Shown here piece after piece: positions 1-46,622 of a DNA stretch of 46,622 nt. Under the pieces are notes generated by a model. That model saw nothing but the letters and a program-made list of their open reading frames with translations, searched no databases and was not told the DNA's origin. The stretch lies in assembly GCA_014859545.1 (NCBI GenBank), contig JACUTZ010000003.1, forward strand, positions 1 through 46,622, in the 5' to 3' direction. Position 1 is the stretch's first letter. Every line of letters starts with the position of its first letter. A program made the position numbers and the translations under genes. The DNA is from Gammaproteobacteria bacterium. GTDB lineage: Bacteria; Pseudomonadota; Gammaproteobacteria; Thiohalomonadales; Thiohalomonadaceae.

Positions 1-22
1 CGCGAGCATGGTGTCGCCTTTC

Positions 23-60
23 CTTGCTCCCTTGCTCCCTTGCTCCCTTGCTCCCCTGCC
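23..60. repeat. 8-bp tandem repeat CTTGCTCC, four perfect copies
   Basis: CTTGCTCC is repeated head to tail four times at 23-54 and is followed by a degenerate C-rich copy to about 60. It lies just outside the 3' end of the gene that stops at 67, so it is intergenic or belongs to whatever lies left of the window. The unit is too short for CRISPR. It is probably a slippage-prone simple repeat. Confidence 0.8.
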
Positions 61-66
61 CCTTTT

Positions 67-753
67 CTACTCACTACACTCCAGATGTTCGGCGATCATC
101 TCCAGATTACGCCAGGCACTGGTCAGGGCATGGCCCTGGGTCGTCAGCTCGCGCAGCAGGGCATCGGCCTGGCTGCAGATATCCCCCAGCTGCTGTGGTT
201 CAAACATCCACAGCACCGCCTCCAGCTCATCTTCCTCGGCCTGTAGCAGGGTAGGGATCAGTTCGTCCTGGGCGATCGGGGTATCCGGGCGCATCATGTC
301 GGCGATCAAGGGATATTCCAGCAACAGGAAGTGTTGCTGGCGGGCCAGCTCTTCCTGTTCCAGTTCCATGCGTGCCTGGGGATCGTCCGCCGCCGCCTGC
401 CAGACCGCCTTCATTACGATATCGATCAGCTTGCGCAGCGCCTGCTTGTGCTCCACACAGTGATCGCCCAGGCCGCTGCAACGGGTGTACAGCTCATCCA
501 GACGCCCACGCAGGGCCAGCACCACCTCACTCTCCGCATTCGGCTCGAGGTTGATCGCCTGCTGGATCACCGAGCGCATGTCCTGCTCAAAACGCTGCTG
601 TTCGAGCCTATCCAGACGACGCGCCTCCAGATAGGCCTCGGGCGGGTGATCCGGGCTGCCAAACAAAGGATTACGGTCCTTGCGCAGCAGGTGACGCTCG
701 TACATTCCAATGAAATCCATGGAGTTATCGCTGGCCTGGGTTTGTGTTCGCAT
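67..753 (-). CDS. Hypothetical acidic, helical protein, 228 aa
   Basis: I do not recognise the family. The protein is rich in Glu, Asp, Leu, Gln and Ala with few glycines, which suggests an all-helical soluble protein. There is no signal peptide or membrane segment. The C-terminal half has clusters of acidic residues and leucines (EQEELARQQ, LLQAEEDELEAVLWMF). The ATG at 753 lies 11 bp after the stop of the DUF971 gene on the same strand, so the two are probably co-transcribed. No good Shine-Dalgarno is visible. An internal ATG at 720 (MDFIGM) is an alternative start without a better ribosome site. Codon use resembles the neighbours. That it is a real gene is likely from its length and operon position. 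Its function is unknown. Confidence 0.75.
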   Translation of the reverse strand: MRTQTQASDNSMDFIGMYERHLLRKDRNPLFGSPDHPPEAYLEARRLDRLEQQRFEQDMRSVIQQAINLEPNAESEVVLALRGRLDELYTRCSGLGDHCVEHKQALRKLIDIVMKAVWQAAADDPQARMELEQEELARQQHFLLLEYPLIADMMRPDTPIAQDELIPTLLQAEEDELEAVLWMFEPQQLGDICSQADALLRELTTQGHALTSAWRNLEMIAEHLECSE

Positions 754-764
754 GTCGGATAGGT

Positions 765-1136
765 TTACTTGAGGTCGCGGTGACTATGCCCGGCCTGCTT
801 GAGGCGTGCCAGGTAATCGGCCCAATGGGCCTCCTGGTTGACACCCAGATCGTAGAGGTAGCGCCAGGTAAACAGGCCGCTGCGGTGCTTGTCGTCAAAG
901 AAGATCTTGACCGCATACTGGCCAATCTGCTGGATATCGGTGATATTCACCGCCTCCTTGCCCACCTGCAGCACCGCCCCCTCGCCATGGTGGCCCTGCA
1001 CTTCTGCCGAGGGGGAATAGACCCGCAGATACTCACAGGGCAGCTCGAATACTGCGCCATCGTCGAAATGCAGTGTCAGCACCCGCCTTTCTCGGTGCAG
1101 GGTGATCTCGGTAGGTATCGGATGGGAATCGGTCAT
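765..1136 (-). CDS. DUF971 (gamma-butyrobetaine hydroxylase-like N-terminal domain) protein
   Basis: A 123-aa single-domain protein matching the small DUF971 family, the domain also found at the N terminus of gamma-butyrobetaine hydroxylases. Visible hallmarks are the early LHFDDGAVFELPCEYLRV strand pattern, a central NITDIQQIGQYAVKIFFDD segment and the terminal GLFTWRYLYDLG motif. Stand-alone members are common beside Fe-S or iron-related genes, and a role in iron-sulfur handling has been proposed for some; nothing here proves it. I chose the ATG at 1136 (MTDSHPIP) because family members begin close to this point. A start at 1199 would add 21 residues unlike the family and run through the promoter region of the divergent small gene. 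The hypothetical gene at 753 follows after 11 bp. Confidence 0.85.
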   Translation of the reverse strand: MTDSHPIPTEITLHRERRVLTLHFDDGAVFELPCEYLRVYSPSAEVQGHHGEGAVLQVGKEAVNITDIQQIGQYAVKIFFDDKHRSGLFTWRYLYDLGVNQEAHWADYLARLKQAGHSHRDLK

Positions 1137-1218
1137 GGCTTGCGCCCCAGTAGTTGCCTGTTCACTACATGGGGACATTAGTGGCAAAATGAAAGCCAAT
1201 CACAAGCGGAGTACGCTC

Positions 1219-1416
1219 ATGCAGGACCACGGCCCCAAAACCAATTTCTGGATCGGCAACGCGATCCTCGTCGTCGCGATGGTGATGTTGCTACTGATGG
1301 GGGCGGCCTGGGAGCGCCTCGGCCTACTGGCACTGGTGATCTGGGTGGCACTGGTGATCGCCGGGCTCTACTTCCTGATGAAGGACAAGGATGGCTCCCC
1401 CAACCTGCCGGGTTAG
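1219..1416 (+). CDS. Small two-TM membrane protein, 65 aa, unknown function
   Basis: The start at 1219 ([10 protein letters not shown]) is preceded by GGAG about 8 bases upstream. Residues about 9-27 and 33-53 are hydrophobic and form two predicted membrane helices separated by a short WERLG turn. The C-terminal tail ([12 protein letters not shown]) is charged and probably cytoplasmic. No family is recognised. The gene diverges from the DUF971 gene and converges on sucrose synthase. Its TAG stop overlaps the TAA of that gene within the four bases TTAG at 1413-1416. Longer in-frame starts exist (GTG at 1102) but would run through the DUF971 gene start. Confidence 0.65.
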
Positions 1417-3794
1417 TCGTCCATGGATTTGGCCAACGGCCTGAACTGCAGGCCATAGAACATCTGCAGATAGCGGCGGGTCTCGGCCCGTTCCAGATTG
1501 GTGACATACTTCCAGAAGCCATAGACCCGCGAGAGGGTCATCATGCGGCTGGCATAACGCTGCCAGGTATAGCGGGCCTCGACCCGGGCAATGGCCGCCT
1601 CGGAGATCTGTAACCAGTAGTCCGGCTCTGCCTCGCAACGACTGAAGAACGCACTGATCTGCTCGGCTGCCCGCTCGCCGTGGTTGGGGTCAATGTGAAA
1701 GCCGCAACGGCCATGTTCGATGATCTCCAGCGGCCCCCCATAGCGGGTGGCAAAGGTCGGCAGCCCACAGGCCATGGCTTCGATCACGGTCAGACCAAAG
1801 GCCTCGAACAGGGCCGGCTGCACGAACACCCCGCGCTGGTCGGCAATAAAGCGATACAGTTCCCCGGCAAAGGGCTTGTCCAGTTGCAGACCGATCCAGC
1901 GTAGCTGACCATCAAGCTGATAGTGATCGATGAGCTGGTGCAGGTGGGCGATCTGTTGCTGCTCCTCCTGATCCCGCGACTGACTGGCATCCACAAAGCC
2001 GGCCACCAGTACCAGGTTGGCCTGTTCCCGTAGCCGCTCATGCTGTCCATACCATTCCAGCAGCCCGCTGATATTTTTGATTCGATCCAGACGCGCCATG
2101 CTGAAGATCACCGGCTTGTGCGGATCCTGCAAGACCCCGCGCACCCCATCCTGCGGCCCGCCCAAGATCAGGGCATTCAATTCATCGAGCAGCCCACTGA
2201 GGCGGCGCGACTGTTCTTGCCAGGGAAAATAGATGCGCGCATCCGCGCCGGGCGAGACGATGTTGAACTTGGGATCAAAGACACTGATGCCGTTCACCAC
2301 CCGATACAGTCCGGGCATGGTAAAGCTGCCGTAGCTCTCGTACTGACCCACCGAATCGGCAGTACCGGCGATCTCCTGATAGGTGCTGGTGATGATGAAG
2401 TCCGCCGCATTCATGGCGATCAGATCGGCGGTGAACTGGCAGGAAAAATGGTATTGGGGATCGTTGTCCTGCCAGTACAGATCCGAGTAGAGATACTTGG
2501 TCTTTTCCAGCGCATGGGCAATGTTGCACTGGGTGACACCCAGTTGCTGTGACAACATGGTGGCAACCAGATTGCCGTCGGAATAATTGCCGACGATGAG
2601 GTCTGGACGCCCACCCATTTGCGCCTGGATCGCCTGGCCGACATCCAGCGCGAAGCGCTCCAGATAGGGCCAGATCGCAAAACGCGAGATCCACTGCGGC
2701 ATCACTTCGCCCTGGTCATTACGAAACGGCACGCGCAGGATGCGTGCATTCTCGGTACCGCTGATCGATTCCAGTGGTTCGTCGCAATGGGTCTCGCCGG
2801 CCTCGGGGATCAGACGCGTTACCACCAGGATCTCGGCCTGCAGAGCAAGGCCATGCTCCTCGATGCGCCGTTGCATCTCCTGCTCCAGGGCGCGCACCTG
2901 ATCGAGGATGTAGACCACCTGGCCACCGGTATCCGGCAGACCCAGCACCCGATCCTGTCCGAAAAAACCGTGCGGGGAGAGGATCACGATACGAAAGATC
3001 ATCGGGATGCGATCCAGAAACTGTTCCAGGCGGTCCGGGGCCGGTGCCTCCAGCACATCCTGCAACATCAACAGGGTTTGGCGCATCCGCTCGGCGGTGT
3101 TACCCCAGCCCGGCTCAAAGCCCAGTCCGCGCAAGGTATTACCCACCAGCGTCCAGTCCGCATCGGTATTTTGTGCTGCCAGATAATCCTCTGCCCGACG
3201 CAATGCATGGCGCAGACCGTCGATGTCCTGAATGCTGTCATTCAACATCAGCTGCTGCCCCTGACATTGATGCAGGCGCAAAAATTTCAATAGCTGCTCG
3301 GCACCCCTGCCCGGCACATGAAACAGCTGACTGGAGAGCTGACGATTGAGAAATTCCACCCCGCGACCGATCGAGCGCGGCTCGTGCATACGCGGGAACT
3401 CCCGGTTAAACGGCCCCAGGTCCAGCTCCATACACCAGCCACTGTCAGCACTGGCGCGCCCCAGGCGTTCCTTGAACTGCAAAAATTCTTCCACCGCCAG
3501 GGATTCGGGCCGACAGTGATCCAGATGGATGCGCAGGTATTCCCAGCGGCCGATACCAGGGCGTAAGGCAAAGGCAATCCAGGGCGCTTCGACCACCGCC
3601 TCCTGAGCACGGGCGATCAGATGCTGCAGGGCGGGACTGGCGTGCGGCTCGCCCTCCTTGCTGAGAACAAAGCGCTCATAGGCGTCGTTTAATTCAGAGC
3701 GCAGCAGCAACGTTTTATCCAACGCCAGCATCTGGCGCAGCAAAAGGTATAGCCCCTGTTCCTGATCGCTCAGGGCTTGCAGGGTCTCACGCAT
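1413..3794 (-). CDS. sus: Sucrose synthase
   Basis: A 793-aa GT-B retaining glycosyltransferase, the usual length of bacterial sucrose synthases. It catalyses the reversible reaction sucrose + NDP = NDP-glucose + fructose in the cytoplasm. The N-terminal ~270 residues match the regulatory region of the family. The glucosyltransferase part starts at [13 protein letters not shown], with the PDTGGQVVY loop near residue 285 and the E-x7-E motif [10 protein letters not shown] near residue 665. In the nucleotide-binding stretch ([12 protein letters not shown], about 636-647) the plant Q..N pair is Q..A. From memory, characterised bacterial enzymes lacking the plant pair favour ADP, so ADP-glucose is a reasonable inferred product. 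The ATG at 3794 (MRETLQAL) overlaps the end of the sps gene by 8 bp (ATGCGTGA), indicating translational coupling. It is the last gene of the sucrose operon. Confidence 0.96.
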
Positions 3795-5949
3795 CGTTGT
3801 CTTCCTCGTCGCCGGTATCCACCTCGCCGAAAAAGTCATAGTGTTCGATGCCCTCCACGATCCCGCTGGCATAGTCGGCGCGGGCGAAGTAGATCCGTGG
3901 CATGCCACGCAGGACCTCCAGCTCTTCGCTGTAGTTGCCGACCACCACTCCCAAGGGCTCACCGCGCAACATCTCGATGTCATTGCCGGAATCGCCCGCC
4001 ACCATCAGACGATCCGGTGGCAGGCCCCATTTCATCATCAGGTAGCGGATCGCCAGACCCTTGGAGGCACGCACCGGCAGCAGGTCTAAATAGGCCTGGT
4101 GGGAATAGATCAGCTTGCAATGCAGATCACGCTTGCGCAGGCAGCTGCGGATCGCCTGCAGGTTGTCGATGCGGGTAGGGTCTACGTTGTAACTGATCTT
4201 GAAACGGCGTTGATCAATTTTGGCCTGCAGTTTCAGGCCCTCAGCACCTTCCAGCGCGGCACGCAGCTCCTGCGGCTTCCAGCGATAATCGATGTGGCGT
4301 GCCCAGCCGGTATCCTCCACCATGCCATTGCCATAATGGATCTCGCTGCCCACCGAAGTGATCAACAGATCCGGCATCGGTACACCCCATTCGCGCAGTA
4401 TTGCGATCGCGCTGTCGAGGCGTCGTCCGGTAGCGATCCCGAAGGCCACCCCATCCCCGGCCTGCCGAAGCCGCTCCAACAGGGCATGCAGGCCTTCGCG
4501 GTCACCCAGCAGGGTGTTATCGATATCGCAGATCAACACACGGTCCACCATTGGCAGACGGTTCCGTGACAGCGCAAAGGGCGTGCGCTGGCGCTGACGC
4601 CTGCCCAGGATACGGGTGACCTCTTTCAGATAGCTCGCCACATGACCCGCCCAGGTATAGGTCTTGTGGGTGCCCTTTAGACCGGCACGCGACCAGCGCT
4701 GCCAGCCACTGCGCTGAGCGATCACCTGGTAGATCGCCTCGCCCATGGCATCGCTATCCATCGGGTCGATGAGCTTGCCGTTCTGGCAGTGTTTGATGAT
4801 GTCGCGCGGGCCACCGTCCTCGGTGGCAACAATCGGCAGACCACTGGCGGCCGCCTCGATCAGGGTCAGGCCAAAGGGCTCGGTCAGCGCAGGATTGACG
4901 AACACCCCGCGGGTCATCGCCGCCAGGCGATACAGGTCGGGGATGTCATTGGGCTGATGGTGTTTGGGAAAGGCCACCTGGCCGTAAAGATCATAGCGAT
5001 CGATCAGCATCAGGAGCTCGCGCAACACATCACGCGCACCCTTTTCCATCTTGCTGATGTCATCGCGATTTCCGGCAACGATCACCAGATTGGCTGCCGC
5101 GCGCAGGTCCGGGTTCTCTGCGTAGGCGCGCACCAGGGTGGCGATATTCTTGCGCTCGTCGGCACGGGAAATGGCCAGCACCATGGGCTTGTTCGGTTCG
5201 CGCAGGAAGCGATGGAGATCGGCGGCGATGGGGGGGCGACGCTGGCCCTTGCGGGGTGGCTGGAAGCGCTCGATATCGACCCCGGGCGGGATCACGCGCA
5301 TCCGTTGCGGATGGTAATTATCGTAGGCCTGGTACTGCTGTTCGATCTCCTGGGAGGTGCTGGCGATCACCAGGGAGGCATTGCCCAGGGTGGTCTCCTC
5401 GGCCTCGATACGCTCGCTCATGTTGTAGATGCGTTCGATGTTCTGCAGCGACACGCCCTTGTCGAGCAGACGACGACGCTTGTCCACCCCCAGCGAATGT
5501 CCGGTATGGATCAGCGGCACCCCGAGCAATTGTGCCATGCGCGCACCCACATAACCGGCATCCGCATAGTGGCTGTGCACCACATCCGGCACCCGCCCGA
5601 GGCGACGCAGATGCTGCAGGGCCTCATCGGCGAAGGCATCCAGGTAGGGCCACAGCACCTCCTTGCGAAAATAGCGTCGCGGCCCGGCCGGCAGGCGGAT
5701 GATCCAGGCCCGCTCCGAAAGACGCTCCTGCGCTTGGGCATAGTCATCATCCACCTTGGGATCATCGACCAGGCGGGTCAGCAAATCGACCCGCGCCACC
5801 TGTGGATGCTCGGCCAGGGCACGGGCCAGCTCCACCACATACTTGCTCTGCCCGCCGGTATCCGCATCCCGCCCAAGCTCGAGATTATGTCCCCGGATCA
5901 GGCCATGTACGCTGATCAACACAATGTACAAGCCCTGCTGTTCCTTCAC
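3787..5949 (-). CDS. sps: Sucrose-phosphate synthase with C-terminal sucrose-phosphatase domain
   Basis: A 720-aa fusion. Residues about 5-460 are a GT-B glycosyltransferase with the [12 protein letters not shown] substrate loop near residue 26 and E-x7-E at [10 protein letters not shown] (about 355). It makes sucrose-6-phosphate from NDP-glucose and fructose-6-phosphate. Residues about 470-715 are a HAD phosphatase with motif I DIDNTL (about 475), motif II GIATGRR, a motif III lysine (ASKGLAI) and motif IV GDSGND (about 648). All catalytic positions look intact, so the protein may make free sucrose by itself. I chose the GTG at 5949. It forms a GTGA overlap with the kinase stop and has a run of six G residues 5 bases upstream. 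The ATG at 5964 would consume that ribosome site. No separate phosphatase gene lies nearby. Confidence 0.94.
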
Positions 5950-6878
5950 GCTGCTGCCCCCCATTGCGACAAGAATTTCTCGTAAACGGATCGATCCTCG
6001 TGAATCGCCCCCTGCACTTCACATTGCGCGGCGGCGAAGGCCAAGGCCCGCTGCAGGCTCTGTGCCATGGGCCAATTGTGCAGGATCCCCAGCAGCATCA
6101 CCGCGCTGAAGGCATCACCCGCGCCAACGGTGTCCACCAGCCTGCGCACCGGCACCGGTCTGCCCCGCAGCAACTCATCCTCGGTAATCAGCAGCGCCCC
6201 GGCTTCGCCCAGGGTCAGGATCAGCAACTCGATACCGAAATGTTCGCGCATCGCCCGCGCGGCGATCTCGCTGTCTCCGGCAAAGCCGAGTTGACGCAAT
6301 TCATCTTCATTGAGTTTGGCCCAGCGCAAGCCCTTGAGCATCGCGTGGACCTGCGCCTGTTCCCACCAGGGCTCGCGCAGATTCACATCCATAAAATGCG
6401 GGCAGGGCAGCTTGCGCAGCGCCGCGACCGTGGTACGGGACTGCGGGGCACGCTCGATAAGACTGCCCGAATACCACAACCCGGCCTGTGCCAGGGATGG
6501 CAGAGCCAGCGCGGCAGCGGGGTCGATGTAGTCATAAGCCTGATCGGCCAGGATGGAGAAACGGTGTTGCTGCCCTTGCATGGTGATGGAGACCATACCG
6601 GTGGGATGGGAGGGGTCGTGCTGCATGCCACTACAATCCATCCCCCAGGACTGCATCGCGGCGAGGATCTGATCGCCGTGCGGGTCCTGGCCGATACGAC
6701 TGATCAGCAACGGTCTGGCACCAAAGGCCTGCAGATGCCAGGCAACATTAAAGGGGGCGCCGCCGAGCACCTCGCGACCATCATCGAAGCAGTCGAACAA
6801 GACCTCGCCGATGATCAGCGGTCTGCCGGATGCGACCGCTTTCCCGGTCGCGGGATCCTTCCTGTCTGTGTCATGCAT
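5946..6878 (-). CDS. PfkB-family carbohydrate kinase, probable fructokinase
   Basis: A 310-aa ribokinase/PfkB-fold kinase. The N-terminal GGAPFNVAWHLQAFGA signature and the C-terminal catalytic DTVGAGDAF motif (base Asp near residue 255) are intact. As first gene of the operon with sucrose-phosphate synthase and sucrose synthase, it most likely phosphorylates the fructose released by sucrose cleavage to fructose-6-phosphate, which sps can reuse. A fructokinase is a normal partner of sps genes in methylotrophs and ammonia oxidisers. The start at 6878 (MHDTDRKDP) is preferred. An upstream ATG at 6914 adds 12 residues (MVWRGDACYTRA) and would start inside the terminator hairpin of the preceding region. 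Substrate specificity for fructose is inferred from context, not from residues. Confidence 0.9.
   Translation of the reverse strand: MHDTDRKDPATGKAVASGRPLIIGEVLFDCFDDGREVLGGAPFNVAWHLQAFGARPLLISRIGQDPHGDQILAAMQSWGMDCSGMQHDPSHPTGMVSITMQGQQHRFSILADQAYDYIDPAAALALPSLAQAGLWYSGSLIERAPQSRTTVAALRKLPCPHFMDVNLREPWWEQAQVHAMLKGLRWAKLNEDELRQLGFAGDSEIAARAMREHFGIELLILTLGEAGALLITEDELLRGRPVPVRRLVDTVGAGDAFSAVMLLGILHNWPMAQSLQRALAFAAAQCEVQGAIHEDRSVYEKFLSQWGAAA
5947..5961 (-). promoter_or_regulatory. G-run ribosome binding site deciding the GTG start of sps
   Basis: On the minus strand GGGGGG is followed by CAGCA and then GTG at 5949. The GTG overlaps the TGA stop of the upstream fructokinase (GTGA). The ideal spacing and the 4-bp overlap favour this start over the ATG 15 bases upstream, which lies at the edge of the G-run. 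Confidence 0.65.
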
Positions 6879-6912
6879 GGCTCGAGTGTAGCAGGCATCG
6901 CCACGCCAGACC

Positions 6913-6945
6913 AAAAAAGCCCTCGCTGTTTCAATTCAAGGGCTT
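6913..6945 (-). terminator. Rho-independent terminator upstream of the sucrose operon
   Basis: Read on the minus strand, AAGCCCT pairs with AGGGCTT (6939-6945 with 6917-6923) around a 15-nt loop and is followed by a six-T run (plus-strand A at 6913-6918). It lies 35 bp after the stop of the small open reading frame at 6980. It separates that transcript from the fructokinase and leaves only about 35 bp for a separate operon promoter, unless readthrough or attenuation is used. Confidence 0.6.
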
Positions 6946-6979
6946 ATCTCACGTATTTGACCCGCGGAAAGGACAGTAC

Positions 6980-7129
6980 TTAGGGGAGGGGGCTAAACTG
7001 CAATACCAGAGGCAGGGATAATATCATGATAATCAGCAACAGCCATGGCCAGCGCCGACGCCTTTTGGTGGGGGAAAACAGTCGGCGCTTGGCCCACTGC
7101 CGATCCAGCTTATTTAGATCATCGCTCAC
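6980..7129 (-). CDS. Possible small single-pass membrane protein, 49 aa
   Basis: The 6879-7320 interval has no large gene. The best candidate in it is this GTG-started frame. It has a polar N terminus (VSDDLNKLDRQWAKRR), a block of basic residues (KRRRR) and then a continuous hydrophobic segment (WPWLLLIIMILSLPLVLQF) ending FSPLP, typical of an N-in single-pass small membrane protein. A clear terminator follows the stop at 6913-6945, and the rpoH terminator lies upstream, so it would be its own transcription unit. The Shine-Dalgarno is weak (GGAC). A TTG at 7165 is an alternative start adding 12 residues. No family is recognised. Confidence 0.4.
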   Translation of the reverse strand: MSDDLNKLDRQWAKRRLFSPTKRRRRWPWLLLIIMILSLPLVLQFSPLP

Positions 7130-7271
7130 ACACGTCCACGATGTTATTTGGGAAAGAGCAGACAAGCCTGCAACAATTTCAGGGACTTTACAAGTCGACC
7201 GCGCAAAACATCACCAGCCGAACATCCTTGCCGCCTCACCAGAACCAGGATCCAGCTTGCAGATTTTAGTC

Positions 7272-7297
7272 AAAAAAAACGCGACCACCGGGTCGCG
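7272..7297 (-). terminator. Rho-independent terminator of rpoH
   Basis: On the minus strand a 7-bp stem CGCGACC/GGTCGCG with a 4-nt loop is followed by eight T residues (plus-strand A at 7272-7279). It begins about 23 bp after the rpoH stop codon at 7321. Confidence 0.88.
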
Positions 7298-7320
7298 TCT
7301 TTTACTTATCAGCTGAACGC

Positions 7321-8175
7321 TTAGGCACTCAGCACGTTACGCAGTTTCTTCATCGCATTCTTTTCCAGCTGGCGGATGCGCTCGGCCGAGACATTGTACT
7401 TATCGGCCAGCTCCTGCAGGGTGACCTTGTCCTCGTTCAACCAACGCGAGGCGACGATGTCGCGGCTGCGATCATCCAGGTCCCCAAGCGCCATGTGCAA
7501 CTGGTTATTGCTATGCGCTTCCCAATCCTCTTCCTCTACCTGGCTGGCCGGCTCAAAACGCACGTCCTGCAGGTAGCTGGCCGGGGTGACCTCGAAATCG
7601 TCGTCATCACCGCTGTCTGGCGCACCATCAAAGGCCATGTCGCGTCCGCTCAGACGGGATTCCATCTCCAGCACGTCGGCACGGGTTACCCCCAAATCAC
7701 GGGCTACCGCATCGACTTCTTCATGGGAGAACCAGCCCAGACGCTTCTTGGAGCTACGCAGGTTAAAGAACAGCTTGCGCTGGGCCTTGGTGGTGGCGAC
7801 TTTGACGATACGCCAGTTGCGCAGGATAAATTCGTGGATTTCGGCACGGATCCAATGCACCGCAAAGGAGACCAGACGCACGTTCATGTCCGGGTCAAAA
7901 CGGCGTACCGCCTTCATCAGGCCGATATTGCCCTCCTGGATCAGGTCCGCATGGGGCAGGCCGTAACCGCTGTAACCACGGGCGATATGCGCCACAAAAC
8001 GCAGATGGGAAAGGATCAGCTTGCGCGCCGCTTCCAGGTCCTCATGCTCGTGGAAGCGCCTAGCCAGCGCCTGTTCCTGCTCGACAGTCAGTACCGGGAT
8101 GCGATTGACCGCCTGGCTATAGGCCTCAATACTGCTGACCGGGATAGTAAACTGTAAATCCAACGCCTTAGACAT
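7321..8175 (-). CDS. rpoH: RNA polymerase heat-shock sigma factor (sigma-32)
   Basis: A 284-aa sigma-70 family factor that directs RNA polymerase to heat-shock promoters. Region 2 is nearly identical to known RpoH proteins ([18 protein letters not shown], then [17 protein letters not shown]). The RpoH-specific box QRKLFFNLR (about 128-137), tied to FtsH/DnaK regulation, is intact. The C-terminal region 4 helix-turn-helix ([29 protein letters not shown]) is complete. The start at 8175 (MSKALDLQ) is preceded by GGAGGA 5 bases upstream. It normally sits directly after ftsX; here a GGDEF regulator and a palindromic element separate them. A consensus-like sigma-70 promoter lies at 8217-8245. Confidence 0.97.
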
Positions 8176-8216
8176 GGATTCCTCCATTTGCATAATGTCT
8201 GCTTCGATAGAAACCA

Positions 8217-8245
8217 ACTATATCACTCAAGTATTTGCTTGCCAA
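8217..8245 (-). promoter_or_regulatory. Predicted sigma-70 promoter of rpoH
   Basis: Minus-strand TTGGCA (plus 8240-8245) and TATAGT (plus 8217-8222) are separated by exactly 17 bp, each one base from consensus. Transcription would start near 8210, leaving a leader of about 35 nt before the ATG at 8175. It lies downstream of the palindromic element, so rpoH can be expressed independently of ftsYEX. Confidence 0.65.
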
Positions 8246-8310
8246 GCCCCGATATGCATTTTTTCTAATATTGTGCCCATGTGACCCGACAAGGCAAGCC
8301 CGGTTCCCTT

Positions 8311-8455
8311 TTAACAGGCTGTTGTTGTCGCTCAGGCGAGTGCGAGAGAAGGCATTGCGGGCGAAAAAGCGCAGTTTACACGTAGTAAATGCGCATTTTG
8401 AGCCCGATTTTAACGCCCTATCGCGACGCATGAGTAGACAACAACAGCCTGTTAA
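8311..8455. repeat. 145-bp palindromic element with perfect 19-bp arms
   Basis: The outer arms at 8311-8329 and 8437-8455 are perfect 19-bp inverted repeats (TTAACAGGCTGTTGTTGTC and its complement). Inside, CGGGC (8358-8362) pairs with GCCCG (8402-8406), AAAA with TTTT, GCGCA (8369-8373) with TGCGC (8390-8394), and TTTAC (8375-8379) with GTAAA (8385-8389) around the 5-nt loop ACGTA. The whole could fold as one long imperfect hairpin. The right arm contains the TAA stop (8452-8454) of the GGDEF gene. It looks like a MITE- or REP-type non-coding insertion. No transposase is present. Confidence 0.8.
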
Positions 8456-9816
8456 GCCACGGGGATACTCTGCCCGACTGGCTCGGGCTCGGCCTCGCTG
8501 GGGGTAATGCTGATGCGGTTGCGACCCGTATTCTTGCTGTGATACAGGGCCAGATCGGCCAGTTGTAACAGACGATTGAGATCCGCATCGGGGTGGTCAT
8601 CGGTACCGGCGATGCCCATACTCACGGTGAAGTGCACCCCCTCGGGCAGCAGGTCCTCACTGGCCTGGCGCAGCGATTCTGCCCGGCGCACCAGATCAAC
8701 GCGGGCCACTGTCGGTAGCAATACCGCAAACTCCTCACCCCCGAAACGCACCACCACCCCATCCGGGAAGTAGCGATTGAGCAGGCTGCCCATGGCCGCC
8801 AACACATGGTCGCCGAGCAGATGACCCAGGGTGTCGTTGATTTGTTTGAAGTGATCAATATCGATGATCAGCACCCAAAACGGCCCACCACGGGACTCGG
8901 CCAGGATGCTATCGCCTCTTTCGCGCATGTAGTGCCGGTTGCGCACCCCGGTCAGGCTGTCGGTGGTGGCGACCTTTTCCATTTTATGGGTCTGGCGCTG
9001 CAGGGCATCGTATTGCTGTTTGATCAGCAATAGCGAGCGCAGACGCGCCATCACGATCTCTTCGACCAGGGGTTTGTTGACGAAATCATTGGCCCCGGCA
9101 TGAAAGGCCTCGATCTGGGTGCGAATATCATCGTTACCAGTGATCATCAGCAAGGGCAGCTCCTGACGGGAGAAATGGTAACGGGTACGGATCGCATGCA
9201 GCAGGTCACCACCGGTCATCTCATCCTTGAGGTGAAAGTCGCTGACCACGATATCAAAGCCCTCTTCTTCGCTGTCCCCTTCTTCGCGCAGACGTTGGAT
9301 GCGGGCCAGGGCCTGTTCGGCCGAGGTCACATGGGTGACCCGCAGGCCATGTTTTTCCATCAGACGGATGGTCACCATTGCGGCGGTGCGACTGTCCTCC
9401 ACATACAGTACCCGCCCGACCAGACCGCTGTTGCGCTGGCAAAAATCCTGGATAAAGGCACCAAAGGCCGGATAACCCAGTGACTTGTCGAAATAATCGG
9501 TCACCCCGGCGGCAAAACCCTCTTTAAGCAAACGGCTATCCGCATCACCGGAGATCACCACTACCGGGGTGTAGTGATGCCCCTGGGAAGAGCGACGCAG
9601 ACGCCGGCACAGGTCCAGGCCATCCATGTCAGGCAGCATCAGTGAAGTGGTGACCAGGTTGTATTGCCCTTGCTCCAACGCCTGCAGGGCCTCCTCGCCA
9701 CTGGCGAAGCTATCGATCCTGGCCCCTTCGATCACATTGGCCAGGATCCGCGCCACAATCTCCCGCGATACAGCGGAACCATCCACCACCATGATGTGAC
9801 TATGCGCAGGTTTCAT
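8452..9816 (-). CDS. Response regulator with two receiver domains and a GGDEF domain (PleD-like)
   Basis: A 454-aa cytoplasmic protein with order REC (about 5-125), REC (about 135-262), GGDEF (about 285-435). In REC1 the phospho-acceptor aspartate is replaced by Ser58 (SLMLPDMDG) while Lys111 remains, so REC1 is a pseudo-receiver, probably for dimerisation. REC2 has Asp193 and Lys248 intact. The cyclase motif GGEEF (359-363) is intact, so c-di-GMP synthesis is likely. The RxxD product-inhibition site expected five residues before the motif is absent. The start at 9816 (MKPAHSHIMVVD) is preceded by GGAGGG. It lies between ftsX and rpoH, where most relatives have no gene. Its last codons abut, and its stop lies in, the palindromic element. 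Confidence 0.92.
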   Translation of the reverse strand: MKPAHSHIMVVDGSAVSREIVARILANVIEGARIDSFASGEEALQALEQGQYNLVTTSLMLPDMDGLDLCRRLRRSSQGHHYTPVVVISGDADSRLLKEGFAAGVTDYFDKSLGYPAFGAFIQDFCQRNSGLVGRVLYVEDSRTAAMVTIRLMEKHGLRVTHVTSAEQALARIQRLREEGDSEEEGFDIVVSDFHLKDEMTGGDLLHAIRTRYHFSRQELPLLMITGNDDIRTQIEAFHAGANDFVNKPLVEEIVMARLRSLLLIKQQYDALQRQTHKMEKVATTDSLTGVRNRHYMRERGDSILAESRGGPFWVLIIDIDHFKQINDTLGHLLGDHVLAAMGSLLNRYFPDGVVVRFGGEEFAVLLPTVARVDLVRRAESLRQASEDLLPEGVHFTVSMGIAGTDDHPDADLNRLLQLADLALYHSKNTGRNRISITPSEAEPEPVGQSIPVA

Positions 9817-9883
9817 CGTAAGACCCTCCAAGTGGCCAGCAGTGTGCTGCCGGCTCGTCATTCTTGTTTTGTGTGTTTACTGC

Positions 9884-10831
9884 TCAGGACGGCTCGATGG
9901 CCCGCAGGTGCCGGCCTACCGCCAGCCATGAGCCTAACAGCCCCAATAGCAGGCCGCCACCGAGCAGGGTGCCGGTCGTCGCCAAATCCATGCCGCCAAG
10001 GCGGAAGCTACTGTTATACAAACCAGCCAGACTGTTCACCGGACCGGAGAGCACCAGCAGGGAGGATTCCACCATCATGAAGGCCAGCAACCCACCGAGG
10101 ATGCCATACCAAAACCCCGTATACAGAAAGGGGCGACGGATAAAGGCATCGGTACCACCGATCAATTTGATGATGACGATCTCATCGCGGCGATTCAGGA
10201 TCATCAGGCGGATGGTATTGCCGACCACCAGCATCACCGCAATCGCCAGCAGGGTGGCCAGGATCATCACCCCGCGCTTGCCGATTTCCACCAGCGCGTA
10301 GAGGCGCTCCACCCACTCCATGTCCAGTTGAGCCAGATCCACCGTGGCCTCGGCGCGCAATTCATCGACCAGTGCCTGCAGTGCGGCTGGATCCTGTTCG
10401 CCCAGCGCCGGTTGCACTACCAGTACCGGTGGCAGCGGGTTTTCCTCCAGCGCATCCAGGGCATCGCCAAAACCGGAAAGGCGACGGAACTCGGCCATCG
10501 CCTGTTCTGCCGAGATGTATTCCACGCCGATAATCGCCGGGTGCTGGCGCAGACGCTCGGCCAGACCCAGCGCCGCCGTCTCACGGGTATCGCGTTCCAG
10601 AAACAGGGAGATCTGCGCCGCACTGTCCCAGCCGCTGAGCACCCCCTGCAGGTTCTTCAGCAACACATGCAGACCGGTGGGCATCGCCAGGGCGATAGCG
10701 ATCACCGCCGTGGTCATCAGAGTAGACATGGGGCTGCGACTGAGCTGGCCCAGCGAATAGAAAAAGGTCTGCGCATGGCGCAGCAGATAATTGTGCAACC
10801 AGCCGCCGTCGCCTCGGCGTGTCTCAGCCAT
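9884..10831 (-). CDS. ftsX: Cell division protein FtsX
   Basis: A 315-aa integral membrane partner of the FtsE ATPase. It has an N-terminal cytoplasmic part, a first membrane helix (about 38-58), a large periplasmic loop (about 65-190) and three C-terminal helices within about 190-310, the classic four-helix FtsX layout. FtsEX activates peptidoglycan hydrolases and recruits divisome proteins at the septum. The ATG at 10831 overlaps the ftsE stop by 8 bp (ATGGCTGA), showing coupling. The conserved cytoplasmic NRRDEIVIIKLIGGTDAFIRRPF segment after the second helix is present. Confidence 0.95.
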   Translation of the reverse strand: MAETRRGDGGWLHNYLLRHAQTFFYSLGQLSRSPMSTLMTTAVIAIALAMPTGLHVLLKNLQGVLSGWDSAAQISLFLERDTRETAALGLAERLRQHPAIIGVEYISAEQAMAEFRRLSGFGDALDALEENPLPPVLVVQPALGEQDPAALQALVDELRAEATVDLAQLDMEWVERLYALVEIGKRGVMILATLLAIAVMLVVGNTIRLMILNRRDEIVIIKLIGGTDAFIRRPFLYTGFWYGILGGLLAFMMVESSLLVLSGPVNSLAGLYNSSFRLGGMDLATTGTLLGGGLLLGLLGSWLAVGRHLRAIEPS

Positions 10832-11501
10832 GGGTCAGCCCTCCTGCAGTCTCTGCCAGACGACCATGCTCCAGGGCGATCACCCGATGGCCCATGCTGC
10901 GGATCAGATTGTGGTCATGGCTGGCGATCAACACACTGACCCCGACCCGATTGAAATCCTCGAAGATCCGCATGATCTCCCGCGACAACTCCGGGTCCAG
11001 ATTGCCGGTGGGTTCATCCGCCAGCAGCAGCGGCGGCTTGTTGACCACCGCGCGGGCGATCCCCACCCGCTGCTGCTCCCCGCCGGAGAGGGTGATCGGG
11101 TACTGCTTTTCCTTGCCCAGCAGCCCGACCTTGTCCAGCGCCGCACGCACCCGCCGCCCGACCTCCTGGGCACCATGCCCGGCGATGATCAGCGGCAGCG
11201 CCACATTGTCATAGACGGTGCGATCAAACAGCAGGCGGTGGTCCTGAAAGATCACCCCGATATTGCGGCGGTGATAAGGGATGCGCCAACGCCCCAGTTT
11301 GTTGAGGTTCTGGCCATTCACCAGCACCTGCCCACCACTGGGGCGTTCGATCAGCGCGATCAGTTTGAGCAAGGTGGACTTGCCGGCACCGGAGTGGCCG
11401 GTCAGAAAGGCCATCTCCCCCGCTGCCAGATGAAAACTGACATCGCTGAGGGCCTCGAAGCCCCCGGGATAACGCTTGCTGACATGGCTGAATCGAATCA
11501 T
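10824..11501 (-). CDS. ftsE: Cell division ATP-binding protein FtsE
   Basis: A 225-aa ABC ATPase that drives the FtsEX complex at the inner membrane. Walker A GHSGAGKST (35-43), the LSGGEQQR signature, Walker B LLLADEPTGNLD and the switch histidine (ASHDHNL) are all intact. It lies between ftsY and ftsX in the conserved order. The 158-bp gap to ftsY is wider than usual and is filled by an inverted-repeat element, so ftsE may have its own promoter or depend on readthrough. Confidence 0.97.
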   Translation of the reverse strand: MIRFSHVSKRYPGGFEALSDVSFHLAAGEMAFLTGHSGAGKSTLLKLIALIERPSGGQVLVNGQNLNKLGRWRIPYHRRNIGVIFQDHRLLFDRTVYDNVALPLIIAGHGAQEVGRRVRAALDKVGLLGKEKQYPITLSGGEQQRVGIARAVVNKPPLLLADEPTGNLDPELSREIMRIFEDFNRVGVSVLIASHDHNLIRSMGHRVIALEHGRLAETAGGLTHG

Positions 11502-11512
11502 TAAAAACCTTC

Positions 11513-11648
11513 ACCGCAGAGACGCGGAGTGCGCTGAGAAAGACCTGGGAACGGCTGACGCATGCAGCTATACCCAAGGGGTGACCCAGGCCCTGGCAAA
11601 ATTGCTGGGTATACCCCAAAACACTCTGCGTCCTCGGCGCCTCTGCGG
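11513..11648. repeat. CACAGAG-type inverted-repeat element, diverged copy (ftsE/ftsY spacer)
   Basis: The left arm ACCGCAGAGACGCGGAG (11513-11529) matches, with a few mismatches, the complement of the right end (ACCGCAGAGGCGCCGAG read from 11648). A second nested palindrome around TATACCC and GGGTATA (about 11570-11615) lies inside. The arms have the same repeated CAGAG-x-C architecture as the elements at 21033 and 22551, with G in place of some A. It fills almost the whole ftsE-ftsY spacer. Confidence 0.6.
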
Positions 11649-11659
11649 TCGATCATTTT

Positions 11660-12658
11660 TTATTGCTCAAACAGGGCATCGATAAATTCGGCCGCATCGA
11701 AGGGCCGCAGGTCTTCGATGGACTCGCCCACGCCGATGAAGCGGATCGGCAGGCCCAGGCTGCGCGCGATGGCGAAGATGATGCCGCCCTTGGCGGTGCC
11801 GTCCAGCTTGGTCAGGGCGATCCCCGAAACCTGTACCGCCTCGTGGAACTGACGGGCCTGGTTGAGGGCATTCTGGCCGGTGCCAGCATCCAGCACCAGC
11901 AAGACCTCATGCGGGGCACTCTCGTCCAGCTTGCCGATCACCCGTTTGACCTTCTTCAACTCTTCCATCAGATTGCTCTGGGTGTGCAGGCGTCCGGCGG
12001 TATCGGCGATCACCACATCAATGCCACGCGCCTTGGCCGCCTGCACCGCATCAAAGATCACCGAGGCCGAATCGGCACCACTGTGCTGGGCCACCACCGG
12101 GATCCGATTGCGCTCACCCCAGACCTGCAGCTGCTCCACCGCAGCGGCGCGAAAGGTATCCCCGGCGGCCAGCATCACCGACCTGCCCTCGCCCTGCAGG
12201 CGCTTGGCCAGCTTGCCGATGGTGGTGGTCTTGCCAGCACCATTGATCCCTACCACCAGGATCACGAAGGGCTGCTGCCCGGCATCGATCTGCAGCGGTT
12301 TGCTGCAAGGCTCCAGCATTGCGCGCATGTCCTCACGCAGCGCCGCATACAGGGCATCACTGTCCTTGAGCTGCTTGCGCGAGACCCGCTGGGTCAATTC
12401 CTGGATGATGCTGCGGGTGGCATCCACGCCCAGATCGGCCACCAGCAGTTGGGTCTCGATCTCTTCCATCAGGTCATCATCGATGGCCTTCTTGCCCAGC
12501 AACAGGCTGCCCAGCCCCTCACTCAGGCTGGAGCGGGTACGGCTCAGTCCACTCTTGAGCCGGGCAAACAACCCGGCGGGCTGTGTCTCGGGCGGGCTGG
12601 CGATGGCCTCGGCCTCTGGCACGGGGGCCTTACCCTTGTCTTTTCCAAAACCAAACAT
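11660..12658 (-). CDS. ftsY: Signal recognition particle receptor FtsY
   Basis: A 332-aa SRP-family GTPase that docks ribosome-SRP complexes at the inner membrane. The N domain is followed by the G domain with P-loop GINGAGKTTT (near residue 139), DTFRAAAVEQL, DTAGR, TKLDGTAKGG and the C-terminal GVGESIEDLRPFDAAEFI. The acidic A domain is short compared with E. coli FtsY. The start at 12658 (MFGFGKDKGKAP) matches the family N terminus and follows GGGG 8-11 bases upstream. Frames extending to 12937 would enter the divergent M16 gene region. First gene of the ftsYEX cluster. Confidence 0.96.
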   Translation of the reverse strand: MFGFGKDKGKAPVPEAEAIASPPETQPAGLFARLKSGLSRTRSSLSEGLGSLLLGKKAIDDDLMEEIETQLLVADLGVDATRSIIQELTQRVSRKQLKDSDALYAALREDMRAMLEPCSKPLQIDAGQQPFVILVVGINGAGKTTTIGKLAKRLQGEGRSVMLAAGDTFRAAAVEQLQVWGERNRIPVVAQHSGADSASVIFDAVQAAKARGIDVVIADTAGRLHTQSNLMEELKKVKRVIGKLDESAPHEVLLVLDAGTGQNALNQARQFHEAVQVSGIALTKLDGTAKGGIIFAIARSLGLPIRFIGVGESIEDLRPFDAAEFIDALFEQ

Positions 12659-12794
12659 CAATAACCCCGGAATGTGGTAGTTTTGCCAACTGACCGCAGG
12701 GAACCTGCCGCCAGGCATCGTTGTCATTGTTAGCGCTATCCTATCACTCACTGCCAGTACTGGTAAGCCAAACACCATCACACGGGGATAAAAC

Positions 12795-14207
12795 ATGCAG
12801 TATCGGCTTTTACGCACACTTGCCCTAGTCCTGAGTCTTGTCACCCTGGCTGCCTGTAGCAGCGTTCCCGACCGCCAGGCCACCGCCATTCCCTCGGAGG
12901 TAGAGGGTACCCATGAGTTTCGCCTTGCCAATGGCATGCAGGTGATCGTGCGCGAAAACCACCGTGCCCCGGTGGTGGTCTCGCAGGTCTGGTACCGGGT
13001 CGGCTCCAGCTATGAACACGTCGGCATCAGCGGCATCTCCCATGTACTGGAGCATATGATGTTCAAGGGCACCGAGCGCCACGGCCTGGGCGAGTTCTCA
13101 CGCATCATCGCCGAGCTGGGCGGTCGACAAAATGCCTTTACCGGGCGCGATTTCACCGCCTATTTCCAGACCCTGGAGCGCAGTCACCTGGAACTGGCAC
13201 TGGAACTGGAGGCCGATCGCATGCGCAATCTGCTGCTCGACGAGGAGGAATTGAGTCGCGAAATCCAGGTAGTGATGGAGGAACGACGTCTTCGCACCGA
13301 CGACAACCCCAATGCCTGGACCCATGAACAGTTCATGGCCAGCGCCTTCCAGGTCAACCCCTACCAAATCCCCATCATCGGCTGGATGGATGACCTTGAG
13401 AATATGACGGTGGCCGATGTACGTGACTGGTACGACCGCCACTACGCACCGAATAACGCCATCCTGGTGGTGGCCGGCGATGTCCGTGCCGCAGAGGTAC
13501 TGGCGATGGCGCAGCGCCATTTTGGCCCCATCGCCGCGCGCCCGCTACCGCCGGAAAAGCCCCGCATCGAACCACCCCAGCAGGGTGAGCGCCGGCTCAT
13601 CGCCAAGCGTCCCGCCGAACTGCCCTTGCTGATCATGGGCTACAAGACCCCGGTACTGCGCACCGCCAGCGAAGACTGGGAACCCTATGCCCTGGAGGTT
13701 TTGGCCAGTGTGCTGAGCGGCGGCGACAGCGCCCGCCTGCCCCGTGAGCTGGTGCGCGGCCAGCAGATCGCCGCCAGTGCCGGGGCTGGCTATGACCTTT
13801 CCGCCCGCCACGGCAGCCTGCTCAGCCTGCGCGCGATCCCGGCCCAGGGCCAGGATATCGCCAGCGTCGAAGCGGCGCTGCGTGCCCAGATCAGCCGTCT
13901 GCACGAAGAGCCGGTCAGCGAGGCCGAACTGACACGGATCAAGGCCCAGGTGGCCGCCGCCAAAGTCTATGAGCTGGATTCGCTGTTCTACCAGGCAATG
14001 CAAATCGGCATGCTGGAAACCGTGGGGTTGAACTGGCGCGATGGTGAGCGCTACCTGGAACGCATCCAGGCGGTCACTGCCGAGCAGGTAATGGCGGTGG
14101 CCCGCAAGTACCTGCACGATGACGCCCTGACCGTCGCCATCCTTGAACCCCAAGCCCAGCAACATGCCCGCCCAGCCAGGGAGATGCCATATGAACACCG
14201 CCACTAA
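12795..14207 (+). CDS. M16 zinc metallopeptidase, catalytic subunit (lipoprotein)
   Basis: A 470-aa M16B peptidase. The N terminus is a lipoprotein signal (LVTLAAC, Cys21), placing the mature protein in the periplasm on a membrane. The inverted zinc motif HVLEH is intact (His83, Glu86, His87), with the third ligand Glu163 in EIQVVMEER, 76 residues downstream as expected. A second, non-catalytic M16 half follows. The next gene encodes the partner lacking the zinc site and starts inside this gene's last codons (17-bp overlap), typical of heterodimeric M16 pairs. GGGGAT precedes the ATG. It diverges from ftsY. The natural substrate is unknown. Confidence 0.93.
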   Translation: MQYRLLRTLALVLSLVTLAACSSVPDRQATAIPSEVEGTHEFRLANGMQVIVRENHRAPVVVSQVWYRVGSSYEHVGISGISHVLEHMMFKGTERHGLGEFSRIIAELGGRQNAFTGRDFTAYFQTLERSHLELALELEADRMRNLLLDEEELSREIQVVMEERRLRTDDNPNAWTHEQFMASAFQVNPYQIPIIGWMDDLENMTVADVRDWYDRHYAPNNAILVVAGDVRAAEVLAMAQRHFGPIAARPLPPEKPRIEPPQQGERRLIAKRPAELPLLIMGYKTPVLRTASEDWEPYALEVLASVLSGGDSARLPRELVRGQQIAASAGAGYDLSARHGSLLSLRAIPAQGQDIASVEAALRAQISRLHEEPVSEAELTRIKAQVAAAKVYELDSLFYQAMQIGMLETVGLNWRDGERYLERIQAVTAEQVMAVARKYLHDDALTVAILEPQAQQHARPAREMPYEHRH

Positions 14208-15501
14208 GTTTTTTCTCGCCCTACTGACCCTGGGGCTTTGTAGCTCGCTGGCCGCCAGCCCGCAGATCCAGCACTGGCAGACCAGCAATGGCGCACGGGT
14301 ATATTTTGTGCCCGCGCCGGAGCTGCCACTGCTGGACCTGCGCATCACCTTCGATGCCGGCGCTGCCCGCGATGGCGAGCATCCCGGCCTGGCGCTGCTG
14401 AGCAACAGCCTGATCGGCGAGGGGGCCGGCAAGCTGGATGCGGACGCGATTGCCGAATCCTTTGATCAAGTCGGGGCACGTTTCTCCGCCAGTGCCCAGC
14501 GCGACATGGCCAGCCTGGGCCTGCGCAGCCTGACCGAACCCGCCCTGCTGGCCCCGGCGCTGGATACCTTCGCACTGCTGCTGCACCAGCCCAGCTTTCC
14601 CAGCGATGCCCTGGAACGCCAGCGCCGCCAGATGCTGACGGTATTGCAGAACCAGCGCCAGCGCCCCGGCGAGATCGCCAGCCGGGCCTTCCATCAGGCC
14701 CTCTATGGGGATCACCCCTATGCCTCTCCCCCGAGTGGTACCGAGGCCTCGGTGAGCAGCCTGTCCCGCGACCAGGTGATGGCCTTTCATCGCCAGTACT
14801 ATGTGGCGCGCAATGCGGTGATCGCCATGGTCGGGGCATTGAAACGCAGCGATGCCGAGGCGATCGCCGAGCGCCTCAGCGCCGGGCTAGCTGCCGGCGC
14901 GGCCGCAGCGGCCCTGCCGCCAGTGGCCGAGCTGAGCAGCGCCCACCAGGAACACATCCCGCACCAGGCCAGCCAGACCCATGTGCTGCTCGGCCAGCCC
15001 GGCATCGCGCGCGGGGATGCGGACTATTTCCCGCTGTATGTGGGCAATCAGATCCTGGGCGGCGGTGGACTGGTTTCACGGATCAATGAAGCGGTGCGGG
15101 AAAAGCGCGGCCTGTCCTATAGCGCCGCCAGTTATTTTCAGCCGATGCGCGCCAACGGCCCCTTCACCCTCAGCCTGCAGACCCGCAATGACAATACCAC
15201 CGAGGCCCTGGCGGTATTGCGTGAAACCCTGCAGAGATTCGTCGCAAACGGCCCCAGCGAGGCGGAACTGGCCGCCGCCAAGCGCAATCTCAGCGGCGGC
15301 TTTGCCCTCAACACCGACTCCAACAGCAAGATCCTCGGCTACCTCGGCATGATCGGTTTTTACCGCCTGCCGCTGGACTACCTGGAGACCTTCATCCCCC
15401 AGGTCGAGGCGGTCAGTACCGAACAGATCCGTGAAGCCTTCCAGCGCCGCATCGCGCCAGAACGTCTGGTACAGATCACCGTCGGTGGTAATGGTGACTA
15501 A
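14191..15501 (+). CDS. M16 peptidase-like protein, inactive partner subunit
   Basis: A 436-aa M16-family protein with a signal peptide (MNTATKFFLALLTLGLCSSLAAS), so exported to the periplasm. The HxxEH motif is missing: the corresponding stretch reads GEHPGLALLSNSLIGEG. The C-terminal substrate-binding R/Y motif (REKRGLSYSAASYF) is kept. This is the usual division of labour in paired M16B proteins, where one chain supplies zinc and the other supplies the R/Y motif. The start at 14191 is chosen for its signal peptide and the GGGAG upstream. It overlaps the catalytic subunit by 17 bp and rsmD by 11 bp, so all three are coupled. Confidence 0.92.
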   Translation: MNTATKFFLALLTLGLCSSLAASPQIQHWQTSNGARVYFVPAPELPLLDLRITFDAGAARDGEHPGLALLSNSLIGEGAGKLDADAIAESFDQVGARFSASAQRDMASLGLRSLTEPALLAPALDTFALLLHQPSFPSDALERQRRQMLTVLQNQRQRPGEIASRAFHQALYGDHPYASPPSGTEASVSSLSRDQVMAFHRQYYVARNAVIAMVGALKRSDAEAIAERLSAGLAAGAAAAALPPVAELSSAHQEHIPHQASQTHVLLGQPGIARGDADYFPLYVGNQILGGGGLVSRINEAVREKRGLSYSAASYFQPMRANGPFTLSLQTRNDNTTEALAVLRETLQRFVANGPSEAELAAAKRNLSGGFALNTDSNSKILGYLGMIGFYRLPLDYLETFIPQVEAVSTEQIREAFQRRIAPERLVQITVGGNGD

Positions 15502-16054
15502 CCAGCTGCGCATCATTGGTGGGCAGTGGCGCGGGCGCAAACTGCGCTTTGCCGATGGTGAGGGCCTGCGTCCTACCACCGATCGCATCCGCGAGACCCT
15601 GTTTAACTGGTTGCAGGGGATCATTGAAGGCGCGCGCTGCCTGGATCTCTACGCTGGCAGCGGTGCGCTGGGACTGGAGGCCCTCTCCCGTGGCGCTGGC
15701 GAGGTGGTGTTCTGGGAGAAAAACCCCAAGGCGGTGCATGCCCTGCGCGAAAATCTGGCCCTGCTCAAGGCCGGACAAGCCGAGTTGGTTCAGACCAACA
15801 GCCTGCAAGCCCTGCAGGGACCAGCCAGGCCCTTCGATCTGGTGTTTGTGGATCCACCCTTTGGCCGTGAACGATTACAACCCAGCCTGGACCTGCTGGC
15901 CAGCGGCGGCTGGCTGGCACCGGGGGCACGGATCTATATCGAACACGCCAGCAAGGGCGAGGGCTTTGAACTACCGCCGGGATGGGAATTATTGCGCAGC
16001 AAGCAGGCGGGCCAGGTTGCCTACCACCTGGCCAAAAATACTGCAGGTACCTGA
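15491..16054 (+). CDS. rsmD: 16S rRNA (guanine-966-N2)-methyltransferase RsmD
   Basis: A 187-aa Rossmann methyltransferase of the RsmD family, which modifies G966 of 16S rRNA. It has the N-terminal RIIGGQWRGRKL, RPTTDRIRETLFNWL, the SAM-binding LDLYAGSGALGLEALSRGA and the catalytic DPPF (FVDPPFGR). The ATG at 15491 overlaps the upstream stop by 11 bp; a GTG three bases later is an alternative. Its position after the M16 pair and before coaD is conserved in Pseudomonas-like genomes. Confidence 0.95.
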   Translation: MVTNQLRIIGGQWRGRKLRFADGEGLRPTTDRIRETLFNWLQGIIEGARCLDLYAGSGALGLEALSRGAGEVVFWEKNPKAVHALRENLALLKAGQAELVQTNSLQALQGPARPFDLVFVDPPFGRERLQPSLDLLASGGWLAPGARIYIEHASKGEGFELPPGWELLRSKQAGQVAYHLAKNTAGT

Positions 16055-16077
16055 ATACAATATTCCTGCCCAGCTGA

Positions 16078-16695
<618 letters not shown>

Positions 16696-16708
16696 TATAC
16701 GCAGCTAA

Positions 16709-17020
<312 letters not shown>

Positions 17021-17040
17021 GCGCTGTTGATATTTCATCC

Positions 17041-17066
17041 AAAAAGGCCCCGTTGGGGCCTTTTTT
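17041..17066 (+). terminator. Rho-independent terminator after ferredoxin
   Basis: AAAAAGGCCCC, loop GTT, GGGGCCTTTTTT: a perfect stem of at least 9 bp followed by a T-run, 20 bp after the ferredoxin stop. The A-run on the other side would let it work in both directions. Confidence 0.9.
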
Positions 17067-17106
17067 GTCTCTAGCCCGGATATAACTCAGGCTATCGGAG
17101 TCGCCC

Positions 17107-18780
17107 ATGTCCCTTTCTCGCGTGTTTGTGTTCCTGCTATGCCTGCCCGGTCTGTTGCTGGCCAACGAGCGCCCGCCCGCCGCCGCCATCGCCAGTGCCC
17201 ACCCACTGGCCAGCCAGGCCGGCATGGCAATCCTGGCCCAGGGTGGCAATGCCTTTGATGCGGCCATTGCCGTCAGTGCGGTGCTGGCGGTAGTCGAACC
17301 CTATGGTTCGGGCATGGGCGGTGGCGGCTTCTGGTTGCTGCATCGCGCCAGTGATGGCAAGGACATCATGATCGACGGCCGTGAGACCGCACCGCTGGCG
17401 GCGCACCGGGACATGTATCTGGACGCCCAGGGCGAAGTGATCCCCGGCCTGTCGATGAACGGTCCGCTGGCGGCGGGCATCCCCGGCCAGGCTGCCGCAC
17501 TGGTCCACCTGGCCGAGCATTATGCTCGCCTGCCCCTGCGCACCAGCCTGGCCCCGGCGATCCAGCACGCCCGCGAGGGTGTTGCGGTTGGTGAATCCTA
17601 TCGGCGCATGGCCGGTTTTCGTCTGGAGGCCCTGCGTGCCTGGCCCGAGACTGCCGCGATCTTTCTGCACAATGGCGAGGTGCCCGCGGCAGGCCACCGT
17701 CTCGTACAAACAGACCTGGCCGAGACCCTGAGCCGCCTGGCCGAAAATGGCCTGGATGGGTTTTATCGTGGCGACACCGCCAAGGCGGTGCTGACGGCAA
17801 TGGAAAGACATGGCGGGATCTGGTCGCAGGCGGATTTCGATAGCTATCGGATTATTGAACGTGAACCGATCCGCAGCCACTACCAGGGCCATGAGATCAT
17901 CAGTGCCGCCCCGCCCTCCTCCGGTGGGGTAGCGCTGGCCACCATCTTGCATATTCTGGCGCAATTCCCGCTGGATGAACTGGACGAAGTTGCTCGCACA
18001 CACCTGCTTGCCGAGGCAATGCGCCGCGCCTATCGGGATCGTGCTCAGTATCTGGGCGATACGGATTTTGTCGAGGTCCCGCTTGAGCGCCTCAGCCATC
18101 CCCACTACGGGGCCGGGCTGGCCGCAGCCATCCGCCTGGATCGCGCCACCCCCAGCTCGGATCTACCGGGGGTCGCCGCCGCGCCCGGCGGCACCCATAC
18201 CAGCCATTTTTCCGTCCTCGATAGCGAAGGCAATTATGTGGCCGCCACCCTCAGCATCAATTACCCCTTCGGCTCCGGCTTTGTGGTGCCGGGTACAGGG
18301 CTACTGCTGAACAATGAGATGGACGATTTTTCCTCCAGGCCTGGCAGCCCGAATGCCTATGGCCTGGTCGGCGCCGAGGCCAATGCCATTGCCCCGGGAA
18401 AACGCATGTTATCCAGTATGAGTCCCAGTTTTGTGCGCAATCCAGATAGTCTGGTGGTACTGGGTACGCCTGGTGGCAGCCGGATCATCAGCATGGTGTT
18501 ACAGGGGATCCTGGCCCATATCGACGGTGCCCCACTCGAGGCGTGGATCGGTCGCCCACGCGTGCATCATCAGTATTTGCCAGACAAACTTTATCTGGAG
18601 CCGGATGCCCTGGATGAGGAAACCCGTTTGGCGCTGATTGCGCTTGGCCACCAGCTGGAACCATTGGCCAGCCCCTGGGGTAACATGCAGGCCTTGCTGT
18701 GGGATAAGCGTACTGCGCAGGTCAGCGCCGCCAGCGACCCGCGTGGTGGCGGACAGGCCTTGGTAATACCCAACAAATAA
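17107..18780 (+). CDS. ggt: Gamma-glutamyltransferase (periplasmic, self-processing)
   Basis: A 557-aa Ntn-hydrolase precursor with an N-terminal signal peptide (cleavage near LLLANE). The large subunit carries the AVEPYGSGMGGGGF motif. The autoprocessing site is at Thr365 in GGTHTSHFSV, which becomes the N-terminal nucleophile of the small subunit. Downstream LSSMSPSFV and GTPGGSRI are the substrate-binding and structural motifs. It cleaves gamma-glutamyl bonds, mainly of glutathione, in the periplasm. It lies next to the ferredoxin and coaD as in Pseudomonas. It converges on the gene at 18787 with only 6 bp between, and no terminator is visible there. Confidence 0.95.
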   Translation: MSLSRVFVFLLCLPGLLLANERPPAAAIASAHPLASQAGMAILAQGGNAFDAAIAVSAVLAVVEPYGSGMGGGGFWLLHRASDGKDIMIDGRETAPLAAHRDMYLDAQGEVIPGLSMNGPLAAGIPGQAAALVHLAEHYARLPLRTSLAPAIQHAREGVAVGESYRRMAGFRLEALRAWPETAAIFLHNGEVPAAGHRLVQTDLAETLSRLAENGLDGFYRGDTAKAVLTAMERHGGIWSQADFDSYRIIEREPIRSHYQGHEIISAAPPSSGGVALATILHILAQFPLDELDEVARTHLLAEAMRRAYRDRAQYLGDTDFVEVPLERLSHPHYGAGLAAAIRLDRATPSSDLPGVAAAPGGTHTSHFSVLDSEGNYVAATLSINYPFGSGFVVPGTGLLLNNEMDDFSSRPGSPNAYGLVGAEANAIAPGKRMLSSMSPSFVRNPDSLVVLGTPGGSRIISMVLQGILAHIDGAPLEAWIGRPRVHHQYLPDKLYLEPDALDEETRLALIALGHQLEPLASPWGNMQALLWDKRTAQVSAASDPRGGGQALVIPNK

Positions 18781-18786
18781 ACGGAT

Positions 18787-19734
18787 TCAGGCACCGACCT
18801 CGGTGCAACCGGTCTTGATCGACAGGCCCAGCTTGTCACTGGCACAATTTATCAATACCTCGGCAGCAATCAACGGATCGCCGCTGCGATTGCAACACAT
18901 ACCCATGGCGGCGGTGACACGGATAAAACCCGCCGAGGTTTTCATCGGGCGCAGATTCACCGCCTGCAGGATGCGTTTGAAGTTTTTGATCTTGATGTGT
19001 TCCACATCGGCAAAATACATACCGATGGCAAACTCGGTTTGGCTCAGCCGCGCCAGCACATCACCCGGACGAACCGAGCGCTGCAGACGTTTACCAACCT
19101 TCTCCAGTAATTCCGCGTAAACCGATTTGCCGTACTTTTTTTCCAGCTCAGCGGCTTGGGTCAGTTGCAACACCGTGCAACACACCCCGCCGCCACGGGA
19201 ATTGACCAGCTGCAGCAATTCATTAAAACGGCGCATGGCATCTTTTTTATTACCCAGGCCAGTGACCGCATCGATGGTCACGTGTTCCTGATATTCAATC
19301 TGCGCCCCGGCCAGGGCACTGAGGAGATGATTGTGCAGACTGGAGATCCGACCTGCCCCATAGATCCGTGCCGCCAGTTCCTGCTTGTTCGGTGGCTTGG
19401 TCAGGTAGTCATCGACACCACGATCAAAGGCCTCGATCACCGAATCAACATCGTCACGCGCGGTCAGCAACAACACACAGGTGTAGCGATTCCTTTCCTC
19501 GTCCAGCTGGCGCACCCGATCGGTGAGCTCCAGGCCATCCATCTCCGGCATCACCCAATCCGCGAGCAGCACATCCACACTGCGCTCTCTGAGCATCTCC
19601 AGCGCCTGCGGGGCACTTTCTGCCACACGTACGTCGGCATAACCCTCACTAAGCAGCGCGCGGCGAATAAATTCGCAGTTAAACTTCATGTCGTCAACGA
19701 CAAGAATGGAAAGGTCTTCGCGTTTATTGGTCAT
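18787..19734 (-). CDS. Response regulator with degenerate GGDEF domain
   Basis: A 315-aa cytoplasmic protein. The N-terminal receiver (about 8-125) is complete: acidic pair VVDD, phospho-acceptor Asp59 (ADWVMPEMDG) and Lys113 (YLTKPP). The C-terminal half has GGDEF-fold features (VTIDAVTGLGNKKDAMRRFNELL, then RPGDVLARL) but the active-site motif is LSQTEF (230-235) instead of GGDEF. It is therefore almost certainly not an active diguanylate cyclase. It may bind c-di-GMP or GTP or act through protein contacts. Single gene, convergent with ggt. The ATG at 19734 has only a weak ribosome site. Which histidine kinase feeds it is not visible. Confidence 0.9.
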   Translation of the reverse strand: MTNKREDLSILVVDDMKFNCEFIRRALLSEGYADVRVAESAPQALEMLRERSVDVLLADWVMPEMDGLELTDRVRQLDEERNRYTCVLLLTARDDVDSVIEAFDRGVDDYLTKPPNKQELAARIYGAGRISSLHNHLLSALAGAQIEYQEHVTIDAVTGLGNKKDAMRRFNELLQLVNSRGGGVCCTVLQLTQAAELEKKYGKSVYAELLEKVGKRLQRSVRPGDVLARLSQTEFAIGMYFADVEHIKIKNFKRILQAVNLRPMKTSAGFIRVTAAMGMCCNRSGDPLIAAEVLINCASDKLGLSIKTGCTEVGA

Positions 19735-19808
19735 CCAGCGTAGTTCTCAGCGTGTATTGTTGTAGTTATATCAGTAATCCGGGAAATTTTCTCAAACCAG
19801 TGCTGCAT

Positions 19809-19837
19809 AGTATACGACTATGTAACAGTATTTTACA
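19809..19837 (-). promoter_or_regulatory. Possible sigma-70 promoter for the REC gene
   Basis: Minus strand TGTAAA (plus 19832-19837), 17-bp spacer, TATACT (plus 19809-19814). The -10 is close to consensus but the -35 is weak. It lies about 75 bp upstream of the ATG at 19734, in the only spacer available. Confidence 0.35.
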
Positions 19838-19891
19838 TGTGCCACATATCTTGCCCGGCACAGCTCCAATGTTCCGCGATAGGCGGGGCAT

Positions 19892-19924
19892 AAAAAAACG
19901 GGCAGACCAAAGGCCTGCCCGTTT
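19892..19924 (-). terminator. Rho-independent terminator of hemE (end of the gltB-gltD-hemE unit)
   Basis: Minus-strand AAACGGGCAG pairs with CTGCCCGTTT around a 9-nt loop, followed by a T-run. It begins about 23 bp after the hemE stop at 19948. Confidence 0.88.
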
Positions 19925-19947
19925 CCACTCATCCTGCCTGTCTTGCG

Positions 19948-21012
19948 CTATTGATGGTAAGGCCCGCTCAATTCATGCACCGCCTCAATGAAGGCACCTG
20001 CATGAGCCGGATCGATATGCTGGTGGATACCATGACCCAGATTGAACACGTGGCCGCTGCCCTTGCCATAGCTGGCCAGGATGGTGGCGACCTCGGCACG
20101 GATACGCTCGGGCGAGGCATATAGCACGGTCGGGTCCATATTGCCCTGCAGCGCCACCTTGTCACCCACCCGCTGACGCGCCTCGCCGATATCGGTGGTC
20201 CAGTCCAGTCCCAGCGCATCGGCACCGGTCTCGGCCATGGATTCCAGCCACTGCCCGCCGCCCTTGGTGAACAGGATCACCGGTACCTTGCGACCCTCGT
20301 GCTCGCGCTTGAGTCCATCCAGGATCTGCTGCATGTAGCGCAGTGAAAATTCCTTGTAGTCGCGCGGGGTCAGGTTGCCGCCCCAGGTATCGAAGATCTG
20401 CACCGCCTGGGCACCGGCCTCGATCTGCGCGTTCAAATACGCGGTTACTGATTTTGCGGTGGTATCCAGCAGACGATGCATCAGGTCCGGGCGATCAAAC
20501 AGCATCCCCTTGACGTGCGCATACTCCTTGGAGGTGCCACCCTCGACCATGTAGGTGGCCAGGGTCCAGGGACTGCCGGCAAAGCCTATCAAGGGCACGC
20601 GCCCGTTCAGCTCCCTGCGAATGGTGCTGACCGCGTCCATCACATACTGCAATTCGGCGTGTGGATCTGTGACAGGCAGGCGTTTAACGTCCGCCTCGGT
20701 ACGTACCGGCTTGTCGAAGATCGGCCCCTCGCCCTCGGCAAAGCGTAGTTGCAGACCCATCGCATCGGGCACGGTAAGAATATCGGAAAACAGGATCGCC
20801 GCATCCAGCGGATAGCGCTCCAGCGGCTGGATGGTCACCTCGCAGGCCAGCTCCGGGTTCATGCACAGGTTCATGAAGCTGCCAGCCCGCGCACGGGTCG
20901 CCTTGTACTCCGGCAGATAACGTCCAGCCTGGCGCATCATCCACACCGGGGTGACATCCACCGGCTCCTTGAGCAGGGCGCGCAGAAAACGATCGTTCTT
21001 CAATTCAGTCAC
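19948..21012 (-). CDS. hemE: Uroporphyrinogen decarboxylase
   Basis: A 354-aa TIM-barrel enzyme converting uroporphyrinogen III to coproporphyrinogen III in heme and siroheme-related synthesis. It shows the family signatures [15 protein letters not shown] near the N terminus (substrate-binding arginines), the [13 protein letters not shown] segment with its catalytic aspartate, [13 protein letters not shown], and a C-terminal FNLGHGI. The start is a GTG at 21012 (GTG ACT GAA) with AAGG upstream; no in-frame ATG fits the family start. It follows gltD by 96 bp containing an inverted-repeat element, and ends at a strong terminator. Confidence 0.97.
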
Positions 21013-21032
21013 AGGATTACCTTAATGATTTA

Positions 21033-21103
21033 GCCACAGAGGGCACAGAGACCACAGAGGCACATAGTTGCCAGCTCCGTGTACTCTGTGGCCTCTGTGG
21101 CAA
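21033..21103. repeat. CACAGAG-type inverted-repeat element (hemE/gltD spacer)
   Basis: The left arm GCCACAGAGGGCACAGAG (21033-21050), followed by ACCACAGAGG, matches with one substitution the complement of CTCTGTGGCCTCTGTGGC (21084-21101). The whole is about 70 bp with a short centre. It overlaps nothing coding and lies between the hemE GTG and the gltD stop. Confidence 0.8.
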
Positions 21104-21108
21104 TCGTC

Positions 21109-22527
<1,419 letters not shown>

Positions 22528-22550
22528 TCACCATCAGTTTAAGATAATTC

Positions 22551-22692
22551 TTGCCACAGAGGACACAGAGTGCACAGAGGTTGCCTGGACACGGATTTAT
22601 CTCCGTCACCAGATGCCGTTGATTCACAAGCCCAACAGCCATACCACATCTTCAACATAACTTCTCTGTGTTCTCTGTGTCCTCTGTGGCAA
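22551..22692. repeat. CACAGAG-type inverted-repeat element, best copy (gltB/gltD spacer)
   Basis: TTGCCACAGAGGACACAGAG at 22551-22570 is a perfect 20-bp inverted repeat of CTCTGTGTCCTCTGTGGCAA at 22673-22692. Both arms continue with another imperfect CACAGAG unit. The centre (about 80 bp) is not repeated elsewhere in the window. It occupies nearly the entire gap between gltB and gltD. Confidence 0.88.
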
Positions 22693-22702
22693 ACGATTTA
22701 AA

Positions 22703-25700
22703 TCAAGCCGCCCGTTGCAGCATCACTTCGAGCAGGTTTTTCAGATCGGCAGCCTTGGGTTTGACCAGCCAGAACCTGCCGATGTAATCCTCGAAGTTAT
22801 CGAGGATCCGTTTGCCATGCGCAGAGCCGGTTTCACTCACGTACTCTATCAGCATCTCCCGCAGGAAATGGCGATGCGCCTCGGTGGCCTCGGTGTTGAT
22901 GCGATGGCGATCCACATCGCCATTGCAGCGGTCGGCGAAGACATTTTGCTCGTCCAACACAAAGGCAAAGCCGCCGGTCATGCCGGCACCGAAGTTCACC
23001 CCGGTCTGGCCCAGCACGGTGATCACCCCGCCGGTCATGTATTCGGCACAATGGTCACCGGCACCTTCGATCACCGCATGGGCACCGGAGTTACGCACCC
23101 CGAAGCGCTCACCGGCCATGCCAGCGGCGAACAGCTTGCCGCCAGTGGCGCCGTACAGACAGGTATTACCGATAATGGTATTTTCATTGCTGGCATAGCG
23201 GCTGTCGGCGGGCGGACGGATCACCAGCTTGCCACCGGCCATCCCCTTGCCGACGTAGTCGTTGGCATCGCCTTCCAGGTACATGTGCAGGCCACCGGCA
23301 TTCCAGACCCCAAAGCTCTGCCCGGCGGTGCCGTGCAGGCGCAGGGTGATCGGCGCATCACTCATGCCCAGGGTATCCCAGCGTCGGGCAATCTCGCCGG
23401 ACAGACGGGCACCGATGGAGCGATTGATATTGCGCAGCTCGTAGTGGAACTCGCCACCACTACGATGTTCGATCGCCGCCTGACAATCCTTGACCATCTG
23501 TTCGGCCAAGGCCGCCTCGTCGAAGGGGACGTTGCGTGAATCGATGCAGCACTGCGGTTCGTCCGCGCCAGCCAGGCCACCATCGAGGATCGGACGCAGG
23601 TCCAGCTTGGCCTGGCGCTCGGTCACCCCGGGCAGGATCTCCAGCAGATCGGTGCGACCGATCAAATCCTCCAGCTTGCGCATGCCCAGACGCGCCAGCC
23701 ACTCGCGCACCTCGCGGGCAACAAAGCGGAAATAGGTCTCAACCAGTTCCGGCTTGCCCTTGTAGTGCTTGGCACGCAACACATCGTGCTGAGTGGCCAC
23801 CCCGGTGGCGCAGTTATTGAGGTGGCAGATGCGCAGATACTTACAGCCCAGCACCACCATCGGCATGGTGCCGAAGCCAAAGGATTCAGCGCCCAGGATG
23901 GCGGCCTTGATCACATCCAGACCGGTCTTCATCCCGCCATCGGCCTGCACCCGTACCTTGCCGCGCAGGTGGTTCATGCGCAGCACCTGGTGGGCCTCGG
24001 ACAGACCCAGTTCCCAGGGGGAACCGGCATACTTGACCGAGGCGATCGGTGAGGCCGCGGTGCCGCCGTCGTAGCCGGAGATGGTGATCAGGTCCGCATA
24101 GGCCTTGGCCACCCCGGCGGCAATGGTGCCGACCCCCGGCTCGGAGACCAGCTTGACCGAGACCAGTGCCTGCGGGTTGACCTGCTTGAGGTCGAAGATC
24201 AACTGCGCCAGGTCTTCGATGGAATAGATATCGTGATGCGGCGGTGGCGAGATCAGCGGCACCCCGGGACGGGTGAAACGCAGCCGGGCGATAGTGTCGT
24301 TGACCTTATGGCCGGGCAGCTGACCACCCTCACCGGGCTTGGCACCCTGGGCCACCTTGATCTGCAAGACCTCGGCATTGACCAGATAACCCGGTGTCAC
24401 CCCAAAGCGACCGGAGGCCACCTGCTTGATCTTGGAGAAGCGCGCCTTGTCCACATAGCGGGCCGGATCTTCCCCACCCTCGCCGGAGTTGGAACGACCG
24501 CCAAGACGGTTCATCGCCACCGCCAGGGCCTCGTGCGCCTCGGGTGACAAGGCCCCCAGCGACATCGCCGCGGTATCAAAGCGCTTGAACAATTCGGTAT
24601 CCGGCTCGACCTCGCTGATGTCGATCGGGCTGAGGTCATTGCGCAGCTTGAGCAGGTCGCGCAGCACCATCGGCGAGCGATTGTTGACCAGATCGGCAAA
24701 GGCCTGGTAGTCGGCCCATTCGCCACTGTTGACCGCCTGGTGGATGGACTTGACCACATCCGGCTCATAGGCGTGCTGTTCGCCACCGTGTACGTATTTC
24801 AGCAGACCGCCCTGATCAATCGCCTTGCGCGGATTCCAGGCCAGCGCCACCAGCTGCTGGATGTCCTGTTCCAGATCGCTGAAGTCTGCCCCCTGTACCC
24901 GGCTGGTGGTATCGCGGAAACACAGCGACACCACTTCCTCGTGCAGGCCGACGATCTCAAACAACTGTGAACCACGGTAAGAGGCCACCGAGGAGATCCC
25001 CATCTTGGACATCACCTTGTAGAGGCCCTTGTTGATCCCGGCACGGTATTTTTCACCCAGGGCTGCGGTATCGGCGTTTTTCACCTCGCCGCTGCGCACC
25101 AGATCATTCAGGGTTTCATAGGCCAGGTAGGGGTAGATGGCGGTGGCACCATAGCCGAGCAGCACCGCAAAATGGTGCGGATCACGGGCGGTGGCGGTCT
25201 GTACCAGGATATTGGCATTGCAACGCAGTCCCTCGCTGATCAAGCGATGGTGTACCGCACCGGTGGCCAGGGCCGCATGTATCGGCATGGTCTGTTCACT
25301 GATCTGGCGGTCGGACAGGACCAGGATCACCTTGCCGTCACGTACAGCGGCTACCGCCTTGTTGCAGATATCCTCGATCGCCTGCTTGAGTGAGCTGCCG
25401 AGCGGATAATTCAGCTCGATGAACGCATGGGAAAAATCACCCTCGTTATGGGCGAGGATCTGGGCAAACTTGCCCTCGCACAGTACTGGCGAATCCAGCA
25501 CCAGGCGGCGGGCATGCTCAGCGGTTTCTTCAAACAGATTCTTTTCGCGGCCCAGCAGGGTTTCCAGGGACATCACGATCTGCTCGCGGATCGGATCAAT
25601 CGGCGGGTTGGTGACCTGGGCAAACTGCTGACGGAAATTATCGTAGATCGAACGCACCCGGCGCGACATCACCGGATAAGGGGCATCGTCACCCATCGAG

Positions 25701-27208
25701 CCGATCGCCTCCTGGCCACTTTCGCCGAGCACGCGCAGCACCTGATCGCGCTCTTCGAAACTGACCTGGAACAGCTTCTGGAACACCATTAGCTCGTCTG
25801 CGCCCATCGGCTCACGGCACAGGGTTTCACCGCTGAGGGTGGACTCCACGTGAATGGCATTCTTCATCCAGCTCTTGTAGGGCTGGGCACTCTTGAGGCG
25901 CTGATCGATATCCTGCGGCAAGATCAACTGGCCGGTTTCGGTATCCACCGCCAGCATCTGGCCAGGCTTGAGGCGACCCTTCTTCAACACCGTAGCATTG
26001 TCGTAGTCGTAGACGCCGATCTCCGAGGCCAGGGTGATCACGCAGCCACGATAATCCCCCTCTGTCGCCTCGCCGCCACCCGGCTTGGTGATCACATAAC
26101 GGGCCGGGCGCAGGCCGTTGCGGTCCAGGGTGCAGGCAGCATGGCGCCCGTCGGTCAGCACGATCCCAGCCGGGCCATCCCAGGGCTCCATATGCATGGA
26201 GTTGTATTCGTAAAAGGCGCGCAGCTCCGCATCCATCTCGCTGACGTTCTGCCAGGCCGGTGGGATCAGCAGGCGCATCGCACGGAAGATGTCGATACCC
26301 CCGGCCAGCATCGCCTCAAGCATGTTATCCAGGCTGGAGGAATCCGAGCCCTCCATCGACACCCAGGGACGCACATCGTCCATGTTGGCGATCTTGTCGG
26401 TGGCAAAGGTGTAGGAACGGGCACGCGCCCAGTTGCGGTTGCCACGGACAGTGTTGATCTCGCCGTTATGGGCCAGATAGCGGAAGGGCTGGGCCAGGCG
26501 CCACTGCGGAAGGGTATTGGTGGCGAAGCGCTGGTGAAAGACACCGATTGCCGATTCCATGCGCTCATCGCCCAGATCCGGATAAAACTGGGCGAGGAAT
26601 TCGGGCATTACCATGCCCTTGTAGGCGATCACCTGGGCCGACAGGGTCGGCACATAAAAGACCTGATCGTCGGCGGCAGTGCGGGCCTTCTCGGCACGAC
26701 GACGCGCAATATAAAGGTGGCGCTCAAAATCCACCGCTGCCATACCGGCCGGACGATTGACAAAGATCTGGGCAATCTGCGGCATGGTGGCACGTGCCGA
26801 TTCACCACAGGCACTGGCGTCGGTCGGCACCACACGCCAGCCGGCCAGCGGCAACCCTTCTGCGATGATTTCACCCGCCAGGGTGTCACGACCAGCCTGG
26901 GCCTGGGCGTCGTCCTGGTGCAGGAATACCATCCCCACCGCATAGTCATCGGCCAGCGTCAAGCCTGCCTCGGCGGCCACCGCACGCAGGAAACTGTCGG
27001 GCTTTTTCAGCAGCAGACCACAACCGTCACCGGTCTTGCCATCGGCGGCAATCGCGCCACGATGGGTCATGCGCCCCAATGCCTCGATGGCGGTGCTCAC
27101 CAACCAGTGGCTGGTGGCGCCATCCATGTGGGCGATCAGTCCAAAGCCGCAGTTATCCCGCTCAAAGGAAGGGTGGTATAAACCAGTTGTCTTGTTCGTC
27201 TCAGTCAC
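22703..27208 (-). CDS. gltB: Glutamate synthase (NADPH) large subunit
   Basis: A 1501-aa enzyme converting glutamine and 2-oxoglutarate to two glutamates. Order: N-terminal class II amidotransferase (nucleophile Cys20 in [13 protein letters not shown], after a 19-residue propeptide), central domain, FMN-binding synthase domain ([24 protein letters not shown], then [15 protein letters not shown]), a 3Fe-4S motif C-x5-C-x4-C ([12 protein letters not shown]), and the GXGXG beta-helix region. All key residues are present. I chose the GTG at 27208 (VTETNKTTG) because it leaves a normal-size propeptide and lies downstream of the promoter at 27286. No ATG suits. First gene of gltB-gltD-hemE. Confidence 0.96.
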
Positions 27209-27285
27209 AGCAGATAACCATATGTTGGTTGCGTTGCAGTCAGAAATCCGGGGCCGGCGCAGTTTCGCGGGCAAAATGGTCGAGC

Positions 27286-27314
27286 AGTATACTGCCAGCG
27301 CAGCCACTGTTCAA
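27286..27314 (-). promoter_or_regulatory. Predicted sigma-70 promoter of gltB
   Basis: Minus strand TTGAAC (plus 27309-27314), 17-bp spacer, TATACT (plus 27286-27291). Transcription would start near 27279, about 70 nt before the GTG at 27208. It lies in the spacer after the DamX-like gene. Confidence 0.55.
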
Positions 27315-27362
27315 TTGGCGGGCGTATTCTCACCCCGTTCACAGGGGTATTAGCAAGGGGGA

Positions 27363-29789
27363 TCACTGCTGACTGGCAGAGCGAGCCATCTCATCCTGCA
27401 GGCTGGCAAAGCCACGTGGCCAGGGGTTGGAGGCCTGCAGCGTCGGGGGCAGACGTGCGATCGTCGCCCGTGCGGTTTCCCGATCGGCAAAGCTGCCATA
27501 GATGATCACATACCAGGGACGTCCATCGCGCTGGGTTTGCACCACCACTCGCTCACCTGGCAGGTTTAGTCCCTGCATCGCTTCGCGAATGGTCTGCTCA
27601 TTGGCGGCGGCGGCCAGCTGAATGGTGTAGCGGGCCGGGTCCTGGCTCCATACCCAGGCATCGTCCTTAACCCCAGAGAGATCCACCGACACCGCAGTGG
27701 GACCAGTGACTGCCGCGCTGGGCGCAGCCACAGACCCTGTGGCGGCAGGGGCCGGGCGGGGCTGCGCTGTCTGCTGCATGGCTTCCTGCACACTTGCGAT
27801 GCTGCGCACCCAGGACTGTACCCCGGCCGGCAAGGCAGCGGCCGCCCGCTCAGCCGCAGCGCGATTCGGGTAACTCCCCTGCGTCAAGGCATAGAGTTGC
27901 TGATCACCCCGTTGCATGGCAAACACTGCCAAAGGCGCTGGCAGATTGTGCCGTGCGATCAGCCCACCCAGGCTTTCCTGCTCGACACTCACCATCAGTT
28001 GAACGGTAAAATTCCCGGCTGGCTGCCCCGCCAGCCATTCACTGGCTTCGACGCCAGAAACGACAAGTATTGGGGCTGCGGTATCCACTACCGCGCTGGG
28101 GACGGTGGTCGCAGGTGGGGGCGGTGGTGGTGTCACATCCGCTGCAGCCGGGGCGACCTCCGCCACTTCTGCCACTGACTCAGGCTCTTGTGTGGCTGGC
28201 GGCACTTCCTCAAGCACCGGAGCGGGCAGGCGTGCCTCGCTGACCACCTGGAAACGCAACACATTGGAACGACGCTCATCCGGGGTATTGAGCTGGATCG
28301 CCCAACCCGCCGTGCTGGCTCCGGTATTGACCTCCATCGCCAGGGTCTCGGTATCGATGAATTCTAGCTGCTCATCCGGCAAGACCTCGACCTGACCTGC
28401 GCGGCTCAAGGCCAGCTTGCTGTCTGGTAAAAAGCCCTGTCCACGTATGATCAGGCGCTGGAGCTGCTGATTGGCCACCACCGGGCTGGGCTCAATTGCC
28501 CGCAACACCAGTTCCACCGGTTCCGCGGGTGTCTCAGGCACGGCCGGAAGCACCAGTGGTGGCTGCACGACTGCCTGTGGCAAGGGTTCCGTCGATACCA
28601 CGGGGGCCGCTTCGCTCGCCACGGCCTCCGGCGGCTGTCCCGCTGGCGCTACCGCTTCGCTGCCGGCTTCATCCACCACCTGACCACTGCTTAGTAGCGG
28701 GCGTGCCAGACTGACTGCTGGCTCGGTCAAGGCCGCCGCACTCAGGGTTGGACGCACCCCGACGGTGTCGTCGCCGCTGACCCCACAACTAATTTGAATA
28801 CGCTCGCCATCGCGTATCACCACGGCCCAGGGTTGGTTCTGCTCGGCCAGGCGTATTACCGGCCGTTCCACACTACTGACGCTGGCCACCTGGGTTTCCA
28901 GATCAAGCCATTCATGTACCCGACCCTGCAGGCCCAGCACCGTCCCAAGGATTGCCATACCGGCGATCCCCAACTTGAGCCCCTGCCCGCCCAGGCGTCC
29001 CTGGCTCTGACGATATTTCTTTTGCAGCAATTGATGGGCATGCAGATTGATTGCGCCCGGAATGCCTTGACTGTTGCGATGAATCTGCCGTATCTCGCGC
29101 TCATCCAGCAGGCCTGAGTCATTAGTCCCCGCTGCGCTTAGACGATGTACAACATACTGGGCAGCTGCTTCCTCGGTGAGCGGTTTGAGTTCGATGTGAT
29201 GTGCTGGTGGCAGCACCGAAAAACGCGGTTCAGCCAGGCGACTTACAATCTCAACTTCGCTGAACAAGAGCAAACGAATGAGTTTACCGTGTTCGCCTTC
29301 CAGCTGAGCCAGGTGCAGGATCAGCTCGAGCGCGTCGTCACTCAGCAGCTGTGCGTCATCCACCAGTAACACCGCCAGGCGCTGTTCCTGTAGTGCAATC
29401 AGCTGAGTTTGTATCCCCGCAAGCAATTCCTCAGGCCGGATAGTCTGTACGTTCAGCTCAAAACATCGGGCCAAGTGGGCAAACAGTTGGTCGGCATCCA
29501 GGCTTGATCCGCCATCAATATGACAACAGCGCCAGTGTGCTTCTGCGCGCTGCAGAAATGCCTTGGCCAGGGTGGATTTGCCCAGGCCCGGCTCGCCGCT
29601 GAGCAGCAAGACCTCATCACTATACTGGGTGAGGTGCTGGAGCATATCCAGGATTTGCCGACGTTCCGGGTCGAGGAACAGAAATGCACCCTCGGCCGTA
29701 GTGGCAAAGGGTGGACTGGATAGTTGAAAATGGGACAGGTAGGAGGCCGAGGCATGGGGATCCTTGCGATGACCGATGCCAAATCTCAT
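27363..29789 (-). CDS. DamX-like protein: AAA ATPase, TM helix, IPT-like domain, two SPOR domains
   Basis: An 808-aa membrane protein. Residues 1-265 form an ExeA/DamX-type AAA ATPase with Walker A GEPGLGKST (65-73) and Walker B LLVDD (141-145). A single membrane helix follows at about 271-288. After a Pro/Ala/Val-rich linker comes a region at about 430-520 resembling an IPT/TIG-like beta domain (QRLIIRGQGFLPDSKLALSRAGQ), then two C-terminal segments with SPOR character (FTVQLMVS... at about 610-680 and YTIQLAAA...YVIIYGSF at about 720-800). SPOR domains bind denuded septal glycan, so a division or cell-wall role is likely. It sits in the damX position between the aroB region and gltB. It overlaps the WGR gene by 4 bp (ATGA). 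The IPT-like call is tentative. Confidence 0.87.
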   Translation of the reverse strand: MRFGIGHRKDPHASASYLSHFQLSSPPFATTAEGAFLFLDPERRQILDMLQHLTQYSDEVLLLSGEPGLGKSTLAKAFLQRAEAHWRCCHIDGGSSLDADQLFAHLARCFELNVQTIRPEELLAGIQTQLIALQEQRLAVLLVDDAQLLSDDALELILHLAQLEGEHGKLIRLLLFSEVEIVSRLAEPRFSVLPPAHHIELKPLTEEAAAQYVVHRLSAAGTNDSGLLDEREIRQIHRNSQGIPGAINLHAHQLLQKKYRQSQGRLGGQGLKLGIAGMAILGTVLGLQGRVHEWLDLETQVASVSSVERPVIRLAEQNQPWAVVIRDGERIQISCGVSGDDTVGVRPTLSAAALTEPAVSLARPLLSSGQVVDEAGSEAVAPAGQPPEAVASEAAPVVSTEPLPQAVVQPPLVLPAVPETPAEPVELVLRAIEPSPVVANQQLQRLIIRGQGFLPDSKLALSRAGQVEVLPDEQLEFIDTETLAMEVNTGASTAGWAIQLNTPDERRSNVLRFQVVSEARLPAPVLEEVPPATQEPESVAEVAEVAPAAADVTPPPPPPATTVPSAVVDTAAPILVVSGVEASEWLAGQPAGNFTVQLMVSVEQESLGGLIARHNLPAPLAVFAMQRGDQQLYALTQGSYPNRAAAERAAAALPAGVQSWVRSIASVQEAMQQTAQPRPAPAATGSVAAPSAAVTGPTAVSVDLSGVKDDAWVWSQDPARYTIQLAAAANEQTIREAMQGLNLPGERVVVQTQRDGRPWYVIIYGSFADRETARATIARLPPTLQASNPWPRGFASLQDEMARSASQQ

Positions 29790-30040
29790 CGTGGCGCCTC
29801 CTCACCCTGGGCAAAAACCACTCGAAAGCCCCGCTTGAGCTGGGTATCCCGGTAGCGGGTCATGGCCAGCTCGGCATCTTCACGGCACTCGTGGTATTCA
29901 CGCTGCACCGTAACTTGTCCGCCCTGATAGCCCCATTGCCTCACCAACGACCACCCGCCCAGCAGGTCTTCCTGGATAAACAGTTGATAATAGCGCGGTG
30001 GCCGATCCTCAGTGACCGGGGCCTGCAGAAAGATTCGCAT
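29786..30040 (-). CDS. Small stand-alone WGR-domain protein
   Basis: An 84-aa protein that is essentially one WGR domain: N-terminal beta strands (RYYQLFIQEDLLGGWSLVRQWG), the WGR-type core WGYQGGQ, then a helix (EDAELAMTRYRDTQLKRG) and a final strand (FRVVF). WGR domains contact nucleic acid in PARPs; small bacterial WGR proteins are mostly uncharacterised. It overlaps the DamX-like gene by 4 bp (ATGA), implying coupled translation. It follows the dGTPase-like gene by 119 bp that include a perfect inverted repeat. This gene is not part of the usual aroB-damX neighbourhood. Confidence 0.88.
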   Translation of the reverse strand: MRIFLQAPVTEDRPPRYYQLFIQEDLLGGWSLVRQWGYQGGQVTVQREYHECREDAELAMTRYRDTQLKRGFRVVFAQGEEAPR

Positions 30041-30112
30041 AGTCCAGATAGCTTGCTATTCAATGGTTCCACCGAGCGGACGCTTTTGGGTTAAAACACT
30101 AAAAGCTGTGCT

Positions 30113-30148
30113 GCCACATACCATTGATAACAATATATGGTATGTGGC
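30113..30148. repeat. 12-bp perfect inverted repeat between dgt and the WGR gene
   Basis: GCCACATACCAT (30113-30124) and ATGGTATGTGGC (30137-30148) are perfect inverted repeats around a 12-nt AT-rich centre that itself contains ATTG/CAAT. There is no T-run after it on either strand, so it is not a standard terminator. It may be an operator, an RNA-processing hairpin or a weak terminator of the dGTPase gene, which stops at 30160. Confidence 0.75.
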
Positions 30149-30159
30149 CCGCTGTAAAG

Positions 30160-31332
30160 TCAGGTGAGTTCACCTGGGCTAAAGAGTTTGCGGTACTCCA
30201 GGATCGCAAATCGATCGGTCATCCCGGCGATGTAATCAGCGACGGCACGGGCCCGGCCGCTCTCACCAGCCACGGCCTCCATCTGCCGGGCCCGTTGCTG
30301 GTGTTCACCCGGCATCAGCCGCAAATCCTCAAACATCGCCCCGAACAACTCGTTGACCATGTGCTGGGCCTTCACACTCATGCGATGTACCCGGTAATGA
30401 CGGTATAGATGTTCATGCAGGAAATGCTTCAAGGCCTGGTGTTCGCCCTTCATCTGTTCGCTAAAACAGATCAGCGGTCTCGTCTGCTGGCGTACCGCCT
30501 CAATGTCCTGTGGTGCGATCGCTGCAATGGCCTGTTCGCTGGTTTTCAGCAGATCAACCACCTGCCTGTTGATCATCCGGCGAATGATCTCATGGGTCAG
30601 GGTACGGCCATCCAGTCCCGGATATTCTGCCTGCACGACCTGGTACTGCCGTTCAAACAAACTCAGTTCGCGCAACTGCTGCAGATTGATCAGCCCCGAA
30701 CGCAGCCCATCGTCCACATCATGATTGTTATAGGCGATGGCATCGGCCAGATTGGCCACCTGGGCCTCCAGCCCGGGCTGTCGACCCAGCAGGAAACGCC
30801 GCCCCAGCTCGCCCAATTGTTCGGCATTCTGCCGGGAGCAATGTTTGAGGATCCCCTCGCGGGTCTCAAAGCAGAGGTTCAGGCCATTGAAGTCGGCATA
30901 GCGCTGCTCCAGCTCATCGACCACCCGCAACGACTGCAGATTATGCTCGAAACCGCCATAGGGCTTCATGCAGCGATTCAGGGCATCCTGCCCGGCATGG
31001 CCAAACGGGGTATGACCCAGGTCGTGGGCCAGGCTAATCGCCTCGGTAAGGTCTTCATTCAAACCCAGGGCACGCGCCACCGCCCGCCCAATCTGCGCCA
31101 CTTCAATCGAATGGGTCAGGCGGGTACGAAACATGTCCCCTTCATGGTTGACGAACACCTGGGTCTTGTACTCCAGGCGCCGAAATGCCGAAGAGTGCAC
31201 GATTCGGTCGCGATCACGCTGGAATTCGCTGCGATAATTCGGACTGTCTTCGGGAACACGTCGACCATGCGAGGCCTGCTCACTTGCCGCATAGGGGGCC
31301 AGTCTGGCAGCAGGCGCGAGCTGGGTGGACAT
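30160..31332 (-). CDS. dgt: Deoxyguanosinetriphosphate triphosphohydrolase-like protein (HD domain)
   Basis: A 390-aa HD-superfamily enzyme of the dGTPase-like (type 2) group, which hydrolyses dNTPs to the nucleoside and triphosphate. The N terminus [18 protein letters not shown], the metal-binding histidine in [15 protein letters not shown], the HD motif [14 protein letters not shown] and the distal aspartate in [13 protein letters not shown] are all present. I start it at 31332 (MSTQLAPA), one base after the aroB stop (TAGTATG). An ATG at 31353 inside aroB is an alternative. It is co-directional with aroB and the WGR gene. Related dGTPases can deplete nucleotides during phage infection, but nothing here shows that role. 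Confidence 0.92.
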
Positions 31333-31333
31333 A

Positions 31334-32425
31334 CTAGGCACGGGCCCTGGCATGATGGTGATCCAGCATCCTGCTGATCGCCTCGGGACTGACCTGATCG
31401 GTGATTACCGACTCGCCCAGGGCACGCATCAGCACCAGGCGCAGCTTGCCATCCTGAACCTTCTTGTCCACCGCCATCAGTTCCAGGAAACGCTGGCTAT
31501 CCAGTTCTTGCGGGGCCTGTACCGGTAGCCCGGCCTGTACAATCAGGCTGCGGGCACGCTGTGATGCCTCGGCCGTAATCCAGCCCAGCTGGGCCGATAA
31601 TTCTGCCGCCAGCACCATGCCGGTGCCAACCGCCTCGCCGTGTAGCCATTCCCCGTATCCCATTCCGGTTTCGATCGCATGGCCAAAGGTATGCCCCAGG
31701 TTCAGCAACGCGCGTTGGCCACTTTCCCGTTCATCGGCAGCGACAATCTCCGCCTTGTCCTGACAGGATCGGGCGATCGCATCACTGAGTGCTGCCTGGT
31801 CACGGGCACGCAAGGCCCCCATATTCGCTTCCAGCCATGCGAGAAAACCAGGGTCGTTGATCAAGCCGTATTTGATCACCTCCGCCAGGCCCGCAGACAA
31901 CTGGCGATCATCCAGGGTATTAAGGGTTGTGGTATCCGCCAGTACCAGGCGTGGCTGGTGAAAGGCGCCGATCATGTTCTTGCCCAAGGGGTGATTGACC
32001 CCAGTCTTGCCGCCGACCGAAGAATCCACCTGGGACAGCAGTGTGGTCGGGATCTGGATAAAATCGACACCGCGCTGATAACAGGCCGCAGCAAAACCCG
32101 TCATGTCACCGATCACCCCGCCACCCAGCGCCACCAGGGTGCAGCGTCGGTCAAAACGCGCGCCAAGTAGCGCATCGAAAATGCGATTCCAGATCTCCAG
32201 GGTTTTGTATTGTTCGCCATCAGGCAGGATCAGCTGCTGACACTGCCAGGCCGAGAAGCCCTGCAGGGCTTGTTGCAGGTAGAGTGGTGCGACGGTTTCG
32301 TTGGTGACGATCATCACCTGACGCCCAGCAACATATGGCTGGATCAGGTCCGTCCGGCCCAGCAGATCCGGGCCGATATGGATTGGGTAGCTTCTCTCAC
32401 CCAGATCAACGTGGAGGGTTTTCAT
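31334..32425 (-). CDS. aroB: 3-dehydroquinate synthase
   Basis: A 363-aa NAD- and metal-dependent enzyme, second step of the shikimate pathway (DAHP to 3-dehydroquinate). It shows [11 protein letters not shown], the NAD-binding [15 protein letters not shown], the [21 protein letters not shown] signature and the metal histidines in [12 protein letters not shown] and GEAVGTGM. Length is standard. The ATG at 32425 lies 57 bp after aroK, the classic pair. Confidence 0.97.
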
Positions 32426-32482
32426 CTTTCCAGTGTCACAATCCTCAGGGAGCCCTACTATACCTGAATCCCTGGCATCACG

Positions 32483-33010
32483 TCATCGCGGCGGCGTCCG
32501 CTCCATTTGTTTGAGTCGTGCAGCAATCTCTTTGACGACACTACGCACCGAACGATCATCGGTGTGTATCACCATGTCGGCCAGCTGGTGATAGATGGGA
32601 TCACGCTCCGCCATGATCTCCTCCAGGCGGGCGCGCGGATTCGCGGTTTGCAGCAGGGGGCGATTGCGATCCCGGCTGGTACGCTCAAACAACTGATCCA
32701 TTGAGGCATAGAGATAGATCACCACCCCACGCTGTTTTAGCATGCTGCGGTTTTCCTCACGAAGTATCGCCCCACCCCCCGTTGCCAGGACGATACCTTC
32801 CATGCTGGAAAGCTCATCGATCATCGCAGACTCGCGCTTGCGAAACCCCTCCTCGCCCTCGATCTCAAAGATCAGCGGGATGCTTGCTCCGGTACGCGCC
32901 ACGATCTCATGATCGCTATCCTTGAAAGGCATCTTCATTACATTGGAAAGCTGCCGCCCAATCGTACTCTTGCCTGCCCCCATCGGGCCTATCAGAAAGA
33001 TATTTTTCAC
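32483..33010 (-). CDS. aroK: Shikimate kinase
   Basis: A 175-aa P-loop kinase phosphorylating shikimate. Walker A GPMGAGKST is near residues 8-16, the substrate aspartate region reads DSDHEIVARTG, the ATGGGAILRE motif is intact, and the lid arginine segment is RDRNRPLL. The start is a GTG at 33010 (GTG AAA AAT). A strong hairpin separates it from pilQ upstream, so aroK-aroB may be partly uncoupled from the pil operon. Confidence 0.96.
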   Translation of the reverse strand: MKNIFLIGPMGAGKSTIGRQLSNVMKMPFKDSDHEIVARTGASIPLIFEIEGEEGFRKRESAMIDELSSMEGIVLATGGGAILREENRSMLKQRGVVIYLYASMDQLFERTSRDRNRPLLQTANPRARLEEIMAERDPIYHQLADMVIHTDDRSVRSVVKEIAARLKQMERTPPR

Positions 33011-33040
33011 GTCAGCTTTGCCAGATTGCGACCTGTGTTA

Positions 33041-33080
33041 AAACAAAAACGACGGCACAGCGAGCGCTGTGCCGTCGTTT
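33041..33080 (-). terminator. Strong hairpin terminator between pilQ and aroK
   Basis: A 15-bp perfect stem (33048-33062 with 33065-33079) around only two loop bases, followed on the minus strand by TTTTTGTTTT. It begins 17 bp after the pilQ stop (33097). It would end the pilMNOPQ transcript or act as a partial terminator before aroK. Confidence 0.85.
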
Positions 33081-33096
33081 GCGGGTAAACCCTGAT

Positions 33097-35187
33097 TTAT
33101 TCCATCCCGGTACGCATACCCTCCTTGAGGATACGCGGGGTGACAAAGATCAGCAGTTCATTCTTGGATGCGGAACGACTGTTGGAACGAAACAACGCAC
33201 CCAGCAGCGGGATATCACCGAACAGCGGCACCTTGCTGGCCCCCTCTGAGGTGCTCTGCTCATAAATCCCGCCCAGCACCACAGTATCCCCGTTATCCAC
33301 CAGGACCTGGGTCTCTACCGAGCGGGTATCGATGGACGGTACACCACCAAAGATACCGCCAACGCTGTCCTTATTGACCTTCAGATCCATGGAGACGCGC
33401 TCGTCTGGGGTAATCTGCGGGGTCACTTCCAGACTCAGCACCGCCTTCTTGAAGGACACGGAAGTGGCACCACTGGCAGAGGCCTCCTGGTAGGGAATGT
33501 CCACACCTTGCTCGATCTTGGCGGTGCGCTGGTTAGAGGTGATGACACGCGGGTTGGACACCACCTCACCACGGCCTTCGGTCTGCAGCGCAGAGAGCTC
33601 CAGGTCCACCAGATAGCCACCACCCAGTACCGCCATGGCGACGCGACCGGCGTTGCCGGGCGCGGGGAAGTTCACATTATAGCGGCTACCCTGAGCAGGA
33701 AAGTTTCCAGGGCTTGTAGTATTAGCAATGGCATCCGCACCCGCCCCAGTACCGCTAACACCGATTCTTGGGTCGGAGTTGGTCCCGGCACCTTGTCTTG
33801 CACTCACCCCTGCTCTGACACCCAGGTCACGACTGAAGTCATCATTGGCAATCACGATGCGGCTTTCGATCATCACTTGACTGACCGGCACATCCAGGCG
33901 GCGGATCAAACGGGCAATATCGTCATGCTTGTCTGCGGTTTCCAGTACCATCAGGGTATTGGTTCGCGCATCGATGGTTACATTGCCACGGGCTGACAGG
34001 ATGCTGGCATCGCCACTCCTCAGCAGGGAAGAGATATCGGCAGCGCGCGCATAATTCACCTGATAAAATTGGGTGCGCAGCGGGGCCAATTCGACGACCG
34101 TTTGTTGCGCTTCCATCTCGGCCTTGTCACGCGCGGCCAGCTCGGCATTCGGCGCGATCAGTACCACGTTGCCGGTTTGACGCATCCCCAGTCCACGGGT
34201 CTTGAGAATGATATCCAGGGCCTGGTCCCAGGGCACATTGCGCAGGCGCAGGGTGATGTTGCCCTGGACGGTGTCACTGGCCACCACATTCAGGCCGGTA
34301 AAATCCGCGATCAATTGCAGCACGGCGCGCACTTCAATGTTCTGGAAGTTCAGGGACAGCTTCTCACCGGAATAGCCAAACTCATCCTGCCTGGTCAGCT
34401 GCTCTTCTTCCTTGCTCAGCTGACGGAAGCTCACCACATAGGTGTTACCGGTTTGATATGCCATGTGTTCATAGGCACCCTCAGCCGTGATCACCATCCG
34501 TGCCCCGCCATCCGCCGGGAACAGGTCGACAAAACTCACCGGCGTGGCAAAGTCCTTCACATCCAGGCGACGCACCAGCGAATCCGGCACTTTGATATTC
34601 AGAAAATCCAGGTGGGTCTTGTCTGCGCGCTCACTGATATTGATCACCGAGGCAGGGTTTGACAAGGTGATGGTGATATTACCCTCGCCCTTGTCACCAC
34701 GGCGAAAATCGATATCCCGAATCTCATCCTGCACACTGCTCACAGCCCGAGCGACTGCTGGGGTGCTGGCCCCATCCTTGTTCAGGGAAATGATGATTCG
34801 ATTCCCCTCACTGTGAATCTCATAGGGCACCGGATTGACCATGCTCAGCACCAGGCGGGTGCGGCCACCCGCTTCGACTGCACGGAGTTGTCTGGCCAGA
34901 TTGGATTCGATCTGCATGCTTGGCTCAGCCAGGGCCATCCGCGTTCCCACTAAATCGATCGCCAAACGTGGCGGATCATTAATGGTAAAGCTACTGACCT
35001 CTGGCGCAGGCCCAGACAGGGTGAGCTGGATCTGCATTTGGTTGCCCGGCAACAGGGAGTAATCCACCGCATTCAGACTTACCTGTGCATGGGTTGCCAT
35101 GGCAAACAGTGACAGGATACCCACTACCATCGCTTTCATCATTTTCTTCATATATCCAGACTCACTTCGTGTCATTACGTATTCCAT
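33097..35187 (-). CDS. pilQ: Type IV pilus secretin PilQ
   Basis: An outer-membrane secretin through which the type IV pilus passes. Following the signal peptide (MKKMMKAMVVGILSLFAMATHAQ) come two AMIN peptidoglycan-binding domains, the short secretin N-terminal domain (LSLNFQNIEVRAVLQLIADF), a NolW-type repeat and the secretin barrel ending VPLFGDIPLLGALFRS and ELLIFVTPRIL. Three starts are possible. A GTG at 35211 forms GTGA with the pilP stop. An ATG at 35187 has GGGGG 8 bases upstream. An ATG at 35151 gives the most compact signal peptide but a weak ribosome site. I use 35187 (696 aa). Last gene of the pilMNOPQ operon. Confidence 0.94.
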   Translation of the reverse strand: MEYVMTRSESGYMKKMMKAMVVGILSLFAMATHAQVSLNAVDYSLLPGNQMQIQLTLSGPAPEVSSFTINDPPRLAIDLVGTRMALAEPSMQIESNLARQLRAVEAGGRTRLVLSMVNPVPYEIHSEGNRIIISLNKDGASTPAVARAVSSVQDEIRDIDFRRGDKGEGNITITLSNPASVINISERADKTHLDFLNIKVPDSLVRRLDVKDFATPVSFVDLFPADGGARMVITAEGAYEHMAYQTGNTYVVSFRQLSKEEEQLTRQDEFGYSGEKLSLNFQNIEVRAVLQLIADFTGLNVVASDTVQGNITLRLRNVPWDQALDIILKTRGLGMRQTGNVVLIAPNAELAARDKAEMEAQQTVVELAPLRTQFYQVNYARAADISSLLRSGDASILSARGNVTIDARTNTLMVLETADKHDDIARLIRRLDVPVSQVMIESRIVIANDDFSRDLGVRAGVSARQGAGTNSDPRIGVSGTGAGADAIANTTSPGNFPAQGSRYNVNFPAPGNAGRVAMAVLGGGYLVDLELSALQTEGRGEVVSNPRVITSNQRTAKIEQGVDIPYQEASASGATSVSFKKAVLSLEVTPQITPDERVSMDLKVNKDSVGGIFGGVPSIDTRSVETQVLVDNGDTVVLGGIYEQSTSEGASKVPLFGDIPLLGALFRSNSRSASKNELLIFVTPRILKEGMRTGME

Positions 35188-35207
35188 TTGATCGGCCCCC
35201 GGTGCAT

Positions 35208-35771
35208 TCACTCAATCAGGCTAAGCGCAGCTTCACGCTCAATCCAGCCGCCTCTCCCATCAGCCACGACCTCATCGATCAACAGCCTGTTCTCTGTCAC
35301 AGCCACTATTTTTCCGAAATTTGTGCCGACATAGTTTCCAGCCCTCACGCGGTGCACCATGCGATCCGGTGAGGTAATAATCGCCCACTCCTGACCGTCC
35401 ATCGATAAGTGCCCAACGAAGCGCAGGGTATCCAAGGGGAAGCTCTCCAGGGTTTCCCTGTTGCGATTCAGATCAGGTCCGGGGATGCCACTGGTTGTGG
35501 TTGCCACGATCTCCGCATCAGCTTCAAAGCGCATGAAGGGATCACGCAAGTCGTTTGCCTCGTAGTGCACGATCTCATAGCTTTTGAATTCCGGCACCGG
35601 CGCGATACGTCCCGGTGGTTTGGCCTTTTCCGCTCGCAGGTACTGTTGCAGGTCGCTCATATCGCCACCACTGCATGCGCTCAAAAGGCCCAGCACGGTC
35701 GTAATCAGCCCGATTTTCACCAGCGCAGGCACTAACAGGCTGGAGTGTTTTGCGCTTGTCATCAGCCGCAT
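35208..35771 (-). CDS. pilP: Type IV pilus inner-membrane lipoprotein PilP
   Basis: A 187-aa lipoprotein with lipobox GLLSAC near residue 33, a flexible Pro-rich segment (KAKPPGRIAPVPEF), then the PilP beta domain (YEANDLRDPFMRF, ending with GNYVGTNFGKIVAVTENRLLIDE). It links the PilMNO inner-membrane platform to PilQ. The ATG at 35771 leaves 47 bp to pilO; the downstream pilQ frame overlaps its stop at GTGA. Confidence 0.94.
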   Translation of the reverse strand: MRLMTSAKHSSLLVPALVKIGLITTVLGLLSACSGGDMSDLQQYLRAEKAKPPGRIAPVPEFKSYEIVHYEANDLRDPFMRFEADAEIVATTTSGIPGPDLNRNRETLESFPLDTLRFVGHLSMDGQEWAIITSPDRMVHRVRAGNYVGTNFGKIVAVTENRLLIDEVVADGRGGWIEREAALSLIE

Positions 35772-35818
35772 AGTGTTGATTCCTTCATATCCATAATATG
35801 CTTCCCGTTAAGCCCTGA

Positions 35819-36466
35819 TCAGCGACGGCGCGGCGCCGTGGCACGCCGTTGTGCTGCGCTGGCCGCTGCGATCTCATCCTCATCCAGATAGCGATAGGTA
35901 CGCGCTGTCGCTGTCATGGTCAGCTTTTCTTCTCGTGAGCTGATGGCAATATTATGCAGGGTCACGATGCGTGGCAGTGCGGCGACACCGGCGACAAACT
36001 GTCCCATCTGGTGGTAGTCACCCCGCACGTCGATGGCAATCGGCAATTCGGCATAGAAATCACGCCGGGTTTCGTTTGCAGGACGGAAAAGTACGAACTC
36101 CAGGCCGCTGGCCAAGCCCTTTTGGGTAATATCGTCCAGCAGGTCTTCCACTTCTGTACGTCCCGGCAACTGACGCAGCATGGTACCAAAGGACTCCTCC
36201 ATCTCTGCCATCTGAATTTTATAGGCTTCCAGATTGGCCGCCTTGGCCTGCTTTTGCTCAAAATCACGTTTGAGTCGGCTTTCCTGCGCCTGTACCCGTT
36301 CCAGCGCGACCATTTGATGTTGGGTATCAAAATAATAGCCCGCGCCGAGGACTGCGGCGCATACCAGCAGGATGATCAGCGAGCGAACCAGGATCGGCCA
36401 ATTGCCGATATTATCGGGGTCCAGATTCTGAAATTGCCCCTGTATTTTTTCGAAATCGATCTTCAC
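35819..36466 (-). CDS. pilO: Type IV pilus assembly protein PilO
   Basis: A 215-aa bitopic inner-membrane protein: short cytoplasmic N terminus, one membrane helix (about 26-46), a coiled coil (about 50-95) and a periplasmic ferredoxin-like domain ending with a basic tail (RRATAPRRR). It pairs with PilN. The start is a GTG at 36466 with GGGAGAG upstream; only 2 bp separate it from the pilN stop. Confidence 0.94.
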   Translation of the reverse strand: MKIDFEKIQGQFQNLDPDNIGNWPILVRSLIILLVCAAVLGAGYYFDTQHQMVALERVQAQESRLKRDFEQKQAKAANLEAYKIQMAEMEESFGTMLRQLPGRTEVEDLLDDITQKGLASGLEFVLFRPANETRRDFYAELPIAIDVRGDYHQMGQFVAGVAALPRIVTLHNIAISSREEKLTMTATARTYRYLDEDEIAAASAAQRRATAPRRR

Positions 36467-36468
36467 GA

Positions 36469-37022
36469 TTACTCTCCCTTGGCTGCCGCGCTCTGTGCTA
36501 CCCGCAGGGTGAACTGTCGGCTGCGCTCTGCGGTACGCTGATCCGTGCTAATCACATCCAGTGTCGGCGAACCAAAACGTGGCGAGGCATCCAGGGCACG
36601 CATAAACGCGGACACCCGGGCATTTGACTGGGCACGACCATTGATCACCAGATTACGATCGGTCTGGGTAAGGGTTTCAATAAACAGACCTTCCGGAATC
36701 AGCCGCACCAGCTCATCAAACAAATAGACACTCTCTGGTCGATTCTGCTGTAGTGATTCAATGACGCGCATGCGGGAGATCAGCTGTTCGCGCTGGCGTT
36801 CCAGCTCTTCAATCTCTTTAATGCTGGCCTCTACCGAGCGGATTTCCGCGCGCAGAAAATTATTTCGTGATTCCTGGTATTCGATCATGCCGGCAAAATA
36901 CATATGCACCAGCAGCACCACGCCACCCATCAGGATTGCCGAGCCAGCCGTTACCCCGATAAATTCTTTCTTTTTCTGTGCGCGAATCTCTTCGCGCCAG
37001 GGAAGCAGGTTGATATGCGCCA

Positions 37023-37023
<1 letters not shown>
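36469..37023 (-). CDS. pilN: Type IV pilus assembly protein PilN
   Basis: A 184-aa bitopic inner-membrane protein. It opens with the PilM-binding motif MAHINLLPWREE, followed by a basic stretch, one membrane helix (about 24-46), a coiled coil (about 55-90) and a periplasmic domain. INLLPWR docks into PilM in the cytoplasm. Its ATG overlaps the pilM stop by one base (TAATG). Confidence 0.95.
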
Positions 37024-38117
<1,094 letters not shown>

Positions 38118-38142
38118 TTACGTTGTTTATCTATTTAACAAC

Positions 38143-38171
38143 ATTAAATACCAGAGTCAAGTATAGGTCAA
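38143..38171 (-). promoter_or_regulatory. Predicted sigma-70 promoter of the pilMNOPQ operon
   Basis: Minus strand TTGACC (plus 38166-38171), 17-bp spacer, TTTAAT (plus 38143-38148), each one base from consensus. Transcription would begin near 38136, about 50 nt upstream of the pilM ATG. An inverted repeat GTTGTT/AACAAC lies in the leader at about 38122-38142. The rest of the 274-bp pilM-ponA spacer shows no gene. Confidence 0.6.
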
Positions 38172-38361
38172 CCCATAGTATCAACAATAATCGAATATAT
38201 CTCGAGCTCTATTGCTGTTAAGGGCTGGATTAAATGCGACCCCGGTCCCGATCTGGCCGTGAAACATTTGGTGTATCCAGCTGTCCATTAGGGCCTGAAT
38301 CAAAAACCCTTTATACTCCCAACACCTGATTATAGGCACCTACAGAGTTTACTAAAGCGAC

Positions 38362-40794
38362 ATGTCCCTCTTTTTTCGCCTGTTACGCTACACGGCACTA
38401 GCCACAGCCGCATCCCTTTTTTCAGCCTCGTTGATCGTCGCTGGCGTGTACCTTTATCTCGCGCCGGGGCTGCCAGAGATAGAAACCCTGCGTGATGCCC
38501 GGCTCCAGGTGCCACTGCGTGTCTACAGTAACGATGGACAGCTGATCAGTGAGTACGGTGAGATTCGCCGTATTCCCCTGCGTTACGAAGAATTCCCCCA
38601 GACCCTGGTGGCGGCAATCCTGGCCGCCGAGGATAATCGTTTCTTTGAGCATCCCGGGGTGGACTATCAGGGCCTGCTGCGTGCGGCAATCAACCTGGTG
38701 CAAACCGGCGACCGCAGCCAGGGTGGCAGCACCATCACCATGCAGGTTGCACGAAATTTCTTTCTGAGTCGAGAACGCACCTATACCCGCAAGCTCAACG
38801 AAATTTTGCTGTCCTTCAAGATTGAGGCGGAACTGAGCAAGGAAGCCATCCTCGAGCTCTATCTCAACAAGATCTATCTGGGCCACCGCGCCTACGGTTT
38901 CGCCGCTGCCGCCCAGGTCTACTACGGCAGGCCGCTGGAGGCCTTGAGCCTGGCAGAAATCGCGATGATTGCCGGTTTGCCCAAGGCACCCTCTGCCTAC
39001 AACCCTGTGAGCAACCCCCGCCGTGCCCTGTTACGGCGCGACTATGTATTGCGCCGCATGCTGGAGGTCGGCTACCTCGACCAGGCCAGCTTTAACGAGG
39101 CCATCAACAGCCCCGATATTGCCCGCCTGCACGTGGCCCATACCGCCGTCGATGCCCACTATGTAGGTGAGATGGTACGCACCGAAATGCTGCGTCAATT
39201 CGGCGACGAGGCCTACACGGACGGCCTGCACGTCTACACCACCATCCAGCCCAATCACCAACATGCGGCCAATCAAGCCCTGCGCAACAGTTTGATCGCC
39301 TATGATCGACGCCATGGCTATCGTGGTCCGCTGGCAAGACTCCAGCCTGAGCAACTCAGCGATGACGAGGCCATTCGGGCCGCGCTAGCCCAACAGCGCA
39401 ATGTAGCGGATCTGCACCCCGCCCTGGTTACCCATGTCGCCGATGACCATGCCATCGTACGCCTGTCCGATGACAGCGAGCAGCAAATCGCTTCGGAGGG
39501 GATCCGCTGGGCGCAACGCTACATCAGCGTCAATCGGGTCGGTCCGGAACCAAACAACCCTGCCGATGTACTTGGCGTCGGGGATATTGTCCACATCCGC
39601 CTGGCAGAAAGTGGCCATTGGGAACTGTCTCAACTACCGGAGGTTGCCGGCGCCCTGGTATCGCTTCGGCCCGAAGACGGTGCCGTACTGGCCCTGGTCG
39701 GTGGCTTTGATTTCTTCCACAGCAAATACAATCGTGCCACCCAGGCGGAACGCCAGCCCGGTTCGATCTTCAAGCCCTTTGTCTATTCCGCGGCACTGGA
39801 ACACGGCTTTACCCCGGCCAGCGTGATCAATGATGCCCCGGTGGTATTTGATGACAGCAACCTGGAAAGCGAGTGGCGCCCCTCCAACTACAGCGGACGC
39901 TTTTACGGCCCCACCCGCTTTCGTGAGGCGCTGGTCCACTCCCGCAACCTGGTTTCTATTCGGGTAATGGAAAGCACTGGCATCGCCCGCACCGTGCGCT
40001 ATATGGAACGCTTCGGCTTCAACCCCCAGGCCCTGCCGCGCGACCTCTCGCTCTCCCTGGGCAGCCATTCGATCACCCCCTATGACCTGGTACGTGCCTA
40101 TGCGGTTTTTGCCAATGGTGGTTTTTTGATCGAGCCCTACTTTATCGACCGGATAGAGGATGACGATGGCAATATCCTGTTTCAGGCCAAACCACCGCTG
40201 GCCTGTGATAACTGCAGCGGAACAAGCGATGAGGACATCCTGCTGACCGATAATCTGGAGCAATTGCTTAGCCTGCCCGAACCACCGGTTCAGGCAGCTC
40301 GCACCATTGACGCACGCAATGCTTATCTCATGCAATCCATTATGGCGGATGTGATCCGCAGTGGCACGGGCCGTGCCGCGTTGCGGCTGGGGCGCAATGA
40401 TCTGGGGGGGAAAACAGGCACCACCAACGAGCAACGCGATGCCTGGTTTGCCGGCTATAACGCCGATGTGGTCAGCACCGCCTGGGTCGGTTTTGATAAT
40501 CCGCAGCCTCTGGGCAACCAGGAAACCGGCGCGCGTGCTGCACTGCCGATGTGGATCGATTATATGCGTAAAGCCCTGCGTGACCGCCCCGAACACAGCC
40601 TGGCCCAACCGGAGGGGATCGTCTCGGTGCGCATCGATGCGCGAACCGGGGACTACGCATCCAGCGACAACCCCAATGCCATCTTCGAACTGTTCCGCAG
40701 CGAGAATGCCCCCCAGCCCACCAGTCTGTACAGTCCTGGCAGTGACGGTGATGATCAGCGCGGCAGCGGTGGTGTCACCGAGGATATCTTTTAG
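38362..40794 (+). CDS. ponA: Penicillin-binding protein 1A (bifunctional peptidoglycan synthase)
   Basis: An 810-aa class A PBP. A cytoplasmic stub and one membrane helix (about 12-33) precede the transglycosylase domain with catalytic Glu90 (AAEDNRFFEHPGVD) and GGSTITMQVARN. An OB-like insertion follows. The transpeptidase domain has Ser468-Ile-Phe-Lys471, the SRN triad (HSRNLVSI) and Lys684-Thr-Gly-Thr. All active-site motifs are intact. It polymerises and crosslinks peptidoglycan in the periplasm. Divergent from pilM, as in Pseudomonas. The C terminus ends in a short acidic, glycine-rich tail. The ribosome site (AAAG) is weak. Confidence 0.96.
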   Translation: MSLFFRLLRYTALATAASLFSASLIVAGVYLYLAPGLPEIETLRDARLQVPLRVYSNDGQLISEYGEIRRIPLRYEEFPQTLVAAILAAEDNRFFEHPGVDYQGLLRAAINLVQTGDRSQGGSTITMQVARNFFLSRERTYTRKLNEILLSFKIEAELSKEAILELYLNKIYLGHRAYGFAAAAQVYYGRPLEALSLAEIAMIAGLPKAPSAYNPVSNPRRALLRRDYVLRRMLEVGYLDQASFNEAINSPDIARLHVAHTAVDAHYVGEMVRTEMLRQFGDEAYTDGLHVYTTIQPNHQHAANQALRNSLIAYDRRHGYRGPLARLQPEQLSDDEAIRAALAQQRNVADLHPALVTHVADDHAIVRLSDDSEQQIASEGIRWAQRYISVNRVGPEPNNPADVLGVGDIVHIRLAESGHWELSQLPEVAGALVSLRPEDGAVLALVGGFDFFHSKYNRATQAERQPGSIFKPFVYSAALEHGFTPASVINDAPVVFDDSNLESEWRPSNYSGRFYGPTRFREALVHSRNLVSIRVMESTGIARTVRYMERFGFNPQALPRDLSLSLGSHSITPYDLVRAYAVFANGGFLIEPYFIDRIEDDDGNILFQAKPPLACDNCSGTSDEDILLTDNLEQLLSLPEPPVQAARTIDARNAYLMQSIMADVIRSGTGRAALRLGRNDLGGKTGTTNEQRDAWFAGYNADVVSTAWVGFDNPQPLGNQETGARAALPMWIDYMRKALRDRPEHSLAQPEGIVSVRIDARTGDYASSDNPNAIFELFRSENAPQPTSLYSPGSDGDDQRGSGGVTEDIF

Positions 40795-40857
40795 GCGAGG
40801 ACAATGCCGATCCTTTCCAGACCCAGCGCATAGACAGACTTACGTCCGACTGCCCTG

Positions 40858-41655
40858 CTAGGGTTCCAACACCTCCAGCTGCACGGGATGCCGCAGACGC
40901 ATCCGCCACTGTCCGGCTTCGCCGTGCAGCCAACCGTCGGCGCGTAACAAACGCCCTTCCCAGGCGCGCATATCCCGTTCGGCAAACCAGCGCCGGTCCT
41001 CCCTGGCAATACGCAAACGCAACCCGCCTTCCAGCACCAACCAGGTGCTATTGCGCTGCTCCTCCACCCGCAACAAACGTCCCTCAATCCAGCGATAGCC
41101 AGCCGCCCTGGCACCCAGTTCAGCGCTAGGTGTCAGGCGATAATTCGACAGGGACCACAGACCCTGCCGATTTTGGCGTGCCAGGGCCATCTGCCTGCGA
41201 TAACAATCCTGCTGCCAAAGATTGGGCGGCACCACCAGCGCGGTTGCCAGCCCCTCGGCCAGCAGCAGCGCATTCAGGCTGCGCCCATCCGGCAGGTAGG
41301 GATGGGCCAACAGACGCCCATAGTGATCCTGGGACTCGGCATCCAGGCGCAGCCGCAACACCCGCTCCCTGCCCAGCAATGCCTCCACGCGGCGCTGCGC
41401 CGCTCTGGAATAGGGCTCGGAGCGCCCGCCACGATGGTCGATCTCCGGGGTATCGATACCGATAAAGCGCAGACGTCGCCCATCGCTGAGACGTACCGTA
41501 TCCCCGTCGAACACCTGCACCACGCTCACCGTTTCGTCGATGCGATCACTGGGACAGACGGCCTGGACACTGCCCAGCCAGAACAGGCCCAACAGCAAGA
41601 CACAAAAAAGGGCGCCCTTGCGGGGCGCCCTTTTGCGCGGCAGAACCACGACCAC
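40858..41655 (-). CDS. Secreted thermonuclease-like (SNase) protein
   Basis: A 265-aa staphylococcal-nuclease-fold protein. After a signal peptide with a basic n-region (LPRKRAPRKG, then FCVLLLGLFWLGSVQA) comes the SNc domain: VFDGDTVRL, RFIGIDTPE with the catalytic-type Arg and Asp, a Glu in SEPYSRAAQRR, and Arg in HYGRLLAHPYL. A C-terminal region of about 90 residues is extra and OB-like. Calcium-dependent nucleic-acid cleavage is expected. The start is uncertain: GTG codons at 41655 and 41649 follow the rpmE stop directly and lack a ribosome site, and the rpmE terminator hairpin lies inside the signal-peptide coding region. The rpmE-nuclease pairing is also known from Pseudomonas. Confidence 0.85.
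   Translation of the reverse strand: MVVVLPRKRAPRKGALFCVLLLGLFWLGSVQAVCPSDRIDETVSVVQVFDGDTVRLSDGRRLRFIGIDTPEIDHRGGRSEPYSRAAQRRVEALLGRERVLRLRLDAESQDHYGRLLAHPYLPDGRSLNALLLAEGLATALVVPPNLWQQDCYRRQMALARQNRQGLWSLSNYRLTPSAELGARAAGYRWIEGRLLRVEEQRNSTWLVLEGGLRLRIAREDRRWFAERDMRAWEGRLLRADGWLHGEAGQWRMRLRHPVQLEVLEP
41604..41633 (-). terminator. Terminator of rpmE, embedded in the nuclease reading frame
   Basis: On the minus strand AAAGGGCGCCC and GGGCGCCCTTT form an 11-bp stem with a 5-nt loop, followed by a T-run (plus-strand A at 41604-41609). It lies about 27 bp after the rpmE stop. The same bases encode about ten residues of the nuclease signal peptide n-region and the first hydrophobic residues. Confidence 0.88.
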
Positions 41656-41660
41656 GGGGT

Positions 41661-41864
41661 TTACTTGCGGCCGTACTTCTGGCGGAACTTGTCGACACGA
41701 CCGGCGGTATCGACCATCTTCTGCTTGCCGGTGTAGAAGGGATGGCAGGCAGAGCACACGTCCAGGCTCAGATCATGGCCAGCGGTGGAACGGGTGGTGA
41801 AACTGTTGCCGCAGCTGCAGGTCACGTTAATATCGTTGTACTGGGGATGGATATCCGCTTTCAT
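41661..41864 (-). CDS. rpmE: 50S ribosomal protein bL31 (zinc-binding form)
   Basis: A 67-aa ribosomal protein. Cys16, Cys18, Cys37 and Cys40 (TCSCGN and [11 protein letters not shown]) form the zinc site, so this is the C+ form, whose paralogue without cysteines replaces it under zinc limitation. The N-terminal MKADIHPQY and the C-terminal [11 protein letters not shown] are typical. AGAGG precedes the ATG at 41864 by 11 bases. It has its own predicted promoter and terminator. Confidence 0.97.
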
Positions 41865-41945
41865 GATCGTCAAAACCTCTTGTGGATGCTTATTCGCGCC
41901 GCTACACACCCCGATGGTGCGCACCGCGCAGCTGGAAAGCCGGGC

Positions 41946-41974
41946 ATCATAGGCAAAAAACCCGCCAAATGCAA
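41946..41974 (-). promoter_or_regulatory. Predicted promoter of rpmE
   Basis: Minus strand TTGCAT (plus 41969-41974), 17-bp spacer, TATGAT (plus 41946-41951). The start would be near 41939, giving a leader of about 75 nt. The leader could host L31 autoregulation, but I see no diagnostic structure. Confidence 0.5.
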
Positions 41975-42036
41975 GACACCGAGCGGCCTTCAGGCCATTT
42001 GCTTCCAGCCAGGCACTAAATTATATGTGCCGGTGT

Positions 42037-43230
42037 TCATTTTGTCTCGCGGCGGGCAGATATCAACAGATTGCGCGGACTCAGGGCGCTCGCACAAAAC
42101 TCGCCGACCCGCACCCGGTAGCCATGGGTCTCCAGATAACAGGCCATGTCATGCACCAGCCACAGTTCGATGGCACGACGAAAGCCCTGTCGCAGCAGTG
42201 ACAGGCGCATGGTCTCGCGCTGGCGCTGCCAACCGAGCTGCTCCAGTGCCGCCCAATCAGGCTCACCATCAGGCCCAGCGGGCAGGGTATCGCCCTCCCG
42301 CGCCGCCAGCCATCGGCAGAAGGCGGCAAAATCGCCACGCAACCAGGACTTGTCGATGGGCCGCAAGGCCTTGTAGCCCTCGCCCGTTAGCTGCCCGTGC
42401 AGAGCGAGGTAGCCCAGCTTCCAGGCCATTTCCTGATCACGACGACGCAACTCACGGGCCGGGGCGGTGGCGGCACCGGTCACTGCCAGGCGCAGGTCGT
42501 CGCGGCGCAGCCGCAGGCGCGCCTGCGGGCTGAAGGGCTGGTAATCCCCCTGCTGCAGGTGATGATAACAACAGGGGGCCAGGTCCAGCGCTGCCACGCC
42601 ATGGGCCACCCCCTCGCGCAACAGCTGGCGGTGCAACTCCCCGCAGGCATGCAGGGCCAGGGCGTGACGACCGGGCAGCTGCAGGCTGGCGGCAGGTGTA
42701 AGCACATCCAATCGCTCGAAACGCTGGGTGATCCCGCTGCGCCGGGCCAGGCGCTCGCCATCCTCGCAAAGTGCCCCATCCCATTCCAGGCTGGTCACCG
42801 GCTGGCCGTATTGCCATGACAGCAGGCGGCCCAGGTGGCCCTTGCCACCACACCACTCCAGCCATGGCCCCTGACCCGGCCCAAGCGCCGCACTGAAGGC
42901 CTGGATTTGCTGCCATTTGCGTCCTGGGATGTGATTGGCAAAGTGCGGGCCGGGATCGCTCAGTGCGCCACCCGGCAGCCGTGGCAACCGGCAGAGCTCG
43001 GACAGCGCCGCCAGGCTGGGCAGATACGCCGCCAACACGGGCCACAGAGCGGCCTCATCCTGACTGAGCTGCGCAAGCTGCGTCTCATCCAGGGTCAGTA
43101 GCGCCGCCGTCAGTTCAGGATATTCGGTGCACCAGTCCGGGCGCGCCTGCTTGAAGGGTTGCGCCTGCCAGAGCCCCTGATGGGCCAGCAGCAATTCCTC
43201 CAGCGCGGCCAGTCGGGCGGCGTGGTTCAT
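42037..43230 (-). CDS. SAM-dependent methyltransferase (TRM13/METTL25-like fold)
   Basis: A 397-aa protein with a helical N-terminal part and a Rossmann methyltransferase core. Motifs are GPWLEWCGGKGHLGRLLS (SAM-binding, about 128), LHACGELHRQLL and DLAPCCYHHL, a combination typical of the Methyltransf_32 group that includes TRM13- and METTL25-like proteins. The C-terminal part contains helices with many Arg and Leu. The substrate in bacteria is not established; tRNA or protein are possible. It starts 8 bp after the rhlE stop on the same strand, so the two probably form an RNA-related pair. Confidence 0.85.
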   Translation of the reverse strand: MNHAARLAALEELLLAHQGLWQAQPFKQARPDWCTEYPELTAALLTLDETQLAQLSQDEAALWPVLAAYLPSLAALSELCRLPRLPGGALSDPGPHFANHIPGRKWQQIQAFSAALGPGQGPWLEWCGGKGHLGRLLSWQYGQPVTSLEWDGALCEDGERLARRSGITQRFERLDVLTPAASLQLPGRHALALHACGELHRQLLREGVAHGVAALDLAPCCYHHLQQGDYQPFSPQARLRLRRDDLRLAVTGAATAPARELRRRDQEMAWKLGYLALHGQLTGEGYKALRPIDKSWLRGDFAAFCRWLAAREGDTLPAGPDGEPDWAALEQLGWQRQRETMRLSLLRQGFRRAIELWLVHDMACYLETHGYRVRVGEFCASALSPRNLLISARRETK

Positions 43231-43238
43231 GTCTTTGC

Positions 43239-44567
43239 TCAGCCGCGCGGTCTGGCACCACCGCCGTTGCGCGGTGCCGGTTTGCGGGCACCACCAGGCT
43301 TGCCTGCTGTCGCAGCGCCCTGGCTACGCGGCTTGTTACCGCCAGGGCGGCCCTGTCGCGCCGGGGCATTACCACGCGGTGCGCCGCTGCGCTGGTTGCG
43401 CCCGTTCGGGATCGGCTCGGCGGCGATGCTGGGGTCCGGCTCAAAGCCGGGGATCACCCGCTTGGGCAGTTCGCGCTTGATCACCCGCTCGATATCTCGC
43501 AGCAGCTTGTGTTCATCCACACAGACCAGTGACACGGCCTCACCCTCGTGACCGGCACGCCCGGTGCGCCCGATGCGGTGTACATAGTCTTCGGCCACGT
43601 TCGGCAGTTCAAAATTGACCACATGGGGCAGCTGGCTGATGTCCAGCCCACGTGCGGCGATGTCGGTGGCCACCAGCACCCGCACCGCACCGGATTTGAA
43701 ATCGGCCAGGGCCTTGGTACGCGCGCCCTGACTCTTGTTGCCGTGGATCGCCGCGGCACTAATGCCCTCTTTTTCCAGCTGCTGGGCAAGACGATTGGCA
43801 CCGTGCTTGGTACGGGTAAACACCAGCACCTGACGCCAGTTTTGCGAGCTCACCAGGAAGGACAGCAGCTCACCCTTGCGCTGGCGATCCACCGGATGCA
43901 CCACCTGCTCGACCATCTCCGAGGAGGTGTTGCGCCGCGCCACCTCGATCAATACCGGCTGGTTCAGCAGGCCCTCGGCCAGTTTGCGGATCTCATCGGA
44001 AAAGGTGGCCGAAAACAGCAGGTTCTGACGTTGTTTTGGCAGTACCGCCAGCACCTTGCGGATGTCGCGGATAAAGCCCATGTCGAGCATCCGGTCGGCC
44101 TCGTCCAGGATCAGCACCTCGACCTGGGATAGATCCACGGTCTTCTGTCCCATGTGGTCGAGCAGACGACCGGGGGTGGCCACCAGAATGTCCACACCGC
44201 GGCGCAGCTTGTCGATCTGCGGGTTGATCTTGACCCCACCGAAAATCACCGCCGAGCGCAGCGGCAGGTATTTCCCATAGGTGACCACGCTCTCTTCCAC
44301 CTGGGCGGCCAATTCACGGGTCGGGGTCAGGATCAGGGCGCGCACCGGACGCAGCCCCTTGGCCGGAGGATGCTGGCTGAGGCGTTGCAGCAGTGGCAGG
44401 GTAAAACCGGCGGTCTTGCCGGTACCGGTCTGGGCACCGGCAAGGATGTCGCCACCCTCGAGGATCGCCGGAATGGCCTGAAGCTGAATAGGGGTAGGCG
44501 TGGTATAGCCCTTTTCGCTGACCGCGCGAAGGATTTCGGCGCCAAGGCCGAGCTGGTCGAATGACAT
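43239..44567 (-). CDS. rhlE: DEAD-box ATP-dependent RNA helicase, RhlE type
   Basis: A 442-aa RNA helicase. Q motif [10 protein letters not shown], Walker A AQTGTGKT (about 45-52), PTRELA, DEAD in [17 protein letters not shown] in FSATFSDEI, and the C-terminal [12 protein letters not shown] and [10 protein letters not shown] motifs are all intact. The last ~65 residues are a Gly/Arg/Pro/Ala-rich basic tail typical of RhlE, likely RNA-binding. It acts in ribosome assembly and RNA turnover. The ribosome site AGGAG lies 12 bases before the ATG, somewhat far. It is followed at once by the methyltransferase gene. Confidence 0.95.
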
Positions 44568-44657
44568 AATACTGGGTAACTCCTGAAAACAATGAAAGCG
44601 GCGCAGGGATGGCCGGATGGACAGTGACCATGGCGGTCGACTGGGGAATTAAAAGGG

Positions 44658-44663
44658 ATTATA
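44658..44663 (-). promoter_or_regulatory. Possible -10 box of the rhlE promoter
   Basis: A perfect TATAAT on the minus strand lies about 90 bp upstream of the rhlE ATG. No good -35 is found at 16-18 bp; the region upstream is C/G-rich with a CCCC/GGGG hairpin. The match is therefore only suggestive. Confidence 0.3.
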
Positions 44664-44722
44664 CCCCAATCAGGGGCGGGGAGACATGAATAGATCGGGG
44701 GGTGCCGCAGGCCACTAGCCCG

Positions 44723-45160
44723 CTAGCCGAAGCCGCCAAAGGTATCAACGCAATCGACGCAGTCCCGATTGTGGCGCGCCGCGCGACGGGCTGCCCAGGC
44801 CTCCAGGCCATCGCGCCAGTCATTGACGAAGCTCTCCAGGGATTCGATAAAATCCGGGTCCTGGTGGCTACGGTTTATGGTGCAGTGGATCTGCACCTGG
44901 GCGCTGTTGTCCGGGTTGGGGGTCAGGGTCCACTGCACTCCGTTCTTGCAACTGGGCAGGGTAAAGCGCACCCCGTCGTGGATCAGCTCACGGTGCACGC
45001 GGAACTCGCCCCACACACAATAGATATCGCCACGCTCATCGTTCTGCACATCCAGCACCTTGTCGATGGAGGCGCACCACTCGCTGAGATTATCGATATT
45101 CACATTGCGCTGAATATCCGAGCTGGACATCCTGACCGTCGCCAAACCAAAAAACTCCAT
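44723..45160 (-). CDS. Hypothetical protein, 145 aa, Cys-containing C-terminal tail
   Basis: I do not recognise the family. The start at 45160 (MEFFGLATVRMSSS) follows GGGGAGAG 6-9 bases upstream, which rules out the longer frame. The protein is soluble and mixed alpha/beta: beta-rich in the middle (RGDIYCVWGEFRVHRELIHDGVRFTLP, VQWTLTPNP, VQIHCTI), then a helix (DPDFIESLESFVNDWRDGLEAWAARRAARH). The tail reads CVDCVDTFGGFG, a C-x2-C pair at the extreme C terminus. It lies downstream of the rhlE promoter region and on the same strand as the unknown gene at 45318. No function can be assigned. Confidence 0.75.
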   Translation of the reverse strand: MEFFGLATVRMSSSDIQRNVNIDNLSEWCASIDKVLDVQNDERGDIYCVWGEFRVHRELIHDGVRFTLPSCKNGVQWTLTPNPDNSAQVQIHCTINRSHQDPDFIESLESFVNDWRDGLEAWAARRAARHNRDCVDCVDTFGGFG

Positions 45161-45317
45161 CACGCTCTCCCCTGTCGATACACCTTGTCGAGAGTGCCAG
45201 CACGGTGTGGTTTGCACCAGATGAAAAGCGTTATAGCCGATAAGCCACGCTTATAAGCGCATCACCATACCTGCACAACTTGTCGGGATAATTATCGTTC
45301 CACCCTGGCATCCGGCC

Positions 45318-46484
45318 TCAGGCATCACCCCAATGGGCGGTCGCAATGCCCAGCCCCAGGTCCGCATCGATCAGACGACGGCGCACCGCCAATAAGTGCT
45401 CAAGAAGCTGCGGCTCGGTTTGCTCATAGGCGGCAGCATCGGGCACCCGTTTGACCACCACCCCAAGCAGCTCGGTGATCGCATTGCCAATAGAGTTCTG
45501 GCTGATGGTAACGATTAATTTCCCCTGGTCATTGCGGTAAATGAGTTGCTTGAAGGCCGGTTGCCAGCGGATCGCATTGGCATAGGCGGGGTCGCGGATA
45601 CACTGCTCGCGCACCTTCTTGGCCGTGGCCATGAAGTTGTCATTAAACAGCAGCACACTCTCCACCTGCTTGGGGAAGTACACATCCGGCAACATCGGCG
45701 CATTGCGACTGGACACCTGCGCAAAGAAGCTGCGATAAAAATCCAGAAAGCCCTTGAGGATCTCATCGTATTCGCGCCAAAACCCTACCTCACCCAGGGC
45801 CGCCGCACCGCCGCTGATCTCCCAGCTCGGCAGGCCCTGCGGATAGCCGGTCAGACTGAGTCTGGCCTCGCTATCGCTGACCGGCTTGAGGATCTTCAGA
45901 TCCAGGGCCCGCTCAAAAAACTCCCGGTAGACATCGCGCATATAGGCCTGAAACAGACTGTGCTGCCCGCCATCGGTCAGGTTGGGGTTGTTTGCATCGG
46001 CCAGCGGTGCGTCGCGCAACTGTGCCATCGGAAACACAATAAAGTGGTTGTGCAGCATACGGATGCTGGGCACCCCCGGCGCGGTCAGCGACCAGGTGGC
46101 ATCCAGGCTGGCCTCACCGGCCAGCAACAGCGCCTCGCCCGGGTCCGGAAACTGCTCCAGCATGTAATCAATGATGACGCGGTTCATTCGATTCCACGCC
46201 CACTTCACATTCTCCGGCACCTGGGTACGGCGTACCGGACGACCCAGCGGATTGAGGATGGACTCGGAGGTGTTATAAATGATCGAACAATCGAAGGTAT
46301 TGCTGTGCCCCAGCGCCTTGCGATACAGCAACAGCTTTTCCGGGCTCAGCAACAGGCCGTTGTTATTGACCAGGTCATTGAGATTTTCGGTGCTATTGAA
46401 AAACTCATTCGGCTTCATCCCCTCCGGCACATCCAGCGGGATGGGGCGAAACGGGGTGGTGATCTCACGTGGTCCGGATTGCAT
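45318..46484 (-). CDS. Hypothetical protein, 388 aa
   Basis: No family is recognised. The protein has no signal peptide or clear membrane segment. Notable features are an internal RMLHNHFIVFP segment (H-x-H followed by a hydrophobic strand), a conserved-looking DVYREFFERALDLKIL helix, PSWEISGGAAALGEVGFWREYDEILKGFLDFYRSFF, and a C-terminal helical region. The HNHF stretch loosely recalls HIT or GalT-like histidine motifs, but the H-x-H-x-hydrophobic spacing alone does not establish that. The ATG at 46484 has GGGG upstream. It is separated by 157 bp from the next gene on the same strand. Composition resembles the neighbouring core genes. Confidence 0.78.
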   Translation of the reverse strand: MQSGPREITTPFRPIPLDVPEGMKPNEFFNSTENLNDLVNNNGLLLSPEKLLLYRKALGHSNTFDCSIIYNTSESILNPLGRPVRRTQVPENVKWAWNRMNRVIIDYMLEQFPDPGEALLLAGEASLDATWSLTAPGVPSIRMLHNHFIVFPMAQLRDAPLADANNPNLTDGGQHSLFQAYMRDVYREFFERALDLKILKPVSDSEARLSLTGYPQGLPSWEISGGAAALGEVGFWREYDEILKGFLDFYRSFFAQVSSRNAPMLPDVYFPKQVESVLLFNDNFMATAKKVREQCIRDPAYANAIRWQPAFKQLIYRNDQGKLIVTISQNSIGNAITELLGVVVKRVPDAAAYEQTEPQLLEHLLAVRRRLIDADLGLGIATAHWGDA

Positions 46485-46572
46485 CTGTTAAGGCCCCTGA
46501 GGAATTTGGCTCTGTTACACTCTTACACCATGTACCGAAAAATGCACACAAAAACTCTTGATAGACCCATAA

Positions 46573-46599
46573 TCGGCGCGCTGCCTCCTGGCGCGCCGA
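46573..46599. repeat. GC-rich 9-bp inverted repeat
   Basis: TCGGCGCGC (46573-46581) pairs with GCGCGCCGA (46591-46599) around a 9-nt loop. No T-run follows on either strand, so a standard terminator is unlikely, although the window ends soon after. It lies about 90 bp upstream of the gene at 46484 and could also be a protein-binding site. The 46485-46622 stretch otherwise shows nothing. Confidence 0.55.
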
Positions 46600-46622
46600 A
46601 ATACCGTCCATCCCTGGACATA

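Follow-up and report, generated by a model that had tools for sequence, protein, structure and literature searches.

In the 46,622-nt window (the whole stretch of DNA that was analysed), a long palindrome lies between rpoH (7321–8175, minus strand; TIGR02392, 425.3 bits against a cut-off of 323.1) and a response regulator gene of the GGDEF type (8452–9861, minus strand; Pfam Response_reg in two stretches, and GGDEF), whose stop codon it contains. This arrangement raises the question of what the palindrome is and whether its arrival altered the regulator or the control of its neighbour. The original prediction was of a MITE- or REP-type element which might have reset the C terminus of the GGDEF protein. 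Our analysis indicates that the palindrome is very probably a non-autonomous IS5-type MITE that inserted at TTAA (YTAR) with the GGDEF stop and product kept, and that it belongs to a superfamily with exchangeable ends, co-varying arms and a conserved hairpin tip.

The predicted perfect end arms were borne out, as the 19-nt segments at 8311–8329 and 8437–8455 are 100% complementary, and the whole 145 nt folds end to end at −75.7 and −76.7 kcal/mol on the two strands (z = −10.2 and −10.4; none of 200 shuffled sequences folded equally well). The focal copy is bordered on both sides by a perfect 4-bp repeat, TTAA, at 8311–8314 and 8452–8455. The 4 bp at the outer end of each arm are therefore taken as duplicated target, and once these are excluded the element proper spans 8315–8451, or 137 bp. 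Its left terminal inverted repeat, CAGGCTGTTGTTGTC, occupies 8315–8329 on the plus strand (assigned from arm complementarity and dispersed motif matches) and the right one 8437–8451 on the minus strand (from arm complementarity). Between them lies a conserved core at 8349–8416, plus strand, made of an AAGGC box, an arm, the tip, the opposite arm and an AACGC box (covariance model R1, 71.5 bits, E = 2.9e-16). The asymmetric tip itself is a 41-nt segment at 8362–8402 on the same strand, corresponding to the near-invariant columns 15–55 of alignment A1. The 137 bp hold no plausible protein gene, in line with the expectation that the palindrome is non-coding.

A search of the organism's own assembly (a 2.44-Mb, 95% complete draft in 253 contigs) returned 53 matches to the palindrome, which merged into about 40 separate places; the dispersed, MITE-like character foreseen in the original prediction was thus confirmed. 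The terminal motif TARCAGGCTGTTGTTGTC occurred 47 times in the genome with up to two mismatches, against 0 for a reversed control pattern, CAGGCTGTTGTTGTC being counted here with TAR in front. Many copies were found at contig ends, where repeats that break an assembly are expected to lie, and whole elements are therefore fewer than ends. The longer copies in this genome contain one or two insertions, each some 75 nt long and composed of small hairpins.

Cassettes of about 50–75 nt comprising several small hairpins were observed at loci L011, L016, L020, L005, L093 (G000/G001, the own genome and that of another species of the genus), L169 and L173. They sit at two fixed spots, next to the GAAAAAG of the tip and before AACGC; their sequences differ while their layout is similar, and one gammaproteobacterial and one Desulfobacterales MAG contain them too. 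At L013 (G000:C202, about 24861–25054), a 50–55 nt piece lies within the hairpin tip and one frame of it reads AQDERYVAVGMDAKNDVH, which resembles the start of an IS110-type transposase and may be what is left of an IS110-type insertion. At L081 (G000:C7, 3685–4015), a second copy of the 3′ end of a tRNA-Leu gene (GGTCGAGTCCGGCCTTCGGCACCATCTT) lies downstream, beyond a hairpin block that resembles the cassettes of the element, and the arrangement looks like the remnant of an integration site at a contig end.

The element has the features of an IS5-type MITE: IS5-type ends, a 4-bp YTAR duplication, a short non-coding sequence and dispersed copies. Autonomous elements with such ends were found elsewhere. 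A 1.5-kb IS on the Mesorhizobium plasmid pMspAR02c has CTAG|CAGGCTGTTGAAAAAGG at one end (also written CTAG|CAGGCTGTTGAAAAA) and an inverted copy before CTAG at the other; it encodes an IS5_4 transposase (NF033581, 267.9 bits, cut-off 140). Elements of like size with ends of this type are present on Microvirga and S. meliloti plasmids, and the second end class of the superfamily, GGAACCTCTGATTAATT, matches IS5_4 elements in genome G141 that are flanked by CTAG or CTAA repeats. The part of the terminal repeat common to IS5_4 elements begins with CAGGCTGTTG, and the ends of the own-genome copies (CAGGCTGTTGTTGTC) agree with those of characterised IS over the first 10 bp only. IS5 insertion sequences of this group (NF033581, transpos_IS5_4) are hence like the element in terminal-repeat type and YTAR duplication, but they are autonomous, 1.2–1.5 kb long and transposase-coding, and the conserved core was absent from the autonomous IS examined.

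The IS5_4 transposase model (NF033581) gave no match in the 95% complete own assembly, so that mobility either lies in the past or depends on something unassembled; a search for exact terminal-repeat pairs in 15 genomes found no pair of IS size. A missing partner is compatible with a MITE, as none is required of an old copy. We infer that the element was mobilised in trans and that a transposase was formerly present in this lineage. An IS5-family transposase would have recognised the 15-bp terminal repeats and inserted the element at TTAA, with duplication of the target, which by chance would have consisted of the GGDEF gene's TAA stop and the third base of the sense codon before it. Because the target spans the stop codon, the gene would keep its stop and its product would be unchanged.

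Duplication of YTAR targets is known for IS5 (PMC10359306), and the elements studied here are flanked by YTAR. Of 99 candidate pairs of class-A ends, which come from a loose pattern and include some spurious ones, 34 show the same tetranucleotide at either side (shuffled mean 8.6, maximum 18 in 2000); in part of the copies the flanking tetranucleotides differ between the two sides. Within the genus, 19 of the 69 candidate element ends fall exactly on the stop of a called gene, and at one locus (L102) a single element between convergent genes has both its ends on gene stops. Of 134 stops of neighbouring genes, 49 are no more than 8 bp from the edge of an element. Insertions at stops are expected to be frequent and harmless, since YTAR is rare within coding sequence and includes TAR, the form of the stops TAA and TAG. 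Gene stops account for 12 of the 41 YTAR sites outside genes in the window and for 14 of 79 such sites in the other flanks. A special mechanism targeting stop codons was therefore rejected, as the YTAR rule combined with the loss of insertions inside genes is enough to explain the coincidence. The target rule thus explains why these hairpins lie so often exactly on stop codons, with no need to invoke regulation.

The position of the duplicated target also bears on the fate of the GGDEF protein. The TAA was found in the right arm as predicted, at 8454–8452 on the minus strand, where it lies within the right copy of TTAA. Since this target is duplicated, the site before insertion would already have read GCT TAA, and the stop would therefore predate the element. 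A family search detected the GGDEF gene in 16 of 20 genomes. Relatives outside the genus with a readable gene end have no element at the locus, and in those that align well the GGDEF protein ends 20–21 residues past a conserved GRN, as does the focal protein. It could be argued that the element made a new stop on insertion and so truncated or extended the protein, given that the stop bases belong to the palindrome and that every end of the element reads outward as TAA or TAG, from which an in-frame insertion could make a stop. With the stop in the older, duplicated TTAA and with element-free relatives of about equal length, we regard such an origin of the stop as very improbable. The C-terminal reset put forward in the original prediction was rejected on these two grounds; judged from the gene sequences, the C terminus is not reset by the insertion and the predicted product is unchanged.

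A fixed regulatory RNA structure selected at this locus, such as a terminator, an mRNA stabiliser or an RNase III site, would accord with the very stable fold, with the position of the hairpin between a gene stop and the promoter region of rpoH, and with the proximity of element boundaries to gene stops described above. This proximity is accounted for by the YTAR rule, however, and the scan of the locus found no terminator-like site. The best promoter-like site ahead of rpoH lies outside the element, at 8245–8217 on the minus strand (TTGGCA-17-TATAGT, 10/12, a consensus match only). The locus is empty outside the genus; copies are many and dispersed, and this position is occupied only here and, by a truncated element remnant directly at the GGDEF stop, in one other species of the genus (G001), which is not the pattern of a single copy conserved in relatives. 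The orientation of the core relative to tandem neighbour genes is unbiased as well (37:37). We therefore consider selection of the hairpin as a fixed regulatory RNA improbable. Together with the intergenic location of 127 of 140 copies, the even orientation also makes a strand-specific RNA role unlikely.

Among described elements, the closest to the MITE proposed here is MITEPsy1 of Pseudomonas syringae pv. phaseolicola, which is 100 bp long, has been shown to transpose and duplicates CTAG or YTAA (PMC3189936). Like the present family, it is short and non-coding, its terminal repeats are of the IS5 type and the duplicated target measures 4 nt; its ends match those of one superfamily member (L161) at 15 of 16 positions. 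It was rejected as a member of the same family, as the core is absent (R1 best score 5.4 bits, E = 0.11, filters off). The Correia elements of Neisseria are set apart from the family by their description, having other terminal repeats and a TA target. They share with it a palindromic MITE structure, length variants with internal segments and a location near genes (PMC10969869). REP and BIME sequences are likewise dispersed intergenic palindromes, but their units measure 20–40 bp (PMC3733652), unlike the focal element with its 137 bp, separate terminal repeats and target duplication. Of the two element types originally suggested, the REP-type identity was accordingly dropped, the length being outside the REP range and the ends and target being of the IS5 type.

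Matches to the focal element in other families have only its middle in common with it. A gapless alignment of 16 diverse copies reads AAGGC-N9-C-GAAAAAGCGSAGTTTACANNNAGTAAATGAGCATTTTGAG-N9′-AACGC, in which 97.7% of cells in the N9 arms are paired; two-sided changes in the arms number 40 where shuffles give 11.8, and none of 500 shuffles reached as many. In 142 copies from outside the genus, most core positions carry 1.5–2 bits and the ends 0.2–0.5 bits, and for most arm positions the nested partner emerged with no structure assumed. Unit length clusters at 138–141 bp in both end classes, while the terminal repeats vary between hosts. Ends and core are separable: in genome G041 (L135–L147), a second MITE family has the same terminal repeats, TAGCAGGCTGTTGAAAAA, around a different internal sequence (CAGCCTGCGTGCGGTGCATGGATGCACTGCC), many of its copies being truncated, and MITEPsy1 likewise combines ends resembling those of L161 with the lack of a core. 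Related palindromes with an GTTTACACGAAGTAAATGAGC tip, different shoulders and ends TAGGGCGTGTTGACAATT or GAGCCTGTTCAAAGTC were observed in at least 15 places in genome G048 (among them L041, L048 and L055), and perhaps form a sister family.

The covariance model detected the family in 124 of the 369 gammaproteobacterial genomes that were sampled, covering 100 of 272 genera. Across the phylum it was present in 67 of 299 genomes. The number of copies scored per genome is often a lower bound. The superfamily also extends beyond Gammaproteobacteria, to beta-proteobacteria and Desulfobacterota: the matches listed in a pattern scan of named genomes include Gallionella, Nitrosomonas, other Nitrosomonadales, Desulfobulbaceae and Desulfuromusa, as well as Pseudomonas, Halomonas and Endozoicomonas. 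No element was detected in E. coli or in phages, and only 8 of 72,556 plasmid records carry one. Ten loci compared with Rfam 15 gave no family at gathering score, and a search of the open literature, subscription papers being outside its coverage, yielded no description of the hairpin family. The family is thus common, occurring in 100 of the 272 gammaproteobacterial genera sampled, and absent from Rfam.

The conservation of the tip calls for an explanation of its own. It probably acts at the DNA level, as a recognition or architectural site in transposition or replication of the element. Somewhat further, and tentatively, we propose that the 41-nt tip serves as a functional module to which some widely conserved factor responds by recognition, and that MITE lineages of many kinds, differing in their IS5-type ends, share it throughout Pseudomonadota and Desulfobacterota. 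In these lineages ends could be exchanged, the tip and the length of about 140 bp would be kept, and the spot adjacent to the tip would repeatedly take up hairpin cassettes. The tip could also have no function of its own and simply mark descent from one horizontally spread MITE, its conservation being an effect of the search. Horizontal movement is possible for MITEs, the classes of terminal repeat resemble diverged forms of a single IS5-type end, and the copies were collected through the tip, which inflates its apparent conservation. A recent common copy does not predict, however, that the arms should have many compensatory changes and the tip remain almost unchanged in the same copies, and we view descent without function as possible but doubtful. 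Co-varying arms can in addition arise with no selection, through correction of palindromes by template switching, but this leaves the conservation of the unpaired boxes unaccounted for. The usual definition of a MITE rests on its ends, the part that the transposase reads. In the family described here, conservation among the collected copies is strongest in the middle, with variation at the ends, and something besides the transposase may therefore select these elements.
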